64,000 nt of DNA. Source: Candidatus Dadabacteria bacterium. Its GTDB lineage: Bacteria > Desulfobacterota_D > UBA1144 > Nemesobacterales > Nemesobacteraceae. The stretch covers positions 198,346 through 262,345 of the forward strand of contig JAJECI010000007.1 of NCBI GenBank assembly GCA_022822065.1. Reading direction: 5' to 3'. Both the position numbers and the translations under genes were made by a program. The stretch's first letter is position 1. Each line of letters opens with the position of its first letter. A model generated the notes under the pieces. That model made no database searches, was not told the origin of the DNA, and was given only the letters and a program-made list of their open reading frames with translations. Shown in pieces: positions 1-64,000 of this stretch.

Positions 1-1938
1 GTCGACGACTAGGGTGCTTTTCCCCGAACCGGAAACTCCCGTGACGCATATGAATGTTCCGAGGGGAAAATCGACATCGATTTTCCTGAGGTTGTTTCCG
101 AAAGCTCCCCGAATCCCGACCCGGGCGCCGGAGGAGCGCCTTGAGCCGGGCACCGGGATTTTCTTTTTGCCCGAGAGGTATCTTCCGGTAACCGAACCGG
201 TGCACCGGGAGACTCTCTCGACGCTTCCAGAGCAGATAACCTCGCCTCCGAGCTCCCCCGCTCCCGGACCGACGTCGAGCACGAAGTCTGCGCTTTTTAT
301 AGTTTCTTCGTCATGCTCAACAACGATTACCGTGTTGCCCATGTCCCTTATGCTCTTTAGCGTCTCAACGAGCTTTGCGTTGTCTTTCGGGTGAAGTCCT
401 ATGGAAGGCTCGTCAAGCACATACGTTATTCCCGTAAGCTTCGATCCCACCTGAGTTGCGAGTCTCACCCTCTGAGCTTCTCCGCCCGAAAGGGTCGGTG
501 CAGTGCGGTCAAGACTCACGTAACCAAGTCCTATGTCCCCGAGAAAACCGAGCCGGGAGGATATCTCTTTTATTACCTCCCCCGCGATCTTCCTCTCCCT
601 CACGGAAAGCTCAAGCGATCCGAAGTAAGGGATGAGATCGCAAACCGCCATGCTGGCAAGATCCGATATGTTTTTTCCCCTGAAAAGCACGGAAAGGGCA
701 ATCTTGTTGAGCCTAGATCCGTCGCACTCTCTGCACGAAACCGTTCTCATGTACTTTGAGAGTTTTTCCCGAAGCTCTTCCGAGTTGGTCTGCGAATACC
801 ACTCTGTGAGCATCCCGACGATTCCAGGAAAAGCCGCGACGTATTCCCTGAGTCTTCCCCTTCTTGCTTTCCTGAAGCTTATCCTCTCCGTCCCCGAGCC
901 GTACAGTATCTTTTGTCTGTGCAGGTCGGAGAGCCGGGAAAACGGAACATCCAGCGCAAAACCGTAATGCTCGGAGAGTCCCTCGAGCATCCGGGCAATG
1001 TATTTTGAATCCTCAAACGGCTTGATCGCTCCTTCGCAAAGGGACTTCCCAGGATCCTCCACTATGAGTTCGGGATCGAAAAACGTCTCGAATCCGAGCC
1101 CCTGGCAGTTCACACATGCGCCGTAGGGACTGTTAAAGGAAAAAAGTCTGGGGGATATCTCCGGGTAGTTTATTGCGCAGCGGGGGCAGGAAAAATGTTC
1201 GCTGAAAGTAAGAGTCTTCCCGCCTTCGATCTCGCATTTCAAAAGCCCGCCCGATCTTTTAAGAGCAAGGGATACCGCGTCTGAGAGTCTTTTTTCCGAG
1301 CTCTCCCCGCGCAAAACTATATTATCCACCAGAAGTTCGATAGTGTGCTTTTTGTTGCGGGAAAGCTCTATGTCGTCTTCAAGGTCATGGGTCTCCCCGT
1401 CGATTCTAACCCTGACGAAACCTTCCCTCCTCATGTCTTCAAGCTCTTTTCTGTATATTCCTTTTCTTCCCTGAACTACCGGGGAATATACGGACACGGG
1501 TTTTCTGCCCGCTTCCTCGCGGATCCTCTCGATCATGCTAGAGGGGGTCTGGGAAGATATCTCCTCGCCGCACTCATAGCAGTGCGGTTCTCCAACCACG
1601 GAGAAAAGCACTCGCATGTAGTCATATATCTCCGTTATGGTCCCGACGGTCGAGCGGGGGTTTCTGTGAAAGGTCTTCTGATCGACCGAAACGGACGGAG
1701 AAAGGCCCTCGACGAAATCGACATCCGGCTTGTCAAGCTTCTCGACAAACTGCCTGGCGTAGGAGGAAAGCGACTCCATGAATCTTCTCTGCGCCTCGGC
1801 AAAAAGTATGTCGAAGACCAGAGAAGACTTTCCCGAACCACTCACTCCCGTGACGACAGTGAAGCTACGCCTCGGTATCTTGACGTCTATGTTCTTGAGA
1901 TTGTGCTCCCGCGCACCGATTATGCTAATGAACTTCAA
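1..1938 (-). CDS. uvrA: UvrA, excinuclease ABC subunit A (3' end beyond window)
   Basis: This is the damage-sensing ATPase of nucleotide excision repair, which works with UvrB and UvrC. The minus-strand frame is open for 646 codons from a TTG at 1938 to base 1, so the C-terminal third is missing. Visible parts are the first Walker A (GVSGSGKSS near residue 32), a CxxC...CxxC zinc module near 1120-1190, the first ABC signature (LSGGEAQR) with DEPSIGLHP, and the second Walker A (GVSGSGKST) running off the edge. TTG was chosen because the upstream in-frame stop is only 36 bases away (the stop of the preceding gene) and GGGGAG lies 8 bases before it. It appears to be the last gene of an htpX-amidotransferase-uvrA run. 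Confidence 0.96.
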
Positions 1939-1974
1939 CCTGAAGGCTCCCCGGGGGAAAATACGCAGATAAAA

Positions 1975-2691
1975 TTACCCGATACCAAGGGAACCGTCCG
2001 CCGTCCGGGCGGCCTCGGTGAGGAACCGGGTGAAAATCAGTTCGGACAGGCGGGTCCGCTCAAGCTCGGGATGCCACTGAAAACCCATGAGGCGACCGTT
2101 GGCAGATTCAAATCCCTCCACTATTCCGTCCGGGGCCAAGGCGCTTACCCGGAGACCCTCTCCAACCCTGTTTATCGCTTGGTGGTGGTAGCTTTTTATC
2201 TCAAATTCCTTTTCTTCCGTCAAACCGCCGAAGACCGTGTCCGCGAGAACCGTAATGTCGTGAATCTCGCCCCCCTCATGACAAAGCGCATCGGGTAAAA
2301 GCGCTTTTATGTCCTGGTGAATCGAGCCCCCGTAGAAAACATTTATGAACTGCATGCCTCCGCATATCCCCAAAACCGGCATGTCTTTTTCAAGAGCAAG
2401 GCGAAGAACGCTGAATTCCGTTTCAGTTCTCTCAGGGTTCATAGGATTTATGGCGGGATGTGGGGATTCGCCGTAGAATTTCGGGTCCATGTCCCTTGAA
2501 CCCGGGATCAGAAGCCCGTCAATTGCAGAAATTATATTGAGCAGAAAATCCGAGCTTGAAGCTTCGGCAACGGTGGGAATCAGAACCGGTGCGCCACCGT
2601 AAAACTCAACTGCCTTCGAGTAGGCGGACTCTATAAAGTTTGATTTGTCCTCGAGGTCAGTCGTTATGCCGATAAGCGGTCGTGCCTTCAT
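1975..2691 (-). CDS. Class I glutamine amidotransferase, peptidase C26 / gamma-glutamyl-GABA hydrolase-like
   Basis: A 238-residue cytosolic protein of the C26 (PuuD-like) family, whose members hydrolyse gamma-glutamyl amides. The nucleophile elbow GICGG puts Cys at 110, and FQWHPE near residues 204-209 supplies the His and Glu of the triad. IPGSRDMDP near 62-70 is the family's oxyanion region. Family members act in putrescine breakdown or on folate and glutathione-like gamma-glutamyl bonds, and no other polyamine-catabolism gene sits beside it, so the substrate is open. It lies 31 bases after htpX and 36 before uvrA on the same strand, suggesting one transcript. A stand-alone glutaminase domain for another synthetase is possible but less likely given family resemblance. 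Confidence 0.85.
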   Translation of the reverse strand: MKARPLIGITTDLEDKSNFIESAYSKAVEFYGGAPVLIPTVAEASSSDFLLNIISAIDGLLIPGSRDMDPKFYGESPHPAINPMNPERTETEFSVLRLALEKDMPVLGICGGMQFINVFYGGSIHQDIKALLPDALCHEGGEIHDITVLADTVFGGLTEEKEFEIKSYHHQAINRVGEGLRVSALAPDGIVEGFESANGRLMGFQWHPELERTRLSELIFTRFLTEAARTADGSLGIG

Positions 2692-2722
2692 GTGCTCCTT
2701 TTAAAAGAGTCTTTTCTTCCGG

Positions 2723-3583
2723 TTAAAGGGAAGCGCCACCGACCATTGCTTCAAGCCTTGCGACTCTATCTTCCGTCGGAGGATGGGTGCTGAAAAGCTT
2801 TGCGAAACCTCCCCCGATCATCGGGCTCACTATCATCATGTGAGCCGTGCTCTCAGCCGCCTGTTCGCTTACCTGCAGGGGAACTCTTGACGCTCCCGCC
2901 TGAAGTTTTCTAAGGGCGTCGGCAAGATAAAGCGGGTTTCCGCATATCTCGGCCCCTGTCTTATCCGCCCCGAACTCCCTAGTTCTCGATATAGCCATCC
3001 TCACGATCATGGCCGCCATAGGGGCGATAATTGCCATGGCCAAAAGTCCCAGCATTCCTCCACCTCTTCTACCCCCTCCCCCTCCGAAGATGGCCGCAAA
3101 CTGCGCCATGTAGGCAAGGTAGCTGATGGCACCCGCGATCGTCGCCGCCACGGAGCCAATCAGTATGTCTCTGTTCCTTATATGGGCTAGTTCGTGAGCG
3201 ATTACGCCTTTAAGCTCATTCCGGTTCAAAAGCCGCATGATTCCCTGAGTAACCGCTACGGCCGAGTGGTCCGGGTCTCGTCCCGTGGCAAAGGCGTTTG
3301 GAGCCTGTTCAGGGATTATGTAAACCCGGGGCATCGGAAGCCCGGCTATCTGTGCGAGTTCCTCAACGTCGGAATAGAGTTGGGGAGAATCGTCCCTTCC
3401 GACTTCACTCGCCTTGTACATTCTGAGAACGATTTTATCGCTCCACCAGTAGCTTGCGAAATTCATAACTCCCGCGAGAACAAGTGCTATCAAAGCACCA
3501 TTTTTGCCTCCGATCATACCCCCTACCCAAACCAAGATTGCGGAGAGAAAAGCAAGCAGAAAAAGACTTTTAAGAGTGTTCAT
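2723..3583 (-). CDS. htpX: HtpX-like membrane zinc metalloprotease (M48)
   Basis: An inner-membrane M48 protease of 286 residues, the usual HtpX length, which degrades misfolded membrane proteins. Two hydrophobic segments at 5-23 and 29-46 are followed by a soluble stretch, the zinc motif HELAH at 130-134, two more membrane segments around 143-165 and 177-196, and the third zinc ligand in EFGAD (Glu near 203-204). A glycine-rich loop (about 167-177) separates the last membrane helices. It is the first gene of the run that continues into the amidotransferase and uvrA. GGAGG lies 14 bases before the ATG, further than ideal, but no better start is visible. Confidence 0.93.
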
Positions 3584-3650
3584 TTTTTATGAATGCCTCC
3601 GAAATAATTTCCAAGCCACAAGGAAAACAATAGTTTCCTCTTACAAAAAG

Positions 3651-3656
3651 TATAAT
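3651..3656 (+). promoter_or_regulatory. Candidate -10 element for the orphan gene at 3709
   Basis: A perfect TATAAT sits 52 bases before the ATG at 3709, in an AT-rich gap. No convincing -35 is seen at 16-18 bases upstream, so this is only a candidate. Confidence 0.3.
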
Positions 3657-3708
3657 AATACCGGCAGAGATAAATTCAACGGAACGGAAAGACTCTGTTT
3701 CTAAAAAA

Positions 3709-4422
3709 ATGCCAGACAAAATTTTCCAAGATATCGTAGATCAAATAAAAAACTTCGAGCAAGAATATGGTTATGAACTCGGCTGGAGATTTTTAACTTG
3801 CTCGAAAGCCGTTTTGAAAAGCAACCCGAAAGTAGCCTTCATTACATTGAATCCCGGCGGGAGTAGGGTACGAGACGATCACCCATCAGCTAGTTGTGAA
3901 AACGGCAATGCCTACTTAGTTGAAAGCTGGAAGAATCAAAGGCCGGGGGAAAGCCTTTTACAAAAACAAGTTCAGAAAATGTTCGACAAAATTCGCGAGA
4001 AGGCAAATTGCCACGGGGGAATGCGTAAACTGATTGAATCGACTTTGTCCGGCTATTTCATACCTTTTAGGTCTCCAAACCGAAATGACCTGAAGCACAA
4101 AAAAGAAGCTTTTGACTTCGGAGAAAAGATATGGCTAAAGATACTGGAAACCGTTCAACCAGAGTTGTTTATATGTATTGAGAAAGAAACGGCCAAACGC
4201 CTAAAAAAAATAATCGAAACCACTTACGACCTGCCTGAAAGTAAATCATATAAACTGCAAACGGGCTGGGGGAATTATACCGCTGATATCTTTGAGTTCG
4301 GCAGTAACGCCGAGGTCAAACTTCTACGACTCCCTCATCTGTCCAGATTCACGTTGTTCACAAGTAAAAAGTGCGAGAAAGAAGTCGACAATATCTTCTC
4401 GCGGTTCTGCTCTAAGCCCTAA
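3709..4422 (+). CDS. Hypothetical protein, possible divergent uracil-DNA-glycosylase-fold protein
   Basis: I do not recognise a named family with certainty. The 237-residue protein has no signal peptide or membrane segment. Its motif order resembles the UDG superfamily: a strand ending in TLNPGGS (46-52, compare motif A GxxPG), then GYFIPFRSPN (115-124, compare the N-x-x-P-x-R loop), then PELFICIEKETA (151-162, compare the PEVIVSLG helix start of the UDG at 12283), then LRLPHLSRF (206-214, compare the HPS-type motif B). If this holds, it could act on modified bases or nucleotides. It is visibly more AT-rich than its neighbours and has no operon partner, which suggests acquisition. The shine-dalgarno is weak. 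The fold assignment is inference. Confidence 0.6.
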   Translation: MPDKIFQDIVDQIKNFEQEYGYELGWRFLTCSKAVLKSNPKVAFITLNPGGSRVRDDHPSASCENGNAYLVESWKNQRPGESLLQKQVQKMFDKIREKANCHGGMRKLIESTLSGYFIPFRSPNRNDLKHKKEAFDFGEKIWLKILETVQPELFICIEKETAKRLKKIIETTYDLPESKSYKLQTGWGNYTADIFEFGSNAEVKLLRLPHLSRFTLFTSKKCEKEVDNIFSRFCSKP

Positions 4423-4543
4423 CCTGCCCCATTGAAATCCTGATCAGCACCCAGAACAAAGTTCTAAGGATTTCCCGCCATTTATCCGTCGGATTCTGAC
4501 GGTTATACTTGGCACTGAAAAACCACTCGGGTGATTTAGAAAA

Positions 4544-6460
4544 ATGTCTCTTTTAAGTTTAAAAAAATACGAAGTGATAGTGATCGGAGCAGGCCACGCC
4601 GGGTGCGAGGCAGCACTCGCCGCGGCCAGAATGGACTGTACGACCCTGGTTCTCACGGCGAATATAGACACAATCGGGCTCATGTCGTGTAATCCTTCAA
4701 TAGGAGGAGTCGGCAAAGGTCATCTTGTAAAGGAAATAGACGCGCTTGGCGGAGAAATGGGAAAAGCCGCCGATACCGCGGCCATACAGTTCAGGAGACT
4801 CAACACCCGGAAGGGAGCGGCAGTGCAGGCAACCAGGATACAGGCCGATCGCCAGAGCTACAGAACCTACATGAAAAAGGCTCTTGAGAGCGAACCCAAC
4901 ATAGAGATAAAACAGGCGATGGTCGAAGAGTTTCTGGTCGACGGCAAAAAAGTCGCGGGGGTTAAAACCGCCCTCGGGGAGAAGTTCTTCTCGGACACCC
5001 TAGTAGTCACCCCGGGAACATTCCCTGGAGGACTAATACACATAGGGCTTACCCGGATCTCGTCGGGGCGGGCTGGGGAAGCCGCCGCGGGAGCCATATC
5101 GAACTCCTTCGCGGATCTGGGTTTCACAACAGGCAGGCTTAAAACCGGAACCCCTCCGCGCTTTGACGGAAGGACCATCGAGTGGGACAAGCTTGAGAGA
5201 CAGGACGGAGATGAGGATCCGGTGCCCTTTTCCTTTTCTCCCGGAAAAATCACGACCGAGCAGATGCCGTGCTACATAACCTACACGAACGAGGAAACCC
5301 ACCGCGTGATAAACGAAAACATGGACAAGTCCCCTCTTTACTCAGGCCTCATAAAGGGAATAGGTCCCAGGTACTGTCCTTCTATAGAGGACAAGGTAGT
5401 GAAGTTTCCCGACCGGAACCGCCACCAGATATTTCTCGAACCGGAGGGAAGAAACACCTATGAGATCTATCCCAACGGAATTTCAACCAGCCTCCCCATA
5501 GAAGTTCAGCATGAGTTCTCAAGAACCATGGAAGGCCTTCGCAACGTCGAAATAATGAGGCCGGGATACGCGGTTGAATACGACTTTCTCGATCCCACTC
5601 AGCTCGGCACGACCCTTGAATCGAAGCTTCTCGCAAACATATTCTTCGCGGGGCAGGTGAACGGAACCACTGGCTATGAGGAGGCGGCAAGCCAAGGACT
5701 CATGGCGGGCATAAACGCGGCGCTTCGGGTGAAAGGCAAGGATCCTTTCGTACTCGGGCGCTCGGAGGCCTATATAGGAATCCTGATCGATGATCTGGTC
5801 ACAAAAGGGGTTGACGAGCCCTACAGAATGTTCACCTCCAGGGCCGAGTACAGGCTCATACTTAGGGAGGATAACGCCGACCTTAGGCTCGGGGAGCTGG
5901 GACACGGCATAGGACTTCTCGGCGATGAGCGGATGGAGGAATTCCGCGCCAGAAAAACCGCGCTTGAAAGCGAACTCGCGAGGCTTGAGAATGAAAAGGT
6001 GGTTCCAAACGAGAAGACAAACAGGATTCTTGAGAATCTCGGTTCCCAGAGGATCAAAAAGCCACAGAGCCTAAAAGAGATACTCAGAAGACCCGGCTTC
6101 ACGTACGAAATGCTCGGCTTTATAGACTCCGCCGCGAATCCCGACATCTCCCCGAAGCTCGGAGCGCAGATAGAGATGGAAGTGAAATACGAGGGCTACA
6201 TAAAAAGGCAGAAAGAAGAGGTCGGGAAATTACAAAAATTCGAGAACATGAAAATCCCGGAAAAGTTCGAGTACGGAAGCATCCCGGGACTTTCAAATGA
6301 AATCGTTCAGAAACTGTCAAGAATAAAACCTGAATCGGTGGGGCAGGCAAGCCGCGTTTCAGGCATAACGCCCGCCGCTATATCCGTTCTGCTTGTGCAT
6401 ATAAGGAAAACGCGGGGGCTTGAGCAGGAAGCTCAGTTGAAATCAAGTTCCCCGTCGTAA
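4544..6460 (+). CDS. mnmG: MnmG (GidA), tRNA uridine-5-carboxymethylaminomethyl modification FAD enzyme
   Basis: With MnmE, this flavoprotein installs carboxymethylaminomethyl groups on U34 of tRNAs that read split codon boxes. It is 638 residues, full length for the family. The FAD-binding Rossmann motif GAGHAG is at 15-20. The signatures SCNPSIGG and KTGTPPR and the C-terminal tRNA-binding helical domain (from about 550) are present. It starts at the ATG in a run of A and T without a strong ribosome site. MnmE is not in the window. Its last 28 bases overlap the 3' end of a minus-strand 57-codon gene. Confidence 0.97.
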   Translation: MSLLSLKKYEVIVIGAGHAGCEAALAAARMDCTTLVLTANIDTIGLMSCNPSIGGVGKGHLVKEIDALGGEMGKAADTAAIQFRRLNTRKGAAVQATRIQADRQSYRTYMKKALESEPNIEIKQAMVEEFLVDGKKVAGVKTALGEKFFSDTLVVTPGTFPGGLIHIGLTRISSGRAGEAAAGAISNSFADLGFTTGRLKTGTPPRFDGRTIEWDKLERQDGDEDPVPFSFSPGKITTEQMPCYITYTNEETHRVINENMDKSPLYSGLIKGIGPRYCPSIEDKVVKFPDRNRHQIFLEPEGRNTYEIYPNGISTSLPIEVQHEFSRTMEGLRNVEIMRPGYAVEYDFLDPTQLGTTLESKLLANIFFAGQVNGTTGYEEAASQGLMAGINAALRVKGKDPFVLGRSEAYIGILIDDLVTKGVDEPYRMFTSRAEYRLILREDNADLRLGELGHGIGLLGDERMEEFRARKTALESELARLENEKVVPNEKTNRILENLGSQRIKKPQSLKEILRRPGFTYEMLGFIDSAANPDISPKLGAQIEMEVKYEGYIKRQKEEVGKLQKFENMKIPEKFEYGSIPGLSNEIVQKLSRIKPESVGQASRVSGITPAAISVLLVHIRKTRGLEQEAQLKSSSPS

Positions 6461-6606
6461 AGGCTGTCGGCTCCCTCCATCTCTTCAAGCTCCTGCTCGT
6501 AAAGCTCCATGGCGTCGCAGTCGCTTCCGATGTAACCGGAACCGTCTGGATCCTGCATCATCTCCACAAGATCTCTTACCTTTTTCTCATTCCTTCTCTT
6601 AGTCAT
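6433..6606 (-). CDS. Small acidic hypothetical protein (57 aa), antisense-overlapping the mnmG 3' end
   Basis: A short frame with a basic head (MTKRRNEKK) and a strongly acidic rest (DPDGSGYIGSDCD, then YEQELEEMEGAD). Three lines of evidence support it as real: a GGGGGG ribosome site 5 bases before the ATG, a near-consensus promoter directly upstream (6637-6664), and an open frame that fills the space between promoter and the mnmG stop. It ends 28 bases inside mnmG on the opposite strand. I know no family for it. One Cys (position 30) and no membrane segment are seen. Such small acidic proteins can be regulators or binding partners of other proteins, but nothing here shows which. Confidence 0.65.
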   Translation of the reverse strand: MTKRRNEKKVRDLVEMMQDPDGSGYIGSDCDAMELYEQELEEMEGADSLYDGELDFN

Positions 6607-6636
6607 TTGTTCCCCCCTGGAAAAAATTCTACATAG

Positions 6637-6664
6637 ATTATAGAAACAGTTTTCACAAATGCAA
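6637..6664 (-). promoter_or_regulatory. Sigma-70 promoter for the 57-aa gene
   Basis: On the minus strand, TTGCAT (6664-6659) and a perfect TATAAT (6642-6637) are 16 bases apart. Transcription would begin near 6630, giving a leader of about 24 bases that carries GGGGGG before the ATG at 6606. Confidence 0.65.
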
Positions 6665-6763
6665 CAGTCCTGGCAAAAAAAATCTAACCCCTCGGCGCAA
6701 TCAGAACGGCATCCCGTTCGTCTCTAAAAGTAAGTAACCATCATGTTAAAGGAGGTGTACAAC

Positions 6764-7147
6764 ATGAAGAGCATTACGGTAATACTGGTCTTGCTGGCTT
6801 TCACTCTGACCGCCTTTGCTGCGAACGACCCGAGCATCAAAGGGGAGAAGCGCCGCGCGATCCAGGCAGCGATGGAAGAACACATCGGCCAGAACACTGT
6901 GAACGGGCATTACATTCTGTATGATACAATCACGGATGATGTCCTAAAGCTGAAACTCGCAAAGTTACATGACGGAATCGTGAAAAAGGCCGATTACTAC
7001 ATCAGTTGCGCGGATTTCCACGACCGCGACGGTACTTATTTTGACCTCGATTTTATGGTGGTCGAAAAAGACGGCAAGTTCAGAGCCTTACAAGGCATTG
7101 TACACAAGGTCGGGGACGTCAAACGGAAGTATCATCTGGAAGACTGA
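6764..7147 (+). CDS. Small secreted protein of unknown function, first gene of a sigma/anti-sigma island
   Basis: A 127-residue protein starting at the ATG 7 bases after a perfect AAAGGAGGT, not at the ATG 21 bases upstream that precedes this ribosome site. Residues 1-20 are a clear signal peptide ending TAFAAND, so the mature part is periplasmic or exported. The mature domain is charged and holds one Cys in YISCADF with DLDFMVVEKDGK after it, suggesting a small alpha/beta fold. I do not recognise a named domain. It is followed 70 bases later by an ECF sigma factor and a membrane-bound putative anti-sigma, so it may be their target or a sensor input. Confidence 0.75.
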   Translation: MKSITVILVLLAFTLTAFAANDPSIKGEKRRAIQAAMEEHIGQNTVNGHYILYDTITDDVLKLKLAKLHDGIVKKADYYISCADFHDRDGTYFDLDFMVVEKDGKFRALQGIVHKVGDVKRKYHLED

Positions 7148-7217
7148 GGCAGGCACGAAAACACAGAAACTCGGAAGCGGCAGAGGCGGCCGGGGTCGTG
7201 CCTAGCCGCGCGAAGCC

Positions 7218-7688
7218 ATGGCGGAATTACCATCACTCAGTGCAGAAGAACTATTACAAAGCGGATTTCAGTATGCCTACGCACTCACGCATCACTATCA
7301 TGATGCTGAGGATCTAGTGCAGGCTGCCTGGCTAAAATTGCATCAACGGTATGGAACGGTGACAACGAAGGCTCTTTTCTTTACAACTATCCGAAACCTA
7401 TACATAGACCAATACCGCAGACGGAAACGCATCCGGTTTATCACGCTCACCAGCGAACATGAGCACTTCTCGGCTTCAGGAAAGACCGCTAGAGAAGAAA
7501 CAAAGGTCGCGACAGAGCAGATGCTCGCCAAGCTGCGGGATATTGAGCGGGAAGCACTGTTTCTACATATCGTCGAGGGTTACTCCGCTAACGAGATTGC
7601 CACCCTCACCGGTAGACCGCGGGGAACTGTTCTGAGTCTTATTCATCGAAGCAGAAAGAAACTGGCCGCCTTGGATATAGCTGACTAA
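7218..7688 (+). CDS. ECF-type RNA polymerase sigma factor
   Basis: A 156-residue sigma-70 family protein with only regions 2 and 4, the ECF pattern. Region 2 runs from about residue 15 to 75 (HDAEDLVQAAWLKL, then TTIRNLYIDQYRRRK). Region 4 runs from about 108 to 150 (LRDIEREALFLHIVEGYS, a helix-turn-helix with NEIATLTGRPRGTVLSLIHR). It would direct RNA polymerase to a small set of promoters, probably including its own. It is 5 bases upstream of the membrane protein that probably holds it inactive. The class of signal is not evident from sequence. Confidence 0.9.
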   Translation: MAELPSLSAEELLQSGFQYAYALTHHYHDAEDLVQAAWLKLHQRYGTVTTKALFFTTIRNLYIDQYRRRKRIRFITLTSEHEHFSASGKTAREETKVATEQMLAKLRDIEREALFLHIVEGYSANEIATLTGRPRGTVLSLIHRSRKKLAALDIAD

Positions 7689-7693
7689 GTATC

Positions 7694-8260
7694 ATGAAGA
7701 ATCTGGAGCAAGAACTCAAAAACTACTATCAAAGCAAGCGCCTTGCGTCGCACAGGGTCGCGGCAATACAAGCCTCCGTCCACAAGACGGGCAAAACCCG
7801 CCACCGTGTTTCTTATCTTATCCCGTTGGCCGCAACCGTACTGCTGACAATCGGAATTGGGTTATGGTTGTACATGAGTACGGACAGCAGCTTTACCCAT
7901 GAGGTGGTCTCCGAGATCGGACACAATCACCACCAACACGGCGCACTGATGGTGGAATCAGGCCAGTACGGCGTTGTACAGGCCGCTCTCAGTAAGTTGG
8001 ATTTCCCCATCCGACCCCGGCGCGATGAATTGGTTAAGGATTTCGTCCTCGTAGGCGGCAAGTACTGCACCATTCAGGGTTCCCGTGCAGCTCAATTGAA
8101 GTTGAGGCACCGCAAAAGCCAAATTATTCATACCTTATATGTCTTGCCGATGGCGGATGAAATAAAAGATATCGAACCAGGTGTCTATAAAACGAACGGC
8201 TTGCAAGTAGAGCTGTGGACCGATCAGTTGCTTCTCTACGGCCTTGCCCACGGTCAATAA
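7694..8260 (+). CDS. Putative membrane-anchored anti-sigma factor
   Basis: A 188-residue protein with a short basic N-terminal part (1-39), one membrane helix (about 41-60) and a periplasmic part of about 125 residues containing a His cluster (GHNHHQHG, 77-84) and a Cys near 120. This topology and its place 5 bases after an ECF sigma gene are typical of anti-sigma factors. The N-terminal part is too short for a classical zinc anti-sigma domain and lacks the HxxxCxxC motif, so the assignment rests on context. The His-rich patch after the membrane helix could bind metal; this is inference. Confidence 0.65.
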   Translation: MKNLEQELKNYYQSKRLASHRVAAIQASVHKTGKTRHRVSYLIPLAATVLLTIGIGLWLYMSTDSSFTHEVVSEIGHNHHQHGALMVESGQYGVVQAALSKLDFPIRPRRDELVKDFVLVGGKYCTIQGSRAAQLKLRHRKSQIIHTLYVLPMADEIKDIEPGVYKTNGLQVELWTDQLLLYGLAHGQ

Positions 8261-8363
8261 TCGATTAGAAAGCAACTATCTTGGATAAACAAGTAGTCAT
8301 CGACTTATATCTATTCTTTATTTTGCTTGAGATAACTGAAATTTGTGGGATTTCTTAAAACTA

Positions 8364-8376
8364 ATCACAGTGTGAT
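8364..8376. repeat. 13-base perfect palindrome in the gap after the anti-sigma gene
   Basis: ATCACA and TGTGAT flank a central G. It resembles a small regulator site, but it lies about 104 bases downstream of the anti-sigma gene and no plus-strand gene follows, so a regulatory role is doubtful. The rest of 8261-8450 is AT-rich and shows nothing else. Confidence 0.25.
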
Positions 8377-8450
8377 AAGATCCGTCAAAAACTGTATTTC
8401 TTGAAATTTATACTTGATAGTGAACGCGCGCGGTCATGTAAGTTCAGGAT

Positions 8451-8531
8451 TAGGGGATAGCAAAAGGGTCGGGTTTCAGGCTTCCTCCTTTCCCGACCCT
8501 TAAAGCCACGTTCCGGGCTTGCTGTCCCCTA
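8451..8531 (-). terminator. Large nested hairpin between convergent genes, probable terminator of the DUF255 gene
   Basis: Outer arms 8451-8463 and 8519-8531 pair over 13 bases with one wobble. Inner arms AAGGGTCGGG (8464-8473) and CCCGACCCTT (8492-8501) pair perfectly and abut the outer left arm. On the minus strand the inner stem is followed by a short T run, and the structure begins 18 bases after the stop of the DUF255 gene. It may also stop transcription from the sigma island. Confidence 0.55.
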
Positions 8532-8548
8532 TTATACCGCAAACACCC

Positions 8549-10660
8549 CTATTCAGAGTCTTTTCCAGAGCTCTGTCCTTGCCTTATAAGCTCGAGCATC
8601 CGCACCGGATCGTCTGTCGGAAGACGGCACTCGTAATTCGAGCACACGTACGCCGCGGTTTTTCCGTTAATGGAGCTATGGCTCTGCGTGTATGGAGCGA
8701 TTTTTGAAATCTCCTCTCCATTTGCCGCATCTTTCAATATCACCACCTTGTTCGGCAGGTACTCGCTCGAGAGGACCTCGAGAAACTGGCGGGTCTCGGG
8801 GGAATTTCTGTCCCCGGCTATCACTATCTCGAAAGAAGGACCCAGCATGAAGTCAAGAGAGTTCATGTGCATCGAAAAAGAAGCGGGGTGCCTTGAGATC
8901 TGAGAGGAAAAAGCCGCAGCCATCCGGGCCGCCCTGTCTTCAAGTTCGGGGTCGCCGGTGAGCCTCGCTATTTTCAGGATGTTAAGCACGGAAACCGAGT
9001 TTCCGGACGGAAGCGCCCCGTCGTAAATTTCCTTCTGTCTGGTTATCAGAGCTTCGCCGTCATCGGCAGTGAAGAAAAAACCCGCGAACTCTTCGTCCCA
9101 GAAATGTTCGAACTGATCCCGACAAAGAGAAATAGCCAAAGCGAGACATTTTTCGTCGAAAACGCTTTCATAATATTCAAGAAGGCCCCATATGAAAAAG
9201 GCGTAATCATCAACGCTTGCCATTATGCCCGCCTCTCCCTCGCGGTAGCGATGAAGAAGCCTTCCGTCGCGGACGAGGTTCTGCCTTATGAATTCTATCG
9301 CGCCACGAGCGACGTCAGAATACCTTTTCTCCCCGAAAGCCGCCGCCGCTTTTGAAAACGCGGCTATCGCTACTCCGTTCCAGTCCGTCAGCACCTTGTC
9401 GTCCTTATAAGGATGAGCTCTTTTTTCCCTGCAAGCGAAAAGCCGCTCCCGCAAACCCTCAATTCTTTGCCCAAGCTCCTCGGCGCTGACCCCGAGCCGA
9501 GCGGCCGTGTCGTCAAGGGGCTCTTTCAGATGAAATATGTTCCTGTCGCTTTGCTCTCCCGTCGCCTCGTCCGTGAAATTTCCGCTGCGAGAAAGATTGT
9601 AGACGTCTGAGAGAAGCTCCGCGTCCTCCGCTCCCAAAAGTTCCTCTATCTCACCCACGGTCCAGATATAGAACTTGCCTTCCTCCCCTTCGCTGTCGGC
9701 ATCTTCGGCCGAGTAAATACCTCCTTCGGGAGAGGTCATGTCGCGAATCAGGTATTCGAGTATTTCCCTCGCTTTTTTTTCGTAAAACGGGTTTTTCGTG
9801 ATCTGCCACGCTTCTGTGTAAGTGATTGCCAAAAGCGCCTGGTCGTAAAGCATCTTCTCGAAATGGGGGACAAGCCATCGCGAGTCGGTCGAATACCTGT
9901 GAAAACCGAAGCCCACATGGTCGTATATACCACCCCTTCCCATGGCAAGAAGGGTCCGCTCGACCATCCTCAAGGAAGCATCCTTCCCGGTGCGCCCGTA
10001 ATACCTCATCAAAAACATCAGGTTGTGGGGAGTCGGAAATTTAGGAGCTTTCCCGAAGCCGCCTTCATCGGGGTCGAAAGTCGAAAGAAAGTAACTGTAG
10101 GCCTGATCAAGGGTCTTCTCATTAAGCAGGGAGGTCCCGACTCTCCGCAAAGAGTCTCCTAAGCTCGAGACGGCGTCGGTTATCTGCCGGGCCGACTCCA
10201 GCACCTCTTCCCTTTTGTTCTCCCAGAGCTCTTTTATCGCCGGCACGAGCTCCTTCATTCCTACCCTCCCGTAGCGGTTCTCCTTCGGTATGTAGGTTCC
10301 GGCGAAAAAGGGGTTTCCCTCGGGCGTCATGACTATGTTAAGAGGCCAGCCGCACCCTTTCCTTGAAATCACGTGACAGACGGTCATGTAGATATTGTCG
10401 ATGTCGGGACGCTCCTCCCTGTCGACCTTGATAGAGACGAAGTTCTCGTTCATGAGCCCCGCCACCTCGGCGTCCTCAAAGGATTCGCGCTCCATAACGT
10501 GGCACCAGTGACAGGTCGAGTATCCTATGGAAAGAAATACCGGCCTCCCAAGTTCCCGGGCTCTCTCGAACGCCTCCTCTCCCCACGGATACCAGTCAAC
10601 TGGGTTCTCCGCGTGCTGGAGAAGATAGGGGCTCTTTTCGTTTTTAAGTCTGTTTGACAC
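8549..10660 (-). CDS. DUF255 thioredoxin-domain protein (YyaL / SPATA20-like)
   Basis: A 703-residue cytosolic protein with an N-terminal thioredoxin-like DUF255 domain followed by a long alpha/alpha toroid resembling six-hairpin glycosidases. The redox motif is STCHWCH, Cys50 and Cys53, after the family opening [19 protein letters not shown]. The second part shows [15 protein letters not shown] and [10 protein letters not shown], also family signatures. The enzyme activity is unknown; family members are described as thioredoxin-domain proteins that may act on N-acetyl-glucosamine-like substrates or protein thiols. It has no operon partner and is divergent from the Nudix gene at 10835. Confidence 0.93.
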
Positions 10661-10708
10661 TCAAATCTCCACTTCGGGGAAGGGGGAAATTATATAGTCC
10701 GATAAAAA

Positions 10709-10781
10709 ACAGGTTCCATTTAAGGTAAAGCGTTCCCGGTTTTGGGAAACCTGTCGAAGAAATTTCCCCCGATCGGGGAAA
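10709..10781. repeat. Cluster of inverted repeats in the divergent gap 10661-10834
   Basis: Three inverted repeats are seen: ACAGGTT/AACCTGT (10709-10715 with 10748-10754), the enclosed TTCCC/GGGAA (10733-10737 with 10744-10748), and TTTCCCC/GGGGAAA (10763-10769 with 10775-10781). They lie between divergent genes, where operators or leader structures could be, but no regulator is recognised. Confidence 0.3.
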
Positions 10782-10834
10782 ATAATAATTTCTTTCTGTT
10801 CATATTGTATTTTTAGGCTAACATTCTCACCTAA

Positions 10835-11251
10835 ATGCGTAAACCCGTACAAAAGGCAGGTGTCGTCGCCTACAGGGAAAACAACCTCGGGGAAATTGAA
10901 GTCATTCTGGTGAGTTCAAGAAAACTCAATAATTCATGGGTTTTTCCCGCCGGAGGAGTCGACTACGGTGAAACTCCAGCTGAGGCAGCGGAGAGGGAAT
11001 GTCTTGAGGAAAGCGGGTACAAGGTGGAAATAGAGCAGCCTCTCGACATAATGGTCATTGAAGGGGGAAAAAGACATGTTCTCTACACTTTTTTCCGCGC
11101 CAGGGCCATTGAGGATACGGGAGATTACGAAAGGGATAGAAAAAGAAAATGGTGCGGGGTTGACGACCTTCCCGATACGGTCGCTTACATGTTTCGGGAA
11201 GTCGCGGAAACTTTTCAGAAAAATATCCTAGGCCCCCAGTCCCGGGGCTGA
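10835..11251 (+). CDS. Nudix hydrolase
   Basis: A 138-residue Nudix-fold pyrophosphohydrolase. The Nudix box is complete from Gly40 to Tyr62, with Glu46 and the core R54-E55...E58-E59 and G61, which bind magnesium. The early motif WVFPAGGVDYGE and the overall size resemble the diphosphoinositol-polyphosphate / Ap4A branch, but the substrate cannot be read from sequence. It stands 57 bases ahead of a methyltransferase on the same strand. Confidence 0.9.
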   Translation: MRKPVQKAGVVAYRENNLGEIEVILVSSRKLNNSWVFPAGGVDYGETPAEAAERECLEESGYKVEIEQPLDIMVIEGGKRHVLYTFFRARAIEDTGDYERDRKRKWCGVDDLPDTVAYMFREVAETFQKNILGPQSRG

Positions 11252-11307
11252 AGCCTTAATCGGCCGAGCGGCAGGGGCAACTTCATACTCACACCGGAGA
11301 GGAACGA

Positions 11308-12102
11308 ATGAAAAGCCAACAGTTTATAAAGAAGACGCAGAGTCACTATGCGCGGGTAGCAGCCATCTACAGGTCTCTGAGAATCACAGACTCAGAACCC
11401 GTGCTCTACATAAAGGGAATGATAGGGGACAAGGGGGAAATAAAGGCTGCCGACGTGGGAGCCGGAGCAGGACGGTACGCAAGACTTTTCTTCGAGCATC
11501 TGGGCAAGGAAAACCTGTTTCTTTACTGCTATGACACAAACGAGTTCATGCTTGAGAGCCTTGAGCAGTATCTTGAGGATCACGGCATCCGAAACTACGC
11601 GACCAAAATCGCCATGGCGCAGGAGCTTCCCATCGGGGACAAGGCGCTTGACGCCGTATTCTGCTTCAACGCCATACATTTTTTCAACACGCCGAAATTC
11701 CTGAGGGAAAGCGCAAGGGTGCTCGGAGAGGGGTCGTTTCTTTTTATCTACACGAGAACCAAGACCCAGAGCATGAAAAGCATATGGGGAAAGCATTTCC
11801 CGTCCTTTAACCAGAAGGAATCGGACTTTTACAACACCGAAAAGCTTGAGGCGGAGATCAAAGAAACCAAGGGACTTGAGCTTATCGAGACGAAAACCTT
11901 CACCCTCGCACGCGAGAATTCTCTTGAGGAGCTGACCGAGAGGGCGCAGAGCAAGCACTACTCGACTTTCTATCTCTACGAGAGCCAGGAGTTTGAAAAA
12001 TCCCTTGCGGAGTTCGGGAAAAACATCCGTGAATCCTACAAAGACCCCGACAAAATCAGCTGGTCCGATGAAAAAACCATGTACACCGTACTTAGAAAAT
12101 AA
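11308..12102 (+). CDS. Class I SAM-dependent methyltransferase
   Basis: A 264-residue Rossmann methyltransferase. SAM-binding motif I is AADVGAGAGRYARLF (about 47-61), followed by an acidic residue at the end of strand 2 (YCYDTNEF) and the later DAVFCFNAIHFF and VLGEGSFLFIYTRT strands of Methyltransf_11 proteins. The C-terminal third carries no extra domain that I recognise. GGAGAGGAACG gives a good ribosome site. It may be cotranscribed with the Nudix gene. Substrate unknown. Confidence 0.85.
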   Translation: MKSQQFIKKTQSHYARVAAIYRSLRITDSEPVLYIKGMIGDKGEIKAADVGAGAGRYARLFFEHLGKENLFLYCYDTNEFMLESLEQYLEDHGIRNYATKIAMAQELPIGDKALDAVFCFNAIHFFNTPKFLRESARVLGEGSFLFIYTRTKTQSMKSIWGKHFPSFNQKESDFYNTEKLEAEIKETKGLELIETKTFTLARENSLEELTERAQSKHYSTFYLYESQEFEKSLAEFGKNIRESYKDPDKISWSDEKTMYTVLRK

Positions 12103-12211
12103 CTCGGGAGATTCATCGGCTGCGTTTCGGTAAACACCGGGGAAGTTCCAGCTGATATTAAAGTCAGTTTTATCTCAGTCGGAACCTTTGTTTCGCGGGG
12201 TCAGGATATCG

Positions 12212-12288
12212 TGGCGGGCGATGGGGGATTCGAACCCCCGACCCCAGGCTCCGGAGGCCTGTGCTCTAATCCACTGAGCTAATCACCC
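12212..12288 (-). tRNA. tRNA-Arg(CCG) with encoded CCA
   Basis: The minus strand folds into a full cloverleaf. Acceptor GGGTGAT pairs with ATCGCCC, then discriminator G and CCA. The D stem is GCTC/GAGC, the anticodon stem CAGGC/GCCTG with loop CTCCGGA (anticodon CCG, reading CGG), and the T stem GGGGG/CCCCC with loop TTCGAAT. Its first six bases contain the stop codon of the UDG gene just upstream, so the two share a transcript. Confidence 0.95.
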
Positions 12289-13029
12289 GCTGACAGGTAT
12301 ACCAAGTTCCCTCATCACAAGCTTCATGTCTTCCCAGACGGGTTTTTTAAGAGACGGGTTTCGAAGAAGCGCGGCCGGGTGGTACGTAATCATAAGCTTT
12401 GAGTTCCCGTACTGGTGAAAAGTGCCTCTTAACTGCCCCATCTTGAAGTTCTTAAGCTTGAGCATCAATCCGGTGGCGACGCTTCCAAGGGAAACTATTA
12501 CCTCGGGATTTATGCTTTCTATCTGTTTCATAAGAAACGGTTCGCAGCTTGCCACCTCGTCCGGTTGGGGGTTCCTGTTCCCCGGAGGACGGCACTTCAC
12601 CACGTTGCATATGTACACGTCCTTTCTCTCAAGCTTCATCGCTCGGATTATCTTCGTAAGCAGCTGCCCCGCCCTTCCGACAAAGGGCCTCCCCTGAATA
12701 TCCTCGTCCCTTCCGGGACCTTCGCCAACAAACACGAGCCTTGCCCTAGGATTGCCCTCGCCGAACACTATGCTCTTTCTGGTCTCGCAGAGACGGCACC
12801 TCGTGCAGTCCCCGAGTTCCTCCCTTATCTCGGAAAGCGTCTTGACCGCCGATGAGTCGCGTGCCCCCCCGCTATCAGGAAAAAGAGCGCCTTCGTCTTT
12901 GTCCGTATCCGCTATTTTGGTTCCTCCCGCAGCAAACCCAGCCGGCAACTCCTCTATCCCGATCTCCTTGCAGAACCGAAGATAGTTCTCAAGCGCCTGC
13001 GCCGTCTCATAAAATTCACTGGAACTCAT
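12283..13029 (-). CDS. Family 4 uracil-DNA glycosylase (iron-sulfur type)
   Basis: It removes uracil from DNA in base excision repair. The 248-residue protein has an extended N-terminus (about 1-65) followed by the type-4 core: cluster ligands CTRC (75-78) plus Cys146 and Cys162, motif A GEGPGRDED (102-110), PFVGRAGQLL, and motif B YHPAALLR (216-223). Type 4 enzymes hold a [4Fe-4S] cluster by four Cys, which agrees. The gene ends GGG-TGA, where these six bases are also the start of tRNA-Arg. No other partner gene is nearby. Confidence 0.95.
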   Translation of the reverse strand: MSSSEFYETAQALENYLRFCKEIGIEELPAGFAAGGTKIADTDKDEGALFPDSGGARDSSAVKTLSEIREELGDCTRCRLCETRKSIVFGEGNPRARLVFVGEGPGRDEDIQGRPFVGRAGQLLTKIIRAMKLERKDVYICNVVKCRPPGNRNPQPDEVASCEPFLMKQIESINPEVIVSLGSVATGLMLKLKNFKMGQLRGTFHQYGNSKLMITYHPAALLRNPSLKKPVWEDMKLVMRELGIPVSG

Positions 13030-13165
13030 TGCTCGCCGAGAAGGAAGTTTAACACAAACGGCAGTAGGTAGCGAAGGGGTTTGAAAGCGGGGCGGGTTTT
13101 AATTAGAATAAAACCGCGTTTGCAAAAACCCAAGACCTAAACCCGTCAAACGCTTTCCCCTCGGA

Positions 13166-15628
13166 ATGGAAAGAGAATACAGACCCCAGGAAATCGAGAA
13201 AAAGTGGCAGGATTTCTGGGCGGAAAAAAACACCTACAGGGTCTCCGAGGAGACCTCCGGGGAAAAGTACTACGTCCTTGAAATGTTCCCCTACCCGTCG
13301 GGGAGAATCCACATGGGGCACGTGAGGAACTACACGATCGGGGACGTCGTCTCGAGATTCAAAAGGGCGAGGGGCTTTAACGTTCTCCACCCAATCGGGT
13401 GGGACGCCTTCGGGCTGCCCGCCGAAAACGCGGCGATACAAAACGCCATACATCCCTCGACCTGGACGCGGGCCAACATAGACCAGATGAAACAGCAGCT
13501 CATGCGCCTCGGGTTCAGCTACGACTGGAGCCGGGAAATCGCAACGTGCGACGTTGAATACTACCGCTGGGAACAGTGGCTTTTCACCAGACTTCACCGC
13601 GAGGGGCTAGCGTACAGAAAGACTTCCGTTGTTAACTGGGACCCGGTTGACCAGACAGTGCTCGCAAACGAGCAGGTGATCGACGGAAAGGGATGGCGCT
13701 CAGGGGCGGTCGTCGAAAAAAAGGAAATACCGCAGTGGTTCCTCAGGGTAAGCGATTACTCAGAAGAGCTCCTGGATGAACTCGAAAAGATGAAGGGGTG
13801 GCCCGACGCGGTTAAAACCATGCAGAGGAACTGGATAGGAAAATCCGAGGGAGTCGAGGCCGAATTCCGCGTGGACGGGAAAAAGAGCGTTTTGAAGATA
13901 TTCACCACGCGCCCGGACACTATCATGGGGGTAACCTACCTGGCCCTGGCCCCCGAGCACCCGCTGGTAGCCGAGACGGCTGAGGAAAACCCCGAGGTAG
14001 CGGACTTTCTAGCCCAGTGTCGCAAGGCTCCCGTCTCCGAGGCTGAGATTGAAACCATGGAAAAAAGCGGCATTCCTCTGGGAATAGACGCCATCCACCC
14101 CATAAGCGGGGAGAAAATACCTGTATGGACCGCGAACTTCGTCCTCATGAGCTACGGAACGGGTGCGGTAATGAGTGTTCCCGCGCACGACCAGAGGGAC
14201 TGGGAGTTCGCGAAGAAATACGGTCTTCAGATAAAACAGGTGATTTTCCCCGATGACGGAAGCACATTCGACATAGAAAAGGAAGCATTTACGGAAAAGG
14301 GGATTCTCGGGGAGTCCGGGTGGCTCTCGGGACTCACCTCGCAGGAGGCCTTCGGGGAGATAGCCGAGTTTCTCCGGAAAAACGCCGCGGGCGGAACCAA
14401 GATCAACTACCGTCTTCGGGACTGGGGAATCTCAAGGCAGCGCTACTGGGGAGCGCCGATACCCATAGTCTACTGCGAGCACGAGCAGTGCGGAGAGGTT
14501 CCGGTTCCAGACTCCGATCTTCCGGTGGAACTCCCGCTTGAGATAGATATTGACGGAGAGCGAATCCCCGCTCTCTCCAAGATCGAAAGCTTCATCGAAA
14601 CAACCTGCCCCGCCTGCGGAGAACCTGCGAAGCGGGAAACCGACACAATGGATACGTTTGTCGAGTCCTCCTGGTATTTTCTGAGATACGCCTCTCCCGA
14701 TTTTAAAGCCGGCATGTTCGAACCCGGAAAAGCCTCTTACTGGCTTCCCGTGGATCAGTACATAGGTGGAATAGAGCACGCCATACTTCACCTGCTTTAC
14801 TCGAGGTTCTTCACGAAGGCGCTCAGGGATATTGGCGTTTTCGAGCTCGACGAACCCTTTGAAAACCTTCTCACCCAAGGAATGGTGGTAAAAGACGGGG
14901 CGAAAATGTCAAAGTCTCTCGGAAACACGGTGGACCCCGACGACATGATAGTTCGCTACGGGGCTGATACAGTGAGGATGTTCATGCTCTTCGCCGCCCC
15001 CGTGGAAAAAGATCTTGAGTGGAGCGAACAGGGAGTAAACGGGATGTTCAGGTTCCTCGGCAGGGTCTGGCGTTTCGCGACCGGGTTTTTCGCCGAGGGG
15101 GAAAACGAGGAACAGGCCCAGGAACCCTCGGCGGGGGAAAAACCGGCTGCTCTCGCCGCCACGACCAACCGGACGATAAAAAAAGTCACAGAAGACATAG
15201 AAAGCTTCAAGTTCAACACAGCGATTTCAGCCGTAATGGAGCTTTTCAACGAACTCAGCACGCTCTGGAAAGAAAAAAGCGTGGGAAGAGAACACGCCCG
15301 CACGTCGCTACTCGCGATAACGAACCTTATCTACCCTATGGCCCCCCATTTCGCGGAGGAACTCTGGGAACTCTCCGGAGAAAGCGGAAGCCTGGTTGAC
15401 AGGGAGTGGATAAAGTGGGACGAGGGCGCTTTTGAGAGTGCGGAAATAACCATACCCGTAAGGGTTAACTCAAGGGTGAGAAACCAGATCTCCTTAAGCG
15501 CGGACGCGGATGAGGAAACCGTCAGGGAAATCGCCCTTTCCGACAGCCGGGTAAAGGAGTACATAGCAGGGCGGGAAATAAAGAATTTCGTCTATGTGCC
15601 GAAAAGACTCGTGGACATAAAAGTCTAG
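13166..15628 (+). CDS. leuS: Leucyl-tRNA synthetase
   Basis: The class I synthetase that charges tRNA-Leu, 820 residues and complete. HIGH-type motif HMGH is at 49-52 inside [21 protein letters not shown] at 580-584. The CP1 editing domain lies between (about 220-410, with the threonine-rich [16 protein letters not shown] and [15 protein letters not shown]). A zinc-like Cys pair occurs in the second insertion (YCEHEQCGE and TCPACGE). The C-terminal tRNA-binding domain ends in [14 protein letters not shown]. The next gene follows after 15 bases, which suggests coexpression. Confidence 0.98.
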
Positions 15629-15643
15629 CTAGGAGCAAAGAAC

Positions 15644-16711
15644 GTGAAGGAAGAATCAGGCTATCTGGGGAAAAAAGTAAAAGCGATAGAGGTTTCTCCC
15701 GAGAAGCCGATCTCGAGGCTGCTCGAGGAGATGGCGCAGACGGGATTTCAGGGTAAAAGTCTGGGCAGGGTGGCAGACACATTATGCAAGATGGTGGAAA
15801 CCAAGGACCTTACCATCTTTTTCGGCTACGCGGGCTCCCTTTCCACAACCGGACAGTGGAAAATAATAAACTGGCTAATCGAAAACAGGTACATAGATGT
15901 TCTGATACCCACGGGCGCGAACATCTCCGAGGACATAGTGGAAGCGATGGGTTTTTCATACTGGCAGGGAACCCCGAATGAAGACGACTCAAAGCTATTC
16001 TCCGAGGGAATAAACCGCTACTACGATGTTTACGGAACCGAGCCCGACTATCTTGAGATGACCGAGCTTCTAGCCGAATTCATAATGACCCTTGATAAAT
16101 CCCGAAGCTATTCCTCAAGGGAATTTCTCAAAAGATGCGGACAGTGGCTCGACAAGAAAAACATAAACAGCATAGTAGCCACGGCCGCGAGAAACGAAGT
16201 CCCCGTTTTCTGCCCCGCCATAGCAGACAGCCCCTACGGAGACGCGGCGCTCATAACCGAAAGCAAGGGACATCATCTCACAATCGACGCCATACAGGAC
16301 TACGTGGAATTCATGGAAATGGGTGAGAGCGTGACTGACACGGGAGTAATCTACATAGGCGGCGGGGTACCGAAAGACTTTATTCAGCTTTTCGCCGTCA
16401 CGGGCGACCTTCTTTACGAGGACAGAAAAGTTCCGGGAAGAAAGGCTGGACTCAACCGCAAGGGAACCGGGGAGCAGGAAACCTACTATCCCCATAAATA
16501 CGCGATCCAGATCACTACCGACTCTCCTCAGTGGGGGGGACTCTCAGGGTGCACATTCGAAGAAGCTGTTTCCTGGGGAAAGGAAAACCCCGAAGGCAGT
16601 CTGGTCCAGTGCTACTGCGACGCTACCATAGCTCTTCCCATCGTCTCCCATGCCCTTTCGGAAAAAACAAACGTAAAAAGAAAGGGAACCGTTTTTAAAT
16701 TCGACGATTAA
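15644..16711 (+). CDS. Deoxyhypusine synthase homologue (bacterial)
   Basis: A 355-residue member of the deoxyhypusine synthase family, an NAD-dependent enzyme that moves the aminobutyl group of spermidine. The catalytic lysine motif EAVSWGK is kept (Lys313), as are FFGYAGSLSTTG, LIPTGANISED and the family's SPYGDAALITESK region. Bacteria lack the eIF5A substrate of the eukaryotic enzyme; some bacterial homologues make homospermidine, others are uncharacterised. The GTG start has AGGAG 8 bases before it. Its place 15 bases after leuS may be chance. Polyamine role is inference. Confidence 0.88.
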   Translation: MKEESGYLGKKVKAIEVSPEKPISRLLEEMAQTGFQGKSLGRVADTLCKMVETKDLTIFFGYAGSLSTTGQWKIINWLIENRYIDVLIPTGANISEDIVEAMGFSYWQGTPNEDDSKLFSEGINRYYDVYGTEPDYLEMTELLAEFIMTLDKSRSYSSREFLKRCGQWLDKKNINSIVATAARNEVPVFCPAIADSPYGDAALITESKGHHLTIDAIQDYVEFMEMGESVTDTGVIYIGGGVPKDFIQLFAVTGDLLYEDRKVPGRKAGLNRKGTGEQETYYPHKYAIQITTDSPQWGGLSGCTFEEAVSWGKENPEGSLVQCYCDATIALPIVSHALSEKTNVKRKGTVFKFDD

Positions 16712-16805
16712 ATCCGGGGGCTCTTTATCCGGTACTGCCTTTAGGAATGAAATATCGGTACTAACTAAATTCCAAAATTTCTTCTTCTAAAACGCTTCTT
16801 GTTTA

Positions 16806-16814
16806 TGATATAAT
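16806..16814 (+). promoter_or_regulatory. Extended -10 promoter for the porin gene
   Basis: TGATATAAT is a full extended -10 (TG-n-TATAAT). No clear -35 is visible, as expected for this class. Transcription from about 16821 would give a leader near 107 bases holding a bulged hairpin with arms at 16828-16835 and 16847-16856. The rest of the gap 16712-16927 shows nothing else. Confidence 0.5.
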
Positions 16815-16927
16815 CTGAAAAAGTGCTCTCCGGTGGGTCTCAAGATCACCCGGGAGTATTTAGTCGCAGAAGAAAATATGGTAGATTTCTAATCAGAATA
16901 AACGCAGATTTATAAGGAGGAAGAATT

Positions 16928-18040
16928 ATGAGTCATTTTATCAAGAGCTTTTTTATGCTTTGTTTGTTGGCATGCGCCCCCTTGGTGGTGTCGCTGCCGG
17001 CATCTGCCGGAGATGTTCCAACGGATGCGGAGGGGATGACGGAGGAAGCAGCGGAACCTATGATGGAAAGTACGCCGCTTATTAAGGATACCGACGTTTC
17101 AATATATGGAAGGTTCTGGCCGAAAGTCACTTATATGGAAGACGGAGAATCTTCAACAGACATTACCGACGCGCTTTCACGGGTCGGCCTTAAAGCCACT
17201 ACCCAGGTAACCGATACGCTCTCCGCGGTGTTGCACGGTGAGTGGGACGTTGACATTGATGCCAACGGTGATTTTGGCGATGCGCGCCAGGCTTACGTGG
17301 GTATTAAAAGCTCGGACCTCGGTTTTGTAGGTATAGGTAAACAGTGGGATCCGTATTATAACGTAATCGCTGAAGTAACCGATATCCACTACCACAGATC
17401 AAGTCCATTCGGATACGATCACGAAGGTCCTTTCCGGAGTAACAACTTGGTCAGATACGCGCACAGCTTCGGGGGTCTGAACATAGACGCGGGCATGCAG
17501 ATAAACGGTTCGCCGGAAAACAACGCGGGCCAGCCCGGGTTTTTCCGCACTAATTCCGACGTAAGCAGCGATTCGGACAACGTTGACGCCGCTGGCGTCG
17601 GCCTGAGCTACCGCGGTGGACCGATTTACGTAGGCGTATCCTACCTGCGGCAGAACCAGGACAGTAGCGATCTTGAAAGGAATTTCTTCGGTGTCGGCGC
17701 CAGCATTAACGTAACCGAGGATCTTTACCTCGCCACTACATACCAGTATATAACGGACAATTACGGTGATGGTTCCGAGAAGAACCCCTATACTCTCGAC
17801 GTGGCGGCTTCCTTTTCTTTCGGTAACGGAATGAAGGCGCTTGCGGCATTCTTTGCCTACGACGACGATGAGGACACCGACTCCAGCCAGCTGCTTGGCT
17901 ACACCGTCACTGTGATTAAGGAAGTGCATCCGAGCACGGACGTATTTGTCGAATGGGTGATGACGGATTACGACCTGCAAGACGCTGTCAACACGGTAAG
18001 TGTCGGTTTCCGCTATGATTTTGACGTCGCAATTTTCTAG
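16928..18040 (+). CDS. Outer-membrane porin-like beta-barrel protein
   Basis: A 370-residue protein with a signal peptide (1-27, ending PASAGD) after AAGGAGG. The mature part has a short acidic linker with repeated Glu, then a beta-rich region with alternating hydrophobic residues, Asp/Gly-rich turns, and the porin-type stretches VGIGKQWDPYYN, LVRYAHSFGGLNID and AAGVGLSYRGGPIYVGVSYL. It ends in phenylalanine, the usual last residue recognised for outer-membrane insertion. It probably forms a general diffusion channel; substrate preference is unknown. It has its own promoter and terminator, so it is a single-gene unit. Confidence 0.85.
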   Translation: MSHFIKSFFMLCLLACAPLVVSLPASAGDVPTDAEGMTEEAAEPMMESTPLIKDTDVSIYGRFWPKVTYMEDGESSTDITDALSRVGLKATTQVTDTLSAVLHGEWDVDIDANGDFGDARQAYVGIKSSDLGFVGIGKQWDPYYNVIAEVTDIHYHRSSPFGYDHEGPFRSNNLVRYAHSFGGLNIDAGMQINGSPENNAGQPGFFRTNSDVSSDSDNVDAAGVGLSYRGGPIYVGVSYLRQNQDSSDLERNFFGVGASINVTEDLYLATTYQYITDNYGDGSEKNPYTLDVAASFSFGNGMKALAAFFAYDDDEDTDSSQLLGYTVTVIKEVHPSTDVFVEWVMTDYDLQDAVNTVSVGFRYDFDVAIF

Positions 18041-18098
18041 TCGACTGTAGACTTCAAGATCAGACCACGGCGGCGGTTTTGCCGTGATCAATATTCTC

Positions 18099-18142
18099 GG
18101 GGACATATTTGAACAAAGTTCTAAATATGTCCCCGTTTTTTT
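18099..18142 (+). terminator. Intrinsic terminator after the porin gene
   Basis: A perfect 12-base stem (GGGGACATATTT with AAATATGTCCCC), a 12-base loop, then seven T after one G. It ends the porin unit 58 bases after its stop codon. Confidence 0.92.
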
Positions 18143-18268
18143 ATCTCGCGGACAACTTACTTTGAAAATCCCTCCACCCGACCGCCCAAGACATTGCGTT
18201 TAGGCAATTAAAGTGTAGATTCAATTACAAAAATTCCTTGAAAATCCAAGTGGAGGAAACACCCGCAG

Positions 18269-19084
18269 ATGAACGAGAAACGCATAGGGGTAGATTATTC
18301 CGAGCTTCACCAGCTTGACAGTCCCGCAAACAGGCTCATAAGAGAATCCATCTGGGGAATAGAGGATGACATAGGACAGCAGTCGTTCATCACTCCCCGT
18401 TATCTTGATCAGCTGATCCCCAGACTCGGCATAGGGGAAACGACGCATGTGCTTGACGTGGGAAGCGGAGCGGGCGGTCCCGCGGTATACATAGCCGACG
18501 GAACCGGATGCAGGGTATCCGGGATAGAGATTAACGAGGTCGGAGTCGACGTATCGAGAAAACTCGCGAAAAACTCCGGGCTTGAGAAACAAACGGAATT
18601 TCATCTAGGCGACGCGATGGAAATGCCGTTTACTGAAAACACGTTTGATCTAGCAATAAGTCTTAACGTGATGAACGTGTTTGAGGACAAGACGGGACTT
18701 TTCAAAGAAGTTCTCAGAGTACTTAAGCCTTCTGGAACGTGGGCGTTTCTAAGCGGAACCTTCGAGATATCCGGTGATGAGGAAACAAAGCAGAAGATGG
18801 CGAGGGGCTATCTTATCCCGCAATATTACGATTCGCTTGAAAGTTACAGAAAAAAGCTTGAATCGGCCGGATTTCGTATCGAGGAAATAACAGAGTACGT
18901 GGCTGATTTCCGGGTTCAGGTTAAAAATTGGGGGGACGCCTACAGGAAACACTCCGCTGTGATCGCCGAAGAGCAGGGAGAGGAAAATACCCGCTATCAC
19001 GTTGAGTACTTCGATACGTATCTGAAACTGGTTGACGAGGGGAGGGCCTCAAATCATCTCGTCATATGCTCAAAACCCGAATAA
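18269..19084 (+). CDS. Class I SAM-dependent methyltransferase, sarcosine/dimethylglycine N-methyltransferase-like
   Basis: A 271-residue Methyltransf_11 enzyme. SAM motif I is LDVGSGAGGPAVYIA (about 62-76), motif II runs GIEINEVGVDVSR, and DLAISLNVMNVF precedes a motif III FKEVLRVLKPSGTWAF. The N-terminal YSELHQLDSPANRL lid and overall length resemble glycine-betaine pathway N-methyltransferases, but substrate cannot be proved. It follows the porin terminator by about 126 bases and a TGGAGGAAA ribosome site precedes the ATG. Confidence 0.8.
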   Translation: MNEKRIGVDYSELHQLDSPANRLIRESIWGIEDDIGQQSFITPRYLDQLIPRLGIGETTHVLDVGSGAGGPAVYIADGTGCRVSGIEINEVGVDVSRKLAKNSGLEKQTEFHLGDAMEMPFTENTFDLAISLNVMNVFEDKTGLFKEVLRVLKPSGTWAFLSGTFEISGDEETKQKMARGYLIPQYYDSLESYRKKLESAGFRIEEITEYVADFRVQVKNWGDAYRKHSAVIAEEQGEENTRYHVEYFDTYLKLVDEGRASNHLVICSKPE

Positions 19085-19265
19085 GGTTTATCAATCCAAG
19101 GGTCACTTCATTAGTTGTTCATCGCAATCCGGTTCTTCTAGCAGCGCAAAACAGCAGCCTAAGAACGGCTACCCACGGCATTTAACATTATCGCTTGACA
19201 TAGCTTAAGGAAAAAGTAGAGAATGTAAGTGTGAGTTCGGAGTTCTAGGAGGAGGGATGTGTGCT

Positions 19266-19979
19266 ATGAGGGGATGCGCTTTTGGAATAATTTTTGCCGT
19301 GATAAGTGCGGTTATGGTCGTTCCGGCCCTCGCCGGCGACACCGCTGGTGCTGCCGATAAAAGTATTGTGACAGCCAGTGATGTAGTCGACAAGGACACT
19401 CTTAAAAGTTTTGTTACGCGTGCGAAAAACTACATTGAAGCCGCTAACACTCCTAGCGAGCTTTTCACCGTACTGAGAGAACTTAGAACCGATGAAACTT
19501 GGAGAAAAGGTTCTATCTACCTCTTTATCATACAAAGGCCCACAGAAACCGGGGGCGAAATAGTTATTTTTAACGCGAGCGATCGTGACGCTGAAGGGGC
19601 ATCCATGCATGTCCTGGACATAGACGGCACTGATGTCGGCCATGAATTTGAAAAGAAGGTATATGAGGGGGATGGCTTTATAGAGTACAGATGGGACAAT
19701 CCGTCAGTCTCCGGAGACGAATTGAATGAACCAGGAAAAGTCCCCGGCACCTCGCGGAAGCTTAGCTACGCAGTAGATCTAACCCTTATTGGCCACCCAG
19801 AGGATCTGATGCTGGGAGCCGGCTTTTATCTAGATCCACCTCCGGCAAGTAAAAAAGGATGCGCGATCGCGGCAACAGGAAGCGGAAACCCCTCTCAAAA
19901 CTCCATATTCAACCTATTTTTGATGGTATCCGCCTTGTTCATAGCGGTCTCGTGGAAAAGTCGCCCGGAGAAAAAATGA
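19266..19979 (+). CDS. Secreted single-Cache-domain protein with a GC-type C-terminal sorting tail
   Basis: Signal peptide (MRGCAFGIIF...PALA), then a helix-plus-sheet region matching Cache-type sensing domains: a long N-terminal helix with FVTRAKNYIEAANTP, the strand VLDIDGTDVGHEFEK, FIEYRWDNPSVSG, and KLSYAVDLTL...LMLGAGFYLD. It ends with Gly-Cys, a hydrophobic helix and a basic tip (from GCAIAATGSG at about residue 198 of this start, to SRPEKK). This tail design resembles the MYXO/JDVT-CTERM type signals that are processed at a Cys by an intramembrane protease. A related tail occurs in the protein at 44912. The start at 19266 was chosen for spacing from GGAGGAGGG; 19257 is an alternative. 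Confidence 0.75.
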   Translation: MRGCAFGIIFAVISAVMVVPALAGDTAGAADKSIVTASDVVDKDTLKSFVTRAKNYIEAANTPSELFTVLRELRTDETWRKGSIYLFIIQRPTETGGEIVIFNASDRDAEGASMHVLDIDGTDVGHEFEKKVYEGDGFIEYRWDNPSVSGDELNEPGKVPGTSRKLSYAVDLTLIGHPEDLMLGAGFYLDPPPASKKGCAIAATGSGNPSQNSIFNLFLMVSALFIAVSWKSRPEKK

Positions 19980-20001
19980 ACTCAGGCCGGGTTTTGTTTT
20001 G

Positions 20002-20036
20002 GGGGAGGCACTCGAAAAACTGCTTCCCCTTTTTTT
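20002..20036 (+). terminator. Intrinsic terminator after the Cache gene
   Basis: Arms GGGGAGGCA (20002-20010) and TGCTTCCCC (20021-20029) pair with one G-T wobble around a 10-base loop and run into seven T. It ends the Cache gene unit. Confidence 0.85.
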
Positions 20037-20089
20037 CGGCCAGTTCACTTCCTTTTTCTTCTATCCACTCTCCCGGTTTCCTCACACAG

Positions 20090-20731
20090 TTACACAGCCG
20101 GGTGACCCTTAAGAACGGAGCAAAGATCCCTTGAAGCCCCCTCAGGGTCGTCTGACCCGAAAACGCTTGTTATGACCGCTACACCGTCCACCCCGGTAGC
20201 AAGCACCTGCGCCGCATTGTGGGGAAATATCCCCCCTATGGCGAATATCGGAATCCCCGTGATAGCGGTTTTCGCCTCGATCAGAGTTTCAAAAGGGGTG
20301 GGTACTCTGCCGGGTTTTGTCGGAGTGGCCCAAGGCGTGCCGAAAACAACGTAATTGGCACCCATTCTCTCGGCGTGTATACCTCTCGGAAGAGAACCGT
20401 AACAGGAAACGCCTATGATGGCACCGTTACCCAGCTTCTTTCTCGTGGGTATTATGTTCGGATCGTCCTCGCCCAGATGCACTCCGTCGGCCTTTATTTC
20501 CATCATGAGTTCCGGCGAGTCGTTTATTATAAGCGGCACTCCGTATCTCTTCGTAATACCGAGAAGCTCCCTGCCCAAGGCGACGACTTCTGAGCGGGGG
20601 GAAGTTTTATCCCTTAACTGAACGATATTAGCTCCTCCTGCCAACGATTTCTCAACTGTTTCGCAGAAAGAATGGCGGGGAATCAGCCCCTCGCCGGTAA
20701 TCACGTAAAGTCCCCTAAGTTCAAAACCCAT
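20090..20731 (-). CDS. thiE: Thiamine-phosphate synthase ThiE
   Basis: It joins the pyrimidine and thiazole halves of thiamine phosphate. The 213-residue TIM barrel shows LYVITGEGL, the pyrophosphate-binding VQLRDKTS, IINDSPELMMEIKADGVHLGEDD, and the phosphate loop IFAIGGI near the C-terminus. The ATG at 20731 was chosen; a TTG at 20743 is in frame but has no better ribosome site. It is the last gene of mscS-argH-thiE. No TPP riboswitch is seen. Confidence 0.93.
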   Translation of the reverse strand: MGFELRGLYVITGEGLIPRHSFCETVEKSLAGGANIVQLRDKTSPRSEVVALGRELLGITKRYGVPLIINDSPELMMEIKADGVHLGEDDPNIIPTRKKLGNGAIIGVSCYGSLPRGIHAERMGANYVVFGTPWATPTKPGRVPTPFETLIEAKTAITGIPIFAIGGIFPHNAAQVLATGVDGVAVITSVFGSDDPEGASRDLCSVLKGHPAV

Positions 20732-20782
20732 GGCGCACCGCAAACAGAATGAAAACCATTGCCGACCCTTTCGGAGAAACGG

Positions 20783-22168
20783 CTACATGCATTTTTTGAG
20801 GAACCTTCTGGCGTTCGCTATCTCTTTTCTAACGTTTGAGGTTGAAGTGCCGCCTAGGGAATTCCTGCTCTCAACGGAACCCGAGAGCGTTATCACCTGG
20901 AAAATGTCCTCGTCGATTTTTTTGGAAAACCTGCGGAATTCGGAGAGCTTAAGATCTGATAGTTCCTTTCCGCCTCGCTCGGCGTAAGAAACTATCTTTC
21001 CCACGGTTTCGTGGGCCGAGCGGAACGGGACACCCTTGCGGGCCAGATAGTCCGCCACGTCGGTTGCGGTGACAAAGCCTCCCCGAAGCGCTTTTTTCAT
21101 GTTTTCCTGCTTGAATTCCAGCGTTTTCAGCATTTCGATATTAACCCCAAGGCAAAGCTTTACAGTGTCAACCGTATCGAAAAGAGGCTCCTTGTCCTCC
21201 TGCATGTCCCTGTTGTAGGAAAGCGGAAGTCCTTTCATCAGAGTCAGGAGCGCGCTCAGGTTTCCATAGACTCTGGCGGTTTTTCCCCGGGTGAGTTCTG
21301 ACATGTCGGGATTCTTTTTCTGGGGCATTATGCTTGAACCCGTGGTGAACCCGTCCCCGAGATCAACGAAGTCAAACTCCTTTGCGCTCCACAAAACAAG
21401 TTCTTCGGAAAGCCTGCTTAGATGCATCATCAGAACCGAGCAGCAGAATACGAACTCCGCACAGAAATCACGGTCGCTTACCGCATCGATGCTGTTTCTG
21501 GAAACCGACTTAAAACCCAGACCCTCGGCGGTCATCTCCCTGTCTATCGGAAACGAGGTTCCCGCCCCGGCGCAGCTTCCAAGCGGGCTCACATCCACCC
21601 TGGAAAGGCAGTTGATAAACCTCTCGCGGTCGCGCTTTAGCATCTCGTAGTAGGCCAGAAGATGGTGAGATAGAAGCACCGGCTGAGCGCGCTGCATGTG
21701 TGTGTAGAGAGGAAGAACCACCCCCAGGTTCTTTGCGGAAAGCTCAACAAACTGCTCCGCCAAGGAGCACACAAGAGAAATTATCCCTTCTGTCTCCTTC
21801 TTCAGGTAAAGCCTCGTGTCCGTGAGAACTTGGTCGTTTCTGCTCCTGGCGGTGTGTACCATGGCGCCCGAAGAGCCTGTTTTCTCGACAAGCCTTTTTT
21901 CTATATTGAGATGGATATCCTCGCAGCTCTCGCTGAACGCAAACTCCCCGCGGTCTATTTCCTTTTCGATCTCCCGCAGGCCCTTGGTTATTTTGGCCGC
22001 GTCCTTGCGGGAAATAATCCCGGTTTCGCGAAGCATCTTCACGTGGGCGATACTTCCCCTTATGTCTTCTTTGTAAAGACGCCTGTCGAAACTTACCGAT
22101 TCCGAGAACTTCTCGGCGATCTTGTGTGTCTGGGAAGCAAAACGGCCTCCCCACGCTTTTTTGGCCAA
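20783..22168 (-). CDS. argH: Argininosuccinate lyase
   Basis: It splits argininosuccinate to arginine and fumarate, the last step of arginine synthesis. The 461-residue protein has the fumarase/lyase superfamily signature GSSIMPQKKNPD, plus WGGRFASQTHKIAEKFSESV and AVSDRDFCAEF. TTG at 22168 is taken as start because it gives the usual family opening (LAKKAWGGRF), lies 1 base after the mscS stop and has GGGAG 6 bases upstream; the ATG at 22216 would overlap mscS. It sits between mscS and thiE on one transcript. Confidence 0.95.
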   Translation of the reverse strand: MAKKAWGGRFASQTHKIAEKFSESVSFDRRLYKEDIRGSIAHVKMLRETGIISRKDAAKITKGLREIEKEIDRGEFAFSESCEDIHLNIEKRLVEKTGSSGAMVHTARSRNDQVLTDTRLYLKKETEGIISLVCSLAEQFVELSAKNLGVVLPLYTHMQRAQPVLLSHHLLAYYEMLKRDRERFINCLSRVDVSPLGSCAGAGTSFPIDREMTAEGLGFKSVSRNSIDAVSDRDFCAEFVFCCSVLMMHLSRLSEELVLWSAKEFDFVDLGDGFTTGSSIMPQKKNPDMSELTRGKTARVYGNLSALLTLMKGLPLSYNRDMQEDKEPLFDTVDTVKLCLGVNIEMLKTLEFKQENMKKALRGGFVTATDVADYLARKGVPFRSAHETVGKIVSYAERGGKELSDLKLSEFRRFSKKIDEDIFQVITLSGSVESRNSLGGTSTSNVRKEIANARRFLKKCM

Positions 22169-22169
22169 C

Positions 22170-23261
22170 TCAGTCTCCCGCTCCCGCGCCGGTTGAATCA
22201 GCTTGCGTCGAATCAAGAAAAACCTTCCGAGTTGGATAGGCGAACTCTATTCCCTCCTCGGAGAACCTTTTGAATATCTTGAGATTAATTCTCTGCTGCA
22301 AATCCATGTAATCTTCGAATAAAGGACTAAGAACAAAGTAAACTATTTCATAGTTAAGGGAAAAATCACCGTAACCGCTGAAATGCGCCCTGTCGAATCT
22401 CGCCTTCGGTTCCGCGTCTATTATCTCCTTTACCAATTCGGGTACTCTCGCAAGGTTATCGTAGGACGTTTCGTAAACAACGCCGAGTGAAAAAAGAATC
22501 CTGCGAGAGTCCATCCTCTTATAGTTTTTTATACGGCTTTGCAGCAGGTCGCCATTCGACAGAACAAGCTGTTCTCCCGAAATGCTCCTGACGCGGGTGG
22601 TCTTAAGTCCTATGTGCTCGACATCCCCCCTCATATCGCCTACCACGATGAAATCACCGACTTCAAAGGGTTTGTCTAAAATGATGGAAAGTGAGGCTAT
22701 CACATCGCCCAGAACGTTCTGAAGCGCAAGCGCCACGGCTATGCCTCCCACGCCGAGCCCGGCGATTATCGTAGTCGGGTCAAAACCCAGGTTGTCGATC
22801 GTTAGAATTAAGAGAATTACCCAGAGGACCGACTTCGCGAAAAAACCGAGACTTCTTACGTGCGTTATGGAAGCACCGGCACCGGTGCCGATTTCCGAGA
22901 GCTTTTTCCCTACGTAGTAGTCGATGAAACCGCCCCCCCATAAACCGACCTGAACGAGAAGGCAGATAATTACCACGCTTTTGCGGAATTCCCTTACCTG
23001 CTGGGTGAGGTCAAGGAAGAAGGTCGCCACGTAGACCGAGAAGATTATGATCAGTATTATGCTGGTTTTGCCCAAGAGTGCCGAAACCAGATCATCAAGA
23101 TCGGTTTCAGTTTTCTCGGCAAGACTGGCAAACGACCTTATGAACCTTTTCAGGATAAAATTAAAGACTAAGGCTAAAACGATCGCCGCTCCGAGAGCCC
23201 AGAGCCACGATTCAGCGGAATTGCCCAAGTAAGTCCGGCTAAATATTTCCTCGATGTTCAA
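22170..23261 (-). CDS. MscS-family mechanosensitive ion channel
   Basis: A small-conductance channel of 363 residues that releases solutes on osmotic downshift. Hydrophobic segments run about 18-37, 66-85, 95-118 and 134-160, followed by the pore helix TM3 (GLGVGGIAVALALQNVLGDV) and the beta domain (LDKPFEVGDFIVVGD, VEHIGLKTTRVRS). The C-terminal alpha/beta vestibule is present. It is the first gene of the operon with argH and thiE, with an AGGGGG site 13 bases before the ATG. Confidence 0.93.
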   Translation of the reverse strand: MNIEEIFSRTYLGNSAESWLWALGAAIVLALVFNFILKRFIRSFASLAEKTETDLDDLVSALLGKTSIILIIIFSVYVATFFLDLTQQVREFRKSVVIICLLVQVGLWGGGFIDYYVGKKLSEIGTGAGASITHVRSLGFFAKSVLWVILLILTIDNLGFDPTTIIAGLGVGGIAVALALQNVLGDVIASLSIILDKPFEVGDFIVVGDMRGDVEHIGLKTTRVRSISGEQLVLSNGDLLQSRIKNYKRMDSRRILFSLGVVYETSYDNLARVPELVKEIIDAEPKARFDRAHFSGYGDFSLNYEIVYFVLSPLFEDYMDLQQRINLKIFKRFSEEGIEFAYPTRKVFLDSTQADSTGAGAGD

Positions 23262-23366
23262 TCAAACGTTCCCCCTGATATAAAAATACGCCCGTTCTCC
23301 CCTGCGGCCATCATATAAATACCCGCTCGAATAACCTTAAACAACAAAAAAAGCCAGTGGAAAGAA

Positions 23367-24002
23367 TCAGAAGGAGCTTCCGGGCTCCTTTAGGAACTCG
23401 GTTTCTTCCGGGGTGGATTCTCTCCCCAAGACCGCGTTTCTGTGGGGATACCTTCCGAATCTTCTTATTATGTCAGAGTGCCGTCCCGCGAAATCCGTGG
23501 AACAGGCCAGGGTTTCCCTGATCTGGGGGTGCGAGGCGTACTCACTTTCAAGGGCGGAGTATTTCCGAACGCTAAGGTCCTGGATCTCCGGATCCTCCGA
23601 ATGCATAAGCGGCAGGTAGAAAAATGTCCTGTGCATTGGGTGAAGGTCTCGATCAAGTCCCTTCTCAATACCCTCAAGGCACGTGCGAAGCGCCAGTGAG
23701 TCCCTTGAAAACGCTCCCGGGGTATCGCGGTAGATGTTCCTTGGAAACTGATCGACAACTATTATAAACGCCACGGTGCCCAAGGGCGTTTCGAGCCAAT
23801 GGGAGAGCTCCCCTTTTTCGGCAAGCAGAACATATTTTTCGAATCTCTCCCTCACAATATTGTCGAACTCCTCTGACTTCATCCACCATGTCATCTGCTT
23901 CTTTTCATCCGGCAGTTCGCCCTCGCGCAGATCACCGAACCAGAAACGCAGCACCTCGGAGATTTCTTCGTGTTCGTCCGTCGCTGAAACTTCTTTTTTC
24001 AT
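23367..24002 (-). CDS. DUF924 family protein
   Basis: A 211-residue soluble helical protein of DUF924. Family signatures are VLRFWFGD near the start, TPLGTVAFIIVVDQFPRN in the middle, RTFFYLPLMHSED and a late RFGRYPHRN. Function is unknown; the fold is TPR-like. The start was set at ATG 24002, which gives the usual family length. An ATG 45 bases earlier is in frame and cannot be excluded. It is divergent from the nrdJ promoter region and has no operon partner. Confidence 0.88.
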   Translation of the reverse strand: MKKEVSATDEHEEISEVLRFWFGDLREGELPDEKKQMTWWMKSEEFDNIVRERFEKYVLLAEKGELSHWLETPLGTVAFIIVVDQFPRNIYRDTPGAFSRDSLALRTCLEGIEKGLDRDLHPMHRTFFYLPLMHSEDPEIQDLSVRKYSALESEYASHPQIRETLACSTDFAGRHSDIIRRFGRYPHRNAVLGRESTPEETEFLKEPGSSF

Positions 24003-24227
24003 GCCCGAGAGTATAACACAGGGGATAGCGTTCCTCACAAAAACCATATTCTCTGATCCTGAGTCTCTTTCTCCACGCTTATGAAGAAAAATTTTATCGT
24101 TTCAGGGTTACCAAAAAACTTTTACGATTCAGGGATAATTATCTGATCTCACTGAAATTTTAGGATCAGATGGTTTCTCTTTATAGGGACCTCTTTAACT
24201 TTATCTTCACAAAAATAAAATAGTCTC

Positions 24228-24257
24228 TTGACAATACCCAATATATTGTGTTTAAAT
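24228..24257 (+). promoter_or_regulatory. Sigma-70 promoter for nrdJ
   Basis: A perfect TTGACA (24228-24233) is followed after 17 bases by TTTAAA (24251-24256; TTAAAT one base later is the alternative). An NrdR-box-like sequence fills the spacer. A leader of about 80 bases leads to the GTG at 24341 behind AAAGGAGG. The upstream part of the 338-base gap (24003-24227) is AT-rich and shows no feature. Confidence 0.7.
24236..24251. promoter_or_regulatory. NrdR box (first, near-consensus)
   Basis: The 16 bases acccaatatattgtgt match the known NrdR-box pattern ACAC(A/T)ATATAT(A/T)GTGT at all but one position, with a 10-base perfect palindrome CAATATATTG at its core. It lies wholly between the -35 and -10 elements, where binding would block RNA polymerase. 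Confidence 0.65.
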
Positions 24258-24266
24258 AAAATTCAC

Positions 24267-24282
24267 GCACAAGATAAGCAAT
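24267..24282. promoter_or_regulatory. Possible second, degenerate NrdR box
   Basis: The left half (cacaagata) fits the box pattern, while the right half is poor. Its centre is 31 bases from the first box, the spacing known for paired NrdR boxes. The same bases form the left arm of a 13-base hairpin (24263-24275 with 24285-24297, one mismatch), so this could instead be a leader structure. Confidence 0.35.
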
Positions 24283-24340
24283 ACATCTTGTACGTGAGCT
24301 GGAAGGGAATACTTATAACGGAACAGAAAAGGAGGAAAGA

Positions 24341-26830
24341 GTGCCCGGAGATAAAAACCACCCTGAAATCGTTGCGAATGGAACATCTGATCACGAAACT
24401 ACAGCCACCGATGAACAAGAAACTCAGATTCAAGAACCCTCTCCGGAGCATGTAAAAGCCCCAAGCGACACTATAGATATTCCCGCAGAAACAGTTGACG
24501 CCTTCGGTGGAGACAAGCTCAGGGCACGGGTTTTCTACGAAAAATACGCTCTTCGCGACATAAAGGGAGAAATAATAGAAAAAACTCCGGAGCAGATGTG
24601 GCGAAGGGTTGCCAGGGAAATAGCATCCCCCGAAGAAAAAAAGGAACTGAGGAAGCAGTGGGAGGAAAATTTCTACTGGCTCCTCTCCGATTTCAAGTTC
24701 ATCCCCGGCGGAAGGATTCTCTTCGGTGCCGGCCAGAAAAGAAGGGCCACGCTCCTTAACTGTTACTACATGCCGATAAAGGAAGATTCCATAGAGGGGA
24801 TATTCGAGTGGTGCAAGGAAGCCGCCAGAACTTATTCTTTCGGCGGAGGAGTCGGAACCGACATATCGGTCCTGAGGCCGAAAGGTTCCCCGGTGAACAA
24901 TTCAGCCATATACTCGACGGGAGCCGTATCGTTCATGGACCTTCTGTCGACCACAACCGGAACCATAGGACAGGCAGGAAGAAGGGGAGCCCTTATGATA
25001 ACCATGAAGGTTGATCACCCCGACATAATGGGTTTCCTCGACATAAAGAATGACGAGGCAAGATCAAAGGTCCAGTTCGCCAATATCTCGGTTAAGGTGG
25101 ATGACAAGTTCATGGAGGCCGTGGAGAAAGACACGGACTACGAACTCAGTTTCTCAAACGAGAAAACCGAAATAAAAAGAACCGTGCGGGCCCGCCAGAT
25201 ATGGGACAAGCTGGTTAAATCTGCCTGGTCCTCGGCCGAGCCCGGACTTATTTTCTGGGACACGGTCAAAAGATACTCGCCCACCGAGTACGCCAACATG
25301 GAAGTAAACGGCGTGAACCCGTGCAGCGAGCAGGCGCTTGAGGATTACGGGAACTGCTGCCTCGGAAACGTAAACCTCTCAATGTTCGTCAAAAACGCTT
25401 TCGAGGAAGATGCGGCGATAGAATGGGAGGAACTCGAAAAAGCTTTTCGCTACAGCGTCAGGTTCCTCGACGACATACTGGACTACAACATTGAAAAACA
25501 CCCTCTAAGCTTCCAGACAAAAGCGTCTCTGAGGTCAAGGAGAATAGGGGTCGGGTTCACCGGACTGGGGGACATGCTTGCGAAGCTCAACATAAAATAC
25601 GATACAGATGAAGGCATAAAATTCACTGACGAGCTTTTCGAGCACGTAAAAAACATCGTCTACGAAGCCAGTTCCGACCTTGCCAAAGAGAAGGGAACTT
25701 TCCCCGTGTTTGACCTAAAAACCCATATCGCGAATCCGTTCGTAAAGAGCATGCGCGACAACGTAATGAGCAAGATAAAGAAGCAGGGCCTTAGAAACGC
25801 ATGCATACTCACGGTTCCGCCCGTCGGAAGCGGTTCGGTTCTCGCGGGAACCACAAGCGGCGTTGAGCCCATGTTTGCCCTGTCTTATCTCCGGCGCTCA
25901 GAATCCCTCTCGGAAGGAGAATTCAAAGTCTATCATCCGCTTGTTTCTGAGTATATGGAGAAATTCGGACTGGATGACGAGGCGGACCTTCCAGACACGT
26001 TTGTCACCTCCCATGATATAAAGCCGGAACTTCGGGTCCGCATGCAAGCCGCTATTCAGAAGCACATAGATTCGTGCATATCAAGCACCGTAAATCTTCC
26101 CAAGGACATAAGCCTTGAGGAAGTCGAAAAGATATATTTCCTCTCTTGGAAGCTCGGCTGCAAGGGAGTAACCGTCTACAGGGAAGGTTCCAGAGAAGGG
26201 ATACTGATAACAGAAGAACAGGCAAAAGAAAAAACAAGCTCTCCACCCCGGGATGAAGGGATGTCAACCACCCACTCCAACCTCACACCATCCCCTCATC
26301 CCCCTCAAAAAGAAACGGTAAAGCCCGTAACAAGACCCCAAGTCTTAGAAGGTTTTACCGAGGCGATTAAAACTGGGTACGGGAATCTCTACGTGACTGT
26401 CAACAGTTACGAAGGCAAGCCGTTTGAAGTTTTCGTCCAGATTGGAAAATCTGGATTTACCACAATGGCCGATGCCGAGGCAACTGGAAGGCTGATATCT
26501 CTGTCTCTGAGGTCTGGGGTCGATGTCAGAGATGTCGTGGAACAGCTGGAGGCCATTGGAGGTTCCTCACCAGTTTTTTCGGGAGGACAGATCATAATGT
26601 CCGTCCCCGACGCCATAGCCAAGGTGCTGAGAAGACGCTTCATCCCCGAGGGAAAAAAAAACGCTGATGAAGGCGAGCCGGAAGTAATGGCGGCAAAAGC
26701 AAACGGCGGCGCGGGCAAAGTTTCCGCGGACCTGATGCTCGAGCAGTGCCCGGACTGCGGAGACAGAGCACTCGCGTTTGAATCGGGGTGTGTCACGTGC
26801 CGGAGTTGCGGATTCTCTAAGTGCAGCTAA
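24341..26830 (+). CDS. nrdJ: Ribonucleotide reductase, adenosylcobalamin-dependent (class II, NrdJ)
   Basis: It reduces ribonucleotides to deoxyribonucleotides with coenzyme B12, so needs neither oxygen nor a radical partner subunit. The 829 residues include a low-complexity head (1-45), the barrel with Cys141 (LNCYYMP) and Cys339, the radical-site motif NPCSE (326-330), and PPVGSGSVLAGTTSGVEPMF. A TSCPD domain (about 678-770) follows a proline/serine linker, and the end is a CxxC...CxxC zinc-ribbon (CPDCG, CRSCG). The ATP-cone is not seen. GTG start with AAAGGAGG. No other nrd gene is in the window. Confidence 0.96.
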   Translation: MPGDKNHPEIVANGTSDHETTATDEQETQIQEPSPEHVKAPSDTIDIPAETVDAFGGDKLRARVFYEKYALRDIKGEIIEKTPEQMWRRVAREIASPEEKKELRKQWEENFYWLLSDFKFIPGGRILFGAGQKRRATLLNCYYMPIKEDSIEGIFEWCKEAARTYSFGGGVGTDISVLRPKGSPVNNSAIYSTGAVSFMDLLSTTTGTIGQAGRRGALMITMKVDHPDIMGFLDIKNDEARSKVQFANISVKVDDKFMEAVEKDTDYELSFSNEKTEIKRTVRARQIWDKLVKSAWSSAEPGLIFWDTVKRYSPTEYANMEVNGVNPCSEQALEDYGNCCLGNVNLSMFVKNAFEEDAAIEWEELEKAFRYSVRFLDDILDYNIEKHPLSFQTKASLRSRRIGVGFTGLGDMLAKLNIKYDTDEGIKFTDELFEHVKNIVYEASSDLAKEKGTFPVFDLKTHIANPFVKSMRDNVMSKIKKQGLRNACILTVPPVGSGSVLAGTTSGVEPMFALSYLRRSESLSEGEFKVYHPLVSEYMEKFGLDDEADLPDTFVTSHDIKPELRVRMQAAIQKHIDSCISSTVNLPKDISLEEVEKIYFLSWKLGCKGVTVYREGSREGILITEEQAKEKTSSPPRDEGMSTTHSNLTPSPHPPQKETVKPVTRPQVLEGFTEAIKTGYGNLYVTVNSYEGKPFEVFVQIGKSGFTTMADAEATGRLISLSLRSGVDVRDVVEQLEAIGGSSPVFSGGQIIMSVPDAIAKVLRRRFIPEGKKNADEGEPEVMAAKANGGAGKVSADLMLEQCPDCGDRALAFESGCVTCRSCGFSKCS

Positions 26831-26868
26831 ACTGCCGGTTGAGTACTGGGAAAATCTGAAAAAAAAGC

Positions 26869-27270
26869 TTACTCTCCAGCCCGCGCACGAGCTATCCTGA
26901 GCTTTTTATCAAGTTCCTCTCTCTGCGAGGGTTCCGCGTCCTGAAGTTCGTCAAGTTCCCTCTGGAAACCCTCGGCGTCTTTTCTGGCGGCTGCGACGTC
27001 AACCTCTTCGGGATCCTCCGACTGGTCGGTGAGAATACTGATGGTATCATCCTTTATGTCCGCAAGACCGCCGTGGATTATAAGAGTATTTTCCCCTGAC
27101 TCCTCGGTTTTGAACCTAAGCCTCCCCGGATGGAGCACGGAAAGAAAAGGCACGTGACCCGGCAAGACACCGAATTCCCCCATCTGGCCAGGGGCGACCA
27201 GTTCCTCAACCTCGCCGTCAAACACGAGCTTTTCCGGGGTTATGATCTTGAGTCGCAGTTTTTCAGCCAA
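26869..27270 (-). CDS. atpC: ATP synthase F1 epsilon subunit
   Basis: The rotor subunit that contacts the c-ring and can inhibit ATP hydrolysis. It is 133 residues with the N-terminal beta sandwich (VEELVAPGQMGEFGVLPGHVPFLS) and the C-terminal helical pair rich in Glu/Asp. It ends the atpXFHAGDC operon and is convergent with nrdJ, 38 bases from its stop. Confidence 0.97.
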   Translation of the reverse strand: MAEKLRLKIITPEKLVFDGEVEELVAPGQMGEFGVLPGHVPFLSVLHPGRLRFKTEESGENTLIIHGGLADIKDDTISILTDQSEDPEEVDVAAARKDAEGFQRELDELQDAEPSQREELDKKLRIARARAGE

Positions 27271-27285
27271 TTTCCAGATCTCCCG

Positions 27286-29642
<2,357 letters not shown>

Positions 29643-29662
29643 TATCTTTTCCCGCTACTGCG

Positions 29663-31180
29663 TCAGTCAAGCTCTCCCAGCTGGTTTTTAAGCTCGTCGA
29701 GCGCAGCCTCAAGCTTTTCCTCAAGTTCGTCAGAAACAACTTTTTTCTCTTTTATTTCTGCAAGATACTCTGGATGCTTGGATTCCATGAAAGAAGAAAG
29801 CTCTCTCTCGTATTTCCTCACCGCAGAGACCGGATAGTCGTCAACATAGCCGTTTGTAACGGCGAATATTATCAGGATCTGCTTTTCAACCGCCTGAGGT
29901 TCGTACTGATCCTGCTTGAGGGCTTCGACAAGCCTGCTTCCCCGGGCAAGCTGATTCTGGGTTACCCTGTCAAGGTCGGAAGCGAACTGCGCGAACGCCT
30001 CGACTTCCCTGTACTGGGCAAGCTCAAGCCTCAGGGTTCCGGCAACGTTTTTCATTGCCTTTATCTGGGCGCTTCCTCCTACCCTCGAAACCGAAAGACC
30101 GACGTTAATCGCGGGGCGCACGCCCGAGTAGAAAAGATCGCTCTCAAGGTATATCTGTCCGTCGGTGATGGAAATCACGTTCGTGGGAATGTAGGCAGAC
30201 ACGTCACCCGCCTGCGTTTCGATTATCGGAAGCGCCGTAAGGGAACCGCCTCCGTCCTCGTCTCTCATCTTGGCGGCGCGCTCAAGAAGCCTCGAGTGAA
30301 GATAGAAAACATCTCCGGGGTAAGCCTCGCGTCCCGGCGGCCTCTTGAGAAGAAGCGAGAGCTGGCGGTAAGACCACGCGTGTTTCGTCAGATCATCGTA
30401 TATTATGAGCGCGTGGCGGCCGGTGTCTCTGAAATACTCTCCCAGGGCACAGCCGGAGAAAGGAGCGAGGAACTGAAAAGGAGCCGGGGTGCTGGCCGTG
30501 GCGGAAACTATGGTCGTGTACTTCATGGCGTCGTGCTCCTTGAGCTTGTCGACGACCTGAGCCACGGTTGACTGTTTCTGCCCTATGGCAACGTATATGC
30601 AGTGAACATCCTCTTCCCTCTGGTTTATTATCGTGTCAATCGCGATAGCGGTCTTTCCGACCTGGCGGTCTCCCAGAATAAGTTCTCTCTGGCCTCTTCC
30701 TATCGGTATCATGGAATCAACAGCCTTAAGTCCGGTCTGAAGGGGCTCGTTTACCGACTGGCGGTAAATAACTCCGGGGGCCTTCACCTCGATCTGCCTT
30801 GTCTCGGTGGCGGCTATTTCTCCGAGACCGTCAATCGGTCTTCCCAGAGCGTCGACCACCCTTCCGCCGAGAGCGTCTCCGACAGGCACCTCGGCGATGC
30901 GTCCCGTTCGCTTTACCATCCCTCCCTCGCTCAGGTGGGAATCCTCTCCGAAAAGAGCGATACCGACATTATCTTCTTCGAGGTTAAGAACAAGTCCGGT
31001 GATTCCGCCGTCAAACTCGACAAGCTCTCCCGCTACCGCCTGGTCAAGACCGTAAACCCTGGCGATACCGTCGCCGACGGAAATAACCGTCCCGACTTCT
31101 TCGGTATCAACCTTCCGTTCATAGCCCTTTATCCTGTTTCTCAGGATCTCGCCTATACTCTCTGCTCTTAGTTCCTGCAT
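29663..31180 (-). CDS. atpA: ATP synthase F1 alpha subunit
   Basis: The regulatory nucleotide-binding subunit, 505 residues. Walker A is [13 protein letters not shown]; the family signature [17 protein letters not shown] is present. Usual length, normal start [10 protein letters not shown]. It is in the standard order H-A-G-D. Confidence 0.98.
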
Positions 31181-31206
31181 TGCTAGCTCCTTTGGAATTA
31201 TTCGGG

Positions 31207-31749
31207 TCAGGACGGAGAAAGAACACCTCTTATTCTCTCAAGCTGCGTCCTGACGCTGTTATCGTAAACCTTGTCACCCACCTGCGCTTTTATTCCGCCT
31301 ATCATGGAAGGATCAACCCTAAGCGACACCTCAACCGTCTTTCCGGTCGCCGCACGAAGTGCCGCACTGAGTCTCTCAACGTCGTTTTGGCTAAGATCCC
31401 TGGCCGAGGTAATTTCGGCTGTTACCTTTCCAATCGCTTCGTCAAGTCTCGCGAGCACGGCTTCCCTTGAGCCGAGGAGCGCCGCAACCTTCTCCATCTC
31501 CAAAACCAGCAGAAGAAATCTTCTCGTAATCTCAAGAGCAGAAACCGCCTTGAGGAAATCCCCCAAGACCGCCTTTTTCTCCTCTATCGAAAACACCGTG
31601 CTTAAAAGAACGTCCCGAAGCTCGCCCGAACCGGAGACCCGCTCAAAGAAACTCTCCATATCGGCTCTTACGCCCGAAAGTTCGCTTTCATCCGCCGCGG
31701 AATCCACAAGCGCCGAGACAAGATCTCTCAGTGTCGCAACTGTTGCCAT
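31207..31749 (-). CDS. atpH: ATP synthase F1 delta subunit
   Basis: The stalk subunit that joins F1 to the b dimer, 180 residues, with the OSCP fold. The C-terminal signature [21 protein letters not shown] is clear. Its 5' end overlaps atpF by 22 bases, with GGAAGGAAA ribosome site inside atpF, pointing to translational coupling. Confidence 0.95.
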
Positions 31750-32237
31750 TTTCCTTCCTCAATCATTTTTACAAAATCGTCGACCGAATCGGTCGTAAAA
31801 TCTGTGTCCACCCGCTCCTTTATCATCCTTTCGGCAAGCACAACTGCCGAGTCGACCACCTCGGACTGTATCTCGGAGACCGCCTTCGTGGTCTCAAGAC
31901 GAATCGTGTCCTCAACCTCTTTTTTTATCATCTCGCAGCTTTTCTCCGCTGCAGATACAAGCTCGTCCCTTTCATTTTCACCCTGTTTTTTTATATTCTC
32001 CTGAAGAGTCGCTATCTCCGAGGCAACCGCGTCAAGTTTCGCCGAGTATTCCTCAAGCGTTATTTTCGCCTGCTCGGCCGCCGCCGCGGCACGGTCCACC
32101 TCCGAGCGGAGCCTTTCCTTCCTGTTTTTGAGAAAAGACAGAAAAGGCTTCCTGATAAGGTATATGATAAGGGCTATAAGAAGACCCAGGTTAACAGCGT
32201 ACTTTATTACAAACGCCCAGTTGAAATGGCTATCCAA
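31728..32237 (-). CDS. atpF: ATP synthase F0 b subunit
   Basis: One of two b-type stalk proteins, 169 residues. A single N-terminal membrane helix (FVIKYAVNLGLLIALIIYLI, about 9-28) leads into a long charged coiled coil to about residue 150, then the delta-binding end. The first residues before the helix are short, as in standard b. It pairs with the gene at 32283 as a probable b/b' heterodimer. Confidence 0.93.
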   Translation of the reverse strand: MDSHFNWAFVIKYAVNLGLLIALIIYLIRKPFLSFLKNRKERLRSEVDRAAAAAEQAKITLEEYSAKLDAVASEIATLQENIKKQGENERDELVSAAEKSCEMIKKEVEDTIRLETTKAVSEIQSEVVDSAVVLAERMIKERVDTDFTTDSVDDFVKMIEEGKWQQLRH

Positions 32238-32282
32238 TCTCTGTTTCCCCCGGAAAATTAAAATCTGCAGCCGGCATCAGCG

Positions 32283-32792
32283 CTACGCCCCCTTCCTCAA
32301 GACACGGTCTCTTATCTCCGCTGCAAGCGACTCTACCTCGCCCTGCAGGTCCGCCCTTATCTTAACGACCTCGCTTTCAAGAACCCCTCTCGCACCCTCA
32401 AGTTCCGCCTGGGCGGCCTCCCTTGCTGAAAGAAGCATCTTCGAAGATTCGTTCTGCCCCTGCTGGCGGAGTTCGTTTCTTGTCTCAGTAGCTTGGGCCC
32501 TTGCCTCGGCGATTTTCTCATTGTACTCGGCGATGGCACTATCGGCCTTGCGGGTCATCTCCTCGGCCCCCCTGAGCGTGCCCGCGGTAAGCTCCTCCCT
32601 TCTGTCCCAGACCCCGAGAAGCGGGCGGAACACCAGCCTGTTCAGAAGAAAAAGCCCTACCAGAAAAATAACAAGCTGAATTATCAGGGTTTCATCAACG
32701 CTCAGCATGTTCTCAGCGGCATTCGCCGAGGGAACAGCCGTCAGGACGAAGATAGCAGCATATAAAAATGTCCCAAGACCGCAGAATCTCAT
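32283..32792 (-). CDS. atpX: ATP synthase F0 b' (second b-type) subunit with signal-peptide-like N-terminus
   Basis: A 169-residue b-type protein with two hydrophobic stretches: a signal-like one at about 7-20 ending PSANAAEN, and the usual membrane helix at about 34-50 (IIQLVIFLVGLFLLNRLV). The rest is coiled coil. The first stretch looks cleavable and would leave a standard b topology. This arrangement is known in deltaproteobacterial ATP synthases. It starts the operon; the a (atpB) and c (atpE) genes are not in the window and must be elsewhere. Confidence 0.9.
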   Translation of the reverse strand: MRFCGLGTFLYAAIFVLTAVPSANAAENMLSVDETLIIQLVIFLVGLFLLNRLVFRPLLGVWDRREELTAGTLRGAEEMTRKADSAIAEYNEKIAEARAQATETRNELRQQGQNESSKMLLSAREAAQAELEGARGVLESEVVKIRADLQGEVESLAAEIRDRVLRKGA

Positions 32793-32818
32793 GATTAACC
32801 TAGCTTCAAGATTGTTTG

Positions 32819-34099
32819 CTAGACCGTGCTTTCGGCCAGCTTACGCTCCTTGCTTTCGTTTTCGAACATCCATTTTAAAAGCGGGGGCACTATAAAGGTT
32901 GTCAGTATTACCATAGCCGTGACGGCGGAGAAAAGATCGGTTTTGAAGACTCCGTGCACAAGACCGATCTTCGCGAAAATAAGCCCAACCTCACCTCTTG
33001 GGATCATTCCGACGCCAATTATACTTTTTCTTACGCCTTTTTCATAGACCACGTAACCGCTCGCGTACTTCCCGACAACCGCCACCACGAAAAGAATTAA
33101 AGCGATTGATATTACCATAATATTTTCAGATACAAAGGGGTTAAATACAGAAAGATCCACTGCCGCCCCCACCATCACGAAAAATATCGGGGCGAAAAAG
33201 TGCGAAACGGGCTTTATGCCGTCCTCAATAGTCTTGAACTGATCCGTTTCGCGAAGAACCAGACCGGCCGCGAACGCCCCCACTATGGGAGCTAGAGAAA
33301 AAAGATTTGAGCAGTAGGCATAGACAAAGCAGAATGCTATTGCCATGATCCAGACGAGATTGTTTCTGTCGATCCGGGCGAAAAACCCGAAAATCTTGGG
33401 AGCGATAATCCTGCCGAGAACTATGGAAACGGCAAGAAAACCAAAGGCCTTCGCGGTTATAACGGCCACAGAACCCAAGGTAATCCCTTCCGTCCCCGCA
33501 CCGCCTGATCCAAAAGAACTCACTATGCCGCTTACGACTCCGAGAATTATAAGCCCGAGCACGTCATCTATTATGGCGGCGGTAAGAACTATCCTGGCCT
33601 CTTTTGTCTGAAGCCGGTCAAGATCCGAAAGAACTCTGGCCGTGATTCCGACGCTTGTGGCGGTGAGGGTCGCTCCCGTCACTATGGCCACAAGCCCGAC
33701 CATGCTGGCTTCAAGGCTGAGTATGGCGAACTTCTGGAAATAAATTATGCTGAAATATCCAAGCACAAACGGAAGCACCACCCCGACTATGGCCACAAGC
33801 CCCGAGACAGGGCCCACTTTTATGAGGTCCGCGATCCTGGTCTCAAGGCCTATTTCGAAAAGAAGAAGAACAACCCCTACTTCCGCAAGCAGATGAAATA
33901 CGTCGTATCCGACCATGCCTTCTGTAGAAGGAATAAGCGCCAGAACGCCAGCGCTCAGAACGACTCCGGCGAGAAGCTCCCCGAGAACCGAGGGCTGCCC
34001 GATTTTTTCTGCCAGCCGGCCGAAGGCCTTGGCGAAAACAAGGATTATCAGAAGATAAAGAATGAATTTTTCTACTGATAAATGCTCAATGTATTCCAT
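32819..34099 (-). CDS. Kef-type cation/proton antiporter (CPA2), no RCK domain
   Basis: A 426-residue inner-membrane protein with about twelve hydrophobic segments of the Na+/H+ exchanger family (PF00999-type), including GELLAGVVLSAGVLALIP, VGLVAIVTGATLTATSVGI and GMIPRGEVGLIFAKIGL. It lacks the C-terminal TrkA-N/RCK domain of KefB/KefC, so it is not glutathione-gated in the KefC way. The start at ATG 34099 (MEYIEHLSVEKFILYL) is preferred to the ORF's upstream ATG, which would add 44 hydrophilic residues. It lies 26 bases upstream of atpX on the same strand and may share its promoter with the ATP synthase. Confidence 0.9.
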   Translation of the reverse strand: MEYIEHLSVEKFILYLLIILVFAKAFGRLAEKIGQPSVLGELLAGVVLSAGVLALIPSTEGMVGYDVFHLLAEVGVVLLLFEIGLETRIADLIKVGPVSGLVAIVGVVLPFVLGYFSIIYFQKFAILSLEASMVGLVAIVTGATLTATSVGITARVLSDLDRLQTKEARIVLTAAIIDDVLGLIILGVVSGIVSSFGSGGAGTEGITLGSVAVITAKAFGFLAVSIVLGRIIAPKIFGFFARIDRNNLVWIMAIAFCFVYAYCSNLFSLAPIVGAFAAGLVLRETDQFKTIEDGIKPVSHFFAPIFFVMVGAAVDLSVFNPFVSENIMVISIALILFVVAVVGKYASGYVVYEKGVRKSIIGVGMIPRGEVGLIFAKIGLVHGVFKTDLFSAVTAMVILTTFIVPPLLKWMFENESKERKLAESTV

Positions 34100-34148
34100 T
34101 GTCTCGTCTTGGGAAAATTCGAGGGTTCTGTTCAGATTAGAAAGCAGT

Positions 34149-34177
34149 TTACTATCACAAAACGGGCACACTGTCAA
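34149..34177 (-). promoter_or_regulatory. Sigma-70 promoter for the Kef-type gene (and possibly the atp operon)
   Basis: On the minus strand TTGACA (34177-34172) and TAGTAA (34154-34149) are 17 bases apart. A leader of about 45 bases runs to the ATG at 34099. Only 26 bases separate the antiporter from atpX, and no terminator is visible there. Confidence 0.6.
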
Positions 34178-34341
34178 AAAGATTTGCCTGCTCTTAGAAA
34201 ATCTTGGGAAATCCGGTCGGCTATGATACAACCAGCACGCGACGAATCATCCGATACCTCGTTTCGGGTTTGCCCACATATCTCAGCTTCTGGGTAAAAG
34301 AACTTTGCATTTTCTGGATTTACCGACATATTTCCCCGTTT

Positions 34342-35748
34342 ATGAGACCATTTAGAAAAACCAAAATAATCTGCACCGCAGGCCCCTCCACAAGTTCGTA
34401 CGAAATGCTGATGAAAATGTACGAGGCGGGCATGAACGCCGTGCGCCTCAATATGTCGCACGGTACTCACGAAAGCCACCTTGAAGTAATCGAAACGGTG
34501 AGATCAATCAACAGGAGAGTTGAAGATTCAATCGCCCTGATACTTGACACTCAGGGACCGGAGATCAGAACCGGGGTTCTGCAAAGCGACCTGCATATAA
34601 GCCAGGGAGATGTAATTACGGTGTCCGTAAGACCCGATGACGTTGAGGAGTCTTCAATTCATATCAATTACGAGGACATTATCAACGAAGTTCAGATAGG
34701 AGAGAAAATAACCGTGGACAACGGTCTCATAAACCTGGAGGTGCTCAAGAAAGACCAAGGGACTATGAAATGCAGGGTAATTGACGGCGGGACCATGAAG
34801 AGCAAACGCCACGTCAATCTGCCCGGGGTAAAAGTCAATCTTCCTTCAATAACGGACAAGGACAAAGCGGACATAGAGTTTGGAGTCAGAAACGAAGTTG
34901 ATTACATAGCCCTTTCCTTTGTCAGGGAAGCGCAGGACGTTTCGGAGCTCAGAGAGCTCCTGGGAACCAAGGGCAGTGGAATAAAAATCATTTCTAAAAT
35001 AGAAGATCAGGAAGGGGTGCGCAACGTAGAGGAAATCGTCGAGGCATCGGACGCAGTAATGGTCGCGAGAGGAGACCTAGGAATTGAAATAAGCATTGAG
35101 GAATTGCCGGACGTACAGAGAGTTATAGTCGGCAAATGCCAGGAGAAAGGCAAAAGAGTGATAGTCGCCACCCATCTTCTCGAATCAACGATCGACAACC
35201 CGATTCCTACCCGGGCGGAAGTAACGGACGTCTCAAATGCGGTCTACGAGGAAGTCGACGCGCTTATGCTCTCGGGTGAGACAACAATCGGGAAATATCC
35301 CATAAGGTCAATAGAGCATCTCGACAAGATAGCCTTGAAGGCGGAAAGTCTCACAAGTCTGCAGATGGGCAAGCTTCTTGTTAAGCAAGATCTCAAGCAA
35401 CATATAGCGGCTTCAGCGGTTGAACTCGCCGAATCGATTGACGCCAAATGCCTGGTTGTAATAACGAGAAAAGGATTAATGGCTCAGTTGACAACCAACT
35501 GCAGGCCTGCCAAGACACCTATTCATGCTGTAACTTTCGACGACAGAATAAAACGGCAGCTCTGTTTGAACAGGGCCGTAACCGCACATCTCATGGAAGA
35601 GTCCGAAGATCCCGAACAGAGGATCGAAGAAGCCTTCAAGCTTCTGAAACAAAAACGGGTGTTAACTCCGGGCGACCGTGTCGTGCTCGTATCCGACGTT
35701 ATCACGACCGCCGGCATAGACTCAATCCAGCTACGAGAAGTGGGATAA
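34342..35748 (+). CDS. pyk: Pyruvate kinase
   Basis: It makes ATP and pyruvate from phosphoenolpyruvate. With the start at 34342 (MRPFRKTKIICTAGPS) the length is 468 residues, typical; the ATG at 34204 would add 46 residues without homology to the family. Signatures present: NMSHGTHESH, DTQGPEIRTG, ISKIEDQEGV (catalytic Lys), MVARGDLGIE, TRAEVTDVSNAV. The C-terminal allosteric domain is kept (VVITRKGLMAQLTTNCRP). No shine-dalgarno is seen before the chosen ATG. The gap 34100-34341 holds only the antiporter promoter. Confidence 0.95.
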   Translation: MRPFRKTKIICTAGPSTSSYEMLMKMYEAGMNAVRLNMSHGTHESHLEVIETVRSINRRVEDSIALILDTQGPEIRTGVLQSDLHISQGDVITVSVRPDDVEESSIHINYEDIINEVQIGEKITVDNGLINLEVLKKDQGTMKCRVIDGGTMKSKRHVNLPGVKVNLPSITDKDKADIEFGVRNEVDYIALSFVREAQDVSELRELLGTKGSGIKIISKIEDQEGVRNVEEIVEASDAVMVARGDLGIEISIEELPDVQRVIVGKCQEKGKRVIVATHLLESTIDNPIPTRAEVTDVSNAVYEEVDALMLSGETTIGKYPIRSIEHLDKIALKAESLTSLQMGKLLVKQDLKQHIAASAVELAESIDAKCLVVITRKGLMAQLTTNCRPAKTPIHAVTFDDRIKRQLCLNRAVTAHLMEESEDPEQRIEEAFKLLKQKRVLTPGDRVVLVSDVITTAGIDSIQLREVG

Positions 35749-35764
35749 AAACTCCTAATCCCAC

Positions 35765-37162
35765 TTAAAGCATAATTACGCACACGGCCGTAATAATAAA
35801 CGCGCCGATAAAATTAAGCGCCAGTCCTTCCCTCGCCATGACCTTGGTTGGAAAAGCTCCCGCGCTGAACACCACCACATTCGGCGCCGTGGCAACCGGG
35901 AGCATGAACGCGCAGCTTGCGCTCATCGCCGCGGGCACCATCAGCAAGGCCGGTTCAATGTCTATCGCCATGGCGGTGGCCGCCAGAATCGGCATCATCA
36001 AGGTCGTAGTGGCGGTATTGCTCGTGAGTTCAGTGAGAAAAGTAATCGCAAGGCAGATAACGGCCAGTATCAAGACGATGTGCAGAACGCCAATACCGGA
36101 GAGCGCCTCTCCAAGAGCGGCGCTTAGCCCGGACGCCATAAAAGCCTTGGCGATCGCTATGCCGCCGCCGAACAAAATAAGAATTCCCCAGGGGATGCTG
36201 CTTGCGGTATCCCAGTCAAGCAGCCTACCTCCCCTGCCGTTGGGCGCGAGAAACATCACTATGACGGCCGCAAGCGCCACGCTGGCGTCAGTGGCTCCCG
36301 GAACTCCAAACCAGGTTTTCCAGCCGCCAAACGGCTCGCTACGCGTCATCCAGGCAACCGCAGTTAGCAAAAATACGATCAGCACGCGCGCCTCGTGACA
36401 AGTCCACTTTCCCACTTCGGGCATGCTGAAACCGCCCGAGCCGGTGAGGCGTCGCGTGAGATAAAGACCGATTATCGGAAGGAAAATCACGACGACCGGA
36501 ATTCCCCAGCTCATCCAGGTAAGAAACGAAATCTCCACGCCGGTACTCTGGAAATAAATCTCGCTGAACACAAGGTTGGGGGGAGTTCCTATCGGCGTCC
36601 CGATGCCGCCTACGCTCGCCGCGTACGCGATTCCGAGCAGCAGGGGAACAGCAAGCGATCTATCCGATGATTTTTCCAAAACCGCTAGGGCCACGGGAAG
36701 CATCATAAGCGTCGTGGCGGTATTGGAAATCCACATGCTCAGCACCGCCGAAGCGGCCATGAAACCAAATACCAGCCTCCTGTTGCTCGAGCCTCCGAAG
36801 AAATTAACCATGGTAAGCGCCAGACGCCTGTGCGCACCGCTTCCCGCCATCGCCGTTGACAGTATGAATCCTCCGAGAAGCAGCAATATAAGCGGGGCTC
36901 CGTAGGATTCGCTGATTTCCCTGGGAGAAAGAACGCCCAGAATAGGAAACAGGGCGAACGGTAAAAGCGAAGTCACCGGAATCGGTATGGGTTCAAACAC
37001 CCACCACACCGCGCATACGGCGGAAACCGCGGCGGTCCAGCAAGCGTCACTTCCCCAGCCAAGGGATTTTAGTGTGAGAAAAAGGATAGCACCCAGAACA
37101 GGACCCGCGACGAGAAAAAACAGAGAACTGCCGCTGTTTGGGAAGTCTTTCTTTCCGCACAT
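35765..37162 (-). CDS. DASS (SLC13) family sodium:dicarboxylate/anion symporter
   Basis: A 465-residue inner-membrane transporter with about eleven or twelve hydrophobic segments. The two SNT motifs of the family are present (ISNTATTLMMLP and TSNTATTTLMMP), which bind sodium and carboxylate. PEIPVTSL-type motif appears as PIPVTSLLPF. Family substrates are C4/C6 carboxylates or sulfate; this cannot be decided. It is the last gene of the six-gene operon from the MBL hydrolase, 1 base after gshA, and convergent with pyk. Confidence 0.9.
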   Translation of the reverse strand: MCGKKDFPNSGSSLFFLVAGPVLGAILFLTLKSLGWGSDACWTAAVSAVCAVWWVFEPIPIPVTSLLPFALFPILGVLSPREISESYGAPLILLLLGGFILSTAMAGSGAHRRLALTMVNFFGGSSNRRLVFGFMAASAVLSMWISNTATTLMMLPVALAVLEKSSDRSLAVPLLLGIAYAASVGGIGTPIGTPPNLVFSEIYFQSTGVEISFLTWMSWGIPVVVIFLPIIGLYLTRRLTGSGGFSMPEVGKWTCHEARVLIVFLLTAVAWMTRSEPFGGWKTWFGVPGATDASVALAAVIVMFLAPNGRGGRLLDWDTASSIPWGILILFGGGIAIAKAFMASGLSAALGEALSGIGVLHIVLILAVICLAITFLTELTSNTATTTLMMPILAATAMAIDIEPALLMVPAAMSASCAFMLPVATAPNVVVFSAGAFPTKVMAREGLALNFIGAFIITAVCVIML

Positions 37163-37163
37163 C

Positions 37164-38384
37164 TTAGCAGTCCACGTCTCTTAGTACTTTTTCTATCTCA
37201 TAGCCCGCGGCGATAGTCGCAACCTTGGAGACAAGATCAAATGCCGTAGGGATCCCGTTTGCCAAGGAATCATCGCACGGAAGAAACTCCATTCCCTTTG
37301 AGTTAAGGTTCTCAAGCTCGTCCCGAAGGGGGTTAACCCTGTAGAACATCCCCGCCACCTGGGACTGAACAAGGTAAACAACCGGCTCGCCGACAAGACC
37401 GTCCCCGACGCGAAGCGAGGTCGGTACGCCCTCCTGTATCACCACGTCCCGAACCGGCATTCCTCCCTTCGAAACCCGCATCCTCTTTCTGTCGCGCGAG
37501 TTCATCTCCACTATGCTTCGCGGGTCGCTGACACTCGTAACAGCCATGCCGTAGGTGCCTGAATTGCTTTTAACGAAAAGCGAGGGCTCGTGGTCTATTT
37601 CTCTTTTCGAATACTCGCTTCTTACCCTTGAGAGAATTTCTCCGGCTCTTTGGGAAACCCGTTCCCTGTCCTCGGGGAAATCGAAATCCACCCCGGTTTC
37701 CAAAACGGTTTCAACCGACATCACCCAAGGATCCACTTCCAGTATGCCGGCAAGTTCGCCGCAGAGACGGTTATAAAACTCGAAATGCACGTCTTTCTTT
37801 CTCGCGTGCCACCCTATTTCAATGGGCGGCAGAACAGGCTGGCGCAAATTGTGCAGGGTTTTCGGACACCTCTCCGAAAAATCATTGTTTATCATTATGA
37901 TGTCGGGAATAAATCCGTCTATCACCGCCGAGCCTTCCTCCTGAAAAACCCGCTTCGCCTCGATCACCTGACCGCTTGCCGAACTGAACGAGACGGTCTC
38001 CCTTCGAAATTCCTCGTTCGCGATGCCGATGCACACCTCGTAGCCCTCATCCTCCAGAACGGACTTTATTACCCAGACATTCTCCCAGTAGTAGGCGTTT
38101 TTGGTATTGAGCTCGGGAACCAAAAGGATCTTTTCGGCGCTTGGATACCTGGAAAAAAGATATTCCCTGAAGAGCTTTCCCGCATTTTTCCTGAATCCCG
38201 CGGAAAGATTGTTAAAGCCTGCGGGGAAAACGTTGGTATCTATGGGAGCAATCTTATGCTCGGAGAAACGCAGGTCGACGGAACTGTAGAGCGGTACCAT
38301 CACCTTTTCGCAATGGGACTCTATCCAGCGGGAAATCTCCCCGCGCTTGCTAGCAATATTTCTTTCAAGTTGCTCTATAAGCAT
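37164..38384 (-). CDS. gshA: Glutamate-cysteine ligase, ferrooxidans type
   Basis: It makes gamma-glutamylcysteine, the first step to glutathione. The 406-residue protein matches the proteobacterial family first seen in Acidithiobacillus and Xylella, not the E. coli GshA family: APIDTNVFPAGFNNLS near the start, then VLLVPELNTKNAYYWENV-type region and IGWHARKKDVHFE. The C-terminal part has FVKSNSGTYGMAVTSV, an ATP-grasp-like loop. It sits between RDD and DASS genes with gaps of 11 and 1 bases. A gshB gene is not in the window. Confidence 0.9.
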   Translation of the reverse strand: MLIEQLERNIASKRGEISRWIESHCEKVMVPLYSSVDLRFSEHKIAPIDTNVFPAGFNNLSAGFRKNAGKLFREYLFSRYPSAEKILLVPELNTKNAYYWENVWVIKSVLEDEGYEVCIGIANEEFRRETVSFSSASGQVIEAKRVFQEEGSAVIDGFIPDIIMINNDFSERCPKTLHNLRQPVLPPIEIGWHARKKDVHFEFYNRLCGELAGILEVDPWVMSVETVLETGVDFDFPEDRERVSQRAGEILSRVRSEYSKREIDHEPSLFVKSNSGTYGMAVTSVSDPRSIVEMNSRDRKRMRVSKGGMPVRDVVIQEGVPTSLRVGDGLVGEPVVYLVQSQVAGMFYRVNPLRDELENLNSKGMEFLPCDDSLANGIPTAFDLVSKVATIAAGYEIEKVLRDVDC

Positions 38385-38395
38385 CGTACGCCAGA

Positions 38396-39184
38396 TCAGG
38401 CCCTCACGACAAAAGTTCCGCAGAGACGGTCGCTGAGAGTCTTGCGTTGCGGGTCAAGAATCGAAAGCGCGAAACCCGTAAAAACGGTGGCCACAGAAAA
38501 AATCCAGCCGACCCACCTGAGCAAATTCGTCTGAAACCCGGCAGGAGAGCCGTCACGCATCACCACACGGATGCCCGCAGCCGAGTTTCCAAGAGTTGTC
38601 CCGCTCCAAGAGGGGAGGAAAATGAAATAAGTGGTCGCAAGCACGTAAGCACCAAGGCATATCCACCCCCATATGGAAACAAATTCTCCGAAGCCCGGGA
38701 AAAAAGTTTCTCCGATGAGATTCGCCCCAGAGAAAAGCGCGGCGGTGGCAACACAAAGAGTAAACAGAAGATCGACGGAAAACGCGAAAAATCTCTCCCC
38801 GAAAGTCGCGGGAACCATTCCGTGGGGCAGGGGCGGCGGACTCTCCTCTTCTCTCTGCTCTTCCTTTTCCTGCTGCTCCTCTTGCTCCGTGATTTCCTCG
38901 CCCAGATCTCTTTCAAAGACAAGAAAATCCTCAAGTTCGCCCGAGGGTGACTCTTCGTCGCGAGGCTCGCCCGCCGGGCTGAGTTCAAACATTGCCCCGA
39001 CTGTCTCGACCCCGGCCAGAACATCGTCGGCAACGGGCTGGCCGCTCCCGTCAATAACCACCTCCGTACTCAACTCGTCTTCGTAGAGGTACTTGAAAAT
39101 AGGTACGGGAGACAGGGCGGCCCCGCATTTTTTGCACTCCTCAAGATAATCAAAGCTCGTGTAACCGCACTCAGGACATTTCAT
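38396..39184 (-). CDS. RDD-family membrane protein with N-terminal zinc ribbon
   Basis: A 262-residue protein with a zinc-ribbon start (CPECGYTS and CKKCG, Cys 3/6 and 17/20), a long acidic region (to about residue 120, many Glu and Gln), and a three- to four-helix RDD domain from about 126 (ERFFAFSVDLLFTLCV, SWSGTTLGNSAAGIRVV, LLRWVGWIFSVATVF, LDPQRKTLSDRLCGTFVV). RDD proteins are poorly known and some take part in ion or compatible-solute exchange. It is 19 bases after the DsbA-like gene and 11 before gshA. Confidence 0.88.
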   Translation of the reverse strand: MKCPECGYTSFDYLEECKKCGAALSPVPIFKYLYEDELSTEVVIDGSGQPVADDVLAGVETVGAMFELSPAGEPRDEESPSGELEDFLVFERDLGEEITEQEEQQEKEEQREEESPPPLPHGMVPATFGERFFAFSVDLLFTLCVATAALFSGANLIGETFFPGFGEFVSIWGWICLGAYVLATTYFIFLPSWSGTTLGNSAAGIRVVMRDGSPAGFQTNLLRWVGWIFSVATVFTGFALSILDPQRKTLSDRLCGTFVVRA

Positions 39185-39203
39185 GATCGGGACCCCGCCG
39201 AAG

Positions 39204-40247
39204 CTACATCCCGGAACTTTCGGATTTCAGGGAAAGACGGTAATCCACGGCGTTTCTAAGCGCCTCCATATTGGCCCCTCCCGAAATCACGAAGCCGTCA
39301 ACCACGAATGTCGGTGTGCCGCTTACTCCGATTGATTTCCCCTCATCCATTTCCGAAGCGACTCTCCGTCTGGTTTCCTCGGATTCAACGCACTGATTGT
39401 ATTTTTTCATGTCAACTCCGAGTTTGCTCGCCATCCCCGCAAAGGTTTCCCTGGCGTCGGCAACCTTTATCTCACCCTGCTTTTCGAAAATGGCGTCGTG
39501 GAGCTCCCAGAATTTCTCGTTTGCCTGGTCATAGACGCAAAGAGAAGCGATCGAAGCTTCTTCGGCCCACTTGTGAAACGAAAGCGGGAACTGCTTGTAA
39601 AATAACCTGACTTTGCCTTGGTAATCCTTGAGAAAGTCCGCGACATCGTTTGCGGCCCGGGCACAGTAGCCGCATTGAAAATCCGAGTACTCAACCACGG
39701 TTACCTGGGCATCGGGATTTCCTTTTGAAGGAACATTCTCAAGGGAGATCTTCTTGGCGGTCTCGGCCGCGGGATCTTTGTCGAGACTTTCAAGCCTGCC
39801 GACTGTTATTGTTTTGCGGTCGCCTGAAACCAGAATTGGAACCTGTCCGCCTTCTGAGGCAAGAAAACCTTGCCTGACCCCCGGAATACCTGTTTCCTCC
39901 ATCTCATTCACGTTTACGATGGGAACGTTGCCCATTATTAAGAATCTCCCGTCACGACTTACAAGAAACGGGAAGCTCCGGCTTTTGCCGTCAGGAAATC
40001 CGATTTCGTATTTCCCCTCCTTGAATCCCTTCATCTCAGAATCTTTCCCCTTAACCGCCTTTACCGTAAAACCGGCTGGAAGATAAACCCCGTAGCGGTT
40101 CTTGAAGTGGTACTCAAGTTTCCCGGAGTCAACGTTATCGAGCGCGAAGAGGCTAGCAGGGGAAAGAAAAACCGCTGCCATTATTACTGAAACAACCGTC
40201 GCAAAAACAGATTCTCTCGCCTTCACGGCGAATATTTTTTTTCTCAT
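39204..40247 (-). CDS. DsbA-family periplasmic thioredoxin (CGYC)
   Basis: A 347-residue exported protein. A signal peptide (about 10-36, ending SLFA) is followed by an N-terminal beta-rich domain (about 40-150) and a thioredoxin domain from about 165. Active site is CGYC at 192-195 (YSDFQCGYCARAA), with the cis-proline loop GVSGTPTFVV near residue 310. The N-terminal part resembles the DsbC dimerisation region in position but I cannot confirm it. It may form or isomerise disulfides. It stands between purB and the RDD gene in the operon with gshA, so a thiol-redox link is plausible. Confidence 0.88.
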   Translation of the reverse strand: MRKKIFAVKARESVFATVVSVIMAAVFLSPASLFALDNVDSGKLEYHFKNRYGVYLPAGFTVKAVKGKDSEMKGFKEGKYEIGFPDGKSRSFPFLVSRDGRFLIMGNVPIVNVNEMEETGIPGVRQGFLASEGGQVPILVSGDRKTITVGRLESLDKDPAAETAKKISLENVPSKGNPDAQVTVVEYSDFQCGYCARAANDVADFLKDYQGKVRLFYKQFPLSFHKWAEEASIASLCVYDQANEKFWELHDAIFEKQGEIKVADARETFAGMASKLGVDMKKYNQCVESEETRRRVASEMDEGKSIGVSGTPTFVVDGFVISGGANMEALRNAVDYRLSLKSESSGM

Positions 40248-40268
40248 ATTGTGGAAGCTCCTTGCCAG

Positions 40269-41567
40269 TTATGACTTACCGAAAACAGTGGCAAAGATAT
40301 AGTCTATGTTTTTTAGATCTTCTTCAAGTTCAAAGCACGAATCGATCTCTTTATCCGAAAGTATATCCATTATCTGCCCGTCGCTTTTCAACATTTCCCG
40401 GAAATCCTTTTTCTCCTCCCAGCACTGCATGGCGTTTCGCTGAACGAGCAAGTAGGCCTCTTCCCTTGAAAGACCCTTTTTTACGAGCTTAAGCAGAACC
40501 TTCTGGGAAAAAACCAGTCCCCGGGTAGCCCAGATGTTGCTCTCGAGCTTTTCGGGATAGACCCGCAGACCCTCGATGAGACCGCAGAGCCTCTCAAGCA
40601 TGAAGTCAACCAGTATGGTTCCGTCAGGACCTATAACCCTCTCGACTGAAGAGTGGCTTATGTCCCTTTCGTGCCAGAGCGCGATGTTTTCAAGGGCAGC
40701 GATAGAGTGGGACCTTACTATCCTTGAGAGCCCGCAGAGGTTCTCCGAAAGCACCGGGTTTCTCTTGTGCGGCATGGCGGAAGATCCCTTCTGTCCCTCC
40801 GTAAACGGCTCTTCCATCTCCCCTACCTCGGTTCTCTGGTAATGCCTTATCTCGGTAGCTATTTTCTCCACCGAAGCCGCTATGAGGGAAAGACAGAGAA
40901 AATACTGCGCGTAGATGTCTCTTTGTATCACCTGTGTCGATATCCCCGCGGGACGGAGCCCAAGCAATCCGCATGCGTAACGCTCAACCTCCGGAGTTAT
41001 ATTGGAGTAGGTGCCGACGGCGCCCGACATCATCCCCACGCTCACGGCGTCCCGCGCGGCATTCATTCTCTCAAGGTTCCTTTTCATCTCGTCATACCAA
41101 AGGGCAAACACCAAACCCAGAGTTCTGGGTTCGGCGTGTATGCCGTGGGAACGCCCGATCATCGCAGTGTCCTTGTAGTCAAACGCCTTTTCGCGGAGAA
41201 TCCCGAGCAGCTTCTCAAGACCCCCGACTATCAGTCCGCCCGCCTCGCGAAGCTGTATCGAAAAAGCGGTGTCAAGAACATCAGAAGAGGTCATTCCGAG
41301 ATGAATGAACCTCGAATCATCTCCGACATGCTCGGAAACGCAGGTGAGAAAAGCCAGGACGTCGTGCTTAAGTTCGGTTTCAAGCTCGGCGATTCTTTCT
41401 ACGTCGAAGCCGGCTTTTTCCTTTATGTTGGAGAGGGCATCAGCGGGAATCTCGCCGTAATTCGCCCACGCTTCGCAGACGGCGAGTTCCACATCGAGCC
41501 AGATGCGGTAGCGGTTCTCATCCGACCATATCCGCGACATTTCCTCTCTGGAATATCTTGAGATCAA
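40269..41567 (-). CDS. purB: Adenylosuccinate lyase
   Basis: It works twice in purine synthesis, releasing fumarate from SAICAR and adenylosuccinate. It is 432 residues, complete. The superfamily signature GSSAMPHKRNP is at about residue 262, and the catalytic region TSSDVLDT and MIGRSHGIHAEP are present. Its start codon overlaps the MBL hydrolase stop by 4 bases (ATGA), and the DsbA-like gene follows after 21 bases. Confidence 0.97.
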   Translation of the reverse strand: MISRYSREEMSRIWSDENRYRIWLDVELAVCEAWANYGEIPADALSNIKEKAGFDVERIAELETELKHDVLAFLTCVSEHVGDDSRFIHLGMTSSDVLDTAFSIQLREAGGLIVGGLEKLLGILREKAFDYKDTAMIGRSHGIHAEPRTLGLVFALWYDEMKRNLERMNAARDAVSVGMMSGAVGTYSNITPEVERYACGLLGLRPAGISTQVIQRDIYAQYFLCLSLIAASVEKIATEIRHYQRTEVGEMEEPFTEGQKGSSAMPHKRNPVLSENLCGLSRIVRSHSIAALENIALWHERDISHSSVERVIGPDGTILVDFMLERLCGLIEGLRVYPEKLESNIWATRGLVFSQKVLLKLVKKGLSREEAYLLVQRNAMQCWEEKKDFREMLKSDGQIMDILSDKEIDSCFELEEDLKNIDYIFATVFGKS

Positions 41568-42382
41568 ATTGTTATAACCTCCCCGGCCGTACTTCGCGGA
41601 GCTACCGCCAAGTCAACGCGGCCTTCAGCGCCTCTTCGGCGCAGAATTTCAAGCGAGCATCCAAGCGCCATCTCGGGAGTGTTGTTCCTCTCGCTTAGGT
41701 GCGCCAGCAGAACGTGCTTTAACCCGTCGTGCAGAACATCGCCCAGAAGGGATGCCGACTGATCATTCGACAGGTGCCCGTGCCCCCCGCTTATTCTCTG
41801 CTTGAGGTATGCCGGGTAGGAGCCCGAGAAAAGCATTTCCCTATCATGATTCGACTCGAGAACGAGCGCGTCGCAGTTTTTAAGACTCTCCCTTACAAGC
41901 GCCGTGGGTTTTCCTATGTCGGTCACTACGCCTACTTTGACCCGACCGTCGGTTACGGTGAAACCGACTGGGTCGATCGCGTCATGCGCCACCGAGAATG
42001 GAGTAAGGGTAAGATCGTTTATGCGAAACGGCTCTTCTGAGTCAAACTCCCTCAGCTTTTCTATCCCGCCGTTTGACGAATGTGAAGCCTCGGCGCCGTT
42101 TCCGTTATTGCGTCCGTTTCTTTTTCCTTTCCAGAAACCAACGGTTTCGCCCGACACGTAAACGGGCACTCCGGACATTCTCCCGACAGCTCTCGAGTGG
42201 TCCTCGTGCTCGTGCGAAAGCACCACGGCGTCAAGATCGGTCACGGCTATACCCATATCCGCGAGACTCCGCGAAATCCTTCTGAAGCTAATCCCCGCGT
42301 CAATCAGTATTTTCGAGTATTTCGACTCAAGATAAAGCGAGTTGCCAGAACTGCCGCTGGCAAGAGTGCAGAATTTCATCAT
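41564..42382 (-). CDS. MBL-fold metallo-hydrolase (YycJ/WalJ-like)
   Basis: A 272-residue metallo-beta-lactamase-fold hydrolase. The zinc motif is HEHEDH (in LSHEHEDHSRAVG), with later HGHLSNDQ and LAHLSERNNTPE. The start MMKFCTLASGSSGNS gives the usual family opening; the ATG 51 bases upstream would add residues without homology. Relatives of this group act on nucleic-acid ends or are linked to DNA repair in Gram-positive bacteria; the role here is unknown. It begins the six-gene minus-strand operon and is divergent from the PIN-TRAM gene. Confidence 0.9.
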   Translation of the reverse strand: MMKFCTLASGSSGNSLYLESKYSKILIDAGISFRRISRSLADMGIAVTDLDAVVLSHEHEDHSRAVGRMSGVPVYVSGETVGFWKGKRNGRNNGNGAEASHSSNGGIEKLREFDSEEPFRINDLTLTPFSVAHDAIDPVGFTVTDGRVKVGVVTDIGKPTALVRESLKNCDALVLESNHDREMLFSGSYPAYLKQRISGGHGHLSNDQSASLLGDVLHDGLKHVLLAHLSERNNTPEMALGCSLEILRRRGAEGRVDLAVAPRSTAGEVITI

Positions 42383-42580
42383 GTTTCGTCCACGCGAAAA
42401 CCGGCCGTGTGGAAAATCAAAAAGCCGGTCCATTCCGCCCGGAATGTGGTAATTATAACTGACTAGCGAAAATCGGTGAAAAACCTCCGGTCGCCTCCCC
42501 GCACCCGCAACGGGGAACTTGTTAAAACTGAAGCCGTCATATATTCTATAGTTTGCTCCCTCGGAAGGGCCGGATTATTA

Positions 42581-43567
42581 ATGAGACTTTCGATTACATT
42601 GTCCATAGCGTTTGCACTTGTGGCGTTTGCCCTCGGCCCCGACTACCTTTCACTTTCCCAGTCGGTTCTCACGGCTATCGGCTGCGGAATATTCGCTTTT
42701 GCGGTTCTTGCGGGTTTCCGGATGCTTTTCAGGAAAATCTCGCTTCGCCAGGCACTCGGGATCTCAGTCGGAATGCTCACAGCCACTTTCATATACCTTG
42801 CGGTGCTCACTGTTCTCAACAGCTTTCCGCTAGCCGACCCCCTCCTTCCGCACGTAAAAGTGGGAATCTTTCTGCTTCTTGTTTGCATAGGCGCGGTAAT
42901 AGGTTTTGACAAAACCTCCCTTGCCGGAGCAGCGTCCGACTCGTTTTTCAAGCAGCCGGAGGCGCTTGCCCCGAAAATACTCGATACGAGCGTCATAATA
43001 GACGGGCGCATTGCCGATATTGCCGAAACGGGATTTCTCCAGGGGGAGCTCATAATACCCAAGTTCATCATACAGGAACTTCAGTACATAGCGGATTCCC
43101 CTGACCCCGCGAGAAAAACGCGCGGCAGAAGGGGGCTTGACATCATAAACAGGATGCAGAATGAGATCCCTTTGATAAGCGTCAGCATCACCGATCATGA
43201 TTTCGAACACATAAAAGACGCGGACATAAAACTCATCGAGCTCTCGAAGAAACTGAACGGAATACTGATCACCAATGACTATAACCTAAAGAAGATCGCC
43301 GACCTCGAAAAAATCACCGTGCTCAACATAAACAACCTGAACCACGCTCTTAGGCCCGTTGTGGAACAGGGACAGACAATAAAAATAAGCCTCGTAAAGC
43401 CCGGAAAGGAGCAGCATCAGGCGGTCGGTTATCTCGATGACGGAACCATGGTGGTAACGGACAACGCATCAAGACAGATAGGAAAAGACGTGGACGTTTC
43501 GGTGAGAAGCATGGTTCAGACGCCGACCGGAAGGATAGTTTTCGCAAAACTGAAAAAAGAGGGCTGA
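42581..43567 (+). CDS. PIN and TRAM domain membrane protein (YacL-like)
   Basis: An inner-membrane protein of 328 residues with four N-terminal helices, a PIN nuclease domain (ILDTSVIIDGRIADIAETGF, acidic residues after the membrane part, GRRGLDIINRM, LSKKLNGILITNDYNLKKIAD) and a C-terminal TRAM domain (from VVEQGQTIKISLVKPGKEQ). The PIN part has the acidic metal-binding residues. The start at ATG 42581 was preferred for its GGAAGGG; a GTG at 42476 is also open. YacL-type proteins are RNases of uncertain substrate. ispDF follows after 5 bases, which agrees with its known neighbourhood in other bacteria. Confidence 0.87.
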   Translation: MRLSITLSIAFALVAFALGPDYLSLSQSVLTAIGCGIFAFAVLAGFRMLFRKISLRQALGISVGMLTATFIYLAVLTVLNSFPLADPLLPHVKVGIFLLLVCIGAVIGFDKTSLAGAASDSFFKQPEALAPKILDTSVIIDGRIADIAETGFLQGELIIPKFIIQELQYIADSPDPARKTRGRRGLDIINRMQNEIPLISVSITDHDFEHIKDADIKLIELSKKLNGILITNDYNLKKIADLEKITVLNINNLNHALRPVVEQGQTIKISLVKPGKEQHQAVGYLDDGTMVVTDNASRQIGKDVDVSVRSMVQTPTGRIVFAKLKKEG

Positions 43568-43572
43568 CCCCC

Positions 43573-44763
43573 GTGAGTACCCCCAAAGTCTCAGCCGTAG
43601 TGGCGGCCGCCGGTCTTTCGAAAAGATTCTCCCCGCACGGGAAAAAACAGTTCGCCGCACTTGGCGGAAAACCCCTTCTTACCTACTGCCTTTCCACTCT
43701 CGAGTCGAGCGAACTCATAACAAGCGTAGTGGTCGCAGTGCCCGAGGACGAAATTCCGCGCTCAAGGGACCTGCTCGAGAGTTTCGGGCTTGAAAAAATC
43801 ACCTCGGTTGTCGCCGGGGGCGAAAAAAGGGGTGTATCCGTAAGAAACGGTTTTCGCGCCATACCTCCGGACAGTGACATGGTGCTCATTCACGACGCCG
43901 CAAGGCCTTTTGTCGATGACAACACAATTAAAAGAGTCATAAAGGGATGTGCCCGCACAGGCGCTTGCATATGCGCCGTTCCCGTTACGGACACCTTGAA
44001 GCGGGCACAGGAACCCGGACCGCTCGTTTCGGAAACGGTTTCGAGGGAAAAGCTCTGGAGGGCCCAGACCCCGCAGGTTTTTCGCCGGGAAATACTCGAA
44101 GAAATCTATTCATCCGTCAGTACCGAGGATCTCGGTGCGACAGACGAATCGGCGCTTGCGGAAGCAAAGGGAATAGGGGTAAGCGTGGTAGAGGGAAACG
44201 ATCTTAACATGAAAATCACGACCGCGGCCGATTTCAAAACAGCGGAACTTATCGTAAGCGAAGGAGAAGTGTCAATGTACAGAACAGGAACGGGGTTTGA
44301 CGCGCACGCGTTTTGCGAGGAAAGAGCACTCATACTGGGCGGCGTTGAGATTCAGGGCTGCCGAGGGCTTGCCGGCCATTCAGATGCCGACGTACTCTCC
44401 CATGCGGTAGCAGACGCTATCCTGGGAGCTATCGGCGAAGGAGACCTGGGAAGACATTTTCCGCCGAACGATCCGAAATACAAAAACGTATCAAGCCTTG
44501 TAATTCTATCCCAAGTCGCCCGGATGATGGCAGACAAAGGCTACCGTATAGAAAACATTGACTGCACCGTGGTGTGCGAGGAACCGAGAATCTCCCCTCA
44601 TTCATCCGCCATGGAGGAGAGAATCGCCGACGCTTTGGGAATCTCAAACAACGCTGTAAACATAAAGGGAACTTCAACTGAGGGACTGGGGTTTACGGGA
44701 AGGAAGGAAGGCGTAGCAGCCATGGCTTCAGCATGCCTGAGCCCTCGTTCATCAAAACCATAG
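43573..44763 (+). CDS. ispDF: Bifunctional IspD/IspF enzyme of the MEP isoprenoid pathway
   Basis: A 396-residue fusion. Residues about 1-225 are IspD, which activates methylerythritol phosphate with CTP (VVAAAGLSKRF, DAARPFVDD, AQTPQVFRRE). Residues about 235-390 are IspF, which cyclises the product (GTGFDAHAF, GLAGHSDADVLSHAVADAILGA, STEGLGFTGRKEG). Fusion is common in alpha- and epsilonproteobacteria and others. The start is GTG. The IspE step is not encoded here. Confidence 0.96.
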   Translation: MSTPKVSAVVAAAGLSKRFSPHGKKQFAALGGKPLLTYCLSTLESSELITSVVVAVPEDEIPRSRDLLESFGLEKITSVVAGGEKRGVSVRNGFRAIPPDSDMVLIHDAARPFVDDNTIKRVIKGCARTGACICAVPVTDTLKRAQEPGPLVSETVSREKLWRAQTPQVFRREILEEIYSSVSTEDLGATDESALAEAKGIGVSVVEGNDLNMKITTAADFKTAELIVSEGEVSMYRTGTGFDAHAFCEERALILGGVEIQGCRGLAGHSDADVLSHAVADAILGAIGEGDLGRHFPPNDPKYKNVSSLVILSQVARMMADKGYRIENIDCTVVCEEPRISPHSSAMEERIADALGISNNAVNIKGTSTEGLGFTGRKEGVAAMASACLSPRSSKP

Positions 44764-44834
44764 CCCTCAGAAACCGCCGTCATTCTCAAGCTTCCCCGCA
44801 ATACAGAAATTCACTGCACCGCTAAAAACTAAAC

Positions 44835-44862
44835 TTGAAAAAAGGTAGCGATCCAATAGAAT
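44835..44862 (+). promoter_or_regulatory. Sigma-70 promoter for the double-Cache protein
   Basis: TTGAAA (44835-44840), 16 bases, TAGAAT (44857-44862). Transcription would start about 40 bases before the ATG at 44912, which has AAAGGAG 7 bases ahead. Confidence 0.55.
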
Positions 44863-44911
44863 TAGATGGGAATAATGACTATGCATCAATGACACTTAAA
44901 GGAGTTTGAGT

Positions 44912-46339
44912 ATGAGAAATATTACAATTCTGTTTTCCTGCTTTATAACTGTTCTCGTCGTTGCTTTTGCAGATATGCGACCTGCTTTTGCAGACCACGG
45001 TGTAACCGCCCAAGAGGCAAGCGAGATGGGTACTATGCAGGCCATGAAAGATTTCGTGTTGAACGTAAAAGCCAGCCGGGAGGCGCTCGACACTAACGAA
45101 GAACACGCGCAATTCCGCGACGCCATGAGGACTGACGGCTCGGATTGGAAATACGGCAACACTTACATTATTGCCGTCAATCCAGGAACTAGCAGGAATT
45201 ACAAGGCGGGCGAGATTGTAACTTTTCATGCGGAACATCCCCTTGCTACGGACAAGTCATTGAGGCATATCGAAATTTTCCGCAATCTTATGACGAAGGT
45301 ATATATGCTGGGTGAAGGCGAAGATGCGGCCTGCGTCGAGGACAAGACCGGAACATATGGCAATCATATCTGTGCCGCTAAAACTACCCTTACAAACGAA
45401 AGAGGATTCACAAACGATGTTATATCGGTTGTCGGCTTTCACCACGAAGCGGATGAAGCAAGTGCTGAAAAGATCCAGTGTCCTGATCTCGGCGACGAAT
45501 ACTTCGGCGAACCAGGAACGGACCCCGATGGAATGCAATTTACGCGCACAAGTGCCGATATGGTTACTGACAGGGAAAGTTTGAAGAATTATCTGAAAAC
45601 GGTGGAAGAACTCATTTCTGACCGGATTGAACAAATTACGATGGTCCCCGGATTTGAAGAGTTGGGACCTCTCCAAAAAGGAGCATTTATAACTCAAGGA
45701 CTAGTTTTAAGCAGGCCCTGCTGGAGGAAAGAGCCCTGGACATCGGGGGAAATATATTTCTACCTGATCAGGTATGCTCGGGGCGCGGGCGCGGCTACAC
45801 AACACGGGATATTTAACGGACTTAGTCCTCAGTTTGAGGACACAACGCTGCTTCTCTACGACGGCTGCACTGACGTCGGCCAGACAGTGTTTCAGATACT
45901 GGAAGAGAATCCCGACGGTTTTCTCGAATACTATTGGTCTAACCCCGTTAAGACCGATGACAGAGTGGCTGATGCGAGCGGGAACCCCATACGAGGCTTA
46001 TCCCCTGGCACATCGGTCAAGCTCGGCTACTTCTTAACGACAAACTTCAGAGGCGGGACCCAGACGAATTTCGTCATCGGTTCCGGCATTTATCCGGAGG
46101 ATCAGGAATATTACGTTCCTGAGTCAGGAGTGTGTCAGGATATTCCTGATTACTTAACCGAAACCGCACGTCAGCATCTAGACAAATTCCCAAAAGCTCC
46201 AGAGCAGGAGGAAGATGACGGAGGATGCGCGATTGCTTCCGGAGACCAAGGCAATCTCAAGGTTGCAGGGTTTAACTTGCTTTTGATCACCTTGGTTACG
46301 TTCTTTGCGGTTTCGAGGAAAAGCCGCTTGAAGGGTTGA
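44912..46339 (+). CDS. Secreted double-Cache-domain protein with a GC-type C-terminal sorting tail
   Basis: A 475-residue exported protein. A signal peptide (1-26) is followed by two Cache-like halves: first from about 35 (MQAMKDFVLNVKASREALDT, to GFTNDVISVVGF), second from about 220 (ESLKNYLKTVEELISDRIE, GEIYFYLIRYARG, FLEYYWSNPV, SVKLGYFLTTNF...FVIGSGIYPED). Two lone Cys pairs sit between. The end (GGCAIASGDQG, then a hydrophobic helix and SRKSRLKG) matches the tail at 19266, with the Cys at 439. It could be a surface-anchored or membrane-associated ligand sensor without a cytoplasmic domain. The ATG at 44912 was chosen over the TTG 6 bases earlier. Confidence 0.78.
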   Translation: MRNITILFSCFITVLVVAFADMRPAFADHGVTAQEASEMGTMQAMKDFVLNVKASREALDTNEEHAQFRDAMRTDGSDWKYGNTYIIAVNPGTSRNYKAGEIVTFHAEHPLATDKSLRHIEIFRNLMTKVYMLGEGEDAACVEDKTGTYGNHICAAKTTLTNERGFTNDVISVVGFHHEADEASAEKIQCPDLGDEYFGEPGTDPDGMQFTRTSADMVTDRESLKNYLKTVEELISDRIEQITMVPGFEELGPLQKGAFITQGLVLSRPCWRKEPWTSGEIYFYLIRYARGAGAATQHGIFNGLSPQFEDTTLLLYDGCTDVGQTVFQILEENPDGFLEYYWSNPVKTDDRVADASGNPIRGLSPGTSVKLGYFLTTNFRGGTQTNFVIGSGIYPEDQEYYVPESGVCQDIPDYLTETARQHLDKFPKAPEQEEDDGGCAIASGDQGNLKVAGFNLLLITLVTFFAVSRKSRLKG

Positions 46340-46343
46340 AAAT

Positions 46344-46374
46344 GCTGCTTTAATTGTTGGATTACAGAAGCAGC
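46344..46374 (-). terminator. Possible terminator of mlaF
   Basis: GCTGCTT (46344-46350) and AAGCAGC (46368-46374) pair around a 17-base loop, and the minus strand continues with ATTTT. The loop is long, so this is only a candidate. Confidence 0.35.
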
Positions 46375-46443
46375 GGGGTGGATCTGAAAGCCGGTCAGAG
46401 AACCAATTCGGTTACTTTAATCGAGTCCGGTTATGATACATCT

Positions 46444-47181
46444 CTACATTTTCGTATCGAGAAAGTTCCTGAATGTGGAAATGTTGCTCTCGCGGGCCTC
46501 GGGGACGGTTCCTGAGAAAATGATCTCACCCTCATAAAGAAAAGCTACCCTGTCGGAGACCTCGTAGGCTGTGCCTATGTCGTGGGTGATGACGATCCCG
46601 GTTATGCCGAGCCGGTTTCTCATGTCCTTTATGAGCTTCGCGATCCTTTTTATGTTTGGAGGATCAAGACCGGTCGTGGGCTCGTCGTAGAGAAGGATCT
46701 TCGGGCGCGTGGCGATGGCCCTTGCCAAGGCCACCCTTTTTTTCATTCCTCCGCTGAGCTCCCCCGGATACTTGTCCTCAATTCCCGGAAGGTCGACAAG
46801 TTCAAGGTTCCGCGCGACCGCTTTTTTTATTTCCTCGGGGGGAAGATCAGAATTCTCAACCAGAGGATAGGCTATATTCTCCTCAACTGTAAGCGAATCA
46901 AAAAGAGCCGAGCCCTGAAACAGCATGCCCGTCTCCTTTCTTATTTTCACAAGCTGTTTTTCATCCATCTGGACCGTGTCTTCTCCCAGAACCATAACCT
47001 TCCCGCTGTCGGGCTTAACGAGACCGTTTATTTCCTTGAGCAAGACGCTTTTCCCCACCCCGCTTTCTCCCAAAACGGTAAGAATTTCCCCTTCTCTCAC
47101 AAAAAGATTCACTCCCCTGTGAACTATCTTTCCGTCAAAGGACTTATATACGTCCGTCATTTCAATTATGTTTTCCGACAT
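46444..47181 (-). CDS. mlaF: ABC transporter ATP-binding protein, MlaF-like
   Basis: The ATPase of the Mla system that moves phospholipids between the inner and outer membranes. It is 245 residues. Walker A is GESGVGKSVLLKE, the signature LSGGMKKRVALARA, Walker B ILLYDEPTTGLDP, then the His of VITHDIG. The MlaF hallmarks are the GMKKR signature variant and the overall order. MlaE is 4.4 kb away (51537), in a separate unit. MlaD, MlaC and MlaB are not found in the window. Confidence 0.88.
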   Translation of the reverse strand: MSENIIEMTDVYKSFDGKIVHRGVNLFVREGEILTVLGESGVGKSVLLKEINGLVKPDSGKVMVLGEDTVQMDEKQLVKIRKETGMLFQGSALFDSLTVEENIAYPLVENSDLPPEEIKKAVARNLELVDLPGIEDKYPGELSGGMKKRVALARAIATRPKILLYDEPTTGLDPPNIKRIAKLIKDMRNRLGITGIVITHDIGTAYEVSDRVAFLYEGEIIFSGTVPEARESNISTFRNFLDTKM

Positions 47182-47254
47182 GGCGGCCTCAGAGGTTAAA
47201 TTTACTTTATCGTAGCTATATGTAAAAACGGGGGAACTTTCTGGTATAATCTAC

Positions 47255-47283
47255 TTGCAACTGCCCGAGGTTGCGTATATAAT
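47255..47283 (+). promoter_or_regulatory. Sigma-70 promoter for sodA
   Basis: TTGCAA (47255-47260), exactly 17 bases, TATAAT (47278-47283). A GCAAC/GTTGC inverted repeat lies across the -35 end and spacer. A second TATAAT at 47245 lacks a clear -35. The leader is about 36 bases, with AGGAGAG before the ATG. Confidence 0.72.
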
Positions 47284-47326
47284 GGCAAGCTTGGCTTTTA
47301 AACAGAGAGATTAACAGGAGAGAGAA

Positions 47327-47938
47327 ATGGCGCACGAACTACCCGATCTTCCTTATGATCATGATGCTTTGGAACCGCATATAGACGCGGAAACGATGAG
47401 AATACACCATTCAAAGCACCATCAAGGTTACGTAAACAACCTAAACGCAGCGCTGGAGAAACATCCGGAGTTGGCGGACAAATCGCTTGAGGAACTGCTC
47501 GGTGATCTTGCCTCGGTTCCCGAAGACATAAGAACCGCGGTAAGAAACAACGGCGGGGGACATGCGAATCACAGTCTTTTCTGGCCGTGTATGGCTCCCG
47601 GTTCCGGAGGAACGCCTTCGGGAGAGCTTGCTGATGCCATAGATTCTGCGTTCGGAAGCTTCGACGCTTTCGTCGAGACGTTCTCCAAGGCGGCCGCAAC
47701 CAGGTTCGGAAGCGGCTGGGCGTGGCTTTGCGTGGACGGGGACGGAGGGCTCGTGGTAACATCCACCGCAAACCAGGACAATCCGGTTTCCGAGGGACTG
47801 AAACCCATTCTGGGTCTTGACGTCTGGGAGCATGCATATTATCTGAACTACCAGAACAGAAGGCCCGACTACGTGAAGGCGTGGTGGAATGTGGTGAACT
47901 GGGAACAGGTTTCAGAGAACTTCGCCGGGGCGAAGTAA
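47327..47938 (+). CDS. sodA: Superoxide dismutase, iron/manganese family (Mn-like)
   Basis: It removes superoxide in the cytoplasm. The 203-residue protein shows the metal ligands His27, His82, Asp165 and His169 (in DVWEHAYY). The Mn-type features [10 protein letters not shown] and RFGSGWAWL are present; metal choice is inferred from these. Good ribosome site and own promoter, single-gene unit. Confidence 0.95.
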
Positions 47939-47969
47939 CTCCCGCGAAACCGCACTCGGAAAAAAACGC

Positions 47970-47998
47970 TTACATTTTAGCACGAAAAATCTTATAAT
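47970..47998 (+). promoter_or_regulatory. Sigma-70 promoter for the sigma-factor gene at 48104
   Basis: TTACAT (47970-47975), 17 bases, TATAAT (47993-47998). The leader is about 100 bases and has a short GCCC/GGGC hairpin followed by a run of T near 48033-48062. Confidence 0.6.
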
Positions 47999-48103
47999 TG
48001 CCTAATAGGGACGGAAGGTGCTAATTTTCATTGCCCGCTTGGGCTTTGAGAACCTTTTTTTGTTGCCTCCGTTTTTCAATCAGGGAATTGGTGAAAAAGC
48101 AAG

Positions 48104-49249
48104 ATGGACATCAAATACAAAGATTTTCAGGATAATACGGGACACGATGCCGGGTTTGAATCCTACGATGTCGACGATGATATCGAGGAAAGCGAAACCG
48201 AAGAGAATTTTGACGGCCCGGACGAAGAGGAACTGAAACCCAGGGGAAAAGAGAAGGAAAAGGACAAGTGGATCCCCGACGAACAGCTCCGTCTTCTTTA
48301 CGTCTATTTTAAGGACATGGCCGTTGAGCCTCTTTTCGCCGCAAAGCAGGAAGTCGAGATATCCGCGAGAATCAAGATGTGCGAAATCAGGATGGCCAAA
48401 GTGCCCAAGAGCATTGAGAAATACGAGAAAATCCGCACAAGGAAAAACTCGGCCAGGGCGCGCGCGATAGCGCACAGAATAGCGGTCCTGCGCGCGATGG
48501 AGAGAATTTACGTCGACTGGGCGCTCAAACTCAAGCAGAAGTTCGTAAAGGCCAACCTGAGGCTCGTAATAACGATTTCGAGAAGATACATGAGCAGGGG
48601 ACTGCCGCTTCCGGATCTCATCCAGGAAGGAAATCTCGGTCTAATGCGCGCTGTTGAAAGATTCGATTACACAAAGGGCTACAAGTTCTCCACCTACGCC
48701 TCATGGTGGATACATCAGGCCATACTCAGGGCCCTCCAGGGACAGACCAGAACCATAAAGGTCCCTGTTTACTTGCTTGAGCAGGCAAACAGGGTTTACA
48801 AGACGAGCGCGAAGCTTAGCAAGGAAATGGGAAGAAAACCGACGCCCAAGGAAATAGCCGAGGCCTCGGGGATCTCAGCAGAGGTTATAAACAGGATTCT
48901 CAATTCCACAAACGACGCCATAAGCCTCGACACGCCGGTTCTCGACGGGGAGAAGACAACGCTCCTTGATTCGGTCGCAGATAAGGAAGCTAAAATCCCC
49001 GACACGATAATAGCGAAGATGTCTCTCGCGGAAAAACTGAAGGAAGCCCTGACTCTTCTGAATCAAAGGGAAGAGGAGATCATCAGGCTTCGCTTCGGCA
49101 TAGGACGCCAGAGCACTTATACTCTCGACGAAATCGGCAAGAGGTTCAACCTGACCAGGGAAAGGATAAGGCAGATAGAAAAGGCCGCCCTCGGGAAACT
49201 TGCAAGTTCCGGCGTGAGAAAAGATCTGGAAAGCTTTCTCAAACAGTAG
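48104..49249 (+). CDS. Sigma-70 family RNA polymerase sigma factor (RpoD/RpoS-type)
   Basis: A 381-residue group 1/2 sigma factor. The N-terminus has an acidic stretch (20-48). Region 1.2 lies at about 60-95, region 2 at 148-218 (DLIQEGNLGLMRAVERFDY, FSTYASWWIHQAI), region 3 at 220-300, region 4 at about 310-372 with the recognition helix LTRERIRQIEK. The full region 1.1 of RpoD is missing and the non-conserved region is short, which fits an RpoS-like or RpoH-like factor more than the primary one. Stop is 18 bases from the inositol-phosphate synthase stop on the other strand. Confidence 0.88.
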   Translation: MDIKYKDFQDNTGHDAGFESYDVDDDIEESETEENFDGPDEEELKPRGKEKEKDKWIPDEQLRLLYVYFKDMAVEPLFAAKQEVEISARIKMCEIRMAKVPKSIEKYEKIRTRKNSARARAIAHRIAVLRAMERIYVDWALKLKQKFVKANLRLVITISRRYMSRGLPLPDLIQEGNLGLMRAVERFDYTKGYKFSTYASWWIHQAILRALQGQTRTIKVPVYLLEQANRVYKTSAKLSKEMGRKPTPKEIAEASGISAEVINRILNSTNDAISLDTPVLDGEKTTLLDSVADKEAKIPDTIIAKMSLAEKLKEALTLLNQREEEIIRLRFGIGRQSTYTLDEIGKRFNLTRERIRQIEKAALGKLASSGVRKDLESFLKQ

Positions 49250-49267
49250 AGCTGAATCGCGGCCCGT

Positions 49268-50611
49268 CTAGCCGAAACCGTAGTAATCAATCCCCAGATG
49301 GCTTATCAGTTCCTCGCCCCGCAGGTAGCGAAGCGTGTTCTGCAGCTTGGTGAACTGGACGAAAAGATCGTGCTCGGGGTAGAGCCTCTTGTCGACCATG
49401 GGACTTTTGAAATAAAAGGAAAGCCACTCCTGGACCCCGTAAATGCCGGCGCGATGCGCAAGGTCTAGGAACAGTACGAGATCAAGAACCACAGGGGCAG
49501 CGAGTATGCTGTCGCGGCAGAGAAAATTGACCTTTATCTGCATGGGATAATCGAGCCATCCGAAAACATCTATATTGTCCCACGCCTCTTTTTCGTCTCC
49601 GCGCGGCGGGTAGTAGTTTATTCTTACCTTGTGGTAGTAATCCGAGTAAAGTTCAGGATTTATCTCGGGCTGAAATATGTACTCAAGCGCGCCCAGCTTG
49701 CTTTCTTCCTTAGTTTTGAAAGAGCCGGGATCATCAAGCACCTCTCCGTCCCGGTTGCCAAGTATATTGGTTGAAAACCACCCGTTGAGCCCGAGCATCC
49801 TGCTTTTAAGACCCGGGGCCAGGATAGTCTTCATGAGTGTCTGGCCGGTTTTGAAATCCTTGCCGGCTATGGGAACCTCGTTTTCGGTTGCGAGCTGCTG
49901 AAGCGCTGGGATGTCCACGGACAGGTTTGGAGCCCCGTTTCCGTAGGAGGCGCCGCATTTTATGGCCGCGTAGGCGTAGATCATGCTCGGGGGAATATCA
50001 TCGTGATTTTCCCTTAGACCTTTCTCGAAACTCTCTACGGTCTCATGAACTTCCGACGGCTCAAGATACACCTCGGTACTCCCGCACCAGAGCATTACCA
50101 GCCTTTCGATATCGTTTTCTCTCTGGAATCTCTTTATGTCCCTGATCAGCGCCTCGGCAAGATGCATCTTCGTCTTGCCCTTTTTTACGTAGGAACCCTT
50201 GAGATTGCGGACGTACCTGTTATCAAAGACGGCCCGCATCGGAGACTCTTTTTCAAGATCCCGTCTTATCTTCCCGAGAAGTTCGGGACTGAGCACTCCG
50301 GCCCGAAGCGCTGAGGCGTGGCAGTCTTCATCGTGTATGTCCCATCCGGCAAACACCATGTCCTGCACTTCGGCTAGCGGGACCAAATCTTTTATCAAAG
50401 GAAAGTTCTTCTCGGTTCTTTTGCCGAGCCTGATTTTCCCCATTTGCGTCAGGGAACCGATGGGCCTTCCCACTCCCTTTACTACCGCCTTTACGCCCGC
50501 TATGAAAGTTGTGCTTACCGCCCCGCTCATCCCGGGTATCAGCACTCCGAGCTTTCCCTTGGCCGGGCGGATATCGAATTTTCTCTGGAACTTCTGGTTT
50601 GGATCGGTCAA
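49268..50611 (-). CDS. ino1: Myo-inositol-3-phosphate synthase
   Basis: It converts glucose-6-phosphate into inositol phosphate with NAD. The 447-residue protein has GKLGVLIPGMSGAVSTTFIAG as NAD-binding start, then NGAPNLSVDIP, and the signature LAPGLKSRMLGLNGWFSTN and KVRINYYPP-type region. TTG at 50611 was chosen: an open ATG at 50680 would overlap rpsI by 62 bases, whereas TTG lies 7 bases after the rpsI stop with AAAAGG ahead. It follows rplM-rpsI on one transcript. The product may feed inositol lipids or compatible solutes. Confidence 0.88.
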   Translation of the reverse strand: MTDPNQKFQRKFDIRPAKGKLGVLIPGMSGAVSTTFIAGVKAVVKGVGRPIGSLTQMGKIRLGKRTEKNFPLIKDLVPLAEVQDMVFAGWDIHDEDCHASALRAGVLSPELLGKIRRDLEKESPMRAVFDNRYVRNLKGSYVKKGKTKMHLAEALIRDIKRFQRENDIERLVMLWCGSTEVYLEPSEVHETVESFEKGLRENHDDIPPSMIYAYAAIKCGASYGNGAPNLSVDIPALQQLATENEVPIAGKDFKTGQTLMKTILAPGLKSRMLGLNGWFSTNILGNRDGEVLDDPGSFKTKEESKLGALEYIFQPEINPELYSDYYHKVRINYYPPRGDEKEAWDNIDVFGWLDYPMQIKVNFLCRDSILAAPVVLDLVLFLDLAHRAGIYGVQEWLSFYFKSPMVDKRLYPEHDLFVQFTKLQNTLRYLRGEELISHLGIDYYGFG

Positions 50612-50618
50612 GTATGAA

Positions 50619-51014
50619 TTACCTTTTGGAGAACTGCTGTCCCCTTCTCGCCTTGCGCTTCCCGTACTTTTTGCTCTCAACCATCCTGGGGTCGCGTTTC
50701 AGCAGTCCGGAAACCTTGAGTTTCTTGCGAAGCGACTCGTTGGCCTTGAGAAGGGCTCTGGCAAGCCCGTGGCTCATTGCTCCCGCCTGGCCGGTAAGGC
50801 CTCCTCCCTTGACCCTGACCATCACGTCATACTCCATGGAAGTATCGGTGACGCTAAGTGGTTCACGGGCCTTTATCTGCCACACTTCTCTGGGAAAGTA
50901 CTCTTCCACGGATTTTTTGTTCACGGTGATGGAACCGCTGCCCCTTCTAAGCCATACTCTCGCGATTGACGTTTTTCTTCTCCCCGTGCCATTGTATATA
51001 ACGGTTTCAGGCAT
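50619..51014 (-). CDS. rpsI: 30S ribosomal protein S9
   Basis: A small-subunit protein of 131 residues. The family's GTGRRKTSIARVWLRRGSG opening and the C-terminal tail KKYGKRKARRGQQFSKR, which reaches the P-site tRNA, are present. It follows rplM by 6 bases, the standard bacterial pair. Confidence 0.98.
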   Translation of the reverse strand: MPETVIYNGTGRRKTSIARVWLRRGSGSITVNKKSVEEYFPREVWQIKAREPLSVTDTSMEYDVMVRVKGGGLTGQAGAMSHGLARALLKANESLRKKLKVSGLLKRDPRMVESKKYGKRKARRGQQFSKR

Positions 51015-51020
51015 AATGAA

Positions 51021-51449
51021 TCAGACCTCCAGGACCTCGGGATTCTGGGCCACGTGCGGATGCTTGTCTCCGACATAGACTTTCATCCGCTGTATGAGTT
51101 TCTTCTGCCACCTGTTTTTGGGAAGCATCCCCCAGACGGCCTTGCGGATTATCTCGCCCGGCTTTTTCTCGGCCAGCTCTTGCGCAGTCACGGATTTAAG
51201 TCCCCCGGGATAGTGTGAATGGCTGTAGTAGGTTTTCTGCTCCCACTTCCTGCCGGAGAACGTGGCTTTGTCAGCGTTGACTATAACGACGAAATCCCCG
51301 ATATCCGAATGGGGAGCGAAGTGCGGTTTATCCTTGCCCCTAAGAATCGAAACCACCTTGGTTGCGAGTCTTCCGACGGGTTTTCCCCGAGCGTCGATCA
51401 GGTACCACTTCTTTTCAAAATCGTCGTTTCTGGCCATATATGACTTCAT
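51021..51449 (-). CDS. rplM: 50S ribosomal protein L13
   Basis: An early-assembly large-subunit protein of 142 residues. The signature motif WYLIDARGKPVGRLAT and MLPKNRWQKKLIQRMKVY are clear. It leads the rplM-rpsI-ino1 transcript. mlaE lies 87 bases upstream in the same direction, but a separate promoter is seen. Confidence 0.98.
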   Translation of the reverse strand: MKSYMARNDDFEKKWYLIDARGKPVGRLATKVVSILRGKDKPHFAPHSDIGDFVVIVNADKATFSGRKWEQKTYYSHSHYPGGLKSVTAQELAEKKPGEIIRKAVWGMLPKNRWQKKLIQRMKVYVGDKHPHVAQNPEVLEV

Positions 51450-51482
51450 AGCATTCTCTCTTCGGATAAATTAAGGGTATCG

Positions 51483-51510
51483 ATTCTACCGAATGTAACC
51501 CCAAAGTCAA
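51483..51510 (-). promoter_or_regulatory. Sigma-70 promoter for rplM-rpsI-ino1
   Basis: On the minus strand TTGACT (51510-51505) and TAGAAT (51488-51483) are 16 bases apart. The leader is about 28 bases to the ATG at 51449. Confidence 0.6.
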
Positions 51511-51536
51511 AGAAATTTAAGCGGCCAGAGAAAAGA

Positions 51537-52325
51537 TTAGAAGTCATAAAAAGCGATAACGAATATTTTCGAGAGAATGAAGTCGAAAAGTATTATCAGA
51601 AAAAGCGAGATCACAACAGTCTTAGTGGTGGCGTTTCCGACCCCGCGTGTCCCCCCCTCGGCTTTCATTCCCACATAGCAGCCGGTAATCGCCACTATGA
51701 TTCCGAAAAACAACGTCTTGGAAATACCGGTCATCAGGTCTTCAAGGGAGACCCAGCCTCTTATGCTTTCGATGAAAAGAGTGGGTTTCACGTTAAGTTC
51801 CATCTGAGAGATGATCATCGCCCCTCCTATGCCCGCGAGGTTGGATATTACCGCAAGCAGCGGAAAAGATATGATGCACGCCATGAGCCTCGGAGAGACA
51901 AGTTTTCTGATCGGATCAGCTCCGAGGGTCCTTATGGCGTCTATCTGCTCTGTTACCTTCATCGAGCTTATCTCGGCCGTGATGCCGGAACCGACCCTCC
52001 CGCCCACAAGAAGAGAGGTTATTATGGGACCGAGTTCCCTCACGAACGAGAGAGTAACCACGGGGCCTACAAGCCCCTTTGCCCCGAACCACGCGAATCC
52101 CCACGCCAGCTGCACTACCATCACCATTCCGATCGCCATGGCGGAAACCACGACTATGGAAATTGAACGAAAGCCTATATCGTATATCTGGGCAACCAGA
52201 AGATCGTAATCATAGGGAGGAGTAACGGTGACTACGATTGAATTCCAGAAGAAAAAGCAGACCTCTCCAACGCCGAGAACAAAGTTATAGAAACTGTTGA
52301 CAACTTCGGATACAAACCTGCTCAT
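51537..52325 (-). CDS. mlaE: MlaE-like lipid-transport permease
   Basis: The inner-membrane permease of the Mla phospholipid system, 262 residues, six or so hydrophobic segments. Family motifs are VRELGPIITSLLVGGRVGSG and EIDAIRTLGADP-like TEQIDAIRTLGADPIRKLV, and the late GCYVGMKAEGGTRGVGNATT. Its start overlaps the stop of the lipoprotein gene by 4 bases. The ATPase MlaF is separated from it (46444). Confidence 0.92.
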   Translation of the reverse strand: MSRFVSEVVNSFYNFVLGVGEVCFFFWNSIVVTVTPPYDYDLLVAQIYDIGFRSISIVVVSAMAIGMVMVVQLAWGFAWFGAKGLVGPVVTLSFVRELGPIITSLLVGGRVGSGITAEISSMKVTEQIDAIRTLGADPIRKLVSPRLMACIISFPLLAVISNLAGIGGAMIISQMELNVKPTLFIESIRGWVSLEDLMTGISKTLFFGIIVAITGCYVGMKAEGGTRGVGNATTKTVVISLFLIILFDFILSKIFVIAFYDF

Positions 52326-52873
52326 TTAGCCCAAATCTCCTCGAAACCTGAAACGAAATCAATGAATTCCCCGAGATTGGCCTTGAAGTCGGCCGGGTCC
52401 GCCGAATAGCTGAAATCGTAATCGCATTTTGGAGACTTGTGCACAACCGTCGCAAGGGCGAAATTCTCATCACTAAGCGACGCCTCGTACTCAGTGTAGA
52501 GCCCCGCGGCACCGCCGACCCTGATATCCTTTCGCACCCTAGTCCGTTTTTTGCTCAAGCCGACAACCAGGGAATCCGAAAGCGTCTGAAGATCGTAATC
52601 CCGGTTCGCGCAGAGGGAACTTACCGTTAAAATGAGATCACTCGCCGGGTTGTAAAAAGCTATGTCTCCCCCTTCTATCGGTATCCTTTCCCAGTCCTGC
52701 GAAAGGGGTGCGACACGGTAACTGTTTAGCTCCGTGGTGTATACCCAGTCCTTCATTTTTCCAGGCTTCCTGTCATCCCCAGAAGCGTAGTTAACCAAAA
52801 ACTTCGTCGCAGAGCACGAACTCATGAGGAAGATCAGCGAAAACGCGATGAAAAAATAGGTCTCTTTGCGCAT
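52322..52873 (-). CDS. Putative lipoprotein of unknown function, coupled to mlaE
   Basis: A 183-residue exported lipoprotein. A lipobox (SLIFLMSSC, Cys20) follows a hydrophobic signal. The mature part is about 160 residues of alpha/beta character with two Cys (87 and 149). I do not recognise a family. The ATGA overlap with mlaE implies translational coupling and a role in the lipid-transport complex, which is inference. Confidence 0.72.
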   Translation of the reverse strand: MRKETYFFIAFSLIFLMSSCSATKFLVNYASGDDRKPGKMKDWVYTTELNSYRVAPLSQDWERIPIEGGDIAFYNPASDLILTVSSLCANRDYDLQTLSDSLVVGLSKKRTRVRKDIRVGGAAGLYTEYEASLSDENFALATVVHKSPKCDYDFSYSADPADFKANLGEFIDFVSGFEEIWAK

Positions 52874-52980
52874 AATATAATAACTCCCTAGATTTCTTGG
52901 GAAGCGTAACTGCTTAAAATACTTGAATACATCCTAAAAACCAAGGATCATAGGACCTAAAAACAAACCGAGGTGAGTTA

Positions 52981-53253
52981 TTGAGTCCAGTAACGATATA
53001 CACGAGCTTTTACTGCACTTACTGCAGAAGGGCAAAAAGACTTCTTGAGAAAAAACAAGTGGATTACGAAGAGATACGGCTTGACGAGGATCTGGAAAAA
53101 AGAGAAGAGCTTGTCGAGAGCCTTAACTGGAGAACCGTGCCCATGATCTTCGTAAACGAGCAGTTTATAGGCGGTTACGACCAGCTTGCGGCACTTGAGC
53201 GCTCGGGGGAACTTGACCGCATGCTCGGTTCCACGGCCCAGAGCGATTCCTGA
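52981..53253 (+). CDS. grxC: Glutaredoxin
   Basis: A 90-residue dithiol glutaredoxin. The active site is CTYC (13-16 in TSFYCTYCRRAKRLL), with the cis-proline WRTVPMIFVNE and GGYDQL downstream. It reduces glutathione-mixed disulfides, matching the gshA at 37164. The start is TTG with GAGGTGAG just upstream. A terminator follows immediately. Confidence 0.95.
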   Translation: MSPVTIYTSFYCTYCRRAKRLLEKKQVDYEEIRLDEDLEKREELVESLNWRTVPMIFVNEQFIGGYDQLAALERSGELDRMLGSTAQSDS

Positions 53254-53257
53254 TGAT

Positions 53258-53281
53258 GCTTCCCGTCGACTGGAAGCTTTT
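53258..53281 (+). terminator. Intrinsic terminator after glutaredoxin
   Basis: GCTTCC (53258-53263) and GGAAGC (53272-53277) form a six-base stem with an eight-base loop, then TTTT. The T run overlaps the -35 of the next promoter by two bases. Confidence 0.6.
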
Positions 53282-53308
53282 GACACCCCAACCGCCAACC
53301 TGTATTGT
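53280..53308 (+). promoter_or_regulatory. Sigma-70 promoter of the cobalamin-riboswitch transcript
   Basis: A perfect TTGACA (53280-53285), 17 bases, TATTGT (53303-53308). Transcription would start near 53315, at the beginning of the riboswitch. Confidence 0.65.
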
Positions 53309-53320
53309 TATATTCAGATT

Positions 53321-53512
53321 CGGGTTAAGGGAATCGGGTGAGAATCCCGAACTGTTCCCGCAGCCGTAATAAGGGTTTTTTCGGTGCCCATGCGAAGCGT
53401 GCTTGCGTTTCGGGTCACTGGCTTCAAATACAGTAGCCGGGAAGGCCGTATCCGGAAAAGCCGCCCTGTTTCTACAACAGGCGACCCTTTAAGTCGGAAG
53501 ACCTGCCTGCGT
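53321..53512 (+). ncRNA. Cobalamin riboswitch controlling btuB
   Basis: The conserved blocks of the B12 riboswitch are in order: AAGGGAATCGGGTGAGAATC (53327-53346), CTGTTCCCGCAGCCGTAA (the B12 box core, about 53352-53369), and the 3' block AGTCGGAAGACCTGCCTGC (53492-53510). The arms between them form stems. Adenosyl- or methylcobalamin binding normally shuts off the downstream uptake gene. The 160 bases up to btuB hold GCCT/AGGC stem near 53527-53543 and the ribosome site; the expression platform is not resolved. Confidence 0.93.
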
Positions 53513-53672
53513 CAATCCAGCAGCTTTGCCTCGGGAGTTAGGCGTATGGACATTGAAAACACATCTTCCATTCTTCGCGCAGACGCGCGGTTCCTGTTTT
53601 CCGCCCCATGTGTTCATTCATTTAATCGCTCTTCCAGGGAAAGCCATCTACCAGCACCTGGAGGAGTCAAGA

Positions 53673-55607
53673 ATGAACAGACTTAAGATATTTTTCGCCT
53701 TTATTTTAATCCTGGCCCTGTTTCCGTCCGCGGGTTTTTCCGAAGAGAAAGAAACGGAAAGAATCGTTGTGACGGGTACAAAGACCTGGATTGACGCCGA
53801 GCTTCTCGGTTCTTCCGTTACCGTCATCGACAGAGAGGAAATCGAAAGAAGCGGGGAAAAGGACATTACGGCCATACTCTCGAGAGTCTCTGGATTCAAC
53901 GTAGTAAGTTCGGGAAGCCGGGGAGGATTTACTTCTATTTTCGCGAGGGGCGGCCAGTCGGATTACAACCTCGTTATGATCAACGGCGTCCAGATAAACC
54001 AGGCGGGAGGGGGATTTGACATCTCCTCTCTCACTACCGAGAACGTAGAGAGAATAGAGATAATAAAAGGAGCGCACTCATCTCTTTACGGTTCCGACGC
54101 GGCGTCTTCAGTCATAAATATAATAACGAAGCGCGGAAGCGGAAAAATCAGAAAAGCAGGTTCCGTGGCCCTGGGATTCCGCGCCGAAGACGCGATGATC
54201 CTTGAGCATTCCTCGAGCATATCGGGCGGTCTTGAGAAACTGGGCTATTTTATTTCTCACCAGAGAATCATTGATGAGGGCATCTTAGAAGTAAACAACG
54301 ATTATAAAAACAATAACTTCACGGCGAACCTGAGCTTGGAAGCAAACGACGATTTACGTCTCTCCTTTTTCTCCATATACAGAGATTCGAAGTTTGAATT
54401 CCCGACCGGAGGCGCGGGGGACAGGTTTGACGCGTTCGCTGACCCGGACCAGGGAACCAAGGAAGAATCGCTCGTCACGGGTTCCGACATCGTTTTTTCC
54501 CCGACCGAATGGTGGGAAAACTCATTTAAGCTCGGCTACACCAGACTTGATCGGGAAAACTATGACGGACCCGAGCCACTTGAATTAGATTCGCCCTTCC
54601 CTTCAGGGACTCTCGACAAAAGGATGTCGCTTGAGTACGGGTCAAGTTTCTTTGTCGACTTCGATCAGGCCTCAAGCATAATCTCGACGGGGTTTGAATA
54701 CGAGAGAGAAAGTTTCAAGACGGACTCACTGAACGAATCAAGAAAAAACTACGCCTTCTACGCTCAGAACAACTTCGCTCTGCTAAAGAGGTTCTTCGTA
54801 ACAACCGGCATAAGATATGACGACAACGAGTCGTTCGGGAGCGAGTGGAGTCCGAGTGTCTTCGCCAGATGGAAGATCAGGGAATCCGGAACCGAGATAA
54901 GAGGAGGAATAAGCAGGGGAATCAAGGAAGCCAATTTTTATGAAAACTTCAGTGCGGCCTTCGGAACGATACCCAACCCGGATCTAAAACCCGAAGAAAC
55001 TCTGACAGCGGAAATAGGCCTCAGGCAGCCGTTGCTTGATAACGCGGTCGAACTTGATTTGAGCTTTTTCCAAAACAAGTTCAAAAACATTATCGCTTAC
55101 AGTTTCACCCCGTTTGAGAATGGAACCAACTACGAAAACATAAGCCGCGCAAAATCAGAGGGAGCCGAAGCCGGGATAAGTCTTTACCCGAGCAACAGCT
55201 TAACTCTGAGCGCAGCCTACACGTACCTTAAAACCGACGTGACCGATGACGGCGGCCTCGGGTCCCCGTCCTTCTCCGAGGGAGAAAAGCTCATACGGAT
55301 CCCTGAGCATTCGTTTTCTTTTAACGCGGGATACTCAAAGAACGCTTTTAAGCTCGACCTTTCGGGAAACTACGTCGGCAGGAGGGATGATGTGAACTGG
55401 AGCGAGTTTCCCTCCACCAGAGTGAAAAACGATTCTTTCTTCATCGTTGACGCTGCGGCTTCCTACGAAATCAGCATGAAGAGGTTTGTTGACAAAATCA
55501 GGTTGTTTTCAAGAATCAACAACCTGTTCAACGAGGATTATGAAAATATTTTCGGTTTCTCATCCCCAGGGTTCAGTATGATTTCCGGAGTTTCAGTAGT
55601 CCGGTAG
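53673..55607 (+). CDS. btuB: TonB-dependent vitamin B12 receptor BtuB
   Basis: An outer-membrane receptor of 644 residues. Signal peptide 1-22 is followed by a TonB box-like ERIVVTGTKT, the plug (VTVIDREEIERSG, INGVQINQAGG, IEIIKGAHSSLYGSDAASSVINIIT) and a long beta barrel, ending at a loop-rich domain. The start ATG at 53673 has GGAGGA ahead; the ORF's upstream ATG would sit in the riboswitch platform. The cobalamin riboswitch supports B12 as ligand. No btuC, btuD or btuF gene is in the window. Confidence 0.92.
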   Translation: MNRLKIFFAFILILALFPSAGFSEEKETERIVVTGTKTWIDAELLGSSVTVIDREEIERSGEKDITAILSRVSGFNVVSSGSRGGFTSIFARGGQSDYNLVMINGVQINQAGGGFDISSLTTENVERIEIIKGAHSSLYGSDAASSVINIITKRGSGKIRKAGSVALGFRAEDAMILEHSSSISGGLEKLGYFISHQRIIDEGILEVNNDYKNNNFTANLSLEANDDLRLSFFSIYRDSKFEFPTGGAGDRFDAFADPDQGTKEESLVTGSDIVFSPTEWWENSFKLGYTRLDRENYDGPEPLELDSPFPSGTLDKRMSLEYGSSFFVDFDQASSIISTGFEYERESFKTDSLNESRKNYAFYAQNNFALLKRFFVTTGIRYDDNESFGSEWSPSVFARWKIRESGTEIRGGISRGIKEANFYENFSAAFGTIPNPDLKPEETLTAEIGLRQPLLDNAVELDLSFFQNKFKNIIAYSFTPFENGTNYENISRAKSEGAEAGISLYPSNSLTLSAAYTYLKTDVTDDGGLGSPSFSEGEKLIRIPEHSFSFNAGYSKNAFKLDLSGNYVGRRDDVNWSEFPSTRVKNDSFFIVDAAASYEISMKRFVDKIRLFSRINNLFNEDYENIFGFSSPGFSMISGVSVVR

Positions 55608-55774
55608 CGAAGCGGGTTCAGGAAGCTGTCTTGGCGGAGGAAAATCGAGGCTGATCTCAACCGGCCGGGGTGGGGGCTCGGGTTGATATTGCCGAGAAAC
55701 CGCGCAGGATGAAAAATCCACAAGGCAGCTTCCCGGATGCGTCCGCGTCCACCGTCTTTTTACGCCTTTGCAGA

Positions 55775-56800
55775 TCAAGATTTAAATTCGGGAATAACCT
55801 CTTTTCCAAAAAGCTCAATTGAATGCGCTATGACCTCGGCGGGAGCCTGGGGAAACACCATCCTGCACAGGATGTTGCGGATTCCTGTTTTCTCCGCGTA
55901 TTTCTTTACTTCCTGAACACAGTGCTCAGGAGTGCCGATCATGAAACGATCTTCCGCCATGTATTCGAAGAAAGGGTCGTCAGGGTCGGTTATGGTTTTT
56001 CCTCTTATCACTATCTTGACCCCTAGGCTCAGGTAAAACCTGTACATGTTTATTACGTACTCGGTTCCGCCTGCAATTGCCTCTTCCGTACTTTCACGCA
56101 CGTAAGTTTCCCGAAGCAGTATGTGCTCCACTCCGGACGGATCGCGCCCGGCCTTCTCAGCCTCATCGTTATACCACCCTAGAGTATCCATTATCATGGG
56201 AACCGTCCTGCCGGGGCCGACAAGAAGCGGGTACCCAAGGCGCCCGGCCCGCCGCACGGCGGGTTCCTCGAAAGCCCCTATGTATATGGGTATGGGTCTC
56301 TGCACGGGCTTGGGAGTAACGTCTATGTTCGAGAAACTGAACCTCTTGCCTTCATAGGAAAAGGGGCCGTCCTCCCAGCATTTCTCGATTATCTCTATGC
56401 CTTCCTCAATCCTCGAGGGTCTTTGCGTCACCGGGACTCCGAACCCCTCGAATTCTTCTTTTCTGTACCCTATTGCGACTCCCAGATCGAATCTTCCGCC
56501 GGAAATGAGATCGACGGTGGCGGCGTCTTCGGCCACCCTCACGGGGTTATGAAGCGTGAGTATAAAGGCTCCGGTACCTATTCTCACCTTCTCAGTCACA
56601 GCGGCCATCGCAGCCGCCATCCCAAGGGGCGAAGAGCAGTAACCGTCTTCAAGAAAATGATGCTCGGAAAGCCAGACCGAATCGAAATTAACCGCTTCGG
56701 CAAGTTTCACGTGCTCTAGGGAATTTCTGTAAAGATCCACATGGCGGTAGTCAAGATCCTTGTGGGTCTGCATGCTGAAGAGTCCGACTCCGAATTTCAT
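55775..56800 (-). CDS. LLM-class flavin oxidoreductase (luciferase-like)
   Basis: A 341-residue TIM-barrel luciferase-like monooxygenase. Signatures: LSEHHFLEDGYCSSPLGMAAA, RIGTGAFILTLHNPVRVAEDAATVD, GGRFDLGVAIGYRKEEF, and PIYIGAFEEPAV. The cofactor may be FMN or F420. The ATG at 56800 is the natural start. Divergent from the second LLM gene at 56910. The gap from btuB (55608-55774) contains no supported feature. Confidence 0.9.
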   Translation of the reverse strand: MKFGVGLFSMQTHKDLDYRHVDLYRNSLEHVKLAEAVNFDSVWLSEHHFLEDGYCSSPLGMAAAMAAVTEKVRIGTGAFILTLHNPVRVAEDAATVDLISGGRFDLGVAIGYRKEEFEGFGVPVTQRPSRIEEGIEIIEKCWEDGPFSYEGKRFSFSNIDVTPKPVQRPIPIYIGAFEEPAVRRAGRLGYPLLVGPGRTVPMIMDTLGWYNDEAEKAGRDPSGVEHILLRETYVRESTEEAIAGGTEYVINMYRFYLSLGVKIVIRGKTITDPDDPFFEYMAEDRFMIGTPEHCVQEVKKYAEKTGIRNILCRMVFPQAPAEVIAHSIELFGKEVIPEFKS

Positions 56801-56909
56801 TTCGTACCTCCGGGATATCCTCTGGGTTATTTGCGTTTAGACTGCAAATTAACCATAATTCTACCGTGATCGCTATCTACTTCCAAAACCACAATCGAGG
56901 TGCCATACA

Positions 56910-57965
56910 ATGGGAAAAGAAATAAAATTCGGACTTTCGGCTCCGATGCCGGGAGCTGACGTTGACGGACTCGTAAATTTCTCCGTAAAAGCCGACCAGC
57001 TTGGATTCGACACTATATGGTACCCCGACCATCTGCTTTTCGTGGCGCCGGGAGCAATTGCTCCCGAGGCGTGGACCGTGGCTGCTGCTGCGGCAATGAA
57101 AACGAAAAACATAGCTCTGGGAACGGTTTCTGATCCTCACAGGATGCACCCCGCTGTCTTCGCCCAGAGACTCGCGACTGTTGATCAGCTTTCAAAGGGC
57201 AGGGTAGTACTCTCCCTCGGAGTCGGAGAATCGATGAATCTTGACGCGTTCGGAATCGAGTGGGGAAAACCCCTTTCTAAACTCAGGGAGTCCATAGAAG
57301 TCATGGAGCTTCTTTGGGAAACCGACGAGCCAGTAGATTTTGACGGAAAGTTCTACAACCTTGAGAACGCGTTTTTGCAGATAAAACCCTACGAGAGAAA
57401 CAAGATACCGTTTTACATGGCCACCCACACGCCCAAGGGGCTTCAGCTGACGGGAGAAAAAGGCGACGGATGGCTTCCGATAGATCTGAATCCCGATCTC
57501 TATTCCGGTTATCTCGGGGAGATAAAGGCCGCGGCGGATAATGTGGGGAGATCACTTGACGACGGATTTGACCCCGCCCTGTGGGTATTCACTTCCCTTG
57601 GAGAAAGCGTTGACGCCGCCTACGAGACTCTCGAACCCTTCAAGTACGTGCTGGTTATGCAGGACCAACTGCTAAAGGCCGGCTACGATGTCCAGATACC
57701 CGAAGAATATCACGGTCTTAACTACTTCAACATAGTGCCGACGGATGAAGAAGGGAGACAGAGATTCAGACAGCTCGGGCAGCTTTTCCCGAGAGAAGCC
57801 ATACTTGATTTCACCATTACGGGATCGAAAAAAGACTGCATAGAGAAGATCGAGAAGTTCATAGACGCCGGAGTAAGGAATTTCGTGTTGTTCTACAGGT
57901 TCAGCCCCGATCCGGACTTGGCGCTTGAAACCTATTCAAAGGAGATAATTCCTTACTTCAAATAA
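56910..57965 (+). CDS. LLM-class oxidoreductase, probably F420- or FMN-dependent
   Basis: A 351-residue luciferase-like protein, distinct from the previous one. It begins IKFGLSAPMPGADV and has GFDTIWYPDHLLF, LGTVSDPHRMHPAVFAQRLATVDQLSKGRVVLSLGVGE and FYMATHTPKGLQLTGEKGDGW. The start region and this helix order resemble methylene-tetrahydromethanopterin reductase-like F420 enzymes. Cofactor is inference. It starts 109 bases from the divergent LLM gene with CGAGGTG as ribosome site. Confidence 0.88.
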   Translation: MGKEIKFGLSAPMPGADVDGLVNFSVKADQLGFDTIWYPDHLLFVAPGAIAPEAWTVAAAAAMKTKNIALGTVSDPHRMHPAVFAQRLATVDQLSKGRVVLSLGVGESMNLDAFGIEWGKPLSKLRESIEVMELLWETDEPVDFDGKFYNLENAFLQIKPYERNKIPFYMATHTPKGLQLTGEKGDGWLPIDLNPDLYSGYLGEIKAAADNVGRSLDDGFDPALWVFTSLGESVDAAYETLEPFKYVLVMQDQLLKAGYDVQIPEEYHGLNYFNIVPTDEEGRQRFRQLGQLFPREAILDFTITGSKKDCIEKIEKFIDAGVRNFVLFYRFSPDPDLALETYSKEIIPYFK

Positions 57966-58113
57966 GCTTTCAAGAAATGCTTTTATAAGTTTCTGCAAAC
58001 GGCATTCCTGCATTTATTAGGGCTCATCGCTCCGTATCATCTTAAATAGAAACGGGGGACTATATACTTAACTAGACAAGGATTTGGGATGTTTCTTCGT
58101 CCCAGATTAAATT

Positions 58114-58127
58114 AGGTAAGCTTACCT
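58114..58127. promoter_or_regulatory. Perfect 14-base palindrome upstream of the STAS gene
   Basis: AGGTAAGCTTACCT reads the same on both strands and ends 17 bases before the ATG at 58145, close to where a ribosome site is expected (GGGGG follows). It may be an operator or a leader hairpin. No regulator gene is next to it. Confidence 0.4.
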
Positions 58128-58144
58128 CTGGGGGACAAAAACTC

Positions 58145-58504
58145 ATGGCCATTCAAGACAATCAAATTAAGATGCAGTCCGATCATATCAAAGGGGTCTT
58201 GGTAATAAGCGCAGCTGGTCAAGTTCATGGTATGAACGCGCGGGAATTCCACGATAACCTGTACAAGGAAATTATCGCCTCCAACAACTTCGTAGTCCTG
58301 GATCTTGAAAAGCTGTCCTACATCAACAGTGCGGGATTGCGTTCAATTCTGCTTGTTGGAAAAACACTCCAAGGCAGAAATACGAGATTCGTATTGTGTT
58401 CCCTGTCTGATTCCGTAAAAGAAATCTTCAAGATCGCAGGTTTTGACAGAATCCTTGAGATGTTCGAATCCCGTTCTGATGCTATAGCTGCAATAACCAG
58501 TTAA
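58145..58504 (+). CDS. STAS-domain anti-sigma factor antagonist-like protein
   Basis: A 119-residue SpoIIAA/STAS-type protein. The core strand-helix YINSAGLRSILL has Ser62 at the phosphorylation site of anti-sigma antagonists, followed by the C-terminal KEIFKIAGFDRILEMF. These proteins switch partners with an anti-sigma kinase (HATPase). No such kinase is in the window; the ECF pair at 7218 is not of that type. Lipid-transport MlaB is also a STAS protein, but the canonical Ser fits the signalling class. Confidence 0.87.
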   Translation: MAIQDNQIKMQSDHIKGVLVISAAGQVHGMNAREFHDNLYKEIIASNNFVVLDLEKLSYINSAGLRSILLVGKTLQGRNTRFVLCSLSDSVKEIFKIAGFDRILEMFESRSDAIAAITS

Positions 58505-58552
58505 ACGCATTAGGATGGATCAGTTGCTAACTCTCTGATTTTTCTCAACTTA

Positions 58553-58582
58553 TTGACAATCGTCAAAGCTCTTAGTTAATAT
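58553..58582 (+). promoter_or_regulatory. Sigma-70 promoter for the membrane protein at 58638
   Basis: TTGACA (58553-58558), 18 bases, TAATAT (58577-58582). A TTGAC/GTCAA repeat (58553-58566) overlaps the -35. GGAGG lies 10 bases before the TTG start. Confidence 0.55.
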
Positions 58583-58637
58583 AGAAAATGTGCGGTTGGT
58601 GGAATAGCGGGTTAAAAAACTCGGAGGTAAAGGGCTT

Positions 58638-59111
58638 TTGAAGAAAACAGCCGCTGTTATAGTTTCCGCAATAATTCTTCTCACCTGGGGAGCAGTGTCA
58701 TGGATGGTTCTTCCATGGCACCAGATGGTAGCTAATGAATTTACCAACGAATCCGAAGTTGCCGAAACCATAAGGGCAAATGCCCCGAAACCGGGCATTT
58801 ACTACCTGCCATTCTCGCATAAGAATTACAAAGCGGGAGAAACGGCAGCTTTCGTAAACGCCCTTCCTCAGGGCTACACCCCCGCCATGACGAATCAGCT
58901 TGTCACACAGTTCGTCGGCGACCTCGTAAGCGCTTTACTCGTTATCTGCCTGCTCTCCCAGACAGCCGGCCTGAGTTACTGGGGACGCGTAGGATTTGTG
59001 ACTCTGGTCGGAGTGGTCATAGCCTCCGTAAGTCATTTCCCCTATTGGAACTGGTTCGGGTTCCCTATTCAGTATATAACAGTTATTGTCGTTGACAGTC
59101 TGATCGCCTAG
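58638..59111 (+). CDS. Small membrane protein, probably shortened by an in-frame amber codon
   Basis: Translation from TTG gives 157 residues with an N-terminal hydrophobic segment (4-26), a soluble loop with GIYYLPFSHKNYKAGETAAF, and three further hydrophobic stretches (about 91-108, 115-133, 142-156). The frame stops at TAG 59109-59111 in the middle of the last helix, but continues without further stops to 59192 with residues that complete that helix and a basic tail. In comparable proteins a Trp would be expected at the amber position (TGG to TAG). I know no function. The start is supported by GGAGG and a promoter. Confidence 0.6.
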   Translation: MKKTAAVIVSAIILLTWGAVSWMVLPWHQMVANEFTNESEVAETIRANAPKPGIYYLPFSHKNYKAGETAAFVNALPQGYTPAMTNQLVTQFVGDLVSALLVICLLSQTAGLSYWGRVGFVTLVGVVIASVSHFPYWNWFGFPIQYITVIVVDSLIA

Positions 59112-59192
59112 TTTCTTGCGGGGCTTGTCATGGCAAAACTGGTCGCAAGAGATACGAGAAAAGTGATCAACGAAAAAATAGGTGATTATTGA
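59112..59192 (+). pseudogene. Continuation of the interrupted membrane-protein frame
   Basis: 26 codons follow the amber in the same frame (FLAGLVMAKLV, then a basic tail ending KIGDY) to a TGA. The hydrophobic half-helix and charged tip fit onto the previous 157 residues. It has no own start with a ribosome site. Confidence 0.45.
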
Positions 59193-59216
59193 ATTTGTCC
59201 GCACGCGTGCAGACGC

Positions 59217-60833
59217 TCAATGTTCCCCAGACGGGGAAGTATCCACAAACTCGACCCTGCTGAAGTAAAGAAAATTCAGGCGGTCAGGTTCAAGCCCCTT
59301 TACGTACGGCTTGATCATGTTCTGCTGAACCGAATTGAGATAAGGGACTATCGGGACATCGGTTTCCGCAAGAATCCTCTGGGCACTGTTGTAAAGGTCT
59401 GTTCTTTGCCCGCGGTCCAGAATCCCGGCCGCCTTCTCCACTAATCGATCGTACTCCGGATTGCACCATCCGGTACGGTTATTCCCGCTTCCGCACTCAA
59501 AGAGATTCATGAAATTGTGAGGATCCGGGAAATCCGCCTGCCATCCGGCTCTGAATACGGGCGGAGGATCCGTTCTGAGAGTGCTCAGATAGACAGTCCA
59601 TTCCTGGTTCACGAGCTTGACTTCGATGCCGAGATGCTCCTTCCACATGCTCTGGAAGGCCTCGGCCACAATCCTGTTGTTTCCCGTATCCGGATACAGA
59701 AAAGCGGTCTTCGGAAAATTCTCTCCGCCCGGATAGCCAGCCATCTCAAGAAATTTCCTCGCCTTCTGCGCATCAAACGAAATGCCGATCCGGGGATTGT
59801 GGGCAAGCATGTCGATCGGTATCCATGAAGTTACGGGCACTCCCGCTCCCTGGAGAAGTCCTGCGAGGCTCTCCCTGTCTATTGAACTCGCGAAAGCTTT
59901 TCTCACCAGAGGATTGTCAAACGGGACTTTTTTAGTGTTAAACCCTATGTAGTTGTTCCTGAAAACCACGCTCTGCTTAAAATCCGGAAACTTGATAACC
60001 CTTGGAACTTCAAGCAGTGGAATTCCCTTGCTGTCAAGAAAATCGAGTTCCCCGCTCTCATAAAGGGCGAGAGTGGAGACGGGATTCTCGTTCATTATCA
60101 TCTTTACCTTCTTAGCGCTTTTGGGCTTCTCCCCCCAGTAGCCTTCATACTCCTCGATAAGAACTTCCTTATGATGCTTCCATTCTTTTAATCTGTAAGG
60201 TCCCAGGGTTACCATGTTCGCGGCTTCAGTCCACCTGGTTCCGTATTTCTCGACAATATCCTTTCTCATCGGAAAAGTGGACATGAAGGTGACCAGGCTC
60301 AGAAAATAGGCCCTCGGCTTTTCAAGAGTAACAACAAGGGTATGGTCATCCGGGGCCTTCACCCCGACTTTGCCAAAATCCTTTATCTCCCCTGAGTTAA
60401 ATTTTCTAGCGTTTTTTATGTCAAAAAGAAAATAGGCGTAGCTTCCGGCGGTTTCGGGCTTAAGAATCCTTTTCCATGAATAAAGGAAATCCACGGCTCG
60501 AAGCGGCACCCCGTCTGTCCAGAGGACTTTTTCCCTTATTTTAAAGGTATAAGTCCTTCCATCCTCGCTTACCCGCCAGCTTCGCGCGAGAGCGGGTACG
60601 GGTTCGTATTTTTCATCAAACGCCGCAAGACCGTCCATTATGTTCTCTATGATCGTGAAAGATGTGACGTCGGTAGCGAGAGACCAGTCAAGCGTGGGGG
60701 GTTCGGTGCCGATATTTATGTTAAGAGTGTCCTTGCGGGAAATATCCTCCACGTCAGAGGCTTTGTTTGCGGAACCGCAGGAAAGAAAAAGCAGAACGCA
60801 GAGGAGTGGAAAAAGATTTTTCAATCTCTTCAT
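59217..60833 (-). CDS. Peptide/dipeptide-type ABC solute-binding lipoprotein (SBP_bac_5)
   Basis: A 538-residue OppA/DppA-family lipoprotein. Lipobox LFLSC puts lipid on Cys19. Family features include NIGTEPPTLDWSLATD, LRAVDFLYSWKRIL, and QNMIKPYVKGL near the end. No permease or ATPase genes adjoin, so its transporter must be elsewhere or it pairs with another system. It is downstream of two other solute-binding genes on the same strand. Confidence 0.9.
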   Translation of the reverse strand: MKRLKNLFPLLCVLLFLSCGSANKASDVEDISRKDTLNINIGTEPPTLDWSLATDVTSFTIIENIMDGLAAFDEKYEPVPALARSWRVSEDGRTYTFKIREKVLWTDGVPLRAVDFLYSWKRILKPETAGSYAYFLFDIKNARKFNSGEIKDFGKVGVKAPDDHTLVVTLEKPRAYFLSLVTFMSTFPMRKDIVEKYGTRWTEAANMVTLGPYRLKEWKHHKEVLIEEYEGYWGEKPKSAKKVKMIMNENPVSTLALYESGELDFLDSKGIPLLEVPRVIKFPDFKQSVVFRNNYIGFNTKKVPFDNPLVRKAFASSIDRESLAGLLQGAGVPVTSWIPIDMLAHNPRIGISFDAQKARKFLEMAGYPGGENFPKTAFLYPDTGNNRIVAEAFQSMWKEHLGIEVKLVNQEWTVYLSTLRTDPPPVFRAGWQADFPDPHNFMNLFECGSGNNRTGWCNPEYDRLVEKAAGILDRGQRTDLYNSAQRILAETDVPIVPYLNSVQQNMIKPYVKGLEPDRLNFLYFSRVEFVDTSPSGEH

Positions 60834-60921
60834 AGCAATATTTAAACGCCTCCGCCTGCGGATTGTCTCATAGAAACTGCCTGCAAGAGCAAGGAACCAA
60901 TTTTAATGTCTGGCTTAGCTA

Positions 60922-62064
60922 TTATTCGAGAACTTCAAACCGGTCGTCTCTTACTATCCCCACAACCGGTTCGTAGACCGCGTCCCCATTGCGGTCAAAA
61001 TAGAAATCGCCCAGAAGCGTATCCGTCCTGATATCGGCCATTGCGTCGCGTACAGCTTCCGGATCGGTTGAAGAGGCATCGGCGATGGCTTCAGCCAGTA
61101 TATAAGTAGATGCGTAGGACAGTGTGGCGAAAGCATCGGGTTCGTCGTATTTTGCCCGGAAATTCCTGAGAAACCTGCGGTTCTCAGGCGTGTCAACAGC
61201 CGCGATCCAAGTCGTAAAAGTAATCGCACCTTCGGCAGCGCCAGGGTGAACTGCATTCGCTTCGCTTATGTCATCTGAGGTAAACAAGGTGACCAGAAAA
61301 GGAATATCCATTCCGAGCCGCCGCGCCTGTACCATAATCCCTCTTCGACCTGGAGCCAGAGCTGATATGAAAAGAGCTTCGGGAGCAGGAACGGCATTCA
61401 TGATGTCATTTAACTGCGTGGTCAGGTCGGGAAGTGCGCCGGTTCGGGAATAAGTCTGCTCGCTCACGATCCTGACACCACGCTTTTCAAGCTCCTCTTT
61501 TACCTTTTCGTGGTTACTTGAGGAAAAAGCGTCGGACTCATTCACTATGATAGCCGCGTTATCGTACTCGAGCCGTTCCCGGGTAACTCTGACGCCAGCC
61601 CGCACAAGCGGGTCAACGGTGAGGGATGTACGGAAGACAAATTCGCTTCTGGCGCTAAGACCGAGCGCAGCGGAGGTGGGACTGAAAGCCACAACCCTGT
61701 TTTGGTGCGCGATCGGAATAATCCTCTCGGTGGCGCTTGAGGTAAAGGGACCGAGGACGGCGACCACTCCATCCTGCTCGATAAGTTTTGTGTATGCTCT
61801 CTCGGCGCCGTCCGGGGTACCCTCGGAATCTTCAACAACAAATCGAATTTTCTTCCCGCCAAGCAGTGACGATTCATTAATCTCCCCGAGGGCAAGCTCC
61901 ATGCCGTTTTTCATCTGCAGGCCATTTGAGGAAAGCGGACCGGTGAGAGGAACAACGACGCCGACGGAGATTTCTTCGGTTTCGTTCTGGCCACAGGAGA
62001 AAGAACCGAGAAGCAGCAACAAAACGACTCCGGCGGCAAGCATAAATGAAGTTACTTTTTTCAT
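60922..62064 (-). CDS. Branched-chain amino-acid-type ABC substrate-binding lipoprotein (first copy)
   Basis: A 380-residue periplasmic-binding protein of the LivJ/leucine-binding type. Hydrophobic signal ending GSFSC (Cys24), ISVGVVVPLTGPLSSNGLQM, VEDSEGTPDGAERAYTKLIEQDGVVAVLGPF, and GDFYFDRNGDAVYEPVVGIVRDDRFEVLE at the end. Its sequence is close to the copy at 62158. Lipobox is atypical at the -3 position. The ligand cannot be named. Confidence 0.88.
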   Translation of the reverse strand: MKKVTSFMLAAGVVLLLLLGSFSCGQNETEEISVGVVVPLTGPLSSNGLQMKNGMELALGEINESSLLGGKKIRFVVEDSEGTPDGAERAYTKLIEQDGVVAVLGPFTSSATERIIPIAHQNRVVAFSPTSAALGLSARSEFVFRTSLTVDPLVRAGVRVTRERLEYDNAAIIVNESDAFSSSNHEKVKEELEKRGVRIVSEQTYSRTGALPDLTTQLNDIMNAVPAPEALFISALAPGRRGIMVQARRLGMDIPFLVTLFTSDDISEANAVHPGAAEGAITFTTWIAAVDTPENRRFLRNFRAKYDEPDAFATLSYASTYILAEAIADASSTDPEAVRDAMADIRTDTLLGDFYFDRNGDAVYEPVVGIVRDDRFEVLE

Positions 62065-62157
62065 ATTAAAGTCCTTCGACAGCCACCCATCCTTGAGAGA
62101 AGATACCCATTCAAACGCTCAGGATCAAGATTATACCGACAGGTTCGAACAACGGGA

Positions 62158-63336
62158 TTACTCGAGGGTCACAAACCTGCCGTCGCGGACTATCCTTACC
62201 ACGGGACTGTAGACCCCGTCCCCGTTCTCGTCAAAATAGAAATCGCCGAAAATAGTGTCGTCCAGAGCGGATTCCGGACCGATCATCTGCAGGGCCGCCC
62301 TGATATCCTCCGGGCTGGCTGTTGAAGCGCGCGCGATGGCGATGGCCAGTATTTGGGTGGTAGCGTAGGAGCGCGCCGAGTACGCGTCGGGATCCTCTTC
62401 GTATTTCGCCTTGTATTTCCCGACGAAATCCACGCTCCGGGGCGTAATGTCGTCTGCCCAGTTCGTAAACGTAATGACACCTTCGGTCGACTCCTCACGC
62501 CTCTTCTCAGCCTCCGCCACGTCCGTCTCCGTGAGCGCGATTACGATCAGGGGAACTGTTATGCCCATCTCGCGGGCCCTGACTATTACCTCCTGGCGCC
62601 CTGGTGAAAGCGCCGAAACGAATACCACGTCCGCGCCCGAGTCCTTTATGGCGCGCAACGGCTCCGTGAGGAGATCAGGAGGAGGAGGAACGTTCTTTGC
62701 TAGGCTGAAACTCTGCTCGCTCACGACCTCCACGTCCTGGTGGTCGTCCTTCGCAAGTTCCTCAAGCACCCTGTCGTTGCCGCTCCTGGAGAAATCGTCA
62801 CCTGCGTTGACTATGGTCGCCGCTTTGGAATACCCTAGAGCGCTTTTGGTTTTCCTTATTCCTTCGGGCACCGTTTTGTCCACGGTAAGTGCAGTGCGGA
62901 ATATGAAATCGCCGGGAGCAGTGATCCCGCTCGGACTCGCAGAGGAGGTCGGACTTATGGCCACCACCTTGCTTTCGTTCGCGAGCGGAGCGGCTCTTTT
63001 TGTCGAACTGGAACTCCACGGACCGATTATCACGCTCACAGCGTCCTCGTCGATGAGCTTCCTGAAAGCCCTCTCCGCGCCGTCCGGGGTGCCTTCGGTA
63101 TCCTCAAAGACCAGGCGGAGATCCATTCCGCCGAGAAGCGCCGACGCGTTGATCTCCTCCACGGCGAGTTCGACACCTTTTTTCATGTTCCCCCCAAGCC
63201 CCTCTGATACTCCCGTAAGGGGAAAGGCGACGCCGACTGCAATCTCCTCGGCGCTATCACCGTGGCAGGAAACAAGACCTAGAACCGCGGCCACGGCGGC
63301 CACGGCAAAAAACAAAAGCGCAGCTACTTTTCTCAC
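62158..63336 (-). CDS. Branched-chain amino-acid-type ABC substrate-binding lipoprotein (second copy)
   Basis: A 392-residue paralogue of the previous gene. Lipobox LVSC (Cys24). It shares the start IAVGVAFPLTGV, EDTEGTPDGAERAFRKLIDEDAVSVIIGPW and the end GDFYFDENGDGVYSPVVRIVRDGRFVTLE. The middle parts diverge, so the two copies likely bind different ligands. They sit in tandem with a 93-base gap, which shows no promoter I can support. Confidence 0.88.
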   Translation of the reverse strand: MRKVAALLFFAVAAVAAVLGLVSCHGDSAEEIAVGVAFPLTGVSEGLGGNMKKGVELAVEEINASALLGGMDLRLVFEDTEGTPDGAERAFRKLIDEDAVSVIIGPWSSSSTKRAAPLANESKVVAISPTSSASPSGITAPGDFIFRTALTVDKTVPEGIRKTKSALGYSKAATIVNAGDDFSRSGNDRVLEELAKDDHQDVEVVSEQSFSLAKNVPPPPDLLTEPLRAIKDSGADVVFVSALSPGRQEVIVRAREMGITVPLIVIALTETDVAEAEKRREESTEGVITFTNWADDITPRSVDFVGKYKAKYEEDPDAYSARSYATTQILAIAIARASTASPEDIRAALQMIGPESALDDTIFGDFYFDENGDGVYSPVVRIVRDGRFVTLE

Positions 63337-63362
63337 TTTAAAACAACCCCCCTTTTCGATGA

Positions 63363-63854
63363 TTATTCACTATCGGAGAGGGCAACCAGAACAGAGTCCT
63401 TCTCGACCGTCTGCCCTTCTTCAACCCTTATTTCCTTTATGGTGCCCGAAGCGGAGGCTTTAAGTTCGCTTTCCATCTTCATGGCTTCGACCACTATGAC
63501 ACTGTCCCCGACCTCGACGCTGTCTCCCTGCTTCTTAAGAATCTTCACCACCCTGCTGTGCATCGGTGCCGTTATGTTAAGACTCCCCGTGCCTTCTGCC
63601 TGGGAAGCGTCCCTTCCGGAAACGGCTTCCAGTTCGTAGAGGTCGCCTTCGTGGAAAACCTGTATTTTCTTTCCTTCCCTGAATATCCCTACGGTGATGC
63701 TCTGGTTGTCAACCAGAATCGAATAGGTGCTCTCGTCTATGCGCAGAAACTCCAATTCCTTCTGCTCATCGTCTATGCTGAAAAGGCTCAGTCCTTCCTT
63801 TTCTTCGAAGCCTACCTTGTAGGTTTTGTTTCCCAGTTTGAAAGTATAAGTCAT
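63363..63854 (-). CDS. Biotin carboxyl carrier (biotinyl-lipoyl) domain protein
   Basis: A 163-residue protein with an N-terminal domain (about 1-85) and a C-terminal biotinyl domain (from about 92). The biotin attachment motif EAMKMES has Lys126. APMHSRVVKILKKQGDSVEVGD and GTIKEIRVEEGQTVEKDSVLV complete the barrel. It is the carrier of an acyl-CoA carboxylase or a sodium-pumping decarboxylase, whose other subunits must lie beyond the window. The ATG overlaps the preceding stop by 4 bases. Confidence 0.93.
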   Translation of the reverse strand: MTYTFKLGNKTYKVGFEEKEGLSLFSIDDEQKELEFLRIDESTYSILVDNQSITVGIFREGKKIQVFHEGDLYELEAVSGRDASQAEGTGSLNITAPMHSRVVKILKKQGDSVEVGDSVIVVEAMKMESELKASASGTIKEIRVEEGQTVEKDSVLVALSDSE

Positions 63855-64000
63855 AACAGCGGATTCCCGGATACGCCGACCCTTCTGGCAAAAAGCTTCC
63901 AGCCCGAAGAAGCAGCGGTTTTCCCCTGCGCAATCTGGTTTGAGCCGCCGTTCATGGCGACAGCGGCGGCCATGAGTATAACTTCAGGATCGGAGTCCTC
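63851..64000 (-). CDS. C-terminal fragment of a carboxylase/decarboxylase subunit, possibly OadG/MmdD-like (5' end beyond window)
   Basis: The last 49 codons of a gene coupled by an ATGA overlap to the biotin-carrier gene. The end reads DPEVILMAAAVAMNGG, a linker, then SGWKLFARRVGV. A helix starting PEV with many Ala, then Trp-Lys and Arg, resembles the tail of small OadG or MmdD subunits, which in decarboxylase operons precede the biotin subunit. The fragment is short, so this is tentative. Confidence 0.4.
   Translation of the reverse strand, partial: EDSDPEVILMAAAVAMNGGSNQIAQGKTAASSGWKLFARRVGVSGNPLL

Follow-up and report, generated by a model that had tools for sequence, protein, structure and literature searches.

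The 64,000-nucleotide stretch of Candidatus Dadabacteria DNA analysed here (the window), which comes from an uncultivated marine bacterium, contains three genes on one strand, which encode a secreted protein, an ECF sigma factor and a membrane protein and are separated by gaps of 70 and 5 nt. With reasonable confidence we interpret them as an envelope-stress system built around an ECF sigma factor that controls its own operon, related to ECF26 but distinct from it, in which the signal would be a thiol or redox stress and the secreted protein mainly an output. Coordinates, order, strand and gaps of the trio agree with an earlier description made without database searches (the sequence-only reading). 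The features are:

6697 to 6722, plus strand: predicted module promoter, GCAATCA as -35-like element (6697-6703), 15 nt, CGTC as -10-like element (6719-6722); from motif conservation and pattern searches
6749 to 6756, plus strand: ribosome-binding site AAGGAGGT ahead of the ATG at 6764; from the sequence and homologue starts
6764 to 7147, plus strand: secreted protein of 127 aa, signal peptide at about residues 1-19, predicted helix and five strands, Cys82 in SCADF (codon 7007-7009)
7218 to 7688, plus strand: ECF sigma factor of 156 aa with regions 2 and 4; from Pfam, NCBIfam and the tree clade
7694 to 8260, plus strand: predicted membrane anti-sigma factor of 188 aa, Cys125 codon at 8066-8068; from the structure model, hhalign and conservation
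7919 to 7942, plus strand: His-rich patch GHNHHQHG, only its Asn-His pair (residues 78-79) conserved
8451 to 8531, no strand assigned: strong branched hairpin, located where the anti-sigma gene and the DUF255 gene converge, in this genome only

The secreted protein probably starts at 6764, since its relatives begin there and the alternative ATG at 6743 would overlap the AAGGAGGT site. In the 1.6 Mb genome (G000) the trio is flanked by mnmG (4544-6460) and a convergent DUF255/Thioredox_DsbH gene (8549-10660). The sequence-only reading let the module end in a large hairpin. A stable hairpin is indeed present (-46.5 kcal/mol, z -5.8), but it stands outside the conserved module, since it lies 190 nt past the last stop codon, has no T-run and occurs in no other genome of the genus. 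No terminator-like site was found at the hairpin and the comparison with Rfam gave no match; roles as terminator or as conserved RNA were rejected.

An alignment of the secreted protein was used to scan 84,980 species genomes and delivered 49 loci. At 27 of these the trio is kept in the same order, with the anti-sigma gene behind the sigma gene on the same strand, in at least four phyla; at the remaining loci the secreted gene is solitary. The association of the trio exceeds chance. The genes are thus kept together elsewhere, within the genus and across phyla, which supports the proposal of the sequence-only reading that sigma factor, membrane anti-sigma and secreted protein form one functional module. 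Among the hosts are Dadabacteria, Deltaproteobacteria/Desulfobacterota, Gammaproteobacteria (Thiodiazotropha, Chromatiales, Thiotrichales), one alphaproteobacterium and one Acidobacteriota MAG. As these genomes are almost all MAGs, absences of module members carry little weight. Among 14 genomes surveyed in the genus, the anti-sigma gene is present in 12 (in one at a contig end) and the secreted gene in 13. The intergenic spacing at the trio loci ranges from a gap of 302 nt to overlaps of 4-23 nt, with values of -4 or -8 being common, and the frequency of overlaps suggests translational coupling.

The middle gene encodes what is, by domain content, an ordinary ECF sigma factor, small and with regions 2 and 4 only (Sigma70_r2, 3e-9, and Sigma70_r4_2, 2.8e-12, in Pfam, above cut-off; 65 bits against NCBIfam TIGR02937 sigma70-ECF, cut-off 42.9). 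A maximum-likelihood tree was calculated from 16 sigma factors of the trio or of motif-linked pairs (see below) and 12 sigma factors partnered with COG5662-type anti-sigmas. The former fall into one clade (support 96/96, recovered in 98% of the bootstrap trees), apart from the 12 comparison sigmas. These include one whose gene neighbours encode a serine protease and a VOC-family (glyoxalase superfamily) protein, an arrangement described for RpoE6 of S. meliloti (PMC6180224), and one from Sulfitobacter near a sulfite oxidase gene. The sigma factor of the window was accordingly not placed in ECF26 but in a clade of its own beside the COG5662-partnered sigmas, and it may belong to another named ECF group.

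The upstream regions of 50 secreted genes (49 loci and the window) were compared, and 29 of them contain the motif GCAATCA-N15-CGTT/CGTC at about 60-130 nt ahead of the start codon, where 0.0025 are expected from shuffled sequences. The count rises to 33 once TGTT/TGTC is allowed (0.045 expected). Within these 33 copies, GCAATCA is invariant, as is the T ahead of the -10 box, and the base preceding GCAATCA is T in 30. With the window included, 25 of the 28 trio loci carry the motif; of the other three, L043 is truncated by the end of its contig, and L045 and L054 show near variants. A pattern search in the 14 genomes of the genus found the site in every trio-bearing genome, while the reversed pattern, used as control, gave at most one match per genome and was missing from nearly all genomes. 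Across 44 genomes of the order the strict pattern matches only four sites, of which two are trio promoters belonging to other families; across 369 gammaproteobacterial genomes it matches six. Three of these six belong to secreted-gene or sigma operons already known from our scan, and three lie inside genes or have no plausible gene behind them, about the number which chance allows for a pattern of this length. Matches L163-L168, L170-L173, L240, L242 and L243 were rejected as targets for the same kind of reason, being inside genes or without a gene behind them, and are taken as chance.

The solitary secreted genes are informative on which sigma factor may read this motif. Eight of them carry it, and a sigma/anti-sigma pair is encoded elsewhere in five of these eight genomes; among the 13 genomes with a motif-less solitary secreted gene, none has an anti-sigma (Fisher p 0.003). 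In the genomes of the motif-bearing solitary loci L037, L055 and L059 the anti-sigma was not found. Where sequence upstream of the sigma gene is available, the separate pairs are preceded by the same motif as well (four of four: G102, G105, G107 and G117). This co-occurrence is the strongest, though circumstantial, evidence that the sigma factor reads GCAATCA-N15-CGTY, which we infer to be the promoter of the module. The secreted gene would be a member of the same predicted regulon even when it is solitary.

Concerning the membrane protein, resemblance to RsiW-type anti-sigmas was at first our own assumption, which was then put to a profile comparison. The comparison set consisted of nine COG5662 proteins, fetched with a consensus, that are annotated as 'anti-sigma factor' and adjoin ECF sigma genes on plasmids. 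Aligned by hhalign, the window family matches the COG5662-type anti-sigmas with a probability of 97.6% (E 2.9e-12) over 158 columns, from the transmembrane helix to the C-terminus, whereas the profile of the secreted protein, used as control, gave no alignment with them. By this homology the membrane protein is an anti-sigma relative with a periplasmic domain of the COG5662/RsiW type, as in ECF26 systems. In ECF26 the anti-sigma usually carries a COG5662 domain (PMC3511301). The designation of the module as unclassified in the sequence-only reading is half right, since the outer domain fits this described type.

The protein is predicted to be single-pass. In its structure model (pLDDT 81), two short helices at the N-terminus are followed by a long transmembrane helix (42-80) and a well-predicted periplasmic domain (about 66-188), which leaves a short cytoplasmic part of approximately residues 1-39. 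A class I N-terminal anti-sigma domain is absent: neither a zf-HC2-like region nor the usual zinc motif Hx3CxxC is present, the latter as the sequence-only reading had remarked. By contrast, seven of the nine COG5662 proteins match zf-HC2 at E <= 1, and no such match is seen for the window protein or among the family matches of its 20 relatives. The predicted helices at 2-14 and 19-30 (pLDDT about 47-70) may correspond to the class II, CnrY-like two-helix segment of less than 50 aa that binds the sigma factor. The window protein has no match in Pfam or among PDB sequences, while eight of the 20 anti-sigma relatives match DUF3379 (PF11859) weakly (best E 6.7e-4). The best fold matches of the model are RseB chains, which are weak (E 0.03). 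Cys125, in the motif GG[KR]YC[ST], is invariant and is the sole periplasmic cysteine in every full-length anti-sigma relative; the nine COG5662 comparison proteins, unlike this family, have no counterpart of it.

The secreted protein shares this feature. All 47 complete mature proteins contain exactly one cysteine, which lies in SCADF (Cys82 in the window). Its description as a single-Cys protein of no known domain holds, as Pfam, NCBIfam and PDB sequences gave no match. Lacking a Pfam match, it is not of the 'lipoprotein 15' type. In the structure model (pLDDT 87.6) one helix packs against five strands, and the fold search returned only cystatin/NTF2-like proteins at E 0.04 or worse, none of them significant. 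A fold class of this kind is suggested by the model, without pointing to a function.

Further genes behind the motif hint at what the sigma factor may control. In five Dadabacteria (G000, the window genome, G005, G009, G011 and G013) a second lgt gene, with lnt behind it, is preceded at 209-211 nt by a near-identical site. These are five of 12 genomes of the genus with a readable lgt upstream region; the remaining ones carry a different sequence at that place, so that this target would be lineage-specific. The alphaproteobacterium G123 has two more sites, one ahead of the gene for a diheme cytochrome c peroxidase (CCP_MauG), the other ahead of that for a secreted thioredoxin-like protein. Apart from a diheme peroxidase gene directly after the secreted gene at L030, these two targets are seen in one genome each. 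In G102, G105 and G107 the sigma/anti-sigma pair is followed by the gene of a secreted HbpS-like protein. Each member is weak alone, and as a whole the candidate regulon suggests maintenance of periplasmic redox state, heme and lipoproteins. Taken together, the motif-bearing genes would point to a regulon for thiol/oxidant stress in the envelope, of which the secreted protein would be an output. A NUDIX gene at window position 10835 was rejected as a member, its site being present only in G009 and absent from the window.

We propose the following circuit. The short N-terminal part of the anti-sigma would tether the sigma factor to the inner side of the membrane. A periplasmic signal, most likely a thiol-reactive oxidant or a related redox stress read by Cys125, would act on the RsiW/COG5662-type outer domain and free the sigma factor. 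As the conserved motif indicates, the freed sigma would transcribe from GCAATCA-N15-CGTY promoters, first of all that of its own operon. It would also transcribe a few further envelope genes, which differ between lineages, namely those for diheme cytochrome c peroxidase, periplasmic thioredoxin and HbpS-like protein and the second lgt-lnt pair. The first product of the operon, the secreted single-Cys protein, would mainly be an output that protects or repairs something periplasmic, a role suggested by the candidate regulon, and feedback on the anti-sigma may occur.

The sequence-only reading had placed the secreted protein at the sensing end. It would then bind the periplasmic domain of the anti-sigma, and a ligand or redox change on it would release the sigma factor, in the manner of RseB, which binds RseA, and of CnrX, which binds CnrY. 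The position of the secreted gene as first in a tightly coupled operon, the one invariant cysteine of both proteins on the same side of the membrane and the RseB matches of the anti-sigma model would agree with such a sensor. However, in several genomes the secreted gene is separated from the pair and is preceded by a separate motif copy, which fits an output, and 13 further genomes have neither a detected pair nor the motif, which argues for a role independent of the anti-sigma. An output is therefore the more likely role, and we regard the sensor role as unlikely.

A second question concerns the signal. Sulfite or reactive sulfur, as for RpoE1 and RpoE4 of S. meliloti (ECF26), would be compatible with the homologous anti-sigma domain, the equal promoter spacing (GGAATA-N16-CGTC compared with GCAATC-N16-CGTY; PMC6180224), the many hosts from sulfur-oxidising groups and a cysteine which sulfite could modify. 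On the other hand, no sulfite-oxidising enzyme is encoded near the loci or behind the motif, and the ECF26 members RpoE3 and RpoE6 reportedly show no induction by compounds that generate sulfite (PMC3511301). A response to sulfite thus appears improbable to us. The favoured thiol or oxidant signal is suggested by a lone invariant cysteine in each of two proteins facing the same compartment, which invites a redox reading as for OsrA, where the response to H2O2 requires Cys179, a residue exposed to the periplasm (PMC3420878). The redox half of what the sequence-only reading had guessed thereby gains some support, from these cysteines and from the predicted regulon, although the single cysteine could instead be structural or a metal ligand. 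A more speculative extension, to which we give a low probability, is that Cys82 and Cys125 form a redox pair across the two proteins, by mixed disulfide or competition, so that the output would report the periplasmic thiol status to the switch; in that case the module would define a separate ECF group, whose secreted co-regulator would belong to a new family.

Metal sensing by the His-rich loop together with the secreted protein was the main suggestion of the sequence-only reading. The patch GHNHHQHG is present as described (residues 76-83) and the architecture resembles CnrYXH, but only Asn78-His79 is invariant in 20 diverse relatives and no metal transport gene is found near the loci or behind the motif. 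Conservation speaks against the patch as metal site, and a metal-controlled module is very improbable. That the genes are merely kept together, the membrane protein being no anti-sigma, receives hardly any credence from us: the protein is homologous to COG5662-type anti-sigmas, and the motif is common to the genes even where they are separated.

Among known systems, sulfite-responsive ECF26 operons combine a COG5662 anti-sigma with a secreted first gene (PMC3511301, PMC6180224). The module shares with SMc01418-RpoE1-EcfR1 and RpoE4-EcfR4 of S. meliloti (PMC3511301, PMC6180224) the operon plan of secreted protein, ECF sigma and single-pass anti-sigma, the (here predicted) autoregulation and the homologous periplasmic domain. 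ECF26 promoters have GGAATA at -35 and CGT at -10 (PMC6180224), so that both kinds show a G.AAT. box and a CGT box at identical spacing. The differences are the -35 element, GCAATCA instead of GGAATA, by which the ECF26 promoter form (-35 GGAATA / -10 GT) is missed, the separate sigma clade, and an anti-sigma without zf-HC2-like region and with a much shorter cytoplasmic part. EcfF-OsrA of Bradyrhizobium (ECF16, DUF1109; PMC3420878) is similar in its membrane anti-sigma with a periplasm-exposed cysteine and in a regulon of periplasmic thiol and repair functions, which is predicted in our case; OsrA, however, has six transmembrane helices and is not homologous. The combination of ECF sigma, membrane anti-sigma and periplasmic partner is also known from RpoE-RseA-RseB and CnrH-CnrY-CnrX, and CnrY binds by two short helices (PMC7406223), similar to the two that the model predicts here. 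Unlike in those systems, no sequence homology of the partners is seen and contact of the secreted protein with the anti-sigma is only hypothetical. Our literature searches found no paper on sigma factors of Dadabacteria, on DUF3379 or on a GCAATCA sigma promoter of this kind, nor a description of such a three-gene circuit.

With the motif, an anonymous cluster of secreted protein and sigma factor becomes a predicted regulon that is linked to the ECF26 sulfite/envelope systems, whose mode of activation the literature still treats as hypothetical (PMC6180224). The circuit is conserved across phyla together with its own promoter, and it can be named completely and in testable form, with sigma factor, brake, promoter, candidate regulon and a new secreted protein family, in hosts that are almost all uncultivated. 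The invariant single cysteine of the anti-sigma may provide a handle on how a COG5662/RsiW-type periplasmic domain senses.

Some minor observations are added here. The genus has two lgt paralogues of about 37-41% identity (G000:C10:239880-242454, L117, and G000:C11:58645-59361); one heads a small-ORF/lgt/lnt operon, with a promoter block of about 50 nt that is nearly identical to that of the trio in five genomes. Two further motif copies lie not far from trios, one about 4 kb away and upstream of the NUDIX gene (L120; G009:C28, locus position 4479, minus strand) and one about 10 kb away with no clear gene behind it (L119; G011:C22:160380). A search of plasmids for the secreted protein gave no match. 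A distant homologue (L085; G034:C59:11148-11498, E 1.4e-15) comes from a Dadabacteria genome that is larger and has no close trio. Relatives in Nitrospirales (L024-L027) are mostly extended at the C-terminus and lack the motif, and no anti-sigma was detected with them; at two of these loci (L025 and L026) the secreted gene lies behind a SUMF1-like (FGE-sulfatase) gene, and farther upstream there is a cytochrome c gene.
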